From: a secondary endosymbiont of Ctenarytaina eucalypti | Lineage (GTDB): Bacteria; Pseudomonadota; Gammaproteobacteria; Enterobacterales; Enterobacteriaceae | Direction: 5' to 3' | Length of the DNA: 64,000 nt | NCBI RefSeq assembly: GCF_000287335.1 | Contig: NC_018419.1 | Location: forward strand, 1,364,001 to 1,428,000 | Shown: piece after piece, positions 1 to 64,000 of the stretch | Layout: the number at the start of each line of letters is the position of its first letter | How positions within the stretch are numbered: position 1 is the first letter of the stretch | Program-made: the position numbers and the translations under genes | The notes under the pieces: model-generated | What the model saw: the letters and a program-made list of their open reading frames with translations, nothing else | What the model was told of the DNA's origin: nothing | The model's database searches: none

Positions 1-420
1 CTAACAGTTATTGTTGAGATGCTAACCAGCTACGGACGTCACTTTTGCATGGCACAAAAGTATCTTCCGGCCATCAAAAATGGCGATAAAAGAGTGCTGA
101 TGGTAGATGGTGAACCGATTCCTTATTGTCTGGCTCGCATTCCAAAAATCGGTGAAACTCGCGGAAATCTGTCTTCCGGCGGCCGAGGTGAGGTCCGTCC
201 GCTCAGCGAAAACGACTTTAAAATCGCTTGCGATATAGGTCCCGTCTTGAAGAAGAAAGGGTTAATATTTGTCGGTCTGGATATCATTGGTGATTGTTTA
301 ACTGAGATTAATGTTACTAGTCCCACTTGTATACAGGAAATCGAAGCAGCTTTCCCTCTTTCCATCACTGGGATGCTTATGGATGCCATTGAAAAACGCC
401 TAGCAGCGCGAAAACGCTGA
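1..420 (+). CDS. gshB: Glutathione synthetase, C-terminal part (cut by window edge)
   Basis: The frame is open from base 1 and encodes the last 139 residues of glutathione synthetase (about 316 aa in enterics). This enzyme joins gamma-glutamylcysteine and glycine with ATP in the cytoplasm. The part seen is the ATP-grasp C-terminal domain, with blocks KNGDKRVLMVDGEP, LARIPKIGETRGN, GGRGE and GLDIIGD-LTEINVTSPTC, which bind ATP, Mg and substrate in the family. The in-frame ATG at 19 is internal and is not the start. In E. coli yqgE and ruvX follow directly; here the decayed yqgE and ruvX follow after an extra 2.35 kb of silent DNA. Nothing visible is damaged in the part present. Confidence 0.96.
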   Translation, partial: LTVIVEMLTSYGRHFCMAQKYLPAIKNGDKRVLMVDGEPIPYCLARIPKIGETRGNLSSGGRGEVRPLSENDFKIACDIGPVLKKKGLIFVGLDIIGDCLTEINVTSPTCIQEIEAAFPLSITGMLMDAIEKRLAARKR

Positions 421-2774
421 TGTATCTAGAACCTCTCTCTGAGCTGTATGTTGACAATCTTCTGTATGGTGTCTTAAGAAGTGTGCGATAGCCTGCTAAT
501 ACATTGCGTAGATGTTTTTAACAACAAAATGACAGGGTGGAAAAGTCTATATGCAAGGTCTTGATGGAGTAAGAGATTACCGATGACTCCGCTGCGATAA
601 TAAAAAATTGATTGCATTATCTGATGTCTTATAATAGGAAGTGAGTGAATGAGCATGACCATAAAAATAAAATAAGAGACACTGGGTATATTAACATGCA
701 TAAGGCCTTGTTCGCTAAAATAGCTACTCTTCTTTTATGCAATGTGCACGGTGTTCTATATTCCTCACAACACATAAGCCCATTCAGTGTGCAGTACTCA
801 TTTCCCTGACGCCCTGCCTAGCAGGGCGTCATCGTCATGCAGGTTTAGATGATTATGCTGAAGAGTATTGAATAGGCAAGGGGCTGTGTCAGTCAGTAAA
901 CAAATATGAGTTCTGATTCTCTTTTTGTTAAGCATAATGATTGCTGCCTGGGCGCTGATTTCCTATGGTACATATTACGCGCATTGTATGCAGATAATCA
1001 ATATTCTGCACTTTATGGCGATAGGATCAGGGGGTGTTGAAGTCTCTTTAAGACAGAAACATCACAGTAAGTCGTATCATATTTTTTGTTGAATAAAACA
1101 GAATTATGCTGTGACGTGAAAAGTGTTACCAGGCTATACCGGTCCTATCAATACATTATTGTTTCATGAGATATCACTGCATAAGTGTATGTTTCAGGAC
1201 CTAGAAAGGTCACTAACCCTACAGCATGCAATCCGGTCACTTCATCAAGACAACTCTCAGTATCATTAAGTAATCAGTCCTAGATTTTTTAATGAAGCAA
1301 TTGCTTACAGATAGCAGAGCTCGTGCATGCGCAGCAGTGCTTCGTTATAAATTGGTACAGATGATTATAGTTGTTGTACTATGGTCACTAAGTGGTGGCG
1401 TACACGCTACGCTAGATTTTCAACATTATGCTTCTAGAGAGACCGCGCAAGCTACTTCATCTGAAACTTTACGATTGGGGTTCTGTAAGTTGACGGCATA
1501 AACCATTACACCGCATCGTGGGGTGTTTATGCCGACGATCCGGCTCGCTTGCTGAACTATCTTAGCAATAGAGGTATATAAGCTTAAACATCTCCTGCCA
1601 AAAATATTCTGTAACGTCCACAACGCAATGCCAAATGGTGATTGCATATCATCAGCAGCGTGCTTATGAAACAATCTGAGTAAACTAGTAGCCACGATGC
1701 CGTCGAAAAGCAACGCTTTTCTATCTATTTAGACATAAGACATCGCTGTCTGTATTCATCTAGAGCATCAGAATACTGTACTTTGTGAGTCCTTTTTTGT
1801 AAGGATACTGCTAAAATTATTGTGAATTTTTTCTTATAATTACTATATATTGAAAGACGTGTGGTGAGCTGAGTGACTCCTTACCTAACTTTTATTTTTT
1901 CAAAAAGCCCTAAAAAAACGTTAAGACGCGGTAAAATGACCTATAGAGTGATTGATAAGTGCCTGTCTTAAGGTTTTTTAGTGAAAGTGCATGAAAAACA
2001 GTATGGCAGCATGCTATCGAGAAACGCGGGACAGCCTGCTAGCTTTTATTAATGGCGGATAGCATGACAGATAAAATGAGCATATCTCTCTATTGACGCA
2101 TCGCAGTGCAGTATTAGAGAATATAATAAATTGTTTGTATTTAAGCAAGAGCGCCTATCAAAAGATTCCGTCTCCGTTGTTTGACGACATGTACGATAAC
2201 GGGAAGCATAATGATGTGCTCTGTTGCGGAAGACAAAAAGAATAATTTCCCGGAAGATCCAGGATGAACAGCATTGCTACTTTGACACCATTGATGTCGC
2301 TACATAGTTAAAAATTGATATCAGAGCGGATTTCATGATATTTAGGAACAGAAAGACCCTTTCTCCTACACTTACTCATACGACCCCTGTTCTTGTGAAC
2401 ATTCTTTTTTAATCAGCGGCGTTTCCGTGGCCATGATACACGACCAGGTGAGGTGATAGCAATATGTAAAGTACTATACTATATTATGATTTTAGAAATT
2501 CAACATACTTTCGTTTATACCTCGTGCAAATACCCCCATAAAAAGTGCTAAGATATTTTTAAGTATTCCATCATGTCCCATAGATTCAATAATAAAAGCA
2601 CATGAAACCATGAATTTTTTGGTGTCGAGATAGAAATGAGAATATACCATATTTTTCAATAGATCCTAATGTCGTAGCAATCTAATTGTATTTGAGGCCA
2701 TTGACAGATAATTGTTATATCCATAAAATCAAATGATATATATTTTAAAGTTATGTATCTTACTTACTGAAAGC
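421..2774. other. Silent DNA between gshB and the yqgE remnant
   Basis: AT-rich stretch without a believable gene; the longest frames (69 and 95 codons) have no recognisable protein character. It interrupts the usually adjacent gshB-yqgE pair. It holds one perfect short hairpin (807-831) and, at about 1084-1103, a sequence resembling the IS903-type terminal repeat as I remember it. An inserted and since eroded mobile element is one possible origin, but no transposase can be read. Confidence 0.6.
807..831. repeat. Perfect 11-bp inverted repeat (hairpin)
   Basis: TGACGCCCTGC and its exact reverse complement are separated by CTA. The stem is GC-rich in AT-rich surroundings, 387 nt after the gshB stop. 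No T-run follows on either strand, so a classical terminator is not supported. It may be a retained 3' structure or a relic of a repeat element. Confidence 0.6.
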
Positions 2775-3353
2775 ATTTATTTACGAAACGATTTCCTTAG
2801 TGCTATCCCCTGACTTCAGCATCCTTTATTCATATGTTGAGGTCTTAGATTTAAAATTATTCAGGAAAAGTCTAATGAATATTATGAATATTATGATGAA
2901 AAAGCCAGTGCAACTATCGTACATTCTTGTAATGTGGTGCAAACGACTGAGATTATCCCTTCTGACTTCAAATCGGATATCAGGTGCTTGTACAAGAGCT
3001 CTATTGCCAATCGACTTCTCGGATTTTTCTGGCGCCTTTGATCCGGCGCTCCTTAGTGCGAGTCTTCTTGATCGAATGTTAATGTCTCGCTGAAAATGAT
3101 GCTAAGCATATTTGATCTTGAGGAGACCCTTCTCTCCGTTGCTCAACTAGACGATGTGCTAAGCAGCACCGGGGGACTCCCAGGTCGGAGCAGAAACAGC
3201 TGGAGCAGAATCTGTTTGAAAACGCGCTGCGCAAATTCTTTTTTGTTAGCGAAGTTCTGTTCTCTAAGTTCATTTCCGCCTAGAGCGTACATAGTAATTA
3301 GGATCCTATTCATACATATCCCTAATACTTTCAAGCATGTTGGTCATGCCTAA
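2775..3353 (+). pseudogene. yqgE: Decayed yqgE (UPF0301 family)
   Basis: Remnant of YqgE (187 aa in E. coli) in its expected place just before ruvX. Similarity to the family is spread over all three forward frames. Near the start NDFLSAIP-stop-LQHPLF corresponds to HHFLIAMPALQDPIF. Then LFRKSLMNI matches IFRRSVVYI, and FDLEETL...LDDVL matches RDVLETL...PSDVLV. EQKQLEQNLFENA matches WEKGQLEQEILDNA, and the last residues GHA end at a TAA overlapping the ruvX ATG as TAATG. The original start appears as ATT at 2775. A stop at 2799-2801 and at least two frameshifts mean no YqgE is made. The length (579 bp) is close to the intact gene, so decay was by substitution and small indels. Confidence 0.8.
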
Positions 3354-3778
3354 TGACTACCGCCGGCATCATAATGTCCTTCGATTTTGGCACTCAGCGC
3401 ATCGGTCTAGCTATTGGTCAATACGTAACCTGTAGTGCCCGACCACTAGAGGTACTAAACGCTCGTGACGGTATGCCTCACTGGCCGAAGATTGAAACAC
3501 TGCTCAATGAGTGGCGTCCGGATAGGGTGGTAGTAGGGTTGCCGCTGAGTATAGATGGTAGCGAACAGCCAATAACTTCTCGGGCCCGCACATTTGCTAA
3601 CCGGCTGCAGAGCCGTTTTAAGGTACATGTAGTGCTACACGATGAACGCCTTAGCACCGTAGAAGCTCGTTCTGTGCTCTTTGCCCGAGGGGGATACCGT
3701 GCGCTTGAGAAAAGCAAAGTGGATGCGTGGGCGGCTGTTATCATTTTAGAAAGCTGGCTTGAACAATTTCCTCAATAA
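3353..3778 (+). CDS. ruvX: RuvX/YqgF, RNase H-fold nuclease (16S rRNA maturation, Holliday junction resolvase-like)
   Basis: 141 aa against 138 in E. coli. The fold's acidic residues are present: D11 in [10 protein letters not shown]97 in [10 protein letters not shown] and D124 in KVDAW. The family is tied to 5' processing of pre-16S rRNA and is almost universal, which explains retention in a shrinking genome. The start ATG overlaps the stop of the decayed yqgE (TAATG), the classic coupled arrangement; translation must now start without an intact upstream gene to deliver ribosomes. The next codons GIIMSFDFG match GTLLAFDFG of E. coli, which supports this start. Confidence 0.95.
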
Positions 3779-4300
3779 TATTATCGAGTCATGGCTATGG
3801 TAAGAACATTGCTCTATGCTTTCGTTCCATGGCAACCGACTACCTCAGATATCATACCGGACAAAGGGTTACATTGACTTCGCTGTTATCGTTTCGGTGG
3901 ACATGATGGCGTTAGCTAGAATAAACCTCTATCATAACTAAACCCGAAAACAGCAACAGCACAGATGATCATCTTATTCATAGAAGCAATGACTTTTGTC
4001 TAATAGAGTGAGCTATGCTGCTTCAGGACGACTTCGTTAGCATAGATACCTGAGCAGATTATATCACCGGCCTGATAGGATTGATTTCTCTTAGAATAGA
4101 GCTATATTATCAACCGTTGCTCGTTATCATACGTTCTTGTTAGAGTAATACCAGAAGACATTACTAAATGTGCCCTTCCATAGCGCGCAGATTAAAATCC
4201 GCTGCTCAAATTCCTATCTCACGCACATTCTCAAGGGAGAATAGATGCTAGTCTGGCAGAGTTATTTCTAGTATGATCTCAAAATAGGTGCCGACCGTTC
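3779..4300. other. Silent DNA after ruvX
   Basis: No credible frame. In E. coli the next gene is yggR, while the genes ahead of def are smg and dprA, so a rearrangement junction between the two blocks should lie somewhere here. I see no repeat or tRNA marking it. Confidence 0.5.
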
Positions 4301-5050
4301 CTGATGTAGGCATAACGTCGGATGTAGAGCCCTTCCCAGCTCGGAGGCGTCAGAGACCAATCGAAATACTCTTTTAGAAAATACGGGCCTGGTGCTATTA
4401 GCCTGGAGCTGAAGTAGTCTTAAATTGCTATTTAGAGTTTGTTCTGCGCATCGCGATAAAACTGTTTGGCAGCAGCTTCTAATCAGAAAATAACTGTTAG
4501 CCAGAGCCGAAGTATCAGTAATTTCTGCCGTGTAATAAATCGGCACAGAACATTTTAGCTATGTCCTGTCGACTACTAGAAGGAGCTAACGTCCGCACGC
4601 TATTTTTTTTGACACCACGACGTAGGATTGCCTATCCTTCGTTACCAAAAACGTGCAGTGTAATGCTCGCAAGGTTACAATAGATCAAGATATAGGCGTT
4701 AATGTTTTTATATTGATGTGAGGTGTACTTGCCCCTCATGAAAATAGAATACCCGGAGGCATATTAGCATCAGCGTTATTAGTTAAAGCTCATATCAATG
4801 CTGCTGCGATCATATCTTTAATAAAAGAATAAAAGCGCGATGATTTCATCATCCGCATAGCTGTGATATCTTAATCTCATTAGTTTATTGTAATTTTCCA
4901 GACCTGCTAAGAGAAACGCGTTTTATATATACCGTAACACAGTCATAGCTGAAACATTAATGTATAGATCTGAAGTTGTAAGGCTCTTCTTTTAAGTGGT
5001 AGGGTGAGTGATTTTAAAGTAAAGCTTTTCGCTAGTAGCGATTTTTACAA
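4301..5050 (+). pseudogene. dprA: Probable dprA (smf) remnant
   Basis: DprA (RecA loader, DNA processing) lies directly upstream of def-fmt in enterics. At 4328-4387 one forward frame reads SPSQLGGVRDQSKYSFRKYG, which resembles the DprA core SFQLAVVGSRAHSWYG. Weaker traces follow in other frames, such as KT then LFGSSF (family IAVLGNGL) and SISNF (family LVSEF). Several stops and frame changes are present. Borders are approximate and only the first block is persuasive; the rest leans on synteny. A chance match cannot be excluded without a profile search. Confidence 0.35.
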
Positions 5051-5499
5051 TGCATTTTTTGATCTGCTCTCATGATTACCTAACATTGCTTGTTGTTTAA
5101 CAACAATTGTAATATGACTTGACCCTTGGACCATGTGTTTCGCTCACCGTTACTACTATAGGCGACCATGTGTCTTTCAATGGTGTTTTTCTCTTTTTCT
5201 GCCTATGCCAGATTACTAGCTTTAGACTCTTACCCATGCAAGGCTGTCAATCAGATCTGGACAGCTTTAGAAGGGATGTAACTATAGTGTTTATGCGCAC
5301 ATCAGTTCAGTTGAGTAAAATACTTTCATGATGAAGGTTAATGAAACTGATGGAGATACGCGGCATAAAATAATGCAGTTAGAGTGCATAAGAAAACACT
5401 GCACTAGAGATAATAGCGATTATCTACTATAACTGCTTAGTGGAATAGTATAATACCTCATGACTCAAGAAATCTTCTCAGGTGTCAATTTAAACTACT
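5051..5499. other. Silent leader before def
   Basis: No conserved frame recognised. The 70-codon frame at 5119-5331 has no family signature that I know. The def promoter should lie in this stretch, but no clear -35/-10 pair could be fixed. Confidence 0.4.
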
Positions 5500-6015
5500 A
5501 TGTCATTATTACAGGTATTACGTTATCCAGACGAACGGCTACGCAAAGTTGCTGCATTTGTCCCCAATGTGAATGATACCGTCCGTAGCATCGTGGACAA
5601 TATGTTTGGGGCTATGTATGCGAAGGATGGGATCGGCCTAGCTGCCACCCAGGTTGATATCCACCAGAGAATCATAGTTATAGATCTCTCTGAAAATCGT
5701 GATCGGCGCTTGGTGCTGATCAATCCCGAACTACTAGAGAAAAGCGGCGAAACAGGCATTGAGGAAGGTTGTTTATCGATTCCCGCTTACCGCAGCTTCG
5801 TGCCTCGTGCGAAAAAGATCAAAGTGCGTGCGTTAGATCGTAACGGTAACAACTTCGAGCTAGAGGCGGAAGATCTTCTCGCAATCTGTATCCAGCATGA
5901 AATGGATCATCTGATGGGCAGGCTGTTTGTTGATTATCTCTCACCGCTAAAACGTCAGCGTATTCGTGAAAAAATAAAAAAACTAGCGCGTATGATCGCG
6001 TGGGCGGAAAAGTAA
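5500..6015 (+). CDS. def: Peptide deformylase
   Basis: 171 aa (169 in E. coli). It removes the N-terminal formyl group from nascent proteins using a metal centre. All three family motifs are present: GIGLAATQ (44-51), EGCLS (89-93, Cys91 a metal ligand) and HEMDH (133-137, two His ligands and the catalytic Glu). It is followed after 22 bp by fmt, which adds the formyl group, so the two opposing steps are co-transcribed. The start ATG gives [15 protein letters not shown], colinear with the E. coli N-terminus. The upstream partner dprA has decayed. Confidence 0.97.
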
Positions 6016-6037
6016 TCCAAACGTCATAGGAAGTATC

Positions 6038-6988
6038 ATGTCCGATTCTTTACGCATTATCTTTTCTGGTACGCCAGAATTCGCCGCACGTCATTTGAAA
6101 GCGCTGATCCACTCAAAACATCAAGTGGTTGGTGTTTTTACCCAGCCAGATCGCCCTGCTGGACGCGGAAATCGCTTAACGGCTAGCGCGGTAAAGCAAT
6201 TAGCGGAGCGGTATAGACTATCAGTCTTTCAACCTACATTACTGCGAAAATACGAGGTGCGGCAGTTTATAGCGTCCTTAAAAGCGGATATAATGGTGGT
6301 TGTAGCCTATGGCTTGATCCTGCCCCCAGTCATGCTGAATTTGCCGCGCCTTGGCTGTATTAACGTACATGGCTCTCTACTACCGCGATGGCGAGGCGCT
6401 GCACCTATTCAGAGAGCATTATTGGCCGGCGACGATCAAACGGGCGTAACGATCATGCAGATGGATGCTGGCCTTGATACCGGAGCTATACTACATAAGA
6501 CTGTTTTTCCTATTCAACCCAATGACACTAGCGCCTCTCTGTATAACAAATGCGGGGGAGTGGGACCAGCTGCCTTATTAAGCACACTAGAGAAGCTAGC
6601 CGAGAGTAGGGTTGTAGCGGAGCTACAAGACAATGCACTCGCAACCTATGCAGATAAAATAACGAAGAAAGAAGCCCGGCTTGACTGGCGCCTTTCTGCA
6701 GCGCAGCTTGAGCGCTATATCCGCGCCTTTAATCCCTGGCCTATCAGCTATTTTCCGCTGTCGGGACAGCCAATAAAAGTTTGGGCCGCTAGTGTTGACG
6801 ATCGACAAACAGCTGCATGCATCCCAGGAACGATTGTAGCTGCTGACAAGGCTGGAATTCACATTGCCACGGGTGAGGGCGTTTTAACGCTCACAAAATT
6901 GCAGCTGGCGGGTAAAAAAGTGATACCAGTACAAGATTTACTCAACGCACGACGCACATGGTTTGTTCCCGGAACTCTCCTAGAGTAA
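6038..6988 (+). CDS. fmt: Methionyl-tRNA formyltransferase
   Basis: 316 aa (315 in E. coli). It formylates Met-tRNA(fMet) with 10-formyl-tetrahydrofolate for translation initiation. The catalytic triad is in place: N109 and H111 in [16 protein letters not shown], and D147 in MDAGLDTG. The N-terminal formyltransferase domain (to about 190) is followed by the tRNA-binding C-terminal domain. The segment NKCGGVGP near residue 170 differs from the E. coli sequence, but outside the active site. rsmB, which follows fmt in E. coli, is not recognisable downstream. Confidence 0.97.
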
Positions 6989-8435
6989 ATCGTTAATGTC
7001 ACTGTGAATAATTTGTAATAGTGATTCAGACGTGTTAAATAATAATATGCCTCGATTGTAATAAGAAATGACGGCGATCAAGGTTCTTTGATAAACAATA
7101 CATAGTTCTGGATTCGGGGGGTATGACTGAGGTATTGAGCATTATTAGGCTAAACACTATTCTAGTCTATTCAATACTTACTCTACAGCCATGTGCCTAT
7201 GGCGCTAGGGCCTAATGCACAAGCAATGATTTATTGTATGGCACATGAAGCACAGTTTTATTTTAGAGCGGCTTTGTTAAAAAAATAGTTTATATTTTCA
7301 GTTCAGTGAATAGATGCATCCTTTCACTGTAACAGTATGAAAGTAGAATTTATCAGAACACAGCACCTCTAAAAAACATTAATGACTAAACATCATAGCA
7401 GAAAAGCATGATTATTTATCATTTACCACATGCATTAGTTTAATATCTTTATTTTAAAAATAGTTGTTATAATAAAGTTACGGTACAAGTGTCACTCACT
7501 GGCTGACGTAGGAAAATAACTTTAATTAGCTGTAGATGGAACTTTCTTTAGCTCTCAGCGTAGTTGATTGATCTTCATGAGCCAGAATCGTACTTTGTTG
7601 CCACGAAGCTTTATCAGTACATTCTAATCATTGCAGATTAATTATTTTCTCATAAGATTTAAGTATATGTTCAAGAGCGTAATAGTTTTATCTAAACCAA
7701 AGAGCATCAATTATTTCTAACTCTACCAGAGTCTCTATGCAGTAGAAATAATAACCGATAACAAGAATGAGGTTCTCATTATAGCCTCTAAACTATAAGG
7801 GCTATATTTTGATGCTCAATAAATCTGAGGAATCAAGCTATTTTTTTGATTATAACTTACCGGTAAGCAAGGTGATTGTGATAGGGATCATCCTTAATGA
7901 GACTAAGCTATTAGGAGCATTCCACGGCCTCTGAGGCGCGCTATAATAGCCCTTATAGTGCCGGCACTACGTATTATAAATGTTCTTTTTGCAGAAAACT
8001 TTTTACAGGCTTGACTAAAAGGCTCAATACTGCTTTTGTCTTCAACATCATCATGATACATGAATTTATCTAGAATAGTTTTTAGTCTTACTAGCTAAGA
8101 GCGGTTTTTTTCTATTTGGAAAACGATAATTATAGATTTTTTGTTTTAGAAAACGAAACCAATTAACGAGCGCATTGTAAGGTGAACTAGTTGGTGATTT
8201 AAAATAATTGCAGTGCCATAGAGAGGAGTTTTTGAAATAAAAATACTAATCTTAAGCAATGTTTACTGACGTTTCAATGCATGCAAAATTTTCTAAATGA
8301 TTCGCTTTCCTAGCGTTTGAATTAACACTCAATATTGCTTGATTTTTTATGAACGAATTGACTTCTTTCCCCCGTTATCATATTTTTTAATCTTTCAAGT
8401 CATTTCCTAATTCATCCAGTATTGGGATTAGTTGA
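6989..8435. other. Silent DNA between fmt and uvrA
   Basis: About 1.45 kb without a gene. Synteny predicts rsmB (and trkA) after fmt, and ssb divergent from uvrA, but I found no convincing trace of either and no LexA box (CTGT-N8-ACAG) ahead of uvrA. At 7270-7285 a GGCTTTGTTAAAAAAA string loosely resembles an IS903-type terminus. Otherwise nothing. Confidence 0.5.
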
Positions 8436-11270
8436 ATGGATAAAATTGAAGTTCGTGGTGCCCGCACCCATAACCTGAAAAACATTAGTCTGGTGATTCC
8501 CCGCAATAAATTGATAGTAATTACCGGCTTGTCAGGTTCCGGTAAATCATCTCTCGCGTTCGATACACTTTATGCTGAAGGCCAACGGCGGTATGTTGAA
8601 TCGCTTTCTACTTATGCTCGTCAGTTTCTTTCGGTGATGGATAAGCCAGATGTTGAGGAGATCGTAGGTCTGTCGCCCTCTATTTCGATCGAACAAAAAT
8701 CTACGTCACATAATCCGCGCTCGACGGTTGGAACGATAACCGAAATCTACGATTACCTGCGTCTTTTATACGCCCGAGTTGGTGAACCACGCTGCCCAGA
8801 TCATCATGTGCCGCTAGCGACACAGACTGTGAGCCAGATGGTGGATAAAGTACTCGAGCAACCGGGAAAGAAACGCCTGATGCTGCTGGCGCCTATCATG
8901 AAAGAGCGAAAAGGAGAGTACAGAAAAACGTTAGAATATTTTGCATCGCAGGGCTATATCCGAGTGCGCATCGATCACAAGGTCTATGATTTAGCGGATC
9001 CTCCGAAACTCGAGTTGCAAAAAAAACATACCATCGAAGTCGTGGTTGATCGTTTCAAGGTGAAAGAGGAGCTTGCACAGCGTCTAGCAGAATCCTTTGA
9101 AACCGCGCTCGGTCTCTCGGGCGGTATTGCAGTGGTTGCGGATATGGATGACAAGAACACAGAAGAACTGCTATTTTCTGCAAACTGTTCCTGCCCGATC
9201 TGCGGCTATAGTATGCCCAAGCTGGAGCCCAGGCTGTTCTCCTTCAACAACCCAGCAGGCGCCTGCCCCGCCTGCGACGGGCTCGGTGTGCAGCAGTACT
9301 TTGATCGCGACAGAGTATTAAAAAATCAAGACATATCTCTTGCCGGAGGTGCGATTTTCGGATGGGATCGGCTTAGCGGTTCCTCCTTCCAGATGCTGAG
9401 TGCGTTAGCTGCATACTATAATTTTGATGTCGATGCCCCATTTCATACTCTCAGCCCAATGATTCAGAAAAAAATTTTTTTCGGATCCGGAAAAGAAAAT
9501 ATTGAATTTAAATATACTAATAATTATGGGGATACATCGGTTCGACACCAACCATTTGAAGGGGTGCTGCCGAATATGCAGCGCCGCTATAGGGAAACCA
9601 AGTCTGCTGCAGCACGGGAAGAGCTGGCTAAATATATGAGCAACCACCCCTGCACCACCTGCGACAGTACTCGTCTGCGGCGGGAGTCCCGCCACGTCTT
9701 CGTGGAGCACACGACCTTGCCGGAAATTTCAGAGATGAGCATCGGTCATGCATTGAGGTTTTTTAAAGGCATGCAACTAAGCGGTCAGCGAGCCAAGATT
9801 GCTGTAGTAGTCCTGAAAGAGATTCGCGATCGCCTGCAGTTTCTTGTGAATGTTGGCTTAAGCTACCTTTCTCTCTCACGTTCGGCAGCAACTCTTTCCG
9901 GCGGTGAGGGCCAACGCATCCGTTTGGCAAGTCAGATTGGCTCTGGTATGGTGGGCATAATGTATGTTCTGGATGAACCGTCCATCGGATTGCATCAGCG
10001 GGATAACGCACGGCTGTTGAAAACCTTAGAGCATCTTCGAGATCTCGGGAATACGGTTATAGTGGTAGAGCACGACGAAGAGGCTATCCGGATTGCTGAT
10101 CATATCATAGATATCGGTCCAGGAGCTGGCATACATGGCGGAGAGATTGTAGCCGAAGGTACTGTCGAGGAAATCATGGCTCATCCAGCATCTCTGACAG
10201 GACAGTTCCTTAGCAGGGCTCGGGTAATTCCCGTTCCGAAGGCGCGCATACCGCCTGATCTCACCCGAGTATTGACGCTAATCGGCGCGCACGGTAACAA
10301 TCTTAAGAATGTGACGATGACCCTGCCAGTGGGCCTCTTTACTTGTATCACTGGTGTGTCTGGCTCCGGTAAATCCACGCTTATTAACGATACATTATTT
10401 CCGGTAGCGCAGCATAAGCTGAGCGGGGCTATCACTACCAAAGTCGCGTTTTATCGAGATGTGCAAGGGCTGGAATATTTCGATAAAGTCATTGATATCG
10501 ATCAGACTCCTCTCGGCCAGACACCGCGCTCTAATCCCGCGACCTATACGGGTGTGTTTAAGACGGTGCGTGAGCTATTCGCCGGCGTGCCGGAAGCTCG
10601 ATCCCGTGGATACATGCCAGGTCGTTTCAGCTTTAATGTGCGCGGCGGGCGCTGTGAAGCATGCCAAGGAGATGGCATGATCAAGGTGGAAATGCATTTC
10701 CTCCCAGATATTTATGTGTCCTGCGATCACTGTAACAGTCAGCGTTATAACCGTGAAACCCTGGAAATTAAATATAAGGGGAAGAATATTCATCAGGTGC
10801 TGGAGATGACCATTGAGAAAGCGCAGGTGTTTTTCGAAGCAGTGCCTTCTTTAACGTGCAAGCTACAAACTCTGATAGATGTTGGGCTATTTTATGTTCG
10901 ATTAGGGCAACCGGCTACCACGCTCTCTGGTGGAGAGGCACAGAGGGTCAAGCTGGCTCGTGAGCTATCTAAGCGTGGCACTGGTAAAACGCTGTATATC
11001 CTCGACGAGCCAACAACTGGTTTGCATTTCGCCGATATTCAACAATTACTGGGGGTACTGCATCGACTAAGGAATCAGGGGAACACCGTAGTGGTGATTG
11101 AGCATAACCTGGACATGATAAAAGCATCCGACTGGATCGTTGATCTGGGCCCGGAAGGCGGTAACGGGGGTGGTAAAATTTTAGTGACCGGAACACCTGA
11201 AACGGTGGCAGCCTGTAAAGCATCACATACTGCGCGCTATTTACGGCCTATTTTAGAACGTTCTAAGTAA
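8436..11270 (+). CDS. uvrA: UvrABC excinuclease subunit A
   Basis: 944 aa (940 in E. coli). This ATPase scans DNA and loads UvrB at bulky lesions in nucleotide excision repair. It shows the ABC-type Walker A GLSGSGKS (31-38), a first zinc finger with CPICG...CPACDGLG near residues 250-280, and ABC signatures [12 protein letters not shown] and [12 protein letters not shown]. It also has a second Walker A GVSGSGKS near residue 640 and a second zinc finger with CEACQGDG...[10 protein letters not shown]. No disruption is visible. It stands alone, without the divergent ssb of enterics and without a visible SOS operator; recA is also missing from its usual place in this window, so SOS control may be gone. 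Function needs uvrB and uvrC elsewhere. Confidence 0.98.
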
Positions 11271-11945
11271 AAAATTCAGCTAGTGGCGCTAGTGAATCTT
11301 TTATTCAGCGGCGTTTGATTATTATCACTAATACATCCGTTGGACAACCAACTACATGCGGTTAGTTGAGCACACCGAGTGCTTACTGTAACGTAAAATT
11401 ATAAAGTGAGCACTCATGAGTACATAGCATGTGATAATAAAACTGCATGATGGCTATATCAATCTGAGGAATAAATTATATTTATTTAGTAAAGGTAATG
11501 GCAATCATCAATGTGATTAATAGGATAGACTATAATTAAGGTATACAGTATATATTGCCTATACAATATATGTATATAGTAAAATACGATCATTTAGTCT
11601 CAGAGGTCTTAAGGATTATAGCATAGGAAAGTGTTTTAGCGCCGTTTCTATCACAAAACTAAATAAAGGAGATATGCGCCCTATGAAAGTCAGCAGGGTT
11701 AGTTTTTATCAAAATATACATTTGGTAATATTATTCATCTTCAGCGCGCTATTTTTCCCACGGTCTACCAGGAGGTATGTAGTTCAAAAAATTAGTTATA
11801 TTATTCGATGAATAGAATGTAATATCCATATTTAATAGTTATTTTTATAAGCATGTGACAAGTGATCTAGTAATAACATTAATATAAAAATAACTTGTTG
11901 ACTTCTAGTGGTAGATGTATAGGACGTAGCGTCACAGATGAACAT
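11271..11945. other. Silent DNA between uvrA and tRNA-Pro
   Basis: Very AT-rich, no frame of note, no hairpin plus T-run after uvrA. I see nothing assignable. Confidence 0.5.
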
Positions 11946-12022
11946 TGGTCGGCGAGAGAGGATTTGAACCTCCGACCTATACGTCCCGAACGTATTGCGC
12001 TACCAGGCTGCGCCACTCACCG
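11946..12022 (-). tRNA. proK: tRNA-Pro (anticodon CGG)
   Basis: 77 nt, read on the minus strand. It starts CGGTGAGTGGCGCAGCCTGG and ends with encoded CCA. The acceptor stem CGGTGAG/CTCGCCG pairs fully with one G-U. The anticodon stem ATACG/CGTAT closes the loop TTCGGGA, giving anticodon CGG. The T arm is GGAGG-TTCAAAT-CCTCT. It is close to E. coli proK. Keeping a CGG-reading proline tRNA suggests a fuller tRNA set than in the smallest endosymbionts. Confidence 0.96.
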
Positions 12023-12033
12023 TAATATGGTGC

Positions 12034-12062
12034 ATACTACTTCGCCTCGCTATATGCGTCAA
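12034..12062 (-). promoter_or_regulatory. Sigma-70 promoter of tRNA-Pro
   Basis: On the minus strand TTGACG (12057-12062), a 17-nt spacer and TAGTAT (12034-12039) lie just upstream of the tRNA 5' end at 12022. Spacing is ideal, and the -10 departs from consensus at two positions. Confidence 0.6.
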
Positions 12063-13384
12063 TCTCTTTCCTGTCATTTCAAATAGCTGTTTATGTGTTT
12101 TTTTGAGCTACGCTTCATCATGAAACTGACCGTTACCCGAGATAGTTTCTAAAAACAGATATTTTTTCAGACGCGTTAGTTGCATCTTTGCACTTCCATT
12201 ATTACCCGTGATGTTAATAAGAGCGAGCGCACTATCTTTTAGGTCTTCAGTAGAATGGAAAGATATACATCGATGATTGCGTAGAAAATGTTAATTAACA
12301 TACGACGTTTTCTTTTATAAATGCAGGCTTTATGAATTAAAAGGGAGATTATGCTTTGTTAAATAAGGACTGGAGCTCGTAGGGATTGAATCAATAGCAG
12401 AGATCTTGTGACAAAATTTAGACCGCGTATGGCATGCCTAACAGTATAATTCGGAGGTGTACAGTACGTTGACTACGGTGATTTCAGGACTTACCGGTGC
12501 ATAAGAGTTTCCTATACTCAAATAGCTAGAGTCAGGATCATTTGAACCGGAACATGTCCCTGTTAGCTACCGAGCCCCATGATCACGAACTTTTTTCAGG
12601 CAGCTCACGGCTGTTTAGAGAGCAATTTTCAACTTCTTGGCTCTTTAAATTTCTGACAAATATTATCCACTCCGATGCTTTAAGCGGGGTAGGGGCATCA
12701 TTTTCTCTTGACAGCGATCCAGAGAGTGCTGCATGAAACATTATTGATATAGAGAAGATACGGCCTATATAGAAGTGGTGTAAATGCATTAGTTCTGTGA
12801 TGTGACATATAACCTTAATGCTGATGAGGCGTACAACTTTTCAGGCTCCAGAGAAAAAGAATTCAGGTGTGGTCTTCGAATTTGTATGCTATTACCGGAA
12901 GTACTGTTTTTCAAAATTTTTAAAGAAAAAAACTTTTAGAGAATTAATGATTCATGTTATTAAACGCATTTCAAAAAGTCTGATAGTAATAAAAAATTAC
13001 AATCACCTATTTTTTACTAACAAATACGCCTGCAAGAAGTACGAGCTGCTAGCATTATGCATCAATGAGTTAGCTATTGTGCTGCATAGCTAGAGACAAC
13101 CGCTCTTGAATAGGAGCGCAGACCCAATGTTCTTCTGGAGTTAGCTCATCAGAAGCCTACTAATGATGACATCGATGCTTAGCCTTTTTCTGAGGGCTTA
13201 AAAAGATACGTTCACGAGCATTTTATATTCATCCAGGCGGTGAGAAAATGTCCAGACGATTTTTTTAATTTAATAAGGAGGAAGATAATAATTATCAGGA
13301 TAACAACGTTAACCTTCAGGGGGGGTAACTCATTGACTCTTTTAGCTCTCTATCTTTAGAGTGTGTGCTGAAGGAGGATAGGTA
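12063..13384. other. Silent DNA between tRNA-Pro and the small secreted-protein frame
   Basis: Several 60-90 codon frames exist (for example 12818-13093) but have lysine-, asparagine- and phenylalanine-rich composition typical of decayed AT-rich DNA. In E. coli plsB is convergent with ubiA and would lie here; no PlsB motif could be read. Confidence 0.5.
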
Positions 13385-13674
13385 GTGAAAAAGAAGACTA
13401 TCGAAAAAATATTTTTTATGTTATTTGCAATAAGCTGTATCTATTTGTCTCATAGAGGTACCGCTGCTGCAGACGATCAAATGAATTTCATAAACCACCA
13501 AACCTACTTGAAGATCAGGAAGTGTCAGATTACGGTGATAAGGATGCACGTTCCTATAATCTGGTTTATTTGAGAAAAACAGTTAAGTGCTTATTCCGCA
13601 TCCCTATATCTAGGATGCCGGGTGAAGACTATCCCCCCACTCTAAAGAGTGGTAATCAAAATACCGTTATTTGA
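13385..13674 (+). pseudogene. Small exported protein, apparently frameshifted; family not recognised
   Basis: A strong Shine-Dalgarno AGGAGG sits 7 nt before a GTG start. The frame opens with a typical signal peptide: KKK-rich start, hydrophobic core IFFMLFAISCIYL and a small-residue site near TAAADD. It ends after 62 codons at 13573. In another frame the reading continues well from about 13492 (KPPNLLEDQEVSDYGDKDAR, then SYNLVYLRKTV) to a stop at 13672-13674, so the original product was probably about 95 aa and one indel near 13480-13500 broke it. I do not recognise the family. It could be a recent pseudogene, a sequencing error, or a real 62-aa product. It ends 28 bp from the convergent ubiA. 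Confidence 0.5.
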
Positions 13675-13701
13675 AAATTACATACGATTATCTAAAGAAG
13701 C

Positions 13702-14580
13702 TTACTGCGGCAATAAACTGAGAAAAATTCCAATAAAAATTAGCATTCCAACGAAATTATTGTTTAGAAATGCCCGATAATAGGACGGTCGTTCGCGTTT
13801 AGCCATAATCTGTTTCTGCCAGAGAAATAATGCTGTAGAGCCCACTAGTGCTAAATAGTAAAACCCGTTAAGTCCAACCCTCCAGCCAATCATTATCAGA
13901 AAAAACAGCGTTATGAATTGCAGTAACCCGATGATCAGTATATCGAAGCGACCAAAAAAAATCGCTGTAGATTTGACGCCGATACGCAAATCATCTTCCC
14001 GATCCACCATTGCGTATTGGGTATCGTAAGCTATCGTCCAGGTGACATTGGCAAGAAATAGAAGCCAGCAGTTTAAATTTAAGTCCTGACTGACCTCAGA
14101 AAATGCCATCGGAATGGACCAGCTGAATGCCCCGCCTAGCACTAGCTGAGGCACATGCGTATAGCGCTTCATGAACGGATAAACTAATACCAATACTAAT
14201 GCTATTGTTGACAGTCTAATGGTCATACTACTCAACATCAACACTAGTGTGAAGGCAATTCCTATCAGCGCGCCGAACAGTAGCAAAGCTTCTTTTTCGC
14301 CGATGAGCCCGCTGGGAAATGGACGGCTGCAGGTGCGTGTAACACCGCCGTCTATTTTACGGTCCACATAATCGTTCATCACGCAGCCCGCGGAGCGCAT
14401 ACACAATACACCGAGAATAAATACCGCCAGCGTTCCTAGACTGGGAATGCCCATACCCGCTATCCACAGAGCCCAAAGCGTTGGCCAGAGCAGTAGTAGC
14501 GAACCGATAGGCTGATCAGTGCGCATCAATCTGCACCACGCCTGGTATTTTTCTTGTATTGAACGCCGCTTCAAAGACAT
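13702..14580 (-). CDS. ubiA: 4-hydroxybenzoate octaprenyltransferase
   Basis: 292 aa (290 in E. coli), an integral membrane prenyltransferase that attaches the polyprenyl tail to 4-hydroxybenzoate, the second step of ubiquinone synthesis. The first Asp-rich motif is intact (N69 D70 xx D73 xxx D77 in [11 protein letters not shown]), and so is the second ([13 protein letters not shown], about 187-199). Hydrophobic helices follow throughout. The start [20 protein letters not shown] aligns with the family. Upstream on the same strand lies a decayed ubiC, the enzyme that makes its aromatic substrate. The enzyme is therefore kept although the adjacent supply gene is lost. Confidence 0.97.
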
Positions 14581-14615
14581 GCTCCTGTTATAATTTTTAC
14601 ACCGCCCTCGCGATG

Positions 14616-14970
14616 CTATAAAGTGACAGTAAGGTTCAGACCCTCTTCCAGAGGGGGGCTTTGTTTGTCCTGAAGAGAAAGGTGTGCACGCTTTCCCCTC
14701 TCGGGATTAATTTGAATAACATTCATGTCCTTCGGCTGTAGATAAATAGAGCTATTCCTTGAGAGGGATATTCTTGAGGTTCGGCGCTTTCTACGGCCGT
14801 TCCCCGGGTTGCGTTAGGATGAGAAATTAGGTATGTGCCGCGGCTAATCCAGGGGGGGGAAGAGTAATGCTGACAAAGTATTACTGCGCACTGACATAAT
14901 TTTCCCCAAAATTCGGAAGCACGATGACATCGTCTGCAAATTTTGATTGTAGTGGGCGATGCCATTGTTC
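14616..14970 (-). pseudogene. ubiC: Decayed ubiC (chorismate pyruvate-lyase), recognisable 3' half
   Basis: UbiC converts chorismate to 4-hydroxybenzoate and in enterics sits just before ubiA. On the minus strand, in order and in changing frames, I read VRSNTLSALL (family VPVSTLSGPE), ISRGTYLISHPNATRG (family LGRYLFTSSTLTRD), and [18 protein letters not shown] (family DFIEIGRD...RRSRLRLS). The end [12 protein letters not shown] matches LLTELFLPASPLY, with the stop at 14616-14618. Stops and frameshifts rule out a product. The N-terminal half, expected up to about 15.1-15.2 kb, is not readable. Order, spacing and end position make this better than chance, but a profile alignment is needed. Confidence 0.55.
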
Positions 14971-15953
14971 TGCGCTTTATCGGAGCAAAAAAACTTTTTT
15001 ATAGTTTTATGCAAGACTCGAGATCAATCCATGTTGAGTCAACCAGGCCGCCCTGATTAAATTGGGCTACGATAGTCTCTTTTTTAGCAAGAGAATGCTG
15101 AGTAAAGTAACCGGTACGGGTCTGATGCGATATTACAGTCTTACGCATGCGCTCATGATTAAAGGGTTTGTTGTTGATAAAAGCAATTGCTACTTATATA
15201 TCATATAGATTGCAACAGGCATACAGATCAGGCAACGATTATATCGTTAAAAAGCCTGATTAAAAATACCAGAGTGTTTTCGAGTTAGCTGATCGTGGGG
15301 ATAATGTGATACGATACGTATACTGGACGATATTGATTTTTAACAGCACAATCCTGATAATCACGTTGTGATCCTCATCATATGCATGCCTATTGCGTCT
15401 GATAGCGATGCAGGATTCAAGGACCACCTAGCAGGGCCTTTAACCAGAAGATAGAATTGCAGTCAGTAAGAGCCGAGATTCATGACCTGGTGTTTTTTAA
15501 TTATGACAACTCTCTTTTAGAGATTAATGTTCAATTATCTTCTTATGCACATAGCATGTAACTAGGCAATATTGTTCGCCCCACGGTAAGTCATAGATTG
15601 CTTGGCGTTTATAAATTAGAGCACTTCTACAGCAACGTGTATGGTAGGCGGCGTTAGCCACTGATGTGCTGATAGTCAAATGAGTTTTTTGATCTAATTC
15701 AGCTGAACCGATCTATGACTGTATTTGTTCATATTGTCATATGAGACATTGCACCATATGATGTTCTCGTTAACACCTTTCTGACACACCTTCTGTATTC
15801 AGTTTCACTGATAACCTCAAGTCTGGGATTATCTGTTGTGTATCTCCGATAAGTATGGGAATTGCAGGCTCTAAAACACTTTTATCTCTGCACCTAATAT
15901 AGTATAATTATAAATTATGCATTTCTGTATCATTTAGGCAATCTCCCGCACTA
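14971..15953. other. Silent DNA between ubiC remnant and tdk
   Basis: No credible frame. In E. coli malM lies beyond ubiC, and hns is divergent from tdk; neither is readable here. The tdk promoter should be near 15.88-15.93 kb, where TATAGTATAATTATAAATTA offers several -10 candidates without a clear -35. Confidence 0.45.
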
Positions 15954-16547
15954 ATGGCGCAACTCTATTTTTATTATTCTGCAATGAATGCAGGTAAGTC
16001 TACAGCACTACTGCAGTCATCCTATAATTATCAAGAGCTCAACATGTGCACTCTAGTGTTCACAGCAGACATTGACGACCGATACGCCCGTGGGCAGGTG
16101 AGTTCGCGTATTGGACTGTCTTCCCCTGCCGAATCATTCAATGTCAAAACTGATTTTTTTTTAGCTGTGGCCACCGCCCATCGCCAACAGGCCGTTCATT
16201 GCGTACTAGTAGATGAGTGTCACTTTTTAAGTCGTGAGCAGGTTGCCGGGCTATGTGAGGTAGTAGATAAGTTGACTATCCCGGTGCTATGCTATGGCTT
16301 GCGAACAGATTTTCGCGCGGAGCCATTTATCGGTAGTTTATGGCTATTAGCCTGGGCGGATAAGCTGGTGGAACTGAAAACCGTATGCCATTGCGGGCGA
16401 AAAGCTAACCGCGTGCTACGAACTGACGGGAAGGGTTCGGTGATGCGTGAGGGCGAACAGGTACTAATTGGTGGTAATAATTGCTATATATCGGTATGCA
16501 GAAAACACTTTACTGAGGCGCTTATGCGAGGGGTGCTCGGGGGGTGA
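15954..16547 (+). CDS. tdk: Thymidine kinase
   Basis: 197 aa (205 in E. coli; shorter only at the C-terminus). It phosphorylates thymidine with ATP to salvage dTMP. It has the P-loop SAMNAGKS (9-16), catalytic Glu88 in VDECHF, the lasso and zinc region with CHCGRKA and the final CRKHF. The frame is intact from [15 protein letters not shown], identical to the enteric start. Retention of a salvage kinase may point to host-supplied nucleosides, which is inference. No neighbours of the E. coli tdk locus are preserved. Confidence 0.96.
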
Positions 16548-17528
16548 CTTATCTGAAGTTGTCGATAGCATGATGCTTAGACTATTAACACCGCGCTAAG
16601 AAATCGCGTGATAACGCCGTCTATCCTTCTACTGTGAAGATCCCACGCGATTGATATATCCCACACTAAATAGACAAAGCGCACAATGTACGATCAGCCT
16701 GCTCGTTCTGGGGAAACAATCATGTTACGTAGCAGTGAAGCTGTTTAGTGTCGAGATGTATTAGCAATAAAAAACCTTAAGGAAGGATTTAAAGGCCGTT
16801 GTGCCTGTTGGTAATAACAGTCACTGGCCGTAAGGAAAATATAGATACCTGTCTCTTAAGCAGTAATTGGTTAATCTCTCATCTTTGAGTTTGCTGCAAT
16901 ACGCCGGAATGAGGTAATTGATCCTCCCAAAAACCGCCTGATACGGAGTAGATTAAACTGTCTCTCCGCAGTAGCGATCCAGTAGGAGAGCATGATTTAG
17001 AAGAAGCCAAGATTGAGCTTACAAGAATCATGATGCAAAATATGAAGTGCTTAACGTTATAAGATTTCTTAAGCAGATGCTTGATATGACAACATATATC
17101 GCGCTGAGCGTAGAGATACATCACTTTTTCAGAAATATTTAAAAAACGCAGACTAGCTGTACATAGCACGACCAGTAAAATTATCTATAGCCGCTTTATC
17201 GCATAACAAGATCACTGTTCAATCGGTTTTGATTGATAGGGCTAATAATACAAATTATTAGGATAATGCCTGTTTGAGCGTGAGCTTTTTAACGGCAATA
17301 AGACTCTTCGAATAAAGTAAGTATGTTATTTTCTACTGCTGATTCTTTAAAAAAATGTTTAATGCTAGTAAAAAATACCATAAATACGCTTAAGATCGCA
17401 GAAAAGTTTATAGCACTTAACGGTACAATAGTTAAAACTATCGATAACAGTATCAACATCTCTCAAGATTTGTTTTCCCCGGAGGAGGCAGCGTAACACA
17501 GTGTGCTCATTTCACAACAGTAAAAGAA
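16548..17528. other. Silent DNA between tdk and tRNA-Arg
   Basis: About 1 kb without a supported gene. A 96-codon minus frame at 16879-17169 has no recognisable family and no ribosome binding site. Nothing else seen. Confidence 0.5.
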
Positions 17529-17605
17529 TGGTGCATCCGGGAGGATTCGAACCTCCGACCGCTCGGTTCGTAGCCGAGTACTCTATCCAACTGAGCTACG
17601 GATGC
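17529..17605 (-). tRNA. argV: tRNA-Arg (anticodon ACG)
   Basis: 77 nt on the minus strand with encoded CCA. The acceptor stem GCATCCG/CGGATGC is perfect. The anticodon stem CTCGG/CCGAG closes CTACGAA, giving ACG, whose A34 needs conversion to inosine by tadA. The T arm GGAGG-TTCGAAT-CCTCC is perfect. It is nearly identical to E. coli argV and follows tRNA-Ser as there; only one copy remains of the four in E. coli. Confidence 0.97.
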
Positions 17606-17613
17606 ATTTTAAA

Positions 17614-17706
17614 TGGCGGCGAGGGAGGGATTCGAACCCTCGATACAGGTTTTAACTATATACTCCCTTAGCAGGGGAGCGCCTTCAGCCTCTCGGCCAC
17701 CTCACC
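17614..17706 (-). tRNA. serV: tRNA-Ser (anticodon GCT)
   Basis: 93 nt class II tRNA on the minus strand with a long variable arm and encoded CCA. The acceptor stem is GGTGAGG/CCTCGCC (one G-U). The anticodon loop CTGCTAA between CTCCC and GGGAG gives GCT. It reads AGC and AGT codons. It sits 8 bp from tRNA-Arg, so the pair is probably one transcript, in the alaS-csrA-serV-argV order of E. coli. Confidence 0.97.
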
Positions 17707-17748
17707 TACACGCGATTGTTGAATTTCATAAGGTACTGCAAGCAGTGT

Positions 17749-17776
17749 ATATTACCTTTTGGGATTGATAAGTCAA
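17749..17776 (-). promoter_or_regulatory. Sigma-70 promoter of the serV-argV tRNA pair
   Basis: Minus strand: TTGACT (17771-17776), 16-nt spacer, TAATAT (17749-17754), about 43 nt before the tRNA-Ser 5' end. Both hexamers are near consensus and the spacing is acceptable. Confidence 0.6.
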
Positions 17777-17964
17777 ACTGTTTTTCCCCTTGCACGGATA
17801 GTGGCACAATTTTTTTTGAATTTAAATAGATTAGAGGCTAAAGATTGATCAAAAACCGTTTGATCGAAAACATTTGAACAATGAGAAAAAAGATAGAATC
17901 TTAGAACAAAACTGATAACAAGGCTCCTGGGGCTGCGCCTCGCACCGGGTAAGGCGCTAAAAAA

Positions 17965-18150
17965 TTAGTACGGAGTCTGTTGTAACTTTTCAGTCTGGAT
18001 ACGCTGGTATATTTCTTCACGATGCACAGAAACGGCTTTAGGGGCATTAACACCGATGCGAACTTGGTTGCCTTTGACACCTAAAACAGTAACTGTAACC
18101 TCATCACCAATCATGAGGCTCTCACCAACTCGACGAGTCAGAATAAGCAT
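17965..18150 (-). CDS. csrA: Carbon storage regulator CsrA (mRNA-binding)
   Basis: 61 aa, full length and nearly identical to E. coli CsrA ([18 protein letters not shown] at the start, [10 protein letters not shown] in the RNA-binding helix region with Arg44). The dimer binds GGA motifs in leaders and controls translation and mRNA stability. AAGGAG lies 7 nt before the ATG. It lies 247 bp downstream of alaS on the same strand, as in E. coli. Two RNA-binding global regulators (csrA and proQ) survive in this window, so post-transcriptional control is likely still active. Confidence 0.97.
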
Positions 18151-18397
18151 GCTTTGCTCCTTGAACGATTAAAAGAGTCGGGCGTCTCATTGTCCCGCTA
18201 TTATCTATCATATACTATGAAAGTGTAAGTAGTGTACATGCATGAATAGCTCATCCTCAGTCTATTCATGAGATAATATCAAGATATTTCGATATGGCTA
18301 ACTGATCCGTATCTAACTTTTTTGGAAGATTATTTATTTACGTGCTTTAATTGAACATAAGTTCATACTATTTATTATAACGCATTTTAAACTCTAG

Positions 18398-21028
18398 TCA
18401 GAGCTTTTCGATCAACATCTCATTTAAGCACGCCATTGCTACTGGCAATGCAGCGGTATCGCTACCCCCTCCCTGCGCCAGATCGGATCGTCCGCCGCCT
18501 TTTCCACCTATTTTTTTGGTAACGTAAGTAACAATATCATCTGCCTTAATCCGATCGGTCAAATCACTGGCTACGCTGGCTATCAAGCTCACTTTGCCTT
18601 CTGCCACAGTTACAAGAATGATGACTGCGGATCCTAATTGGTTTTTCAGATCGTTCACGATCCTGCGTAACATTTTCGATTCGACATTCTTAACTTGCCT
18701 TACTAGAACTTTGACTCCGTTGATGTCGCGCGCGTTATGGCCGATTAATGTGCTTTGCTGTGCAACTTGCAGGTTCTTTAATTTTTGGAGATCTTTATCT
18801 AGTTGGCGGCAGCGCACCTGCAATGCTAAGACTTTATCTGGTAGCGTATGACTGTCGCCTTTCACCAACTGCGAAATAAGATGCATTAAATCCCTCTGCC
18901 GCTGAACTACTCTTAATGCTTTTTCGCCAGTTATAGCTTCGACACGACGAATACCGGCAGCGCGGCCAGATTCCGATGTGATCGAGAACAAGCCAAGATC
19001 GCCGGTACGTCTAGCATGGGTCCCGCCACAAAGCTCGGTGGAGAAAGCGCCTATACGTACCATCCTAACCTTTTCCTCGTATTTTTCACCAAAAAGAGCT
19101 ATGGCCCCGATATTTCGGGCATCTTCTAGTGCCATCAGATCGGTCTGTATGGATAAGTTATAGCGGATCTGCTGATTCACGATCTCTTCTACTCGACGGA
19201 TCTGTGCTGATGTCATGGCCATATTATGAGAAAAATCGAAACGTAGGTATTGGTCGTTAACCAGCGACCCCTTCTGCCTGACATGTTCACCGAGAACTCG
19301 AATTAATGCTGTATGCAGTAAATGAGTAGCTGAATGATTCAAGCAGATTTGCTCACGGCGTTCCCTATCTACCTGTGCCGTGACCTTCGCTCCTAGCCTA
19401 AGTTCACCGTAGCTGAGTTGCCCGAAGTGACCAAGTGCCTTGCTATATTTCTGTGTATCCAAAACTTCGAAAAGCCCGTCAATAGATTTTAATTGGCCCC
19501 GGTCACCTACCTGTCCACCAGCTGTGCCATAGAACGGCGTTGCATCAAGCACTACTACGGCTTTGTCACCCTGAACAATGACTTCTCGCGGTTGGTCATT
19601 GAGGAACAGTGCGGTTACAACTGCCTGATGCATAAGTTTTTCATAGCCATAGAAATAGGTTTTTTCCTCGATATGCAGGATACTGTGGTGGTCAGCACCG
19701 AAACTGCTCGATTGACGCGCGCGGTTGCGCTGCGCTGCCATAGCGTGTTCAAAGCCAGCCGTATCGACGCCTCGGTTGCGTTCTTCGCAGATATCAATGG
19801 TTAAATCTAGAGGAAAACCATACGTATCATATAAATGGAAGGCAGTTTCTCCGTCGAGGGTTTTGCTAGTCAGTTTGTTTAGATGTGCCTCTAGCAACTT
19901 CAAGCCATGCTCAAGTGTTCTGGCAAACTGAGCTTCTTCGGCGTGCAGCACCTGCTCTATCATGATTCTTTGTCGCTGTAGCGGGCTTGCAGCACTGCCC
20001 ATTACCTCGATAAGCGGCTCTGTCAGTTTATAGAAAAAGGTGTCACTGGCACCGAGCATCTTACCATGCCGAATCGCGCGGCGGATGATACGGCGAAGAA
20101 CATAGCCCCGCCCTTCGTTGGACGGTATGACGCCATCGCTAATTAGGAAAGCGCAGGCGCGAATATGATCAGCGATAACTCGAAGTGATTTGCTATGAGG
20201 ATTTCTAGCGTCTGTAGCCTGGGCAGCCGCAGCGATGAGTCTTTTGAATAAGTCGATATCATAATTAGAGTTAACGTGTTGTAGTACTGCGGCAATACGT
20301 TCTAACCCCATCCCAGTATCTACCGAGGGCTTTGGCAGCGGAAGTAAGGTGCCGTCAGCTTGTCGGTTGAATTGCATAAACACTAAGTTCCAGATCTCGA
20401 TGTATCGATCGCCATTTTCTTCAGGAGTTCCCGGTAGACCGCCAGAAAGATGCTCTCCATGATCATAAAAGATTTCCGAGCAGGGGCCGCAGGGGCCGGT
20501 GTCTCCCATTTGCCAGAAATTATCAGAGGCATAGGGGCTACCTTTATTATCTCCGATACGGATGATGCGCTCGATCGGTACTCCAATCTCTCGGGCCCAG
20601 ATATTGTAGGTTTCATCATCATTATTAGCATACACAGTCACCAATAGCTTGTCTTTTGGCACATTAAACCATTGCTCACTGGTCAACAGTTCCCACGCGA
20701 AACTAATAGCATTATGTTTGAAGTAATCGCCGAAGCTGAAATTTCCAAGCATCTCAAAAAAGGTGTGGTGGCGAGATGTGTAACCGACTTTTTCTAAATC
20801 ATTATGCTTGCCGCCTGCTCGCACACAGCGCTGCGATGTAGCAGCGCTGTGGTAGGATCGTTGATCTAAGCCCAGGAACACATCCTTAAATTGGTTCATG
20901 CCAGCGTTGGTGAACAGCAATGTCGTATCGTTATCAGGCACCAGTGAGCTACTTTCTACTACCTGATGCCCTTTGCTATGGAAAAACTCGAGAAACGCTT
21001 GACGGATTTGATCGGTACTCTTATTCAT
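18398..21028 (-). CDS. alaS: Alanyl-tRNA synthetase
   Basis: 876 aa, exactly the E. coli length, if started at the ATG at 21026-21028 ([20 protein letters not shown]). An in-frame ATG 84 bp further upstream would add 28 residues unlike the family and is rejected. It charges tRNA-Ala and edits mischarged Ser and Gly. The catalytic core includes [16 protein letters not shown] and [14 protein letters not shown]. The editing site has HSATH and, further on, CGGTH (zinc ligands), followed by the C-terminal oligomerisation domain. Upstream recX-recA of enterics are missing. Confidence 0.98.
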
Positions 21029-22013
21029 AGTTGTTCCGAAAGTATGCAATAAAGATCTAATCTTGAACATAATCGTGAAGCAGTAAGATGCTGCAGTTGG
21101 GTTCATGATCATAAAAAGTGAGCATAAGATAAATTTTCTTTGATACGAAGTAAAATCCTGAACTTCATCTATATGATCAATGTCTATTGATAGACTAAAT
21201 TTTGTTATAGAAAACTTGTAGTACTGAAGATCATGCTATTTTGTGCTTTTGGTTTACAGAATTTAACAAAGCCACTGCGCATGTTTTGCATTAGAATGGC
21301 AAATATCTGTAGCATACAATAACGGCATGAAGGTGGTGTTGCGCCCTTCCTGTCTCAAAGATCTGCATGATCTTAATTAAATAAGTTTCAATATTCAATA
21401 ATTTAGCATATAATAAGCCCTATTTTAAAGGGATCCGAAGATGTATTACATTCCTAACAACTTATTATCTCCAAGTGCTTTCATTATTTCTATTACTTCA
21501 CTCACCTATGCACCATAGAGACGCCAACTTAGATGATCTCCTGGTAGTTTTCTGAATCAGAAAATGGTATTTTTTAGAAAGTGAAAGAATGGGTTATAGC
21601 CCGCTTTAGATATTATTGCTGCCGTTCGGATGCTTATATTCAGCCGCGTGATGACTTTCACGGTATCATGCTGACTAATATTAACTACCTCTCTCGCCTG
21701 AAAGAGGATCAGAGGCCTGCGACTTTGCATTAGGGAATGCTTTGTAACGACACATTGTCAAAAATAATTATGTGCCGGCCTTGTTGCATACATAAATGTT
21801 ATGCTATCGGTTTATTGAAATCATTGCTCTCTGGAGTTTAAACTCATGAAAAGAGACTTCATCCAAAAATAGCAGCCTCGCAAATACAATCTTCGTTTCT
21901 AAAGATCATAACAGAGCAGGATCATTTTGTATTATTCAATTAAAGTTAAAGAGCTTATATAACATACTGAAAATGAGACTGCCCAGTCCAAACACTTTGA
22001 ATGTTTTACCTCG
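21029..22013. other. Silent DNA where recX and recA would be expected
   Basis: 985 bp with no gene. In enterics the order is pncC-recA-recX-alaS on one strand. Here pncC points the other way, and no RecA motif such as the GPESSGKT P-loop can be read on either strand. One forward frame at about 21590-21730 lacks stops for 45 codons but matches nothing I know. At 21262-21273 TTTAACAAAGCC resembles an IS903-type end. Confidence 0.5.
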
Positions 22014-22571
22014 ATGCAGGAGAAATATGATCAGATGCATGTGAATAATAAAAATGTTATACACAACAATGAACTCTATGCTCTCAGCGTGCTGCTGGGC
22101 ACAACGTTAAAACGAGAAAAAAAGTGGATTACCTGTGCAGAGTCCTGCACAGGTGGCTGGGTAGCGAAGATGATTACCGATGTTGCTGGTAGCTCTAACT
22201 GGTTTAAGTGTGGCTTTGTGACTTATAGCAATCAGGCAAAAATCGATTTGCTCAATGTCCGACACGGGACTATTGAACAACACGGTGCGGTAAGCGACGC
22301 AGTGGTAAAGGAGATGGCCTGCGGCGCGCTCCGCGCTGCTTCCGCTGATTACGCGGTGGCCATCAGCGGTATCGCTGGCCCCGATGGGGGGACGGTTGAA
22401 AAACCTGTGGGGATGGTCTGGTTCGGTTTCGCCCTCGCTGAGGGCGCTCTCTTTTCTCAGCTTATGCATTTAGAGGGCGATCGCAACTCGGTGCGCCGTC
22501 AAGCAGTGCATCTCGCGCTTGGAATGTTATTTGCAACATCTTCCGAACATGCGCTCTGTCCAGCACTGTGA
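22014..22571 (+). CDS. pncC: Nicotinamide-nucleotide amidohydrolase PncC (CinA C-terminal domain)
   Basis: 185 aa; E. coli PncC is 165 aa. It converts NMN to nicotinate mononucleotide in pyridine nucleotide recycling. It carries the CinA-type motif CAESCTGGWVA (41-51), ISGIAGPDGG and EKPVGMVWFG. The extra length is all N-terminal. AGGAG at 22018-22022 lies inside the annotated frame, so the true start may be ATG 22035 or GTG 22041. Orientation is inverted relative to alaS compared with E. coli, indicating a local rearrangement in which recA and recX were lost. Confidence 0.92.
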   Translation: MQEKYDQMHVNNKNVIHNNELYALSVLLGTTLKREKKWITCAESCTGGWVAKMITDVAGSSNWFKCGFVTYSNQAKIDLLNVRHGTIEQHGAVSDAVVKEMACGALRAASADYAVAISGIAGPDGGTVEKPVGMVWFGFALAEGALFSQLMHLEGDRNSVRRQAVHLALGMLFATSSEHALCPAL

Positions 22572-23878
22572 GCCTTTATAGATGCCGCCAGGCATGCTGA
22601 ATCATGTTTTGAATCTAACACATAGAGTTTGTGTTGGTAGCGCGAAGAACGATTTTGCTGAGATTCGGCAGGCCATTTGCATTTTTAATAGATTTCATTT
22701 GGTTAAGCGCTTGCATTAGTGACAGACAGAACTACTTTTATTTAGGGTAGCATTGTTACAAGACTCAGGTGCTATAACAGCATACGAGAAAAACATGTTG
22801 TCCCGCTAGCAGGTTTTAGTAGATTGCACTTAATACTACTTTAAATATGTCATGTTCTTTTAAACCATAACCTCATAATTTTAATAAATTTGTTTAATAA
22901 GTCGATATTGTACTTTGAGTATTCGCTCAGCATCTTATGTGTGTTGTACACAATTTTCTTCATGAGAGAAAATAAAATTTATGATCGCTCAACAAGAGAA
23001 AAATGATGCATAGCGGCATGAAGCATTACAATATGTTAACCTGAAAGTTCGCTCGCAGAGCTATAACACGTAGAAAAACGTATAGTAGGCCATAACCGCT
23101 ATTTTCTAGTAGCCAGTGCATTCTAGGAAACATTACGATTATTTTTATGCACTGAATTGATCTTTTACTTATACTGACTACTACTTTTAAAGTGGATTGA
23201 GACCGCATCAGATTGCAATGATAAACTGTACTAGTACGCTGCCTGCCGATGCGTTCGCAATAATTTCTATCGATTACTAATTAAATGCTCTCAACGTTAA
23301 TAACGATCCCCATATTTATGATGCTCGATGTACTAGAATATGCGATATAGTGCTTTTTCTCGGAAACAAGATCATTTATGAATCAGGCTGAACCTGAGAA
23401 AGGGTTTGATTATCGCCGGTACACTTCTGAAGAATCGTAAACTATCGCCAGATCATTCGCTAATAAATTATCGGAAAGCATCGGCGAGTTATGAAAACAG
23501 CAGATCCGTACTCTAAAAGATGAAAAAATAAGATAACATATAAGCCATCAACCCTAAATGGACAAAAACCGAAATACCATATTAGACGCCTCAGCGAGCT
23601 TCAGAAGCAGTGACCTGTCTATCTGGCAGCAGCGTTCTCTAAAAAATCGCTAGTTATTAGCATAACTATCCATTCTAGTAGTCAATTAGCACAAAAATTG
23701 ATCGGAGCATAACTTTTGTGGGTTCTCGAAAGGTCCAGCGTACCAAGAAAATGGTATGCCTCTGGCTTTCTTGAATCAGCGCCTTTAAAGATCAGCTGTT
23801 TTCAGAACACTCTATCGCGCCATCCTACGATAGACTTCAGTTAGGAGCTGATTTCTATCAGCTATATCCGTTTATGCT
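22572..23878. other. Silent DNA between pncC and cvrA
   Basis: About 1.3 kb of AT-rich sequence, no gene and no recognisable remnant. Confidence 0.5.
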
Positions 23879-23903
23879 AGCACTGCCTCGTCGGGGCGGT
23901 GCT
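23879..23903 (-). terminator. Possible cvrA terminator hairpin
   Basis: AGCACTGCC and GGCGGTGCT can form a 9-bp GC-rich stem (one G-T) ending 4 nt from the cvrA stop. No T-run follows on the minus strand, so it may be a pausing or protective 3' hairpin instead of a complete intrinsic terminator. Confidence 0.4.
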
Positions 23904-23906
23904 GGT

Positions 23907-25637
23907 TTATGATGTATCATTGGCGATCTTAATACCAATTTTACTGACCTTGTGCTCTTCTTTTTCTGCAATAGTCCATACAACACCTTCTGCGATGACA
24001 TTATCACCTACTACCGGCTCGCCCCCACCCAGCAATGCCATAACAAACTGGCCGAGATTTAGTTCGTTATCTACTTCCTCGGCAAATTGTAGGCCGTAAA
24101 TAGATGAAACATCGCATAAGCGTGCGTGGGCTTCCAGTATGAAATCTCCGAAGAAACGCTGGTCCAGCGCAATGGTTGGGGATTGGCTGAATAGCCTTCC
24201 TAACGCAGGCAAGTCACGTTCTCGTCCAATCACACAAAGCACATCACCTTCGCGAAGCCGGATGTTGGCTGTAAGATGAAGGAGTATGTTATCACGAAAC
24301 AATGCAGCGATGCGTGTATGGCGAGGCATTGTAAGATCACGTAATGCTGCGCCCACGCACCAGTTTTCATTCCCTAATTGATAAATAAACTGCTCCCAGG
24401 GGTTTTCCGGATGTATATCCATTCCAACGCGCGAAATCGGGGACGTAGTAGGAGGTACAACTACTTTCGCCAAGCGGGCGGCGAAGCCCAATGAGGTTCC
24501 CTGTAGCAGAAGGGAAATCAGAACGATAAAAAATGCTACATTAAAATATAAGGGGGCGTTGTCAAGACCGGCCATCATGGGAAATACCGCTAAAATGATT
24601 GGGACCGCTCCGCGTAGTCCAATCCAGGATAGAACAAACCGTTCAGGAGTAGTATAGTGGCGAAATGGTAGAAGACCGACGAAGATTGAAAGCGGACGTG
24701 CTACTAGCATTAGCCAAAGCGACAAAATAAGCGCCGGAATAGCAATCATCCATAAGTCGCTAGGCGTGACCAAAAGTCCTAATACCAAAAACATGCAGAT
24801 CTGGCTAAGCCAGGCCATGCCGTCAAAAGTTTGTAAAATACCGTATCGGTTGCGTATTGGCCGGTTGCCTAGAACAAAACCGCATAAATAAACTGCCAGA
24901 ATACCGCTGCCTTCCAGGGCCGTGGTCAAAGCGAAAATCATAATGCCACCGCTCACGGCTAGTAGCGGATATAGCCCGTTGGCTAGCGAGATGCGGTTAA
25001 TGATCTGCTGCAATAACCACCCGCCACCCATACCCATGCATACACCTAGGCCAAATTCGCGGATAAGGTGCGCTAAAAATAGCCAATCAAGATGGGTTTG
25101 CCCCTTTTGAATCATAGCGATAAGCGTTATAGTTAAAAATACTGCCATTGGATCATTGCTGCCCGACTCTATCTCAAGTGTCGAAGTAATACGTTCATTT
25201 AAGCCCTTATCGCCTAAAAGCGAAAATACTGCTGCGGCATCGGTGGAACCTACAATGGCACCTATAAGCATGCCTTCAATCATATCTAGTCTAAATAGCC
25301 ATGCCGCGACCATGCCGGTTAAGCCGGCAGTGATAATCACCCCGACCGTGGCGAGCGATAGTGACGGCCAAAGAGCAACTCGAAACGCAGTAGCGCGGGT
25401 ACGCATGCCTCCATCTAGCAAAATCACCGCTAGTGCTAGGTTGCTAATAAGATACGCTACAGGATAGTTATCAAAGGCGATACCGCCTGGGCCATCGACC
25501 CCTGCCAGCATACCAATAGCCAAAAAAATAACCAGAATAGGGATACCAAGATGTGAGGAAAAAGCGCTAAGAAGGATGCCTCCTCCCACCAATATCGAAC
25601 CAATAATAAACAAACTTATAATGGTGCTGCTGTCCAA
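23907..25637 (-). CDS. cvrA: CvrA/NhaP2-type cation/proton antiporter
   Basis: 576 aa (578 in E. coli). An N-terminal CPA1 transporter of about 12 hydrophobic segments (to about 390) carries the ion-site region [10 protein letters not shown] and [12 protein letters not shown]. Cytoplasmic TrkA-C and CorC-like domains follow ([18 protein letters not shown] and the hydrophilic C-terminal third). The family exchanges K+ or Na+ for H+ at the inner membrane and protects volume in low osmolarity. The frame is complete and starts [17 protein letters not shown]. It stands alone, with silent DNA on both sides. Confidence 0.94.
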
Positions 25638-28600
25638 ACGCGGTCTCCTTGTAATTGTGTTTATTGTAGACTCTGTCTTTGCCTGGCAAAGCGGCGTGAT
25701 GACCTTTTAATATTTACCATAACTGCCTAGCTGCAAGCATCGGTACTATGACTTGCAAAGGGCAGGCAGGTTAGACCTGGCTACCGAATGTATCGTTCGT
25801 TTTAACCTCTTACGGAAAAAGGGGAAGCGGGCCGGAGCCGGAGGATCTTTGTCGGGCACTCGATTAAACTACCCTTTTTATTCTCAACAAAAAAGTCGTT
25901 TTTTCGCGTTAATTTTTACCCATATATGAAAAACTGTCTTGTTCAGGGCCGCACTTTCCTTTGTAGTCGTACAGTACGACGAAATAACCGAGGTTAGTGA
26001 TGACTCGGATTTTCTCATAACAACAGGAGAGTCATACATCATGACATGATTTTGCTATCCATTTTTTTGCTTTTTTTATGATCAGGTCTTTTACGAGAAA
26101 GATGTTTGATCTCAAGACGCATATTCAAGTTATGTCGTACTACCTTCTAGTTATGTTGTGTACTGATTACATGATTAACCAGGCTTAAAAAAGAGCACCC
26201 TAAACAGGTCATTGATAAAATATGTAAAAGCTATATTGAATTTTCTTAACAATTCAAATGGTCTGATATCGTTTCTACTTAGATAAGACGCGTGACGTAA
26301 GGCTCGAATTTTTATGTCATTATTTTTGTCTCAAATATTCATTTAGGATTATCTGTATGAGCTATGCAAAGGTCATGTTGACTGACTTTCAAAATAGACA
26401 ATTAATGAGGGGAAAACCATTAGTTGTTGAATATGCGATTATTTTTTAATTAGTGTTACGCCCTCGGTGCTATTCTTAGGTGATGCGGATGGTATGCGAG
26501 ATTTTTAATAGAGTCATCCATTGACACTATTATTGCTACATAACTCTCACCATCTTCTTTGCCTGTATATCCAAAGGCGAACATCATTAGATGATTATTG
26601 CCTTGTATTTATCACTGGACTGGGACTGTTTTTGGCCAGTGAAAGCAAGCACTAATCGACTGTTTTGATAAAGCATGATTACTGCTTTTTAGGTCCTGAC
26701 GTGCAACTACATAGTTAGGCTTATGGTATAGCGCTGCTGAATATCATGCATTTGGCTACGGTAGCTATAGATGATTTAGGCACTGCCTTAACACAGCATC
26801 ATGAGGGTAACTTGTATCGTAAGCGCTTCTCCTCACCTCTGCGCGGATGTTTCGGTATTCTGCTTTATAAAATCTGGCAGCGCCAGTGTAGGTGATACCA
26901 AGCTACCCATGATCATAGAGCATTTAATGCTTTACGTTGTTTCGTGTAAGGAACACACCGGCCTCCATGCTTTACAGTTTTCGACATGCTGAAGGGGGTG
27001 GCATTTTAAAGGCCTTTACTAAACAGTTCAAGGGCGATAATATCAACGAATCAAGGAATGATTTTACAGCATCTTGATATCGTTATATTAAAAAACTATC
27101 CTTTAGCAATTAATCAACAAAGAGCAGTGTCTGTATCTAAGGGGCCTTATCAGCTTTCAAAGCAACTGGAGACATTATTGTACTGCACGGCCTGTAGCGA
27201 GAGGCTAAGTCCGGATTGTATAATTAGCAAAATTTTGAGAGTGTTATCTTCGGAAAAGGTAATTAGTTACTTTCTTTAAAAGTAGTGCTGTGATTCATGA
27301 AAAAAATAGCTGATGTATCTATTTATAGTCCAATAGACTCATGCGGCCTTAGAGGGCGTGAGTATTAGTGAGCCAGGTTGTCATGCCCATGCTTCTATAA
27401 AGCCTATGAATTGAAATGAAGGTAGTTAACCGCTTGCATGATGACTGCAATTTCTGTTTTTCAAAATATATGTTAGGCGATATCCCATCTCTAACCGCCT
27501 TTGACGTATTTTTTAAAATGCAGCAGAAAAATATGCAGACGAATACTCAATATCAGTGGAGTCTGCCTTGATACAGCGTAATGTATTGCAATATCTATAA
27601 GACTTATGTGTATGTTTGGTTGAGTGATCTTGGTATCTAAAATATATCTAAAACATTTTTCACCATAGCATGAAGTTAAAATCTTAATTGCTTGCAATCA
27701 GATTTTGATTGAATGAAATTTTATTACTTGCATTATATGCGGTCAGATGGTCTCGACCATTGCCATAGTGTATTCTGAAAATTAGAGGAATAAAGCAATC
27801 AATAAGGCTGAGTTATGCCCGAACAGGTTCGCATTCGTTGGCGATTAGGGAATGAATAGTGGTTTTTCCTTTCTAGTTTAACTCTGTGCAGTCTCGCATA
27901 CCATGACTGGAGGTGTATGTATGCGCCCCAGCCAGTAGCTTCCACCTTCGCGCTAGCTTGAGCCCTTATAGGAGGGTTGAAACTTCTGCGAACACGGACA
28001 ATATAGAGTCGTACCTAAGACACTCGCATCGTTGCAACACCATTAGTAGTGCAGTACACAATATAGTCAATAATGCAATATAAAATTGCATTCTGATGTA
28101 TTATCAAATGGTGTTATTTTCAACGTTATCTTTCCTTAATTATATGACAGTATCGCTCTGTAGTTATCGAGCTATTTGATTAAATCCAATATCATTAGAT
28201 GGTAATCTTCACAATACTAGGTTAAAACCTATCATACCTGTTGGGAAACATAACAGTTAATTCTATATTCCTCCATAGGGGTGATAGGAGACACGCAACC
28301 TAGAGGTAAAGGAGGCCGTGCTTTTTTGACTATTTGCATGCATCGAGCCTAAGATAAAATACTACCATTTGCTTGTTTCGGACTCGGCGATGGCAGCACT
28401 GGCATATTATATGCAGTTGTTGAGACAGAGTGGATTCCGTATTTTCTTTTTATGTTCGAAGGAGCCTCTAGAAGTGCAGACTGACGCTAGGATTTGTGAG
28501 TCGCGGCCCTCCTCGCGCGTTTTCTATCTAGCCTGTTTTAGCTTAAGCAGCTAAACAACTAGACTCAAACAAACTGGTGTTTGAGTTAATATATTTACTT

Positions 28601-29028
28601 TAAGAATTCTTAGAAGTCATATCCGTTCAGTCTTGAGAGCATCTATCAATCCTTTTTTACCTTTCCTATTTTCGCATTGACTCTTCGGATGCAATAAGAT
28701 GTCTCTATCTAAAAAATAGCAGAAGATCGGTTAATCAAGCTCAAGAGACCGCGATCCTAACGTAGCGGGACGTGTTGTAATATCCCACTGGGTGTTAAAA
28801 CTATCAGCACCATAGCGACGCTTGTGCTAATAAGCGTGGAGGCAAGAAGCGACCTACCTTGGAAGCGCGTAGGTTATCACTGGTACTTATAAGTTGAAAG
28901 CTATTTTCTTTGTAAAAAATACAGTACTGATCTGAATTTAATAGTCTAATAATAGCTATTATAGCTAGTGACGTACTGCACAGTCTACTGTTCTCAAATA
29001 AGGAGGATGCTTTAATAGTCGTCCGACT
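25638..29028. other. Long silent region upstream of cvrA
   Basis: 3.4 kb, the longest empty stretch here. Frames are short (largest 73 codons) and resemble no family I recognise. I looked for tmRNA, 4.5S RNA, 6S RNA and RNase P RNA signatures and for a cold-shock gene (cspC lies near htpX in E. coli) and saw none. Confidence 0.55.
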
Positions 29029-29304
29029 CTACTGCTTATACCAATACCGGCAGCAGGGGTATATAATATTCACAGCCTGGCTTGCTGTTGCTGTAATAGT
29101 TTGTATACATAGGCTATTCTGCTGATTAGTAGTACTGGCATCTAGTTTTGTGCGCAGGGAGTCAACCGTGAAATTATTTAGCGTTACAATAACGAACTCT
29201 ACAGGAGGTCGTGGTTCTACAGTAAGAGCGGGCATTTTCAAGAAGCTGCAGAGAGAGATTTTACTCTTTCTCGGCAGAGCTGTTCGTATTTTTATAGTTA
29301 CCAT
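29029..29304 (-). CDS. Uncertain 91-codon frame downstream of htpX
   Basis: A minus-strand frame starting 53 nt after the htpX stop, in a stretch somewhat richer in GC than its surroundings. The frame stays open upstream of this ATG into the htpX 3' end. GGAG occurs upstream but too far for the annotated ATG. The product is Thr/Ser/Lys-rich, with no membrane segment and no recognised motif. An overlapping 84-codon forward frame (29150-29404) is equally open, so neither has strong claim. It may be the last trace of a decayed gene. Confidence 0.2.
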   Translation of the reverse strand: MVTIKIRTALPRKSKISLCSFLKMPALTVEPRPPVEFVIVTLNNFTVDSLRTKLDASTTNQQNSLCIQTITATASQAVNIIYPCCRYWYKQ

Positions 29305-29356
29305 TACGAGGTGTGTTGTGATGCGTCTCCTGCAGGTGTTAGCCTCCGTAATTTTC

Positions 29357-30238
29357 TTATTTCAAGTAGGTGCCAGAACGGAGTGCCTCGATTCGTCTAT
29401 CTAGCGAGGGATGTGACATAAATAGTTCGCTAAAGGTTTTATTACGGCCATTGATACAAAAAGCAAGTATGCTTTTGGCTTCCTGGGGCTCGCCGCTGGT
29501 CTTTAGCCGCTGAAGTGCTGCAATCATTTTTTTACGCCCTACTAACTTAGCCGAACCAGCATCAGCATGGAATTCACGGTGACGCGAGAACCATAGTGTA
29601 ATTATGCTCGCCAAGACTCCAAACACCAACTCAAGCACCATGGAGATGGTAAAATAAACCAGAGAATTACCATTGCTATGTTCGCTCTCATCGCGATCTG
29701 ACGAAATGAACCCTGCCGTTAACTGCGCTAGGATTCGCGATATAAAAATGACGAACGTGTTTACCACGCCCTGCATTAACGTCATAGTCACCATATCACC
29801 ACTTGCTATATGGCTAATTTCATGAGCGAGGACAGCCTCGGCTTCATCGTGGTTCATATTCTGAAGCAGACCGGTACTGACGGCCAACAGCGAAGCATTA
29901 CGCGTTGCGCCGGTAGCAAAAGCGTTGATATCAACCGCATGATAAACCGCTACTTGCGGCATAGCGATATTAGCCTGCTGCGCTTGCTGGCGGACTGTAT
30001 TTATCAGCCAACGTTCAGTGTCATTACGCGGTTGCTTAATCACTTCGCCGCGAACGGAGTGCAGTGCCATAAATTTTGACATTAATAGCGAAATGAAAGC
30101 CCCGCCAAATCCAAACAAGGCGGCCATTATCATTAACCCAGCGGCACTGGAAGATTGGATCCCGGTGAGGCTCAGTACAATACCGAACACCAGCATCACA
30201 GCCAGGTTCGTCAGCAGGAAAAGAGCGATACGCATCAT
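29357..30238 (-). CDS. htpX: Membrane zinc metalloprotease HtpX
   Basis: 293 aa, same length as E. coli. This inner-membrane M48 protease degrades misfolded membrane proteins together with FtsH. It has two N-terminal transmembrane helices (about 5-25 and 33-53). The catalytic HEISH with H139, E140 and H143 is intact, a second hydrophobic pair follows, and [12 protein letters not shown] supplies the third zinc ligand. The start [11 protein letters not shown] is identical in type to E. coli, with GAGGAA upstream. A sigma-32-like promoter lies about 50 nt upstream. prc, which precedes htpX in E. coli, is gone. Confidence 0.97.
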
Positions 30239-30286
30239 AAAATGTCAGGTTCCTCGGAAAATAATTACGCTGATTGCGTAGCCCTA

Positions 30287-30314
30287 CTTTAGGGTCTTTG
30301 AGGAGTTTTTCAAG
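30287..30314 (-). promoter_or_regulatory. Sigma-32 (heat-shock) promoter of htpX
   Basis: Minus strand: CTTGAAA (30308-30314), 13-nt spacer, CCCTAAAG (30287-30294), against the consensus CTTGAAA-N11-16-CCCCATnT. E. coli htpX is a known heat-shock gene. The site is about 50 nt before the ATG and the -35 is a perfect match. Confidence 0.65.
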
Positions 30315-31264
30315 CATTACGCGGGGCTAAGTCGACAAACATACATAACTTTACATTTCATCAGGTGTTGACTCCCAGCTTTGCTGGGAAGTGTCGAAAA
30401 GTCGGCGGTTTAAGGGGTTATTGTGCACTTACCATTACACTGCCGTCTTGTTATGGGATACTATAGTTACTTCTGCCCGTGCTGTAAAAAAGCGCCCTCT
30501 TGTTAGAGCTCTAGCTTCCGGTTGATAAGGAGCGGGGGCTTAATTTTGATTCGCGTGAATAAGGTCGTAACGCGAGGTAGCTTCTTGAATGTACTTCTCA
30601 TTCAAGATCCTTAACGATGCGCGCCAGGCCGCTTGAAACAGCCGGGTCGAGAATAGATTCCAATTTTCTTTAATTTTGATAGCTCTGATTCAGGTGGGTA
30701 TGAATGAGCTATTATATAACACGTTGTTATTGAGAGCGATCGCTGTTAAATCGATAATAGTTCTGAAGCTTGTTTTGCATTGAATCTAGCATCGGCCATA
30801 CTCGACGCAACATCTGATGATGAATGAAGTAGCGCGCATGGTCTATCTGTACAGTGTTCTTATCGCAGATCTGCTCAGATTTGCTCATCCCACATCGAGC
30901 TTAAAGGTAATTTTCGAGTGCGGCTGTACGCGTAGTGAATTGCAATGACGTCGTGTCCGTTGAAAGTGATAGGCGTGCTCCTGAGCTAGTAGGATACCGC
31001 TGAGACTCGAATCAAAGCTTTCCCAAGATATTATACATCGGGGATTATAACGTGACGTTTACGAATCTTGAGCACTTAAGTTAATTTAAATTTTTGAGCA
31101 GGGAAAATGCTGTAGGATTTAAAGGGACTAAGAATCTGTCTCTGTGGTCAATGATGTTTCCGCAATGATCGAAAATGTTCTGGGCGAAAGACGATTCTAG
31201 AGCAAACGTTACCTGACCCGCTCACCTACTGTCTACTGCCGTACTATGCTGCTTTCAACTTCGG
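30315..31264. other. Silent remnant of the prc interval
   Basis: E. coli has the 2-kb gene prc (tail-specific protease) between proQ and htpX. Here the whole proQ-htpX interval is 1.1 kb and no Prc motif (PDZ region, SASASE) is readable. A short perfect hairpin TCCCAGC-TTT-GCTGGGA lies at 30373-30389. Confidence 0.5.
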
Positions 31265-31337
31265 AAGCAGATCATCTTATGTGATGTATGCTGTCGCCAT
31301 TTCTACGGGACAGCGTACATCAAAGGTGATGATCTGC
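31265..31337 (-). ncRNA. Composite long hairpin downstream of proQ (possible 3' UTR or small RNA structure)
   Basis: An 11-bp perfect outer repeat, AGCAGATCATC (31265-31275) with GATGATCTGCT (31327-31337), encloses a 13-bp inner repeat, GATGTATGCTGTC (31282-31294) with GACAGCGTACATC (31308-31320; one G-T pair). A 13-nt loop and 6-nt internal loop remain. It begins 36 nt after the proQ stop on the proQ strand. No T-run follows. Such a long structure surviving in decayed DNA suggests function as a processing or 3' stabilising element. Function is inference, and the ncRNA type is tentative. Confidence 0.4.
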
Positions 31338-31372
31338 TCTCTGTAAAAGATATTGGCCCTGTCTTGCCGGTC

Positions 31373-32056
31373 TCAAGATAAGAGCTGAAGGTCTTCTTCT
31401 CGTATTATCACGGCCATTCCGGAAGAAAGTTGTATATGTACTCCTGCTTTTCCGATGTTTAGGATGATTGCTTGTATGGGATTTTTACCAATTTTAACTT
31501 TGATCGTTTGTCCAACTCTAAAACTATCCAGGCTAGTGACGGCTAAGGTTTTTACAGCGCGTGTCGTTTGCCGAACTGAAACGCTAGGATTTGCTTTTTT
31601 AAGATGGGGAATGCAAGTGGTTTCGGGCTTACTTTTTCTAGCTTGGTTGAATAAATCGGCACCATGCAGCGTAGCCGCATTATCGTTTATGCGCGTTTTC
31701 GGTTCTTCAGCGGCGAGCTGCAGCTGAACTCTGGCTTTAGCGTCCGTTAATGTTTTGCGTGCATGTTCAACATGCTGCGTTTCCATCGCACCGCAGGGGT
31801 TACCAGCGAGATCAATGCGCTGCACGCCAATCTTTATTTCATTGAGGTAACGCCAGGTTGAAACATACCGGTGTAATGCGGAACGCAGTTGCGTCTTACT
31901 GATATTCTCTTCGCCCTGAACCTGTTCAACCAAATCCTGAAAGATACCGATCTTTAACGGTTTAGCTTTACCTTGGGTAGTGAAGCAGAGAGGGAAGCGA
32001 TTCGCTAAAAATTTAATCACTTCTTTTTTGCTCTTCAGTTTAGTTTTGTTGTTCAT
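31373..32056 (-). CDS. proQ: RNA chaperone ProQ
   Basis: 227 aa (232 in E. coli). It binds many small RNAs and mRNA 3' ends. The N-terminal FinO-like domain (about 1-125) is well kept: KEVIKFLANRFPLCF, PLKIGIFQDLV, KTQLRSALHRYVSTWRYL and GNPCG. The linker (about 125-175) is less basic and shorter in repeats than in E. coli. The C-terminal Tudor-like domain contains FRVGQTIKVKIGKNP and LSSGMAVIIREEDL. The start MNNKTKLKSKKEV matches the family. prc, normally downstream, is missing; a long hairpin takes its place 36 nt after the stop. Confidence 0.95.
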   Translation of the reverse strand: MNNKTKLKSKKEVIKFLANRFPLCFTTQGKAKPLKIGIFQDLVEQVQGEENISKTQLRSALHRYVSTWRYLNEIKIGVQRIDLAGNPCGAMETQHVEHARKTLTDAKARVQLQLAAEEPKTRINDNAATLHGADLFNQARKSKPETTCIPHLKKANPSVSVRQTTRAVKTLAVTSLDSFRVGQTIKVKIGKNPIQAIILNIGKAGVHIQLSSGMAVIIREEDLQLLS

Positions 32057-33735
32057 TAACTTTCCTCATCACAACGGTTGCGCCAACTAGCGTAGGCATG
32101 AACAGACGTTATTAGAATGACACCATCGGAAAATGCCACGTAATCCGTATATCATGATCAAGTCTGAGTGTTCAATGTGAGCATATTGATGCTATCTAAC
32201 GGCCGGAAGAACTAATCAATACCGCTTGAGTGTATCTTGATCATCCCACTCAAAGCGATGAGAGATCGTTCTATCGATATCTAAAGCGTGTTTTATTAGT
32301 TTATGCCATTGAAATAGGCAGTGCGATTTTAAAAGGATAGTATGTGAATAATTGATATTATCTACTTTTTTAGTGAGAGGTTATGCAGTGCGATACCATC
32401 AGCATCTGATATTAGGTGCCTCATGTAACGCCACGTCTTGAAGCTATAGTGAAAAAGTTCTGGTGCTATCTTTGCTATCTAGGTATTGCATGAGATGTAG
32501 GATAGTCATCATTGATATGCCAATGAACTTCTCTTTAGATCAGTGACAATCATTGCCCATTAGGTATTAGCCTAAATATTATACTGATGAATTAAAAAAA
32601 GAACATTCCTAAAGCAGGCTGTAGATAGTGCAGTTTTGAACGCTCTGGTTCTTATCTTTTTTGAGGGCTTGATAAACTCTTAAGAATTATTCTCCTCTGG
32701 TATAAACTTCTAGTAGAGCATTCTGCCTCTTGAACTTTCCGTTATTTAATAGGGTTTAATTGCATGATTTTTTAAAAAAAATAATTGGTTTATCGAATAA
32801 ACGCGACGTAATCTTTTGATTCAAAATAATTCCAGAGTGTAGTGGATATAACTGAATCTGATATGAGGTATCAAAAGAGCTATTGATAGCTAATTGATGT
32901 TTCTGCTGATATAAGATATAATAAATTTATTTTTTAGTCTTTGATAGATTTACTCTTTACAGATATTACAAGCATTGAGAATGATGTTGAATATCGATTT
33001 CACATCTTTAATCTAGAGTTTTGCTTATAGTATAAATAGCATTCATTACTTAGTTTACTGGGTAATAAGTTTTTTTAACATAGAACGACTTCATAGCTAT
33101 TTTAGGATAATATCAACTTTTTTCTTTTAACATTCCTATTGCGGAGAGGAAAAGAAGTGTGTTTCGGTCAGTAAATGACATATAAGACTTTACCACTGTC
33201 AGTCAGTGTGAGTTATGATCGATCGCCTTATATATAATACCACTATTACATAAAATGCTATCTGCGTGACTATAACGAAGGAACATTACATCAAATCTTT
33301 TTTATCTTTTAATAAAACCGATTAACGACATTACCTACTTCTATAATAAAATCTAATGCATGCTTTTTGACTGTAATGCAACAAGAATTAGGATATTGCT
33401 TGTAAATTATTTAAGGAATTGCATTAATTCAGAAAATTCTATTGTAGGGTAATAAAAATATAATGATTTATTGATTATTTTGTGGTTTAATTAAAGAAGA
33501 GATGAATAAATATTTCGTGGAATCATTATATCGCATCGAGCGTGATATGACTGTCCTTCTAGCAGAAGGCTTGTGACGTAATTAAGGACAATATTCAGCA
33601 TTGTTTACGGGAGTAAACCGCCGACACGCTTTAATCATTACCATCGCCTTTCCTACCGTCAGATTATAGGAACAGTGAAAACGCGTACGTCAAGGATCCG
33701 AGGAAGATAAAAAGCATTTTTTATTGATAGCAGTT
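32057..33735. other. Silent AT-rich DNA between proQ and pssA
   Basis: 1.7 kb, among the most AT-rich parts of the window. No frame, RNA gene or remnant recognised. Confidence 0.55.
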
Positions 33736-33772
33736 CAGCAACCCCGCTTGCTTGTTGCAAGCGGGGTTGCTG
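33736..33772. repeat. Perfect 16-bp hairpin downstream of pssA
   Basis: CAGCAACCCCGCTTGC and its exact reverse complement are separated by TTGTT. It is GC-rich inside a very AT-rich region, 142 nt beyond the pssA stop. Neither strand shows an immediate T-run, although A/T-rich sequence follows on the minus strand. It is a candidate pssA transcript end or stabilising structure. Confidence 0.6.
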
Positions 33773-33913
33773 CCAAAGCATCTACATGTGCAGTTTTCAG
33801 CAACAGAATCACGATTCTGTTTACCGATTCCTGAAACGCATAAGGTTTTATGTTATTGATGAGAGACGCTCATTGTTAATATAATCAATTCCCATTTATC
33901 TGGGTGCTATATT

Positions 33914-35275
33914 TCAGAGTATCCGGTTAATTAAGCTGTCTATGCGGATACGGCGTAGACGACGCATCAGCTTACTCACTTTTACGGGATAATCAGCGAT
34001 GTTTGGCATCTCGTCGCAGTGTCGTACCGACCTCGTGTGGGCACGGATTAAGTTAAGCTCGCATTCACGTTGCGAGCGAAGTTTTTGCGCAGGATCGTGG
34101 AGTAGTAGCGCGTTTTCTAGATCAAGTCGCCAGGCACGTGGATTGAGATTGCTTCCGGTTAGCAATTGCCATTCCTTGTCCACCCAAATACCTTTCAAGT
34201 GATAAGTATTCTCCTCGTCTTTCCATAGACGTACTACCAGCTGACCCGTATCAAGATAACACCGCAGACGGTTAAGAAAGCGACGAAGGTTCATTTCGTA
34301 TAGGTAGGGAAGGGCGCCGATGATGTTAAACGGCTGATCCAAAGGGATGTAAAAATCGCTGGCGGTTTTATCACCGACAATGATTTCCACCTGCCTTCCC
34401 AGGCGCAGCAACCCGATCAGATCCCGCACCAACAGCGCTGGTAAATTAAAATAAGGGGTACATAACGTCAAACTCTCTTGAGCGGAACATAACAAATGAT
34501 GAATCGTTTTATTAAGTGCGCTTTTTTTCCCTAATCCGACTAGCGGGGTAATGCTCAATTCATTGGGGCCGGCCTCACCACGATAACAATAGTTAGCCTC
34601 TCGTAGTGTCTGGCGAAACAGGCGTGTATCGTTTTTTATTACCCGACTCTTTGGCCGGGAAGCGGTGTCCAAGCGGGTTACTGCAGGTGCTGTGAGTAAA
34701 TGGTGTTTGATATAATTGAGGAGCGTCTCAGCCAGGGTCTCATTACGGATAATATGGTAGCGATCGTAGCGGTATTTATCTTCCTGATAGAGATAAAGAT
34801 TGTTAATACTAGCTCCGCTATAAATCACATCATTGTCAATGATGAATCCCTTCAAATGCAAAACACCCAAGGCTTCGCGGGTATTGACCGGCACGCCGTA
34901 TATCGGAACGTTAATTTCGGGATGTAGCTGAGCCATGCGGCAGTACCAGTCAGCGTTGGTGTTGTTTGCAAAGGCGACGCCGATGCGCCCGCGCTGTGCC
35001 CTGTGCCAGTCAACCAGAATCGCTATTTCAAGCGTTAGGCCAGTCTGTTTTGCCTGATAAAGAGCCTCAAGGATCCGTTGGCCGCCTTGATCCTGCTCCA
35101 GGTACAGCGCGATTAAATAAATCCGCCTTCTGGCTCCTGCAATCGCTTGTATTAGTGCTTGATAAAAAGCTTCAGGGCTATAAAGTGTTTTAATACCTGA
35201 AAGTACTTGGGGAATCTTCGGTAGTTGTGCAAGGTGTTGTTGGTGTTTGCTGTGTTCTAAAGTTGACAACATCAC
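33914..35275 (-). CDS. pssA: Phosphatidylserine synthase (CDP-diacylglycerol--serine)
   Basis: 453 aa (451 in E. coli). This PLD-superfamily enzyme makes phosphatidylserine, the precursor of phosphatidylethanolamine, from CDP-diacylglycerol. Both HxKx4D motifs are intact: HLKGFIID (about 137-144) followed by SGASINNLYL, and HLKGIWVD (about 354-361) followed by TGSNLNPRAW. Its substrate comes from cdsA, also in this window (38.7 kb). The start MMLSTLEHSKHQ gives the family length. No neighbours of the E. coli locus remain. Confidence 0.97.
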   Translation of the reverse strand: MMLSTLEHSKHQQHLAQLPKIPQVLSGIKTLYSPEAFYQALIQAIAGARRRIYLIALYLEQDQGGQRILEALYQAKQTGLTLEIAILVDWHRAQRGRIGVAFANNTNADWYCRMAQLHPEINVPIYGVPVNTREALGVLHLKGFIIDNDVIYSGASINNLYLYQEDKYRYDRYHIIRNETLAETLLNYIKHHLLTAPAVTRLDTASRPKSRVIKNDTRLFRQTLREANYCYRGEAGPNELSITPLVGLGKKSALNKTIHHLLCSAQESLTLCTPYFNLPALLVRDLIGLLRLGRQVEIIVGDKTASDFYIPLDQPFNIIGALPYLYEMNLRRFLNRLRCYLDTGQLVVRLWKDEENTYHLKGIWVDKEWQLLTGSNLNPRAWRLDLENALLLHDPAQKLRSQRECELNLIRAHTRSVRHCDEMPNIADYPVKVSKLMRRLRRIRIDSLINRIL

Positions 35276-35913
35276 AGTGCGCTTCTGCTCTCATCATCGA
35301 TGGTTGGAATGACTTTGTACAAACAGGCATTTTCTTTTAATGGGTAATAGTATCACTACTTTCTGACTTGTGGGGATGTTTCAATTGACTTCGAGAATCT
35401 TTAGGACTGCACACAGCAAATCATCGATTAGTCGGTTTTAGTGATATCGTGGGGACATTATCCTGCAGGTAAATACTTACAGTGTAGCCTTGATTAGGCC
35501 AAACCCGTTATTATGCCGAGCATGTTATGCTATGGCACTTTATTGAAAATTCCTAACAAGATTGTATGCTTCAGACGGTTGTCATTTTGATCACCGGGTG
35601 TGGGTGATTACCATGATTATGCAGAGTTGCATTAACACCTGAAAGTGCTTTAAATTGCAGACATGGCTTGTTAATGATACTGAGTGCGTGCTTTTCCAAG
35701 TATTATGGTTACGGTGTTGTGAAATCAATAGATTGTATATTATTCATGCAACGATCGACTTAATCTCTAATCGCTGAGCGCCAAAAAGAAAAATATCATT
35801 ATCATTATGACCGTATAAAAATTAAAAGTTAGTTTATGACTAAAGTATTGTTCTTGATTGATTGTTAATCATAACCTTCATATCAAAACTATAGTGTAGA
35901 ATAACCAACTTAG
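35276..35913. other. Silent DNA upstream of pssA
   Basis: No reading frame of interest and no remnant recognised. The pssA promoter should lie just above 35275 but is not evident. Confidence 0.5.
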
Positions 35914-36099
35914 CACACTGGCAGCAAGGCGATTCAGCAGCGACATTCTTTGAATAACACGCAGATCTTGTCGCATGGAGCCACTGCACTTAAAGGGTCT
36001 GGCAGACTATGTGATGACTTAGCCGGCGCCATAAATGATGCTTATGACGATGCAGTGGCTGATTGGCTTCTCGCTGAGGGGTGCACAGAAGTGCAATGA
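35914..36099 (+). pseudogene. Open acidic C-terminal frame, gene not recognised
   Basis: After a stop at 35911-35913 a forward frame stays open for 61 codons and ends at TGA 36097-36099. Its second half (CDDLAGAINDAYDDAV, then ADWLLAEGCTEVQ) has well-formed protein character: acidic, alanine-rich, helix-like, and more GC-rich than its surroundings. No ATG start is present; TTG at 35950 is possible but lacks a Shine-Dalgarno. It looks like the end of a decayed gene. I cannot name the family. Confidence 0.25.
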
Positions 36100-37652
36100 T
36101 TTGATTTTTAAACTTATGTGGCGACTGTTAAGATCTCCGTACTCATTGGCGTACTTTTAGCGAGCTAGATACTGTATAGTGGTAAAGTCATGCTGTCCCC
36201 CTTGCATCTTATAATCCTAGCTACTGCGGTTGAAGCTCAGCGTCTGAGCTCGGGAGCAATTAGACTAAGAAAATAAGTAGATTATAACCTGCTCTCAATA
36301 GCTGCAATGGTTATCTGCTTTTGCAAAACACTACTTGGTAGTGTTCTTGGTTTGTCTTGCCATCATAATTAAGATAAGCAAATGATGATGACAGTAACAG
36401 TAAATCTGCTAAACGAGATGATATTGTGAGGACTATCGAACAGCGCTCTTATGGGGCACCGAGAGCTTGCCTATCAGGCTAGCTATTACAAAAGACTTGA
36501 TTGTTAAACAAAGAGCTTTCCCAGGGTGTGGGAAGAAGGTGTAGCGTAAACGCTGTCAGCTCTAATCTATTCCTGTTTTTAGGGGGGTGGCGGTATCACG
36601 GTGCGATACATTAGCATAGATAATGCCTCTATCCCTCCATGTACTGCGATTATGAGGTTGCTTACGCCATCATACTTTGCCTTTTTCGATACTTTATCGC
36701 TGTGCGCTATTGCTCCACTTAATTATTGCAGCAAAACCGTAAAATCGATGCTCTCGATAAGTACATCAGGCATTTCACTGCGTCTTGGCTGTTTTATGCC
36801 GTTATAAAATCTCCGTGATCGCTAAAATCACACTGCAGAGTACGGGGATCTTAACAGGTGCCGCATAAGCTTGAGCATTAAATCACTGCACCCCCCTTAC
36901 ACCCTTCAGTGAGACACTGATCAGCTATTTCATCATCAGTACTTTTGATGATAGCTTGATTTAATTAGTAAAGTATTTAAAGATACCGCTCAAGAGAAAG
37001 GGTGCGCTTTATATAAAAATATAGCAGATCGAGCAGGCTATAACTCGAGATAACTGCGCTGTTTAAAAACGTTGTTTTAGTTAAGCTAGTAAATACTTAT
37101 CAATGATTACATGCCATAAAGACTATTTTCAATGCGTCTAGTAAGCGCCATCAAGGATGATAGAATGTTCAGTTTCTTCAACAAGATTCCTTTTACATTA
37201 CCTCGATCGAACGGATTCAGGCACCGCGCTTAGGGCATGTTTTTTTCAAAAAACAGGGCGAGTATGCTTAAGAGTAGATAACGACTGCAGCCTTAGACGC
37301 TATTTCACCTGCAATCTGCTCCATGTTGATTTTGAATGCATTAGTACACATTATTCAGGTGCACTATCTAATACTAAGGACGTACTCTACTATAACTGAA
37401 ATTCTCGATTGATGTATCAAAGATAGTTGCTTCCGGCTCTCCTTCATCACCGCCAAGAGTAGAAATCTTTTTAAGCACGGGCGATAAATGTTTTGTTTGG
37501 CAGATGATATCAGATGCACAGTACATCGCGCTCGATCGGCTTCACTCAAAGTGAGGGGAGATAACATTAATCTTTACCATGTGTAATTCGTAAACTCGCA
37601 GGGCATGATCAATTAATATGCCTCAAGAGCTATATCTTAAATTTTTTTAATT
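36100..37652. other. Silent DNA
   Basis: Short frames only. At 37394-37560 one forward frame (SKIVASGSPSS...) faintly recalls ribosome recycling factor, which precedes dxr-uppS in enterics. frr is essential, so I do not call it. Confidence 0.4.
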
Positions 37653-37913
37653 ATGTACATAACATTGTTAGTAAAGACTTTTTTTAAAAAGCAGTCACAA
37701 TGCATGAGTAAGATCACTGGAAGGGATATAAAGAGCGATGATTATTACAGTGCACTCAATGCCGATTTGTTTGATGAACATCAAAATGTTATAGTCTACA
37801 CCACTCATCCCGTCGATCTAGGATACCTGGATTCAAAAACAGTTGTAAACGATTTGCGTGCAGGTTTTTATTATACATTTAAGATCTGTTGTTCAGGCAA
37901 GACGGTGGTATGA
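37653..37913 (+). pseudogene. Short frame directly before uppS, possible dxr remnant
   Basis: An 86-codon frame ends 3 bp before the uppS start. In enterics dxr (398 aa) precedes uppS. The part SALNADLFDEHQNVI...LGYLDSKTVV weakly resembles SKAQLLPVDSEHNAIF...NLGYADLEQNGVV of Dxr. The remainder of Dxr, including the 200 residues that should follow, is missing, so at best this is a deleted fragment fused by chance to an open frame. It could equally be unrelated sequence. No ribosome binding site precedes its ATG. Confidence 0.25.
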
Positions 37914-37916
37914 TTC

Positions 37917-38699
37917 ATGAGGAAATGCGTAAGCGTGATATCATCTGAAAGTCATCAAAAATTGACAGTATTCCCTCCTCATGCAAGAGGCCATGTCGCT
38001 ATTATTATGGATGGTAACGGCCGTTGGGCGAAAAACCGGGGAAAATTACGTATCTTTGGCCACCAGGCCGGTGTGATGTCGGTACGCCGCGCTGTCAGCT
38101 TTGCAGTCAGTCATCATTTCGATGCATTAACGCTTTATGCGTTCAGCAGCGAAAATTGGAATCGCTCTAGCCAGGAAATTTCCGCGCTGATGGAGTTGTT
38201 TGCGCGCGCCCTGGATAGTGAACTGAAAAGCCTGCACAAGTATAATGTTCGGTTGTGTATTATCGGCGACACCTCACGCTTTGGTAGGCGATTGCAGGAG
38301 CGTATCCGCCGCTCCGAGGCCCTAACCTGCAATAACCATGGGTTGACCTTAAATATTGCTGCGAATTATGGTGGGCGTTGGGATATCATTCAGGGCGTAC
38401 GGCAACTCACCGCCCAGGTAAAAGGAGGCATCTTGCAGCCTGAACAAATAGATGAAAATACTTTGTCTCAGGTAGTGTGTATGCACGAGCTACCCCCAGT
38501 GGATCTGGTTATTCGCACTGGAGGTGAGCGGCGCATCAGTAATTTTTTGCTCTGGCAAATCGCTTATGCGGAGCTGTTTTTTACCGATGTATTGTGGCCA
38601 GATTTTGATGATGCTGTTTTTGAAAACGCCTTGAATGCTTTTGCCCAACGTGAGCGGCGCTTCGGCGGAACGACACAGCATGATGCCAATGCATCCTAG
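37917..38699 (+). CDS. uppS: Undecaprenyl diphosphate synthase (cis-prenyltransferase)
   Basis: 260 aa (253 in E. coli). It elongates farnesyl diphosphate with isopentenyl units to the C55 carrier for peptidoglycan and O-antigen. The signature HVAIIMDGNGRWAK (26-39) holds catalytic Asp32. It also has SVRRAV, YAFSSENWNR, NIAANYGGRWDI and VIRTGGERRISNFLLWQIAY. It is the first gene of the dense envelope cluster, 8 bp from the cdsA Shine-Dalgarno region. The N-terminus is about 6 residues longer than in E. coli, so a later start is possible. Substrate supply needs an isoprenoid pathway or host import. Confidence 0.96.
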   Translation: MRKCVSVISSESHQKLTVFPPHARGHVAIIMDGNGRWAKNRGKLRIFGHQAGVMSVRRAVSFAVSHHFDALTLYAFSSENWNRSSQEISALMELFARALDSELKSLHKYNVRLCIIGDTSRFGRRLQERIRRSEALTCNNHGLTLNIAANYGGRWDIIQGVRQLTAQVKGGILQPEQIDENTLSQVVCMHELPPVDLVIRTGGERRISNFLLWQIAYAELFFTDVLWPDFDDAVFENALNAFAQRERRFGGTTQHDANAS

Positions 38700-38705
38700 G
38701 AGGGG
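38698..38705 (+). promoter_or_regulatory. cdsA ribosome binding site (AGGAGGGG) at unusual distance
   Basis: The Shine-Dalgarno core AGGAGG (38698-38703) overlaps the uppS stop. The first ATG of cdsA is at 38720, 16 nt from the core, which is too far for good initiation. The frame is open upstream through CTG (38708) as CTG-AAA-TAT-CGG, equal to residues 2-5 of E. coli CdsA (LKYR). The E. coli gene, as I recall, starts with TTG, and here that codon position reads GTT. Confidence 0.55.
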
Positions 38706-38719
38706 TTCTGAAATATCGG

Positions 38720-39562
38720 ATGATTAGTGCGTGTGTAATGATACCTATTGTTATCGCCGCACTGTTTTTATTTCCCCTGGCTGGATTTGGCCTGTTTACC
38801 CTTGTGGTCTGTATGTTCAGTGCCTGGGAATGGGGGGTGCTTGCTGGCTTTGCTTCCCGACACCAGCGCATCTGGATTGCTATGCTGTTCGGCCTTCTTC
38901 TGGGTTTTGTGATGCTCGCTATGCCGGGTTACTGGCCCTGCTTGACCGCCTGGAAGGCGACATATACCCTATGGTTTGGACTGGTGTGGTGGACGGTATC
39001 GCTACTCCTTGTGTTGTGTTATCCCCGTTCCGCTACGCTTTGGCGCGCATCTCGTCCGCTAAGGCTATCATGCGGTATTCTGACTATTGCGCCTTTTTTT
39101 TGGGGTCTGCTTACTCTACGTCAATACCATTATGATATTAACCGTTTTACAGGTGCCTGGTGGATACTGTATGTAATGATACTGGTTTGGAGTATGGATT
39201 CCGGCGCTTACATATTTGGGCGTGCCTGGGGCCGCCATAAGCTTGCCCCGCGGGTGTCTCCCGGGAAAACCTGGGAGGGCGTGGTAGGCGGTCTGATCAC
39301 TTCTGCATCGATATGCTGGCTGTTTGGTAAATACGCCCCTCTTGAAATCGCCCCGTTAACGCTATTTATTTGTTCGATTATTGCGGCGTTATCGTCCGTG
39401 TTAGGTGATTTAAGTGAAAGCATGTTCAAACGTGAGGCCGGCATCAAGGAAAGCAGTTATTTAATCCCTGGGCATGGTGGTATTTTAGATCGTATAGACA
39501 GTTTGACCGCCTCGGTACCGGTCTTTTGTGGTCTCATGCTGTTGATCTTTAACGCCATCTAA
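38720..39562 (+). CDS. cdsA: Phosphatidate cytidylyltransferase (CDP-diglyceride synthase)
   Basis: 280 aa from the first ATG (285 in E. coli). It is an integral membrane enzyme making CDP-diacylglycerol from phosphatidate and CTP, feeding pssA. Several hydrophobic segments precede the C-terminal CDS signature [10 protein letters not shown]...HGGILDRID (about 233-260). One signature residue is altered: the Asp after the Lys of GIKD is Glu (codon GAA 39449-39451). Homology extends four codons upstream of this ATG, and the strong Shine-Dalgarno suits a start near 38708 better, so the true N-terminus may be LKYRMISA via a rare CTG start. Confidence 0.95.
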
Positions 39563-39582
39563 GTCCGGGACTAGGAGCGCTT

Positions 39583-40938
39583 ATGCTGCACTTTTTTTGG
39601 AGTATTGCTGCCTTCGTTGTCGTGTTAGGTGTATTGATCGTGGTACACGAGTTCGGGCATTTTTGGGTGGCCCGCCGATGCAGCGTGACGGTAGAACGTT
39701 TTGCTATTGGCTTCGGGCCTGCACTATGGCGCTGGTGTGATAAACGGGGCACAGAATATGTGATCGCAGCCATTCCCTTGGGTGGCTATGTCAAAATGTT
39801 GAGTGATAGAGTAGATAGCGTCGCTCACGAGCCTCGTGAAGGAGTGGTTGATCATAAGGCAGTCTGGCAGCGCGCCGCTATTATCGCTGCCGGGCCCGTA
39901 TTCAACTTTTTGTTCGCCATCGCTGCCTATTGGATCGTGTTTATGATAGGTGTGCCGACTTACCGACCGGTTATTGGCGAGATTGTCCCCCATTCCATCG
40001 CCTCGCGGGCAGACATGTCTTCCGGAATGGAACTGAAGTCAGTTAACGGTATCGAAACCCCTGATTGGGATTCATTCCGTCTAGAGCTGATAAATAGTTT
40101 TGGCGCTGTTAAAACCACAATTTGCCTTGTTCCGTTCGGTTCCTCGCAGGCTGAAAGGAAAACACTGGATTTGCGCGGATGGTACTGCGAGCCGAACAAG
40201 CAAGACCCTATCGTTTCACTTGGCATTATTCCACTCGGGCCTCGCATAGAGGCTGTGCTTTCTGCAGTTCAGCCAGGATCAGCTGCAGTAAAAGCAGGTT
40301 TGCAAGCCGGAGACAGGATCGTTAAAGTCAATGGGAAGCCGTTTTCTGCATGGCAGGTATTTATGAATCAAGTGCGCGATAATCCCGGGCAGTCGCTTTC
40401 GGTCAGTATTGAACGGAACGGTAGGCTTCTAGAGCTAACTCTGTGGCCCGACAGCAAGGCAGTGGGAAGGGGGCACGTGCAAGGTTTTGCGGGCCTCATA
40501 CCAAAAATTATCCCTCTGCCTGCGGAATATAAAACTGTACTGCAGTACGGACCGTTAACGGCTTTGGCCCAAGCGACCGAAAAAACCTGCCAGCTGATGC
40601 GCGTTACGGTCAATATGTTAGGTAAAGTAGTTACCGGAGATGTTAAGATCAATAATCTGAGTGGCCCGATTGGTATAGCAAAGGGCGCGGGGATGGCAGT
40701 GGAATACGGTTGGATTTATTACCTAATGTTTCTGGCGCTTATTAGCGTGAATGTGGGAGTGATTAATCTGTTCCCGTTACCGATGTTAGATGGTGGTCAT
40801 TTACTTTTCCTTGCAATAGAAAAACTGCAAGGAGAACCAGTATCCAAACGAGTGCAAGACTTTAGTTATCGTATCGGCTCGATTTTGCTGGTGCTGCTAA
40901 TGGGTCTAGCTCTTTTTAATGATTTTTCCAGGCTATGA
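39583..40938 (+). CDS. rseP: Site-2 membrane protease RseP
   Basis: 451 aa (450 in E. coli). This inner-membrane zinc protease cleaves RseA to release sigma-E and removes leftover signal peptides. HEFGH at residues 22-26 and the distal LDGGH near 402 form the active site. Two periplasmic PDZ domains lie between about 115 and 310 (the second with [15 protein letters not shown]). The C-terminus ALFNDFSRL is identical to E. coli. TAGGAG precedes the ATG. It sits between cdsA (20 bp) and bamA (37 bp) as in enterics; keeping it suggests that outer-membrane stress signalling survives. Confidence 0.97.
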
Positions 40939-40975
40939 GAGCCTGATATTATGCTAGGAAGAACGCATAACTACG

Positions 40976-43405
40976 ATGTCGATGAAAAGGTTACTCATAG
41001 CGTCGCTGCTTCTTAGCAGCGCTACCGCATACAGTGCAGATGGGTTCGTAGTGAAGGACATTCATTTCGAAGGACTGCAACGGGTTTCTGTTGATGCGGT
41101 GTTGCTAAGGATGCCGATTCGCATCGGTGATAAAGCGACTGATGAAGATATAGGAAATGCGATTCGCTCTCTCTTTGCTACTAAACACTTTGAGGATATT
41201 CAAGTGCTGCGTGACGGACATTCACTGGTCGTACAGGTCAAGGAATGTCCTACTATTAGTAGCATTACCTTCTCCGGCAACAAGGAAGTGAAGGAGGAGG
41301 TTCTTAAGCAAAACCTGGACATCCAGGGCGTTCGGGTGGGCGAAGCTCTTCATCGACCTACAATATATAATATTGCAAAAGAGCTAGAAGACCTCTACTA
41401 CAGCAATGGAAAATACAGCGCTACGGTCAAAGTAGCGGTTACGCCTCTCCCGCGTAACCGCGTTGCTCTTGACATGTTGTTTACGGAAGGCATCTCAGCC
41501 AAGGTTCAGAAAATTAATATTATCGGCAACCATGCGTTCAGCACTGATGAGCTGATAGCATGCTTCCAGCTGCGTGATGCATTGCCGTGGTGGAATGTAG
41601 TGGGAGATCGTAGATACCAAAAAAAAAAGCTGGATGAGGATCTTGAAACCATACAGAGATTTTATCTCGATCGCGGTTATGCTCGTTTCAGTATCGATTC
41701 TACTCAGGTTAGCTTGACGCCGAACAAGAGGCATATTTTCATCACCTTGAACATCACTGAAGGAACGCAATATAAGCTGTCTACCGGTACCGTGGTCAGC
41801 GGTAATATGGCTTGTCACGCTACCGAAATTGAGCAATTAGCAATAGCTCAGCCTGGCGCACTGTACAGCGGCGCCAAGGTGATCAAGATGGAGAGTGATA
41901 TCAAGCAATTGCTGGGCTTTTATGGCTATGCCTATCCCTGCGTGGCGACGCATTTGGACTTTAACGACGCGGAGAAAACGGTTAAGTTGCATGTTAGCAT
42001 CGACGCAGGCAAGCGGTTTTATGTAAACCATGTACGCTTTGACGGTAATTATATAACCAAGAACTCTGTGTTGCGTCGTGAAATTCGCCAGATGGAAGGC
42101 GCGTGGCTCGGCAGTAAGCTGATCGATCAAGGTAAAACGCGGCTCAATCGGCTGGGTTACTTTGAAACCGTAGAGACCGAAACTGAGCGCATACGCGGCT
42201 CGCCGGACCAGGTAGATGTAGTTTACAAGGTTAAGGAGCGCAATACCGGCAACATTAACGTTGGTATTGGTTTTGGGACCGAAAGCGGTGTGAATTGCCA
42301 GTTTGGTATCCAGCAGGATAACTGGATGGGAACCGGTCATTTTGTCGGCTTGAAAGGCACCAAGAACGACTACCAGACTTATGGTGAGTTGTCGATGAAG
42401 GATCCTTACTTTACAGTGAACGGTATTAGTCTAGGTGGAAAAATCTTCTACAATGATTTTAACGCTGATGGGGCAGATCTATCGGACTATAATCTACGCA
42501 GCTATGGTGTGGGTACGATGCTGGACTTCCCCATAAGCGAAAACCGTGCGCTGAATGTTGGTCTTGACTACGTTCATGATGATTTGACCAATATGGAGCC
42601 CCAAGTAGCAATGTGGCGTTATCTGAATAACCGTGGCATGAATGCCACGGTTATTACGACGGATAAGGCAGACAAAAACGCTGATTTCAATGCCGATGAC
42701 TTTTTGTGCTCTATGGGGTGGAGCCACAACAATTTAAACCGCGGCCATTTCCCGAGCAGGGGGTCTCGCGCCCGTCTAATCGGTAAGGTGACACTGCCGG
42801 GTTCTGATAATGAATATTATAAAATCACGTTCGACGCCAGTCACTATGTCCCGCTTAGGGAGAGTGGCAACTGGGTGCTGATTGGCCGCGTGCGTGCCGG
42901 CTACTCAGCTGGTCTAAGCGGAAAGGATGTCCCCTTCTACGACAACTTCTATGCGGGCGGTTCCAATACCGTGCGCGGTTTTCGTTCCAAGACCATTGGT
43001 CCAAAGGCAGCGTATTATAAGTGCAATAGCACGAATGCCCACTATAGTGTTTGTCCAGTGAAAAAATCTAGCGATGCGGTAGGCGGTAATGCAATGGCTG
43101 TTGCTGTCGCCGAGCTTATCTTGCCGATACCTTTCTTGAGTGCGAAATATTCCAACTCTTTACGTGCCTCGCTGTTTGTCGATGGTGGTGCGGTTTGGGA
43201 CACGGAATGGCAAACTACCAGCGCGACCCGCGCGGCAGGTATTCCAGACTACAGCGACCGAGACGCTATCCGCATTTCTAGCGGCATTGCCCTGCAGTGG
43301 ATGTCACCGCTAGGGCCGCTGGTGTTCTCTTATGCGCAGCCAGTTAAAAAATACGACGGCGACAAGTTAGAGCCGTTTCAGTTTAATATCGGGAAAACGT
43401 GGTAA
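40976..43405 (+). CDS. bamA: Outer membrane protein assembly factor BamA
   Basis: 809 aa (810 in E. coli). A signal peptide ([21 protein letters not shown], cleavage near residue 20) is followed by five POTRA domains (about 21-420) and a 16-strand beta-barrel with C-terminal signal FQFNIGKTW. The lid-loop motif VRGF (in [15 protein letters not shown]) is intact. It inserts beta-barrel proteins into the outer membrane with BamB-E. Extracellular loops are less like E. coli (for example near [13 protein letters not shown]), as is normal. Paired with skp and rseP, it indicates a functional outer membrane. A short IS-like element follows before skp. Confidence 0.98.
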
Positions 43406-43464
43406 GATTAAACCCACTACTTTTCAGGCAAGGAGTAGTAGAAAGCAGTGGTTGATGCACGACA

Positions 43465-43633
43465 ACTTTGTTGAAAAATAGATAATTATGCGGTTCTGCT
43501 ATGCAGTTTTCTCAGAAAATGCTTATCATCTCAAGTGTGCTGTTTTCTCATAAGGTTTAACTGCATGATTTCGACCTGAAGAGCTCAAATAGTTCCCGGA
43601 ACTGACAGTATAAAATCCGTTTTTCAACAAAGC
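43465..43633. mobile_element. Short element with IS903-like inverted ends (MITE-like or eroded IS) between bamA and skp
   Basis: CTTTGTTGAAAAA at 43466-43478 is repeated inverted as TTTTTCAACAAAG at 43620-43632, an exact 13-bp terminal match enclosing about 140 bp without coding sequence. The ends resemble the IS903 (IS5 family) terminal repeat GGCTTTGTTGAATAAATC as I recall it. The insert stretches the bamA-skp spacer to 321 bp against about 120 in E. coli. No target duplication is visible. It is either a miniature element or an internally deleted IS. It may separate skp from bamA transcription or add a promoter. Confidence 0.45.
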
Positions 43634-43726
43634 TACGTATGATAACAATGCTAAGTAAAAAGCATGTCTGCCTGTCGCCTAGCTTGACAACACAGTAAAA
43701 CATAACAGGTGGTTAAGGAGTTTATA

Positions 43727-44224
43727 GTGAAAAAGTGGGTATATGCTGCGTTCCTGTGTTTAACTTTCGCTGCCTCTGCTATCGCGGAATCTGCCGATAA
43801 AATTGCTGTAGTGAACGTTTCTAGTATTTTCCAGAAGCTGCCGCAACGTGCCTTGGTTTCTAAACAGCTTGAAAATGAATTTAAGGGACGCGCCACTGAA
43901 CTGCAGTCCATGGAACGCGCTTTGCAGACTGAGATACAGCGGCTACAGCGTGACGGTTTGACGATGACCGCTAGTGAGCGTAGCTCACTAGAAATGTCCG
44001 TCATGGCGCAGCGGGAGACTTTCTCCAATGCAGCCCAGGCATTTGAGCAGGATAATCGTCGTCGCCAGACGGAAGAACGTAATAAGATTCTAATTCGTAT
44101 TCACGATACTGTGAAGAGCGTTGCTACCAAGAAAGGTTATGACGTCGTTATCGATACTAACGCCATCGCTTATGCCCGCAACGCTAAAGATATCACTTCT
44201 GACGTTCTGAAACAGGTTAAATAA
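43727..44224 (+). CDS. skp: Periplasmic chaperone Skp
   Basis: 165 aa from GTG 43727 (161 in E. coli), chosen because AAGGAG lies 6 nt upstream and the product begins MKKWVYAAFLCL, matching the family; a GTG 18 nt earlier is rejected. A signal peptide is cleaved after about residue 20 (SAIA-ES). The mature chain has the trimerisation body (KIAVVNVSSIFQKLP), long charged coiled-coil arms (about 50-115) and the end DITSDVLKQVK. It shields unfolded outer-membrane proteins in the periplasm for BamA. The lpxD start is 3 bp downstream. Confidence 0.96.
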   Translation: MKKWVYAAFLCLTFAASAIAESADKIAVVNVSSIFQKLPQRALVSKQLENEFKGRATELQSMERALQTEIQRLQRDGLTMTASERSSLEMSVMAQRETFSNAAQAFEQDNRRRQTEERNKILIRIHDTVKSVATKKGYDVVIDTNAIAYARNAKDITSDVLKQVK

Positions 44225-44227
44225 GTC

Positions 44228-45250
44228 ATGCTTTCAATTCGACTCGCTGATTTAGCACAGCAGTTGGATGCAAAATTGCACGGTGATGGCGAGATCGTCA
44301 TTACTGGTATTTCCTCTATAAGGCGCGCGAAAGCAGGGCAGATTACGTTTCTTTCGGATAGCCACTTTCGTGAACAACTCTCTTCCTGTCAGGCGTCGGC
44401 GGTAGTGCTTACCGAAGATAGCCTGCCTTTCTTCACCGGCGCCGCGCTGGTTGTGAGTAATCCTTACTTAACTTATGCCCACATGGCACAGCTGATGGAC
44501 ACCACGCCAAAGCCTACCGAGGCTATCGGATCTGGGGCGGTAATTGCGCCAGATGTGACCATGGGACAGCGGGTGGCTGTGGGCGCTAACTCCTTCCTGG
44601 AATCTGGCGTTGTGCTTGGGGATGACGTGATCATCGGCCCTGGCTGTTGTGTCGGAAAGAACACCCATATTGGCGCCCGCACACGCTTATGGGCTAACGT
44701 AACCATCTATCATGAGATTGTTATCGGCGAATATTGTTTGATTCAATCTGGCGCCGTGATTGGTGCCGACGGTTTCGGGTACGCTAACGATCAGGGAAAC
44801 TGGATCAAAATACCGCAGCTTGGTCGAGTGATCATCGGAGATCGGGTAGAAATTGGCGCGTGTACTACAATTGATCGTGGTGCGTTGGACGATACCACCA
44901 TCGGGAACGGTGTAATTATTGATAATCAGTGTCAGATTGCACATAACGTAGTCATTGGTGACAATACCGCAGTCGCTGGTGGTGTTATTATGGCTGGCAG
45001 CCTGACCATAGGCCGCTCTTGCATAATTGGGGGCGCTAGCGTGATTAATGGTCATATTGCCATTTGCGATAAAGTCACGGTGACAGGCATGGGCATGGTC
45101 ATGCGTCCCATCACCGAACCAGGTGTATACTCATCTGGGATTCCACTACAGCCGAATAAAGAATGGCGTAAAACCGCTGCGTTAGTCATGAATATCTGCG
45201 ATATAAGCAAGCGAATAAAAGCTATCGAGCGAAAATTAGCAAAAAACTAA
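44228..45250 (+). CDS. lpxD: UDP-3-O-(3-hydroxymyristoyl)glucosamine N-acyltransferase
   Basis: 340 aa (341 in E. coli). Third step of lipid A synthesis, adding the second hydroxyacyl chain from ACP. The N-terminal uridine-binding domain (about 1-100) is followed by many left-handed hexapeptide repeats ([IV]G-type, about 100-310). The catalytic His is in [16 protein letters not shown], near residue 239. A C-terminal helix ends [10 protein letters not shown]. It is tightly coupled to skp (3-bp gap). No missing key residue was seen. Confidence 0.97.
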
Positions 45251-45251
45251 T

Positions 45252-45275
45252 TGATCCCGCCCTTGTAGGGGATCA
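45252..45275 (+). terminator. Weak hairpin in the lpxD-fabZ spacer
   Basis: TGATCCC pairs with GGGATCA (7 bp) immediately after the lpxD stop. No T-run follows, so it would at most be a pause or processing site within the operon. Confidence 0.3.
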
Positions 45276-45399
45276 TGCACACCGAGCTTTCACTGCCCGG
45301 CGAGTTATTATTATATTCGCGGCCTTCTTGTTTTGTCCTGGCCGGATTAAAGCAGGCGGTCTTGTTAATGCCACGTTTTTTAAAGACAGGAAGAGTATT

Positions 45400-45855
45400 T
45401 TGACTACTGACACTCATACTCTGCATATTGAAGAGATATTAGAACTTTTACCTCATCGGTTTCCATTTTTGCTAGTAGACCGCGTTCTGGATTTCGAGAA
45501 AGGACAGTTTCTGCGAGCAGTAAAGAATGTTTCCTTCAATGAACCATTTTTCCAGGGTCATTTCCCGTGCAAACCGATCTTTCCTGGGGTGCTCATTCTG
45601 GAAGCCATGGCCCAGGCGACAGGAATTCTGGCGTTCAAGAGCGCGGGAAAGCTGGCGCCTGGGGAACTCTATTATTTTGCTGCCATCGATGCAGCTCGTT
45701 TCAAGCGTCCTGTACAGCCGGGAGATCAGATGATTCTCGAAGTTGCATTTATTAAAGAGCGTCGAGGGGTCGCGCGCTTTAAAGGTGTCACTAAAGTTGA
45801 CGGTGAAGTAGCATGTGAAGCATCTATGATGTGCGCCCGGCGCCGGGAGGCCTGA
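45400..45855 (+). CDS. fabZ: 3-hydroxyacyl-[ACP] dehydratase FabZ
   Basis: 151 aa from TTG 45400, equal to the E. coli length; AGGAAGAG precedes it. An in-frame ATG-type extension from 45328 would add 24 residues unlike any FabZ and is rejected. It dehydrates 3-hydroxyacyl-ACP in fatty acid elongation. Catalytic His54 (FFQGHFP) and Glu68 ([11 protein letters not shown]) are present. It lies between lpxD and lpxA (4-bp gap to the lpxA GTG), where it competes with LpxA and LpxD for hydroxymyristoyl-ACP; keeping the genes together preserves that balance. Confidence 0.96.
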
Positions 45856-45859
45856 ATAC

Positions 45860-46648
45860 GTGATTGATCAATGCGCCTTTATACATCCCACTGCTATTGT
45901 GGAAGATGGCGCCATCATACACGCCGGCGCCTATGTCGGGCCGTTCTGTGTTATAGGTTCACAGGTCGAAATCGGTGCACGCACGGTGCTGAAGTCCCAT
46001 GTGGTGGTGGTCGGCGTTACTTGCATTGGTGAAGACAACCAGATTTATCCGTTCGTCTCCCTTGGAGATGTCAATCAAGATTTAAAATATGCCGGAGAGC
46101 GCACGCGAGTTGCAATTGGCGACCGTAACCGGATTCGAGAAAGCGTGACTATTCATCGTGGCACCATACAAGGTGGAGCAGTAACGCAAGTTTGTAACGA
46201 TAATCTCCTCATGGTGAATGCACATGTCGCCCACGACTGCACGGTGGGCAACCATTGCATTATGGCTAATAACGCTACACTCGGCGGCCATGTAGTAGTA
46301 GACGATTACGCTATTATCGGCGGAATGACCGCCGTCCATCAGTTCTGTGTTATTGGCGCCCACGTCATGGTCGGCGGTTGTTCTGGTGTTGCCCAGGATG
46401 TACCTCCTTTTGTGATTGCTCAGGGTAACCACGCTACACCGTTCGGCCTGAATATTGAAGGGCTGAAGCGCCGAGGTTTTGATCGCGATGCGCTACACGC
46501 GATACGCGCTGCGTATAAAATCATTTACCGTAGTGGAAAAACCCTTCACGAAGCTAAATTGCAACTGGAAACGTTGGCGAGCGAGTATAAGGTGGTAAAT
46601 ACCTTCCTAGACTTTTTGTCACGCTCCCAGCGAGGCATTATTCGGTAA
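45860..46648 (+). CDS. lpxA: UDP-N-acetylglucosamine acyltransferase
   Basis: 262 aa, identical in length to E. coli, with a GTG start giving [14 protein letters not shown]. First step of lipid A synthesis. Hexapeptide repeats form the left-handed beta-helix (to about 190), and catalytic His125 is in [26 protein letters not shown] and [12 protein letters not shown] complete the acyl-chain ruler and C-terminal helical region. Spacing is 4 bp from fabZ and 2 bp to lpxB, so it is translationally coupled on both sides. Confidence 0.97.
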
Positions 46649-46650
46649 AT

Positions 46651-47805
46651 ATGTCGTCGCCACGCCCCATTACGATCGGTTTAGTTACTGGCGAGACTTC
46701 CGGCGATATTTTAGGAGCTGGGCTCATGCGTGCGCTGCGTGGTCATTTACCAGAAGTCCGCTTTTTCGGTATCGCCGGTCCTCGTATGCAGGAGGAAGGG
46801 ATGGAAGCGTGGTATGACATGGAAGAGTTAGCGGTAATGGGTATCTTCGAGGTGCTTCATCGTCTACCGAGACTATGGCGCATCCGTCGAGATCTCATCC
46901 GACGCTTCACCGCGTTGCGTCCTGATGTTTTTGTCGGTATTGATGCACCGGATTTTACGATTGCTCTGGAATATCAGCTCAAACAACGCGGTATCCGCAC
47001 TATTCATTACGTTAGCCCATCTGTTTGGGCCTGGAGGCAACGCCGGGTACTCAAAATCGGCCGTGCTACGGATAATGTGTTGGCGCTCCTACCATTTGAA
47101 AAAGCATTTTACGACCGCCACAACGTCTCCTGCGAGTTTGTCGGCCACACAATGGCCGATATTATGCCATTTGATCCAGATAAAGACGCTGCACGAAAGG
47201 AACTCGGTATTCCCGCAGCCGCAAGCTGTTTGGCGCTTTTGCCCGGTAGCCGTCACAGCGAGGTGGAGAGACTAAGTGCAGATTTTCTGCGTGCCGCTGC
47301 ACGGGTGAGTCAGCGATTCCCAGGCCTGGAGATTGTTGTGCCATTAGTGAATCCAGCACGACGGGTCCAGTTTGAGCGCATCAAGGCGGAGGTGGCGCCG
47401 GAGTTATTGGTCAAGCTTCTGGACAATCAAGCTCGTCAGGCGATGATAGCATCTGATGCAGCTCTGCTGGCATCCGGTACCGCATCACTTGAGTGTATGC
47501 TAGCTCACTGCCCCATGGTCGTTGGATATCGCATGAAGCCGCTGACGTTCGCGCTAGCGCGAAGGCTGGTTAAAACCCCTTGGGTGTCACTCCCCAATTT
47601 ACTAGCCGGGTGTGAGTTAGTCAAAGAATTATTACAGGAGGAGTGCCGTCCAGACGCGTTGGCGGCGGCTGTCATTGAGCTGTTGCTTAACGATGATAAT
47701 CAGCGCTCGGCGTTGCTGGCTAAATTTCGTCAATTGCATCAGCAAATTCGCTGCAATGCCGACAAACAGGCGGCATGTGCCGTACTTGCCTTGATTAGCC
47801 GATAA
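46651..47805 (+). CDS. lpxB: Lipid A disaccharide synthase
   Basis: 384 aa (382 in E. coli). This GT19 glycosyltransferase condenses UDP-2,3-diacylglucosamine with lipid X. Motifs include the N-terminal [31 protein letters not shown], the nucleotide-site [10 protein letters not shown] and the C-terminal ASGTASLE. The ATG lies 2 bp after the lpxA stop. The frame is complete, and the end [10 protein letters not shown] resembles the family. In E. coli rnhB follows; here only its decayed trace is found. Confidence 0.97.
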
Positions 47806-48249
47806 CACTTTTGAATTTCTGATGAGGCGAAAGACGCACTTCTTTTTTCTATCCTACTGTACCAGGTATCATCAGCTTCAATAAAGGTAGACGAGGTCTT
47901 TAGCAGTAGCGCTCGTGACCTATCTGTGATGCTGAAGCCAGCCCTGATGGGGCTGGTAGGATGAGGTAGTCCACATGGTTGAGTGAAAACTGGCGCGCGT
48001 GTTTGGTATAAGGACATAAATTTTTTTATTCTAATCTAGAGCATATCGCAACGACGCTTGCTATCACAATCCGAGCGATTTAAGAGCAGGTAGTTTCTTT
48101 GCGCTACCCCCACTATGTTTCCGCATATAATTTCGGTACAACACACAGTCTGTCGCACCCCTCTCCTGTCTCGCAATACGCGTATTTCATAGCACGACAG
48201 TGCATCTTTTGGGGAGCGTTGCTCCGCGCTTGATTTTTCTGGCATCAAT
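47806..48249 (+). pseudogene. rnhB: Decayed rnhB (ribonuclease HII)
   Basis: RNase HII removes single ribonucleotides from DNA and in enterics lies between lpxB and dnaE. The C-terminal third is readable. TLAITIRAI-stop-EQVVSLRYPHY at 48054-48116 is colinear with [31 protein letters not shown] follows where FAQHKGYPTA is expected. After one frameshift LAIRV...[15 protein letters not shown] parallels LAEHG...RSFGPVKRALGLAS. There is an in-frame TAA at 48081-48083 and the stop is lost. The N-terminal part is shortened by over 100 bp and unreadable; a short hairpin CCAGCCC-TGATG-GGGCTGG lies at 47938-47956. Confidence 0.7.
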
Positions 48250-48289
48250 CTGTCATTGTGGTGATAACACCTCACAGCGGGTAGTATTT

Positions 48290-51200
48290 ATGATTGCACA
48301 ACGTTTTATTCACCTCCGGGTACATAGCGATTACTCAATGATCGATGGACTCGTTAAAGTCGACTTGTTGGTAAAAAAAGCCTCTGCCCTGCATATGCCA
48401 GCTTTAGCTATCACAGATTTTACTAATTTATTCGGGCTAGTTAAATTTTACGGAAGCGCCCATGGTGTCGGTATTAAGCCTATTATTGGAGCAGATTTTT
48501 TTGTACAAAGTGAGATGCTGGGGAATGAACTAGCGGACTTGACTATTTTAGCAGCCAATAATGTGGGCTACCACAACTTAACTCTACTTATTTCATGCGC
48601 CTATAAGCGGGGATATGGGGCTGCTGGACCGGTGATTGATCGCGATTGGCTGATGAAGTATAGGGAGGGCTTGATTTTGCTCTCCGGAGGGCGAAAAGGG
48701 GATGTTGGAAAATACTTGATACGCGGTAATATTCCGAAGGTAGAAAAATGCCTAGCGTTTTATGAGATGCATTTCCCTGACCGATATTATCTGGAACTGA
48801 TCCGCACCGGCCGAGCTGATGAAGAAATATATCTACAGGCTGCCGTTGCATTGGCATCTCGGCATGGTTTGCCGGTAGTTGCTACTAACGATGTACGCTT
48901 CACGAGTGCTGATGCTTTTGAAGCCCACGAGATCAGGGTAGCTATTCATGACGGGGTTACCCTCGATGACGTCAACCGTCCGCAAAATTATAGCCCACAG
49001 CAGTATATGCGTAGCGAAGAGGAAATGTGCGAATTGTTCTCCGATCTACCCGAAGCGCTGATAAACAGCGTAGAAATCGCACGCCGCTGTAACGTTACGA
49101 TCCGCCTTGGAAAACATTTCCTACCGCAGTTCCCGACTGGTGAGATGTCCACCGAAGATTATTTGGTAAAGTGTGCTCGTGAAGGCTTAGAGAAACGACT
49201 AGATTTCTTATTTCCCGATGCGCATATGCGGCGCGAAAAGCGCGCCGCCTACGATAAACGTCTTGACATCGAGATGCAGGTTATAAACCAGATGGGGTTC
49301 CCAGGTTATTTTCTGATAGTAATGGAGTTTATTCAGTGGTCGAAAGATAATGGGGTACCAGTCGGGCCTGGGCGTGGATCAGGTGCCGGGTCGCTAGTAG
49401 CTTATTCTCTAAACATCACTGACCTGGACCCGTTAGCGTTTGATTTGCTATTTGAACGTTTTTTAAACCCAGAGCGCGTATCGATGCCAGACTTTGATGT
49501 TGATTTCTGTATGGAGAAGCGTGATTTGGTGATTGAGCATGTGGCTGAAACTTATGGCCGTGATGCTGTTTCGCAGATTATTACTTTCGGTACTATGGCA
49601 GCTAAAGCGGTTATCCGTGACGTTGGCCGAGTCCTTGGCCATCCTTACGGTTTTGTGGATCGGATTGCCAAGCTGGTTCCATTCGATCCGGGTATGACTC
49701 TGGGAAAAGCGCTTCTGTCGGTACCGCAATTACAGGCCATTTATGACGCCGATGAAGAGGTCAAGGCGTTAATTGATATGGCGCGCAAGATTGAAGGTGT
49801 CACGCGCAATGCCGGTAAACACGCTGGTGGCGTAGTGATTGCTCCAACTAAAATTACTGATTTTGCGCCACTTTATTGCGATTCTGAAGGTAACCATCCG
49901 GTTACCCAGTTCGATAAAAACGATGTGGAGTATGCCGGCCTAGTGAAGTTTGACTTCCTTGGCCTACGTACCCTGACAATTATCAATTGGGCGCTAACAA
50001 TGATTAACGCCCGTCGTGCCCGTCAAGGTCTGGATTCCATCAATCTTGCCACTATTCCCTTTGGGGATAAGAAAAGCTTCGAGATGCTCCAGCGAGCCGA
50101 AACTACTGCAGTCTTTCAATTGGAATCTCGAGGCATGAAGGATCTAATCAAGCGCCTGCAGCCTGACTGTTTTGAGGATATGATTGCATTAGTGGCTCTA
50201 TTCCGGCCCGGACCTCTACAATCAGGTATGGTAGAGAACTTTATCGATCGTAAACATGGTCGTGAAGCTATCTCTTATCCCGATTTCGAGTGGCAACACC
50301 CCTCGCTAAAACCTGTTCTTGAGCCGACTTACGGTATCATACTTTACCAGGAACAGGTGATACAGATCGCTCAAGTGCTAGCGGGCTATAGCTTGGGCAG
50401 CGCGGATATACTACGCCGTGCGATGGGGAAAAAGCAGCCGGAGGAGATGGCTAAACAGCGCTCTGTATTTAAATCTGGCGCGGAAAGTATCGGTATCGAC
50501 GGCGAAATCGCTATGAAGATCTTCGACTTGGTAGAGAAATTTGCCGGCTATGGCTTCAACAAGTCTCACTCCGCTGCTTATGCGCTAGTATCTTATCAGA
50601 CTCTATGGTTAAAGGCTCATTATCCCGCAGAATTTATGGCAGCGGTCATGACTGCCGATATGGATAATACTGAAAAAATTGTAGGGCTAGTTGATGAATG
50701 TTTGCGCATAGGCCTGAAAGTTTTGCCGCCGGACATCAATAGCGGACAGTATCATTTTCAAGTTAATGAAGAGGGGGAGATAGTTTACGGCATCGGCGCT
50801 ATCAAAGGCGTTGGAGAAAAACCTATTGCAGCAATTATTGAAGCGCGCAACAAAAACGGTCACTTCCGTGAACTATTTGATCTTTGTGCTCGCGCCGATA
50901 TTAAAAAGCTTAATCGCCGAATACTAGAAAAGCTGATTATGTCTGGTGCTTTCGACCGCTTAGGACCTCATCGCGCCGCACTTCTTTATGCTGTAGATGA
51001 CGCAATCAAAGCAGCCACTCAGTACACTACAGCTAAAAAGAATGGGCAAAAAGATATGTTCGGTGTCCTTTCAGAGAATCCGGAAGAAGTGGAAGCCTCC
51101 TACAATACCGTGACTCCTTGGCCGGAGAAGGCGGTGCTGGATGGCGAGCGTGAAACGCTCGGTCTTTACTTGACCGGCCATCCCATCACGCAATATCTTC

Positions 51201-51772
51201 GCGAGATTTTATATTATTCGGGCGGGATGTGTCTGAAGGATATACACCCTACTGAGCGCGGTAAGATAGTGTGTGTGGGGGGGTTAGTGTTGTCTACGCG
51301 GGTTATGGTTACTAAGCGAGGCCAGCGGATCGGCGTTTGCACGTTAGACGATCGTTCAAGTCGGATGGATGTGATGTTGTTTACAGATGTACTCGAAAAA
51401 TACCAGCATTTATTAGAAAAAGACCGTATCCTGATCGCCCAGGGCCAGGTGAGTTTTAATGATTTTAACGGCGGACTGAAAATGACGGCTCGCGAATTAA
51501 CTGATATTAACGAAGCACGCGAAAAATATGCGCGCGGACTAGCTATCTCGCTAACCGACAAACAAATTGATGAGCAGTTTTTAAAACGTCTTCGTTTATC
51601 ATTGGAACCCTATCGATCAGGGACGATCCCAGTGCATCTTTATTATCAAGGGCAAGATGCACATGTGCTGTTGCGCTTTGGGGAAGCCTGGAATGTCACC
51701 CCGACTGATCGCTTACTAAGTAACTTACGAACACTTGTAGGCAGTGAACAAGTGGAAGTAGAGTTTGACTAA
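48290..51772 (+). CDS. dnaE: DNA polymerase III alpha subunit
   Basis: 1160 aa, exactly the E. coli length, from ATG 48290 ([20 protein letters not shown]). An upstream in-frame ATG at 48200 would add 30 residues that belong to the rnhB remnant. It is the replicative polymerase subunit: PHP domain (about 1-270), polymerase core with acidic residues in MPDFDVDF (Asp401 and Asp403) and a third Asp near 555, beta-clamp region, OB fold (about 980-1070) and C-terminal tau-binding part. The ribosome binding site is weak. dnaE reads into accA after 12 bp. No lesions seen. Confidence 0.98.
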
Positions 51773-51784
51773 TATGGAAACATT

Positions 51785-52744
51785 ATGAGTTTGAATTTTC
51801 TTGATTTTGAACAGCCGATTGCAGAGCTAGAAGCTAAAATTGACTCACTGACCGCAATCAATCGTCAAGAAAAAACATTAGACATTGATCTGAATGAAGA
51901 AGTGCAGCGTTTGCGTCAAAAAAGCGGGGACTTGACTCAGAAAATTTTCTCCAATCTAGGTGCCTGGCAAATAGCCCAGCTAGCTCGACATCCGATGCGC
52001 CCCTATACGCTAGATTATGTGCACAATATATTCACGGACTTTGACGAATTATCAGGTGATCGCGCGTATGCCGATGATAAAGCTATCATCGGAGGAATAG
52101 CGCGTCTGAATTCCCGGCCTGTTATGATCATCGGACATCAGAAAGGACGAGAAACGAAAGAGAAAATCCGACGCAATTTTGGGATGCCAGCGCCAGAGGG
52201 GTACCGAAAGGCGCTGAGGCTAATGGAGATGGCGGATCGTTTTAATCTGCCCCTACTAACTTTTATTGATACGCCAGGCGCATACCCGGGAGTTGATGCT
52301 GAGGAGCGAGGCCAATCTGAAGCTATCGCAAAAAACCTGCGAGAAATGTCGGGCCTGCGAGTCCCGGTGATTTGTACGGTGATAGGCGAAGGCGGTTCCG
52401 GTGGCGCGTTAGCTATTGGGGTGGGTGACAGGGTCAATATGCTGCAGTACAGTACCTATTCTGTGATCTCGCCCGAAGGATGCGCCTCCATTTTATGGAA
52501 AAATGCCGATAAAGCGGCTATCGCTGCCGAAGCTATGGGTATTATCGCCTCACGTTTGAAAGAACTGGATCTGATTGACAGCATCATTCTGGAGCCGTTG
52601 GGCGGCGCCCACCGAGATATGCAAGCTATTGCTTCTGCGCTGAAAACGCAACTTCTAGACGATCTGGTCGAGCTTGATGCTTTCAGCACGCAAGAGTTGC
52701 TCAGCAATCGTTATCACCGTCTGATGAATTATGGTTATTGCTGA
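51785..52744 (+). CDS. accA: Acetyl-CoA carboxylase carboxyltransferase subunit alpha
   Basis: 319 aa, same length as E. coli. With AccD it moves the carboxyl group from biotin to acetyl-CoA to give malonyl-CoA, committing carbon to fatty acids. A coiled N-terminus ([17 protein letters not shown]) is followed by the crotonase-like carboxyltransferase domain with the oxyanion-hole glycines in [15 protein letters not shown] and the substrate region [15 protein letters not shown]. It ends the dense cluster 12 bp after dnaE. Genes that follow in E. coli (ldcC, tilS) are not recognisable. Confidence 0.98.
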
Positions 52745-53966
52745 GTAACCATTCTTGATGGCAGTTAGGCAGGGGGCTGACCTGTGATAGCTAATCCCAG
52801 ATAGGTTGGTATCTATTTTTTAGTGTTTCCGGGTAATTGTAGTGAGTGTAACCAAGCCTACCTCCAGGACTCACGCTATCCTGCACTTCCCGGAGGGTTT
52901 TTGAATAATTGCAATATCTTATTACACGTAACTTAACAGGTGTTAATTATGGGGTGATTTATGAAAAAAAATTTTAAAAGTATTTCTACTGTTAGTGATT
53001 CTGAAACCTATTAAGCAGAGTATATTGTAATACGCTTATAGCTTCTTGAATGCATCAGAATTATTGATGCATGTCTCCGGACGGGTTGATGAGTGGGCAC
53101 AGTTAGTTATGCTTGGGTGTAATTTCGTTCAGCGACTGACCAGTAACATGGTTCTATTTACCTGGACATCATGGCCGGAGAGACGCATGTGAGAATTACT
53201 TTGCTATGCTTTGAACCGAAACATGGCTAGTTTTGGTAACTGCATGTATGTGATACCCCAAAGTTTACACCCAGCATTGATTTACTTTTTCTTAAAAGTT
53301 CAGACTCATGTTAAAAAAAATACAAACGTTCATTAATCTTTATATTATATTGCAATATTCATCGCAACAGAGGGTCTCTTTGATTCAGGTTTCAATCGCT
53401 GATGATGAAGTAAATGTTTGTCGTTTCGCTAAGGGCGGTATGAGGTCGCGCTGACTTTATTTATCAACTGATAAAGCTGTTGGCGAGCTATATAGAGCAT
53501 GCTTTTTATAGAAAAACTAGACTTAAACTAAGTAAAAGTACCCACATTCGACCGTACCTCATTACTAAAATTTGTTGGCGAAGTAGTAGAATAGACCGCC
53601 TGGTAGTATAAAGTTGAATAAAACCGCGTATGGCGTAGCTCTATGAGCCAGTAAACTGGCTTCAATGCGTTTCTGAATATGTCTTCGAAACCATCAGTTT
53701 CGTGAAGAAATAAATTGTAGTAACGTGGGATCGAAGAATCAGACTGCATGAAAATATGATACATGCCAGATACCAATCACGTTCTACGAATATTCATCAT
53801 CGAAGCAAATTCTGCTTTATACGGCAACGGCATTCTGTGCTAGAAAAAACGATTTGAGTTGCATTTACCGCTTCTTTGCTAAACATTAGCAATAAACAGT
53901 AGTTTCTCATCATGCTAGGACAAAGTTATTGACGTCATCGAGCTAATAGGGTGTAATATAATAATT
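52745..53966. other. Silent DNA between accA and tRNA-Phe
   Basis: 1.2 kb with no gene; frames below 85 codons and without family character. No terminator with T-run is seen right after accA. Confidence 0.5.
53929..53962 (+). promoter_or_regulatory. Possible tRNA-Phe promoter
   Basis: TTGACG (53929-53934) and overlapping -10 candidates TAATAT (53954-53959, spacer 19) and TATAAT (53957-53962, spacer 22) precede the tRNA by a few bases. Spacing is long, so the -35 assignment is uncertain. Confidence 0.35.
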
Positions 53967-54042
53967 GCCCGGATAGCTCAGTTGGTAGAGCAGAGGATTG
54001 AAGATCCTCGTGTCCTTGGTTCGATTCCGAGTCCGGGCGCCA
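53967..54042 (+). tRNA. pheV: tRNA-Phe (anticodon GAA)
   Basis: 76 nt, GCCCGGATAGCTCAGTTGGT at the 5' end and encoded CCA at the 3' end. The acceptor stem GCCCGGA/TCCGGGC is perfect, the anticodon loop is TTGAAGA between AGGAT and ATCCT, and the T arm is CTTGG-TTCGATT-CCGAG. It differs little from E. coli tRNA-Phe. It stands alone between silent stretches. Confidence 0.97.
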
Positions 54043-55396
54043 TCAGAATTAAGTACATGCTGCCTAAGAGCGATTTTATAGCTGTAATGCATTCTCTTTA
54101 AATTTTTTATTCCTTAATCAATTTATGCAAAATTATTTATTACAATGCACCTGTATTCTAGGTGTATTATTTCCGGCGCCCTCTGGTTTAAGAGATAATG
54201 ATTAGATAATTTGACATTTTAAGCAAGCACTAGATTCGTGCATTTAATATCTGTAGTTTTGATTGTATAGGTTACAATAACTAAGAAGCCTGCTGACAGC
54301 AATGCGATGAAGCAACGTCAGACTCTGAGAGTACGGAGTCTGTGAGTAAGAGATTGGCTCCATGCATGAAGCAATTATCTTACGCCTAGTAGCCGAATAC
54401 GTATCTACTCTGTTCATCTCATGCACTATAGTAGTCATTAAAAAAGAGGTGTCGGAGTTTTGAAAAGTGTACTCAAGGAACGCCTTTACTCCAGTTGAAA
54501 TAGATTCAGATTTCGCTAAGATGACCGGATGTTTTTTCTCACAAAACGAGAAAATAATCAGATCACAAAAAATTTTAAAATACAGTGAAATGATCTATGT
54601 GATGGTTCCGATTAACAAAATACAGAGTGTTAATGATATCACAAAGAAGCGCCGGCAGCATAAATAGTATATCCCTCCTGAACAATCCGAGGAAAGTTAG
54701 TTGACCGGTATTGACAATATACGTCACTGCGGCAATGCTCTCTTAAGACAGCAACTTCAGTCACTATTTCCCCCTCAGAAAAAAGGGGGGATATTAGCTA
54801 GCTGTTATGTTATGAGGGTCACTATATTCTCAGAAATCAACATTTGAGACATTTCCTATCCGCAATAGGCATTTCCCGGTTTAAAATACTTTCAGGTAAT
54901 TATTTGATTCTCAGTGATGTAGTTATTCTAATAAAGTTAGGTGATTAACATCGTTAAAGTATTGCAGAAGATTAGCCTGTTAGGCATGCCGAAGAGCGCT
55001 CGTATCGTGTTGAAGTAATTCTGATCGCCTCTAACTTGTAACAAACATTTATTTATAAAACTATTGCCTAGTAATGACAATATATTTGTCAGAGACATGG
55101 GCATCACGTGAATTTTATGCACTCACATGCAATCTCTGGATTGTGAGGATTTTTTTTCAAAAAAAACCGATAAATGACAACATGATGAAATCATATATGA
55201 TTATTTATTAATGTTGCACGTCGGGATTGACGATTTTTTTCGGCTTTTATATTAGTTACTAGTCTAACGTGAATCAATGTCTTTTTAGTATTTTGTTATA
55301 GTATGTAATCACAAAGATCAGCATGCGTTTCTCATGGGGAAAGAACCAAACAGGGTATTGTATACTACAAGCAGTTTTTTAAGTTTAGAGGTCGTC
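54043..55396. other. Silent DNA between tRNA-Phe and pfkA
   Basis: 1.35 kb with short frames only. A 7-bp hairpin CAGACTC...GAGTCTG lies at 54319-54342. TATACT at 55361-55366 is a -10 candidate for pfkA without a clear -35. Confidence 0.45.
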
Positions 55397-56359
55397 ATGA
55401 TTAAAAAAATCGGTGTGCTGACAAGTGGTGGTGATTCACCGGGCATGAATGCGGCCATTAGGGGTGTGGTTCGGTCTGGCCTTTCTGAAGGCTTAGAAGT
55501 TTACGGCATTTATGATGGCTATCTAGGCTTATTTCAGAATCGAATGGCGAAACTAGACCGTTATAGCGTTTCAGATATGATTAACCGTGGAGGCACCTTT
55601 CTCGGTTCGGCACGTTTCCCTGCCTTCCGAGAGGCAGGCACTCGCGCGATCGCGATTGAAAACATGGCTCAGCGAGGTCTGGATGCGCTAGTAGTGATAG
55701 GCGGAGACGGCTCCTATATGGGTGCTAAGCACTTGACAGAAATGGGTCCCCCCTGTATTGCCCTACCTGGCACTATTGATAATGACGTGGCAGGTACTGA
55801 TTACACCATTGGCTACTTTACCGCGCTGGAAACCGTCGTCGAAGCTATTGACCGTCTTCGTGATACGTCTACTTCACATCAGCGTATTTCCATTGTGGAG
55901 GTCATGGGACGGTATTGTGGTGATTTAACTATGGCAGCTGCTATCGCCGGCGGTTGTGAATTTATTGTTTTGCCTGAAGTAAAATTCAAACCAGAAGACC
56001 TAGTTGACGAAATCAAGGCGGGTATTGCTAAAGGCAAAAAACATGCCATTGTCGCGATTACTGAACATATCTGTAATGTCGCTGAGCTGGTGCAATACAT
56101 AGAAAAAGAAACGGGACAGGAAACGCGGGCCACGGTACTGGGCCATATTCAGCGCGGCGGAACGCCGGTAGCCTATGACCGTATTTTGGCCTCACGCATG
56201 GGCGCGTACTCCATCGAGTTATTGTTGCAGGGTTATGGCGGCCATTGTGTCGGCGTGCAGAATGAACGGCTTCTGCATCACGAAATCGTCGACGCCATTA
56301 AAAATATGAAACGCCCCTTCCGCAGCGATATTTTAGAAACGGCAAAAAAACTATTCTAA
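55397..56359 (+). CDS. pfkA: 6-phosphofructokinase I
   Basis: 320 aa, exactly as in E. coli, from ATG 55397 ([20 protein letters not shown]); AGAGG lies 6 nt before. The in-frame ATG at 55334 would add 21 unrelated residues. It is the ATP-dependent glycolytic control enzyme: nucleotide loop GGDGS near 102-106, catalytic Asp127 in PGTIDNDV, and fructose-6-phosphate residues in MGRYCGDL and the HIQRGG block. The allosteric-site Arg and Lys region ([12 protein letters not shown]) is intact. Glycolysis from fructose-6-phosphate is thus retained. Confidence 0.98.
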
Positions 56360-56378
56360 TTTTACCAGTTGGTTTGTC

Positions 56379-56417
56379 TGCGAGGGCTTAAAGGAGCGCG
56401 CTTTAGCCTTCCTCGCA
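56379..56417 (+). terminator. Hairpin after pfkA
   Basis: TGCGAGG pairs with CCTCGCA and encloses a second paired part (GCTTAAAG against CTTTAGCC with one bulge). It lies 20 nt after the pfkA stop. There is no T-run, so termination is not certain; it may be a 3' stabilising structure. Confidence 0.4.
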
Positions 56418-57727
56418 CCGGTGAACCTTATAATAATATGCATCTATATTATATGGTACTCTTATGTCAGTTGTTTTAGATCCACTCTTATGGTTTATGC
56501 ATCCTCAGAAGAGCTTAGAGACTATTTTGAATAAATTTTATTTTTTATTATTTTCTGAGATCATGAGACTCATTGTAAAACATGATCTCTATATCAAAGC
56601 GCACGTTTTAAATTACTCCCTCTCTGAGTTATAAAAAAGCCCTCAACCAACGCAGGTATCAAATGATATGATAGAGATTGTAGCCATATGTCCGAATGGA
56701 CGGATAGCAGTTCTGCAGAGTAGTAGGAAGAGCCGCTTTGCAACTTCGATAGGGTGCACAACCATATCTTGAATAATAAAACAACTATGTGGTCCTTCGT
56801 TGAAAAGAATAAAAATATTTATTGACTCAAGTTTTGAACTTATGCATTTTTTGTTAAAAATGTTGGTATTCTTTTCGTGAAGCGAAAAAAATAAAACATT
56901 TTAGCAGAAAAAAATACTCGGTCATATTTCGTACTTAGCTAGTGATAGCACCAGACTTGCATTGTCTCGTGAAAGAAAATGCGCGGTCTGACGGGGGTGT
57001 TTTAAAACACACAAAGAGTGCTATACGAGTTATTTAGCAGAAGGTACAATAATTAATGAAATTATCTGCGCAGATTTTATAAAGCGCGCTAGTCTGAAAG
57101 GTCGTCTAGTGTTGTCTTATGGCGTTCAGAAGACACACTACTCCTGCGTTTATCTATTGCCGAAGTTCGCAATATGCGCTAAAAGACATCAATGATAGCT
57201 ATTTTCTTAAAGAGAAGCAACTACGTAAAAGTAATAATACCCGGAGAAGACAAGAGGCAATCACTATCTCTTACAGGCTAACGCGACCATGTTTTAGTTA
57301 AAGAGACTGTAGGGTGGTTATTTGGTTCTGCTTGTCTACAATGGGCAGATACAAGGGTAAAGGTGATAGCAATATAGCTATAGTCTATAACCAGATCACA
57401 CGGTGAGAAATATAACACGCCGTTAATCTTGCGTAGCGATAGCCTTGCTAGCGCCCTAGTTGTCATAAGGTATCGCGCTTGTCTCAATACATGAAACAGA
57501 AGACGGCGTGTAGCTAAACAAACTTCTACGATAGACACAATGACAGCGCCATTAGGCGGTTCGGCTATTGCGGTCAGGCTACTAGAGTAAAAATCGTATT
57601 TTTAGGAAATAAGGGAAAGACACGCTTTAGGTCTAAGAGGAGGTGAAGTTGAGGAAAAGCAATTTTTAGCATCAGCGAGTCTGAAAGTCGATTGTAAGAG
57701 AATGTTAGCCTATTCGTTTATTTTCAT
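56418..57727. other. Silent DNA between pfkA and mdtG
   Basis: 1.3 kb without a supported gene. Frames of 60 (57119-57301, +) and 86 codons (57278-57538, -) lack family features. Confidence 0.5.
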
Positions 57728-58954
57728 TCAATGATTTAATCGTGTTATTTTTAAACTAGCATGATAAAGAGCGTACCAAGAATAAACCACGTTAACCATA
57801 ACTATGAGCGCTGTAAAAAAAAATACCGCTCGTAAACTATAACTGGTTGCAATCAAGGCGCCGAGGCATGGCCCGCTAAGGTTACCCATATCGCGAAAAG
57901 ATTGGTTATAGCTAAAAATACGGCCAGCAACCCGGTTAGAGGAGTGATAAACCAATAGGGCTTGCACTGCTGGAATGAGTGAGCCATCAGTCACGCCCAA
58001 TAAAAAACGCAGCGCACCCAACTGCCAGGGGGTGTGAACGAATGACATGGGAATCAGCAGCAGCACTGATAATGCCATCATGCTAATCAAGATGCGTGCG
58101 GGGCCGACTCGATCGTTAAGCTGACCCATGCGGGGTGCGCTGAGGAGCGCGGCCATGCCGGGTGCAGCTGCAATCATGCCACTAATAAATGCAAGGTTTT
58201 GTGAATGGCCTGTCAGCTCTCGGATATACAGTGTTAGTATAGGCGAGATAGAGCCTGTAGCGACCTGGATAATCAGTGTAGTGAAAAACAAACTTAGCAC
58301 TATGTTTGGGTTTTTTAGAGAAGCTAGCACTTGCTTACAAGTGAGTATATCTTTTTTATTAACGGGCGTAAAATGCTCCTCTATAAATAGGAGTGTGGTT
58401 ATAAAACCGATGAACAATAGCAGTGCGGTAATGCAAAATACCAGGCGAAAACCATAGAGATCTGCCAGCAGCCCGCCTACTAGGGGGCCTATCAGGGTAC
58501 CGCTAACCGCACCGGTGGACAGAGTTCCTAGTGCCCATCCGATCTTGTTGCGGGGTGCCTGGGTGGCTATAAGTGCGTGAGCATTAGGCACGAAGCCGCC
58601 AAGCATCCCAAGCAGCGCTCGTAAAAGCAACAATTGCCATACGTTCTGCGCCTCGCCTATTAGCAGCATGATAATAGCCATGCCTAGCGCTGAGCGTAGC
58701 AACATGACTTTACGACCTTTGCGATCGGCAAGGCCACCCCATATCGGGGATGCGATAGCGGAAAAAAGAAACGTGATGCTGAATACTGCACCGGACCAAA
58801 GATGCAGTTTTTCTGGAGAGGATACTCCCAAAAGCTCAACGTAGAGAGGCAGGAACGGCATGACTAAACTAAAGGCGGTGCCGCTGAGAAAACAGCCTAC
58901 CCAGCTTACAAAAAGATTACGTTTCCAATTGATGAGCAGCGGTGCCAGCGTCAT
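57728..58954 (-). CDS. mdtG: Major facilitator efflux transporter MdtG
   Basis: 408 aa (408 in E. coli), twelve predicted transmembrane helices. The MFS motif A is GLADRKGRK (about 74-82). Long stretches match E. coli Mdt[45 protein letters not shown] and [13 protein letters not shown]. The family exports drugs such as fosfomycin and deoxycholate by proton antiport at the inner membrane. It begins at [16 protein letters not shown]. coli has a slightly different first ten residues. It is an unusual gene to retain in a reduced genome and is flanked by silent DNA on both sides. Confidence 0.95.
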
Positions 58955-60042
58955 GATGTCCTGGTTGCGTATTTACGGCGGTCGATAAAAAATAAGGTTA
59001 AGAACGCTATCGCCGGAGGTTAAGAGAGAGAATATAGTATGACCCTAAAGGGCTTCAGGGGCAATTTTACTACTCTTTATATGAGCGGTATTCGCAATTG
59101 CCCTACCCAGAAGATCTTGATAAGGTAGGAATAAGCGGTACAGAAAGCGCTTGCTAGGTCGAAGGTTTGTATACCAATAATGCAGAAGGCATATATGCTG
59201 ATGAGCGCCCAACGCATGTTTCTCTGTCCCCTTCTGTAGATAGTTAGTGCGTAGTTCTTTTCTGCTGTGGTAGCCTACGACCCAGACGTGATTGATACTA
59301 AAGTAAATGCAGACTTAATAATATATTACCTCATGATCTTATCATACATCATTACTAATGTTTTATTAAACACCTTGACTTCTAGGGATGCATTGTTTTA
59401 GTTGACCGTCTGCATGTTAACATAAAAACTCTATAGAAACGAAAAAACCTATACCCCTAACTAGCAACTGATAAAAAAGCTTTTCAAGCAGAGAGGTGCT
59501 CTGGGAAGATGCATGGATTAATCAAGCGTTTCTTTTTTATGGGAGAAGCAGCCTGCGCTTGAAGCGCTTATCAGCTTCATTCTGCACGTAGATACAAGGA
59601 TGATCAAGGGTATAACAAATGAAACAAATATCTTTCCTCTCACTCAGGACATGCAAGACAGGGACTCATGTAATCCCGCTTTTTAAAATTATGCCGTTGT
59701 TCATAAGGTACGTAGACTTTTTTCGTTGCGATCGAGAAAAGGCACTTAAAATTACGATGAATAGCTCAATGCACGGTAAAGGTGATGATTGAGATGTTCA
59801 TCTCACCAGATGTAAAGTTTTTTATCAAGGATAAAAATCAGGCTGGGTATCATAGTTTCAAAAAAAATCAGGGCATCGTATAAACTGCATCTGGAAGTAG
59901 ATAGCGCGCAGAATAAAATGGATTATTGTTGTTGGTTTCACCACCATTGGCTAGATTAGATTAATTGTTACTATGTCGCCTCCTTACAATCGTAGATTAT
60001 CAGGAGGCAAGTTATCTACATCACGCTCGGAAAGGGGTTCAT
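58955..60042. other. Silent DNA between mdtG and mrcB
   Basis: 1.1 kb, no gene or remnant recognised. In E. coli fhuA follows mrcB; no TonB-receptor sequence was read. Confidence 0.5.
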
Positions 60043-60058
60043 GTCGGCCCCGGCCGAC
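60043..60058 (-). terminator. GC-rich hairpin after mrcB
   Basis: GTCGGCC and GGCCGAC form a tight 7-bp stem with almost no loop, 66 nt beyond the mrcB stop. No T-run is seen. Possibly part of the transcript end. Confidence 0.3.
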
Positions 60059-60124
60059 GTCAGTTCCTGACTGACTAATAGGCCAAAAATTCTTACGGTT
60101 CAAAATAACAGCTTCACCAGGGTG

Positions 60125-62623
60125 TTATTTACCAAACATTTTTCGAATCCAATTTTCTATTCTATTACGATATTGCTCCTCACCACCCAATGGTAGGGGG
60201 ATTTGCTTCGGTTGACTCGTTGGCTTAGAGTGACGCCGTAGTGGCTCTTGGGGCAACTGGCATAGCTCTTTAGGATTATATGTCCATACAGGCAATGTTC
60301 GTATTCCTTTTTCGCTATTACATATGAAATTCCCAGAACAGTCGATAGGCATCTGAACGATGCCTTCAGGTGGCGTCAAGTTTAGAGTTAATGGTGCTTG
60401 TTTCTCTAAATAACGGCGATACAGCGTTAGTGCGCCGTTGGCGCCGGTTAACTTAGCCGGGCCGTTGTTATCGCGACCAACCCAGGCAATACATACTTCT
60501 TTTCCATCGATACCAGCAAACCAGCTATCGCGTAGATCGTTAGTAGTTCCAGTTTTCGCTGCCAAACCAGAAGATGGAAACTTTAATGAGAGCGCACGAG
60601 AGGTTCCGTGTGAGACTACTTGTTGCATTGCATATAGCGTGAGGTACGCAGCTTGCGCGGGTACCACCCTCTCCGACTGAGGAAAGCTTTGATATAATAC
60701 GGCGCCATCTTCCGCTACGACGGATCTCAGCGCTGATAGCGTAGCATGGTTACCGCCACTGGCGATGGTCTGAAACTCCTGCGCTACTTCCATCAGCGTG
60801 AGGCTGGTGGCACCAAGTAATATAGAGGGGACCGGCTGCAGCATAGATGACTGTATTCCAAGCTTAACCAAAGTAGCAGTAATGCGATCAAGCCCTACGG
60901 AGAGGCCAAGATTGACCGTCGGCACGTTGAGTGAATTTGTTAATGCATCTATTAGCATAACTTTACCGCGAAACTGCCGATCGTAATTTTTTGGCGACCA
61001 TATACGGCCGTTTTGTTGCTTAAGGTTAAGCGGTTCATCTGCAATCCAAGTATTCAGCCGATATTTATCCGGCTCGCTCAAGGCAGTCAGGTAGGTGACT
61101 GGTTTTGCTAGCGACCCTACAGATCGGCGCGCCTGCATTGCGCGGTTAAATCCGGGGAAGTGCGGCTCCGCTCCTCCGACCATAGCGCGCACTTCCCCGC
61201 TGCAGCGATCGACTACGACCATCGCGGCCTCTAGATCCTTAACACCCCGCACAGCGCGAAGCACGGGCACGCCCTTCTCCAGCGATGTTTCAGCTGCATC
61301 TTGCGACAAAGGATCTAAGGTGGTAAAAATTTTAACACCGGACAGATCGTTGATTTTTTCGCCCAGCTTGCTTTTCAGCTCTTCGCGGACCATCTGCATA
61401 AAGGCCGGCTGTGGGGTCAGGCCCCCTCTTCGTTCCTGTACCCCCAAGGGTCTGGTGCTGAGCGTGTGATATAGTTCATGGTTGATAATTTTTTGATGCT
61501 CTAGCAATTTCAGGACTAGATTTCGGCGCTCTAGAGAGAGCACGGGATTACGCCAAGGATTATACAGAGAGGCCCCTTTTACCATTCCGACCAACATCGC
61601 CTGCTGGTTGAGACTGAGTTCATTAATTGGGCGGCCGAAGTAATGCAGACTCGCTAGAGGGAAACCTCGAATCTGATCGCTACCACTTTGCCCTAGATAT
61701 ACCTCGTTGAGATATAGCTCTAGAATGCGATCCTTGCTGTAACGGTAATCGACGATTAACGCCATATAAGCTTCATTAGCCTTTCGCCAAAGAGAGCGTT
61801 GGTTGGTTAAAAATAGGTTTTTCACTAGTTGCTGTGTTAGAGTACTCCCCCCCTGAACGGCACGACCAGCTGTAATGTTAGCTAGAAATGCACGGCCGAT
61901 AGAAGATAGGTTAATACCATCATGCTCATAGAAATGACGGTCTTCGGTGGCGATGATGGTATCAACCAGCAGGTCCGGGAAACCGGCGCGTGGCATGAAT
62001 AGTCGCTGTTCGCCCTTTGGAGATTGCAGCATGGTTATTAAACGAGGGTCGAGGCGGAAAAATCCGAAATTTCGTTCGGTGTCCTGGTTTTTAATCTCTA
62101 AAAGTTGATTGTTACCAAACGTCATACGGACGTGGATTGCCCCCTCCATGCCGTCCGGGAAATCGAATGACCGACGTAAGAGTTCAATACTATTGCCGCG
62201 TATAGTGAATTCTCCCGGACGGGTAATGCGAGCTACCTGGCAGTATTGCATCCCCTCAAGAAGCTTAGTTATGGCGCTACGGCTGTAAGACATTCCTGAC
62301 TCCAGGCTTACCATGCGTCCATAGACCGCCGCGGGCAGCTGCCAGACCTTCCCATTAATGCGTTGACGGATCTGAGCATCTAAATACACACCATAGATAG
62401 CGATCACGAAGCTCAGCAGCATCACGATGCTGATAAACCACCATCCAAGATGACTACGTTTTTTCCAAGGAGCGTGTAATCGGCTCCTACGTAACGGCGT
62501 CACTGGCTCTTCTTCATGACTTCTCCAACTGTCATCATGATCATCCCTCGACCGTCTTCGTTCAGCTTTTCGGTCTGACGTGTGTTCATAGCGCCCGATA
62601 GGTTCACGCTCATTTCTAGACAT
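60125..62623 (-). CDS. mrcB: Penicillin-binding protein 1B (bifunctional peptidoglycan synthase)
   Basis: 832 aa (844 in E. coli). A basic cytoplasmic tail (about 1-55) and one transmembrane helix (about 60-82) are followed by the UB2H domain. The GT51 glycosyltransferase has the catalytic Glu in [10 protein letters not shown], plus [11 protein letters not shown] and [13 protein letters not shown]. The transpeptidase has SLAK (SxxK), SLN (SxN) and KTGTT. It polymerises and cross-links peptidoglycan at the inner membrane. The start [14 protein letters not shown] fits the longer E. coli isoform type. Upstream lies a probable hrpB remnant, as in E. coli order. Confidence 0.97.
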
Positions 62624-62959
62624 CGTTCATTCCTCTCTCTACTGCGACAGTCAATCCGTCTACTCTCTTCCGACGCAGTGCCTGGTCGTAAGCGGAGACC
62701 TATGCATGTCTTGTGATGACTTTATTACACCTGCTCCACCCGGGTAGCGCCGTTACCAGATCATTCAGTTAAGAGTGTTTTAAAGAATGAGTTGTCATGC
62801 TTTACACCTCGCGATAGGGTTTAGGCTAAGTAGGGGTTAAGGTATGGGGCGCGGATTGCGTATCTACCCATGAGCAGAGAGTAGGCGCTTCCTGAGGACC
62901 GTGTGACACAAGGGGATGCGGGGGAAAAGTAAGGCTGGGAGATATAACGCCCAGGTAAG

Positions 62960-63161
62960 CCGTATAACAGGTTACCGGGGCGTGATAGCCGGCATCAAGC
63001 ATATGTGGATCCACGGCAGGGTGTTTAGAGCTATACGGTCGCCTGTGATGCAGGTATGCCCCCCAGCTAGGGAAAACTGAGCGGTTTTGCTGATACCCTG
63101 CTAAGTAACTCCAGGCAGAAGGGGTAAACGCAGTGCAGAGAATTCCTATCGCATGGTTCAT
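62960..63161 (-). pseudogene. hrpB: Probable 3' remnant of hrpB (ATP-dependent helicase)
   Basis: hrpB lies just upstream of mrcB in enterics. A minus frame reads FTPSAW, then QQNRSVFPSWGAY, then PYSSKHPAVDP, parallel to the conserved HrpB end with LLSPA, Q.TRDL..FW.G.Y and GRYPKH.WPDDP. Spacing differs by small indels. Nothing further upstream (to 64 kb) could be aligned. The call rests on one short region plus synteny; a helicase profile search on the reverse strand would settle it. Confidence 0.45.
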
Positions 63162-64000
63162 AAGTGCTATTTTATTATGGCGTAATGTTTTGCAATACTA
63201 TATTGATGACAATAATGCCGCTTGCGCAGCGTCAGGGTTCATTTCGGTCTCAGAAGGGGAGGTATTGAGCCGTTAATGTGTCTTTTTTATTATACTATAA
63301 TACCCCGTTCAGCATCGCTCAATCCATATGCTGTCCGCGGTTTATGAGTTTCGGAACTATTGATCTCTTTTTACAACTCATGGACATTATTTGACCGCGC
63401 ATTATGGTGTACTCTACACGTAAAAATGACGTTAGTTTTATGTTAAGGTATTGTTGCTATTTAGATAAAATGTTGAAAAAATCTTTTCGGCTCAGTGAGC
63501 TGAGTGATTGCTTGTTGTTTATTAAATATATTTAATTTTCAGGCCATCACCGGCCTCTTGACGCGCTTTATTCAACAAATGGGTTCTGCGGGTCAAGAAA
63601 AGCGCAAAGTTATCTAAGTCTCTTACTCACCACAAGCGTTTTACGCATCTCGTTCTTTAAAAATGCGAAAAGCGAGTATATCATAGCATCGTTGTATGGG
63701 TAGAGAAAACCGCCCTTAAACCGCGGGGTGACTAATAATCTGCTCAGCTAAAATTATAACAATAGTGCTAATGAGTTTTTTAATAAAAACTTTTAGTATT
63801 GCTTCATCCGTTCTTTTGTTAATCACGCGATCCGGTTACATAAACTGTTTTATGTAATTCACTCTCAATAGAGCGATCAAGAGCATTGTTTATTTTCTTA
63901 GAATATCCAGCATACGCGTGCATCAGAATAGGGAAGTAAAACATTACCTAATCATAATAAAGTCATTAACAGAAAAGACAGGTTACTAATAGTACTTAAG
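63162..64000. other. Silent DNA at the window end
   Basis: No reading frame. If hrpB decay is right, its 5' part should lie here on the minus strand, but no helicase motif (GxGKT, DExH) is readable. TTTATTCAACAAA at 63567-63579 resembles an IS903-type end, without a partner nearby. Confidence 0.4.

Follow-up and report, generated by a model that had tools for sequence, protein, structure and literature searches.

A hairpin lying just downstream of proQ in this Sodalis-related endosymbiont is very probably the eroded scar of a short-range template switch, that is, of a snap-back replication error of the quasipalindrome type, within a prc pseudogene. This reading comes from comparing the sequence of the two hairpin arms with orthologous prc genes, in which one arm can still be followed as ancestral prc and the other appears to have been replaced by the reverse complement of the first. 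The window, by which we mean the whole 64-kb stretch of DNA that was analysed (G000:C1:1364001-1428000), belongs to a one-contig genome of 1,441,139 bases, and the main reference is a Sodalis-like genome (G004) with a main contig of 4.7 Mb. The features of the window on which we draw are as follows.

29357..30238, minus strand: intact open reading frame of 293 aa on the other flank of the prc pseudogene, which we take to be htpX from the gene order and the look of the frame
30430..31357 (low end approximate), minus strand: prc pseudogene, from blastn to G004 prc and from frame comparison
31266..31295, minus strand: 3' arm of the hairpin as read on the proQ strand; decayed prc at about codons 21-31, the mature N-terminus, with an in-frame TAA
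31277..31281: left side of the 5x5 internal loop, with 31323-31327 as its partner
31296..31308: hairpin spacer or loop of 13 nt, still prc-like (7-10 of 13 positions identical to six orthologs)
31309..31338, minus strand: 5' arm of the hairpin as read on the proQ strand; at about codons 7-17 of prc, in the signal peptide, and an apparent inverted copy of the 3' arm
31373..32056, minus strand: proQ, intact, 227 aa, 58% identical to the G004 protein
33736..33772: second hairpin of this kind in the window, with perfect 16-bp arms and a 5-nt spacer; neither strand has a T run beyond it

The hairpin arms (31266-31295 and 31309-31338) are 30 nt each, are complementary at 25 of 30 positions and enclose the 13-nt spacer. 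The two nested stems described in the initial annotation do exist: the outer one (31266-31276 with 31328-31338) is a perfect 11 bp, the inner one (31282-31295 with 31309-31322) has 14 bp with a single non-Watson-Crick position, and between them 31277-31281 face 31323-31327 in the internal loop, which holds four of the five arm mismatches. The odd position of the inner stem had been described as a G-T pair, which holds for the plus strand, where it is a G-U pair, and fails for the proQ transcript, since on the minus strand the same position is a C-A mismatch. The predicted fold is very stable on both strands (plus strand, MFE −48.1 kcal/mol, z −9.07; minus strand, MFE −42.2 kcal/mol, z −8.24), with 0 of 200 shuffles folding as well on either strand, and the hairpin ranks first among the 12 inverted repeats listed for the window (arms of at least 18, distance of at most 150). 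Elsewhere in the window, 54346-54383 is a palindrome-like repeat with overlapping 23-nt arms that are 83% complementary, and the hairpin at 33736-33772 lies downstream of a 453-aa open reading frame that by eye is of phospholipase-D type.

Compared by blastn in pieces, 30200-32100 is colinear with the htpX-prc-proQ region of G004. About 0.93 kb of the 2.04 kb of prc is left; the start codon is lost, a stop lies in frame, and roughly 0.9 kb has been deleted internally near 30877-30886. No Peptidase_S41 match was found in the symbiont genome, which likewise lacks any match to residues 1-200 of G004 Prc, a query that 206 of 295 genomes matched. The hairpin overlies the prc start, with its 5' arm at the former signal-peptide site, and so does not stand “in place of prc”, as first described: blastn and frame comparison with orthologs place it inside a pseudogene that can still be recognised. 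The stretch containing the 3' arm translates as MATAYIT*DDLLPKLK, against MAKDDITRADQIPALK in G004. Counted to the stop codon of proQ, which is on the minus strand, the gap to the hairpin is 34 nt and not the 36 nt first given. A search with the ProQ protein returned one short, uninformative match (68%, query residues 147-170), to a contig titled Lokiarchaeota MAG.

The two arms have different histories when compared, in a fixed frame, with six Sodalis-group prc orthologs (L059-L064), which are about 60-65% identical at best, none of them close. The 3' arm is identical to the orthologs at 14-18 of 30 positions and the 5' arm at only 7-10 of 30, while 25 of the 30 positions of the 5' arm agree with the 3' arm once the latter is reverse-complemented. 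Identity is 6-13/22 in the upstream flank and 18-23/55 in the downstream flank, the latter figure being uninformative as it is lowered by a 2-nt length change; one ortholog (L063) has an extra codon at the 5'-arm site, which lowers its 5'-side counts. Assuming 60% identity, a count of at most 8/30 has P = 2.2e-4 and one of at most 10/30 has P = 2.9e-3. The symbiont and five of the six orthologs share a distance of 38 nt between the anchors that flank the 5' arm. Given the low ortholog identity and the unchanged anchor distance, the alignments indicate that the 5' arm has lost its homology, has kept its length and is now an inverted copy of the 3' arm.

Pseudogene sequence drifts freely, and the same two stretches are already complementary at 9-11/30 in the six orthologs, although only at that level, so that one might ascribe the hairpin to random drift, perhaps from a pre-existing partial palindrome. 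We regard this as extremely improbable, and simulation strongly disfavours it: when the Sodalis prc start was allowed to drift, 0 of 23,012 simulations reached 24/30 and the maximum was 23 (two cases), against an observed 25; the best inverted repeat that an ancestor-like sequence offers anywhere is only 17/30; and no shuffle folds as well as the hairpin does.

The state found in the symbiont is also derived in a single lineage, as judged from the six orthologs and from 39 other genomes, none of them of the same genus; 20 of these 39 hold matches to the hairpin, of 15-28 nt only. An 18-nt match at query positions 61-78 recurs in several relatives. The initial annotation had judged “selection or recent origin” likely. 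An origin specific to this lineage is supported by the absence of the structure from the orthologs examined and by one arm being an inverted copy; selection finds no positive support, as the structure is not conserved and unrelated hairpins elsewhere in the genome are equal or better. Since the long perfect ones among those hairpins mostly lie outside open reading frames of at least 100 aa, selection is not required for paired positions to persist.

Inverted arms around a short spacer also resemble a mobile or repeated palindrome, such as a REP-like element, a MITE or the end of an insertion sequence. That origin is very unlikely: within the genome the sequence is single copy, its matches being itself, its own reverse and one of 27 nt at E 0.76; the matches in other genomes are short; and one of the arms is in-register prc sequence. 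A repeat family or mobile element was rejected on the single copy and on the lack of any phage or plasmid match covering the hairpin, the phage matches being four of 21 nt. Of the observations that the initial annotation had named as counting against its own reading, we found absence from relatives and did not find dispersed copies.

The same annotation had proposed a small RNA derived from the proQ 3' UTR, a processing site or a 3' end bound by ProQ itself, any of which could be under selection and might have been co-opted after a chance origin. The very stable fold on both strands, the position 34 nt past the proQ stop and the internal loop, which leaves both stems nearly intact, speak for such a functional RNA, as does a minus-strand sequence resembling a promoter (31376 to 31347), from which a transcript would begin close to the hairpin. 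Promoter-like matches in the region, however, number one, against a shuffled mean of 2.0. ProQ-bound 3'-UTR small RNAs have a stem followed by a U-rich 3' tail, and no U-rich tail follows the stem here on either strand. Nor is a terminator called at the hairpin, the sole one in 31000-32200 being at 31676-31693 on the plus strand. No Rfam family matches (the best, mir-4012, scores 18 bits where the gathering score is 80, with E = 4), a counterpart is absent in the six orthologs, the structure is not conserved downstream of proQ in relatives, the C-A mismatch falls on the proQ strand, and unrelated hairpins occur elsewhere in the genome. Judged from sequence features of this kind, a functional RNA appears unlikely, and the proposed small RNA or ProQ site gains no positive support from tail, terminator, family or conservation. 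The hairpin may well shield the 3' end of the proQ mRNA as a side effect of where it lies.

A template switch would account for the hairpin as follows. During replication the nascent strand would have snapped back close to the start of prc, and the stretch encoding the mature Prc N-terminus, now the 3' arm, would have served as its template, so that the signal-peptide stretch was overwritten with an inverted copy that became the 5' arm; point changes would then have eroded the stem to 25/30, and missing SbcCD and ExoVII activity would let such hairpins form or persist. We infer the replication mechanism, the direction of copying, the timing after loss of prc function and the part played by the absence of SbcCD and ExoVII. 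Simple decay after one event predicts poorly that the mismatches of the present stem are clustered; the clustering might instead reflect two separate events, or a structural role that constrains the stems. Elsewhere in this genome, perfect stems reach 32 bp.

Hairpins of comparable quality are frequent in the rest of the genome. We sampled the symbiont and G004 in 20 stretches of 20 kb each (400 kb per genome, outside the window) and sixteen further genomes at 100 kb each. With arms of 30, spacers of 3-100 and at least 24 matches, the symbiont sample held five hairpins (30, 30, 30, 26 and 25 matches) and the window one (25), against none in G004 and none in five shuffled symbiont samples; when spacers were limited to 3-20, a count of 24 was reached in one Markov sample out of five. 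Perfect arms of at least 16 bp with spacers of 3-20 numbered 13 in 400 kb of the symbiont (the longest 32, 31, 30 and 25 bp) and one, of 16 bp, in 400 kb of G004. Four relatives with an SbcD match above the cut-off (the SbcD-positive genomes G004, G016, G042 and G069) together had one such arm in 700 kb, a difference from the symbiont with P = 1.8e-5 that serves only as a guide because the 16-bp threshold was picked post hoc, from the symbiont's own spectrum. In this SbcD-positive pool the match of G069 is partial (positions 1-167 of 252), and the pool leaves out G095, the one reduced genome with SbcD. At a threshold of at least 13 bp, the symbiont had 24 perfect arms against 7 in the four SbcD-positive genomes, and Markov sequence of its own composition had none; with one Markov sequence per genome, G131 gave two, G165 one, G004 one and the other 15 none.

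Each of the 13 long perfect arms is unique to its own site within the symbiont sample, and 10 of the 13 hairpins overlap no open reading frame of at least 100 aa (coverage by such frames, 51% of the sample; P = 0.04). The three longest, at L108:8727-8793 (G000:C1:1288727, 32 bp), L105:6614-6678 (G000:C1:1076614, 31 bp) and L091:4166-4230 (G000:C1:94166, 30 bp), are perfect inverted repeats outside open reading frames of at least 100 aa, have loops of 3-5 nt and are each unique in the sample. At L104:19739-19793, perfect 20-bp arms span the end of tsaD: the frame stops in the interval that separates them, at 19771, and the tsaD 3' end recurs as an inverted copy in the downstream arm. At the level of the symbiont's own sequence and of protein, this hairpin and one in RsmJ (L108:2736-2777) are consistent with template switching and do not constitute evidence for it.

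A coding case is provided by ispH, which contains a perfect 18-bp hairpin (L101:9112-9152). Its arms are complementary at 18/18 positions in the symbiont and at 6-11/18 at the same positions in 10 of 10 orthologs. Relative to those orthologs, the left arm is identical at 12-16/18 positions and the right arm at 8-12/18, the left exceeding the right in all ten; the flanks are identical at 91-99 of 120 positions and the reading frame is intact. The right arm alters a position that holds an acidic residue or Asn in 10/10 orthologs: the two residues after LA are A, T, G, M, E or D and then D, N or E in the orthologs, and VG in the symbiont. In this alignment the pattern closely fits the trace expected when one arm of a quasipalindrome is rewritten from the other. 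The copying would nevertheless not have been wholly one-way, because the left arm has changed too, an E that is kept in 10/10 orthologs being R in the symbiont. The ispH hairpin bears as well on a library or assembly artefact. Polymerases can fold back during library preparation, and the proQ-side hairpin could in principle be a chimeric fold-back of this sort; to that we attach very little credence, as its arms differ at 5/30 positions and the ispH hairpin stands within an intact reading frame.

The nuclease search covered Exonuclease I, the ExoVII large subunit and SbcD, and loss of SbcCD was judged from SbcD. Exonuclease I (PF08411) is present in the symbiont genome, while neither SbcD (TIGR00619) nor the ExoVII large subunit XseA (PF02601) had a match in the whole of it; the SbcD and XseA profiles were both positive in E. 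coli. As Exonuclease I is present but SbcD and the ExoVII large subunit were not found, we infer that this lineage generates fold-back copies without clearing them and that the hairpin beside proQ is an older, eroded one. SbcCD is reported to remove hairpin structures once the stem reaches a minimum length, put at between 8 and 16 bp (PMC3733652). Published work describes template switching as creating hairpins or making them more perfect (PMC8794818, PMC7202029, PMC6357072) and reports high rates of it in E. coli recB mutants (PMC6357072), and PMC6357072 cites a work whose title has Exonuclease I aborting template switching.

A causal role for the loss of SbcCD is suggested, not shown, by what is a correlation with clear exceptions. 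Besides the symbiont, thirteen genomes without an SbcD match above the cut-off held 30 perfect arms of at least 16 bp in 1300 kb, unevenly spread: seven in G131, five in G062, four each in G164, G150 and G165, three in G015, two in G013, one in G053 and none in G119, G008, G094, G068 or G070. Absence of SbcD is accordingly insufficient, five of the thirteen having no such arm. AT-rich genomes are among the rich ones, and six of the thirteen (G008, G015, G013, G131, G165 and G062) have 22-30% GC; G053, G062 and G164 have weak SbcD-domain matches below the cut-off. Long perfect repeats in other reduced genomes include 35 bp and 31 bp in G062 (L207:4420 and L205:14121) and 30 bp in G131 (L191:19431).

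Several published systems resemble what we describe. In the template-switch hairpins of PMC8794818, as in the course of events proposed here, a reverse-complement copy of a neighbouring stretch creates a stem in one event and the mismatches that make bulges come later; those cases concern microRNA and rRNA genes with a reconstructed history, whereas ours is a bacterial pseudogene without a known RNA role that is compared with distant orthologs. In E. coli quasipalindrome mutation, intramolecular template switching likewise perfects imperfect inverted repeats (PMC7202029, PMC6357072), but the assays score reversion of a lacZ quasipalindrome (18 bp, PMC6357072), while here the arm is 30 nt, the orthologs are complementary at 9-11/30, and the time is evolutionary. 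Nematomorpha mitochondria also have many long, perfect inverted repeats within a single small genome (PMC6649704); their palindromes reach 284 bp and lie in functional genes, whereas ours reach 32 bp in the sample and mostly lie outside open reading frames of at least 100 aa. REP-type palindromes are, like these hairpins, short DNA palindromes, but REPs form sequence families (PMC3733652) and the symbiont hairpins are each unique in the sample. The abundance of inverted repeats in symbionts is as such already published: according to a survey of bacteria, they are most frequent in Buchnera and also frequent in the symbiont of Heteropsylla cubana (PMC10434271). Among the literature matches listed, none ties long hairpins of endosymbionts to template switching, although such work may exist elsewhere.

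Because a single replication error can make stems of this kind, a strong hairpin that seems to have survived where symbiont DNA has decayed does not count as evidence of selection. Extending the argument beyond the proQ-side hairpin, we think it possible, though somewhat short of probable, that template switching acts as a standing mutator in endosymbionts lacking SbcCD and ExoVII. It would seed new and often perfect hairpins (arms of 16-35 bp in our samples) in dead genes and in conserved ones such as ispH, which would then erode, and a few of those beside expressed genes, such as proQ, may come to serve as mRNA 3' ends or as new RNAs. If true, template switching would mark genome decay with a mutational signature and would also supply new RNA structure. 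Should the genome-wide pattern hold, template-switch mutation would be naturally recorded in symbionts lacking SbcCD, where one could ask directly whether losing repair genes changes which kind of mutation drives genome decay, and whether template switching gives rise to new RNA hairpins.
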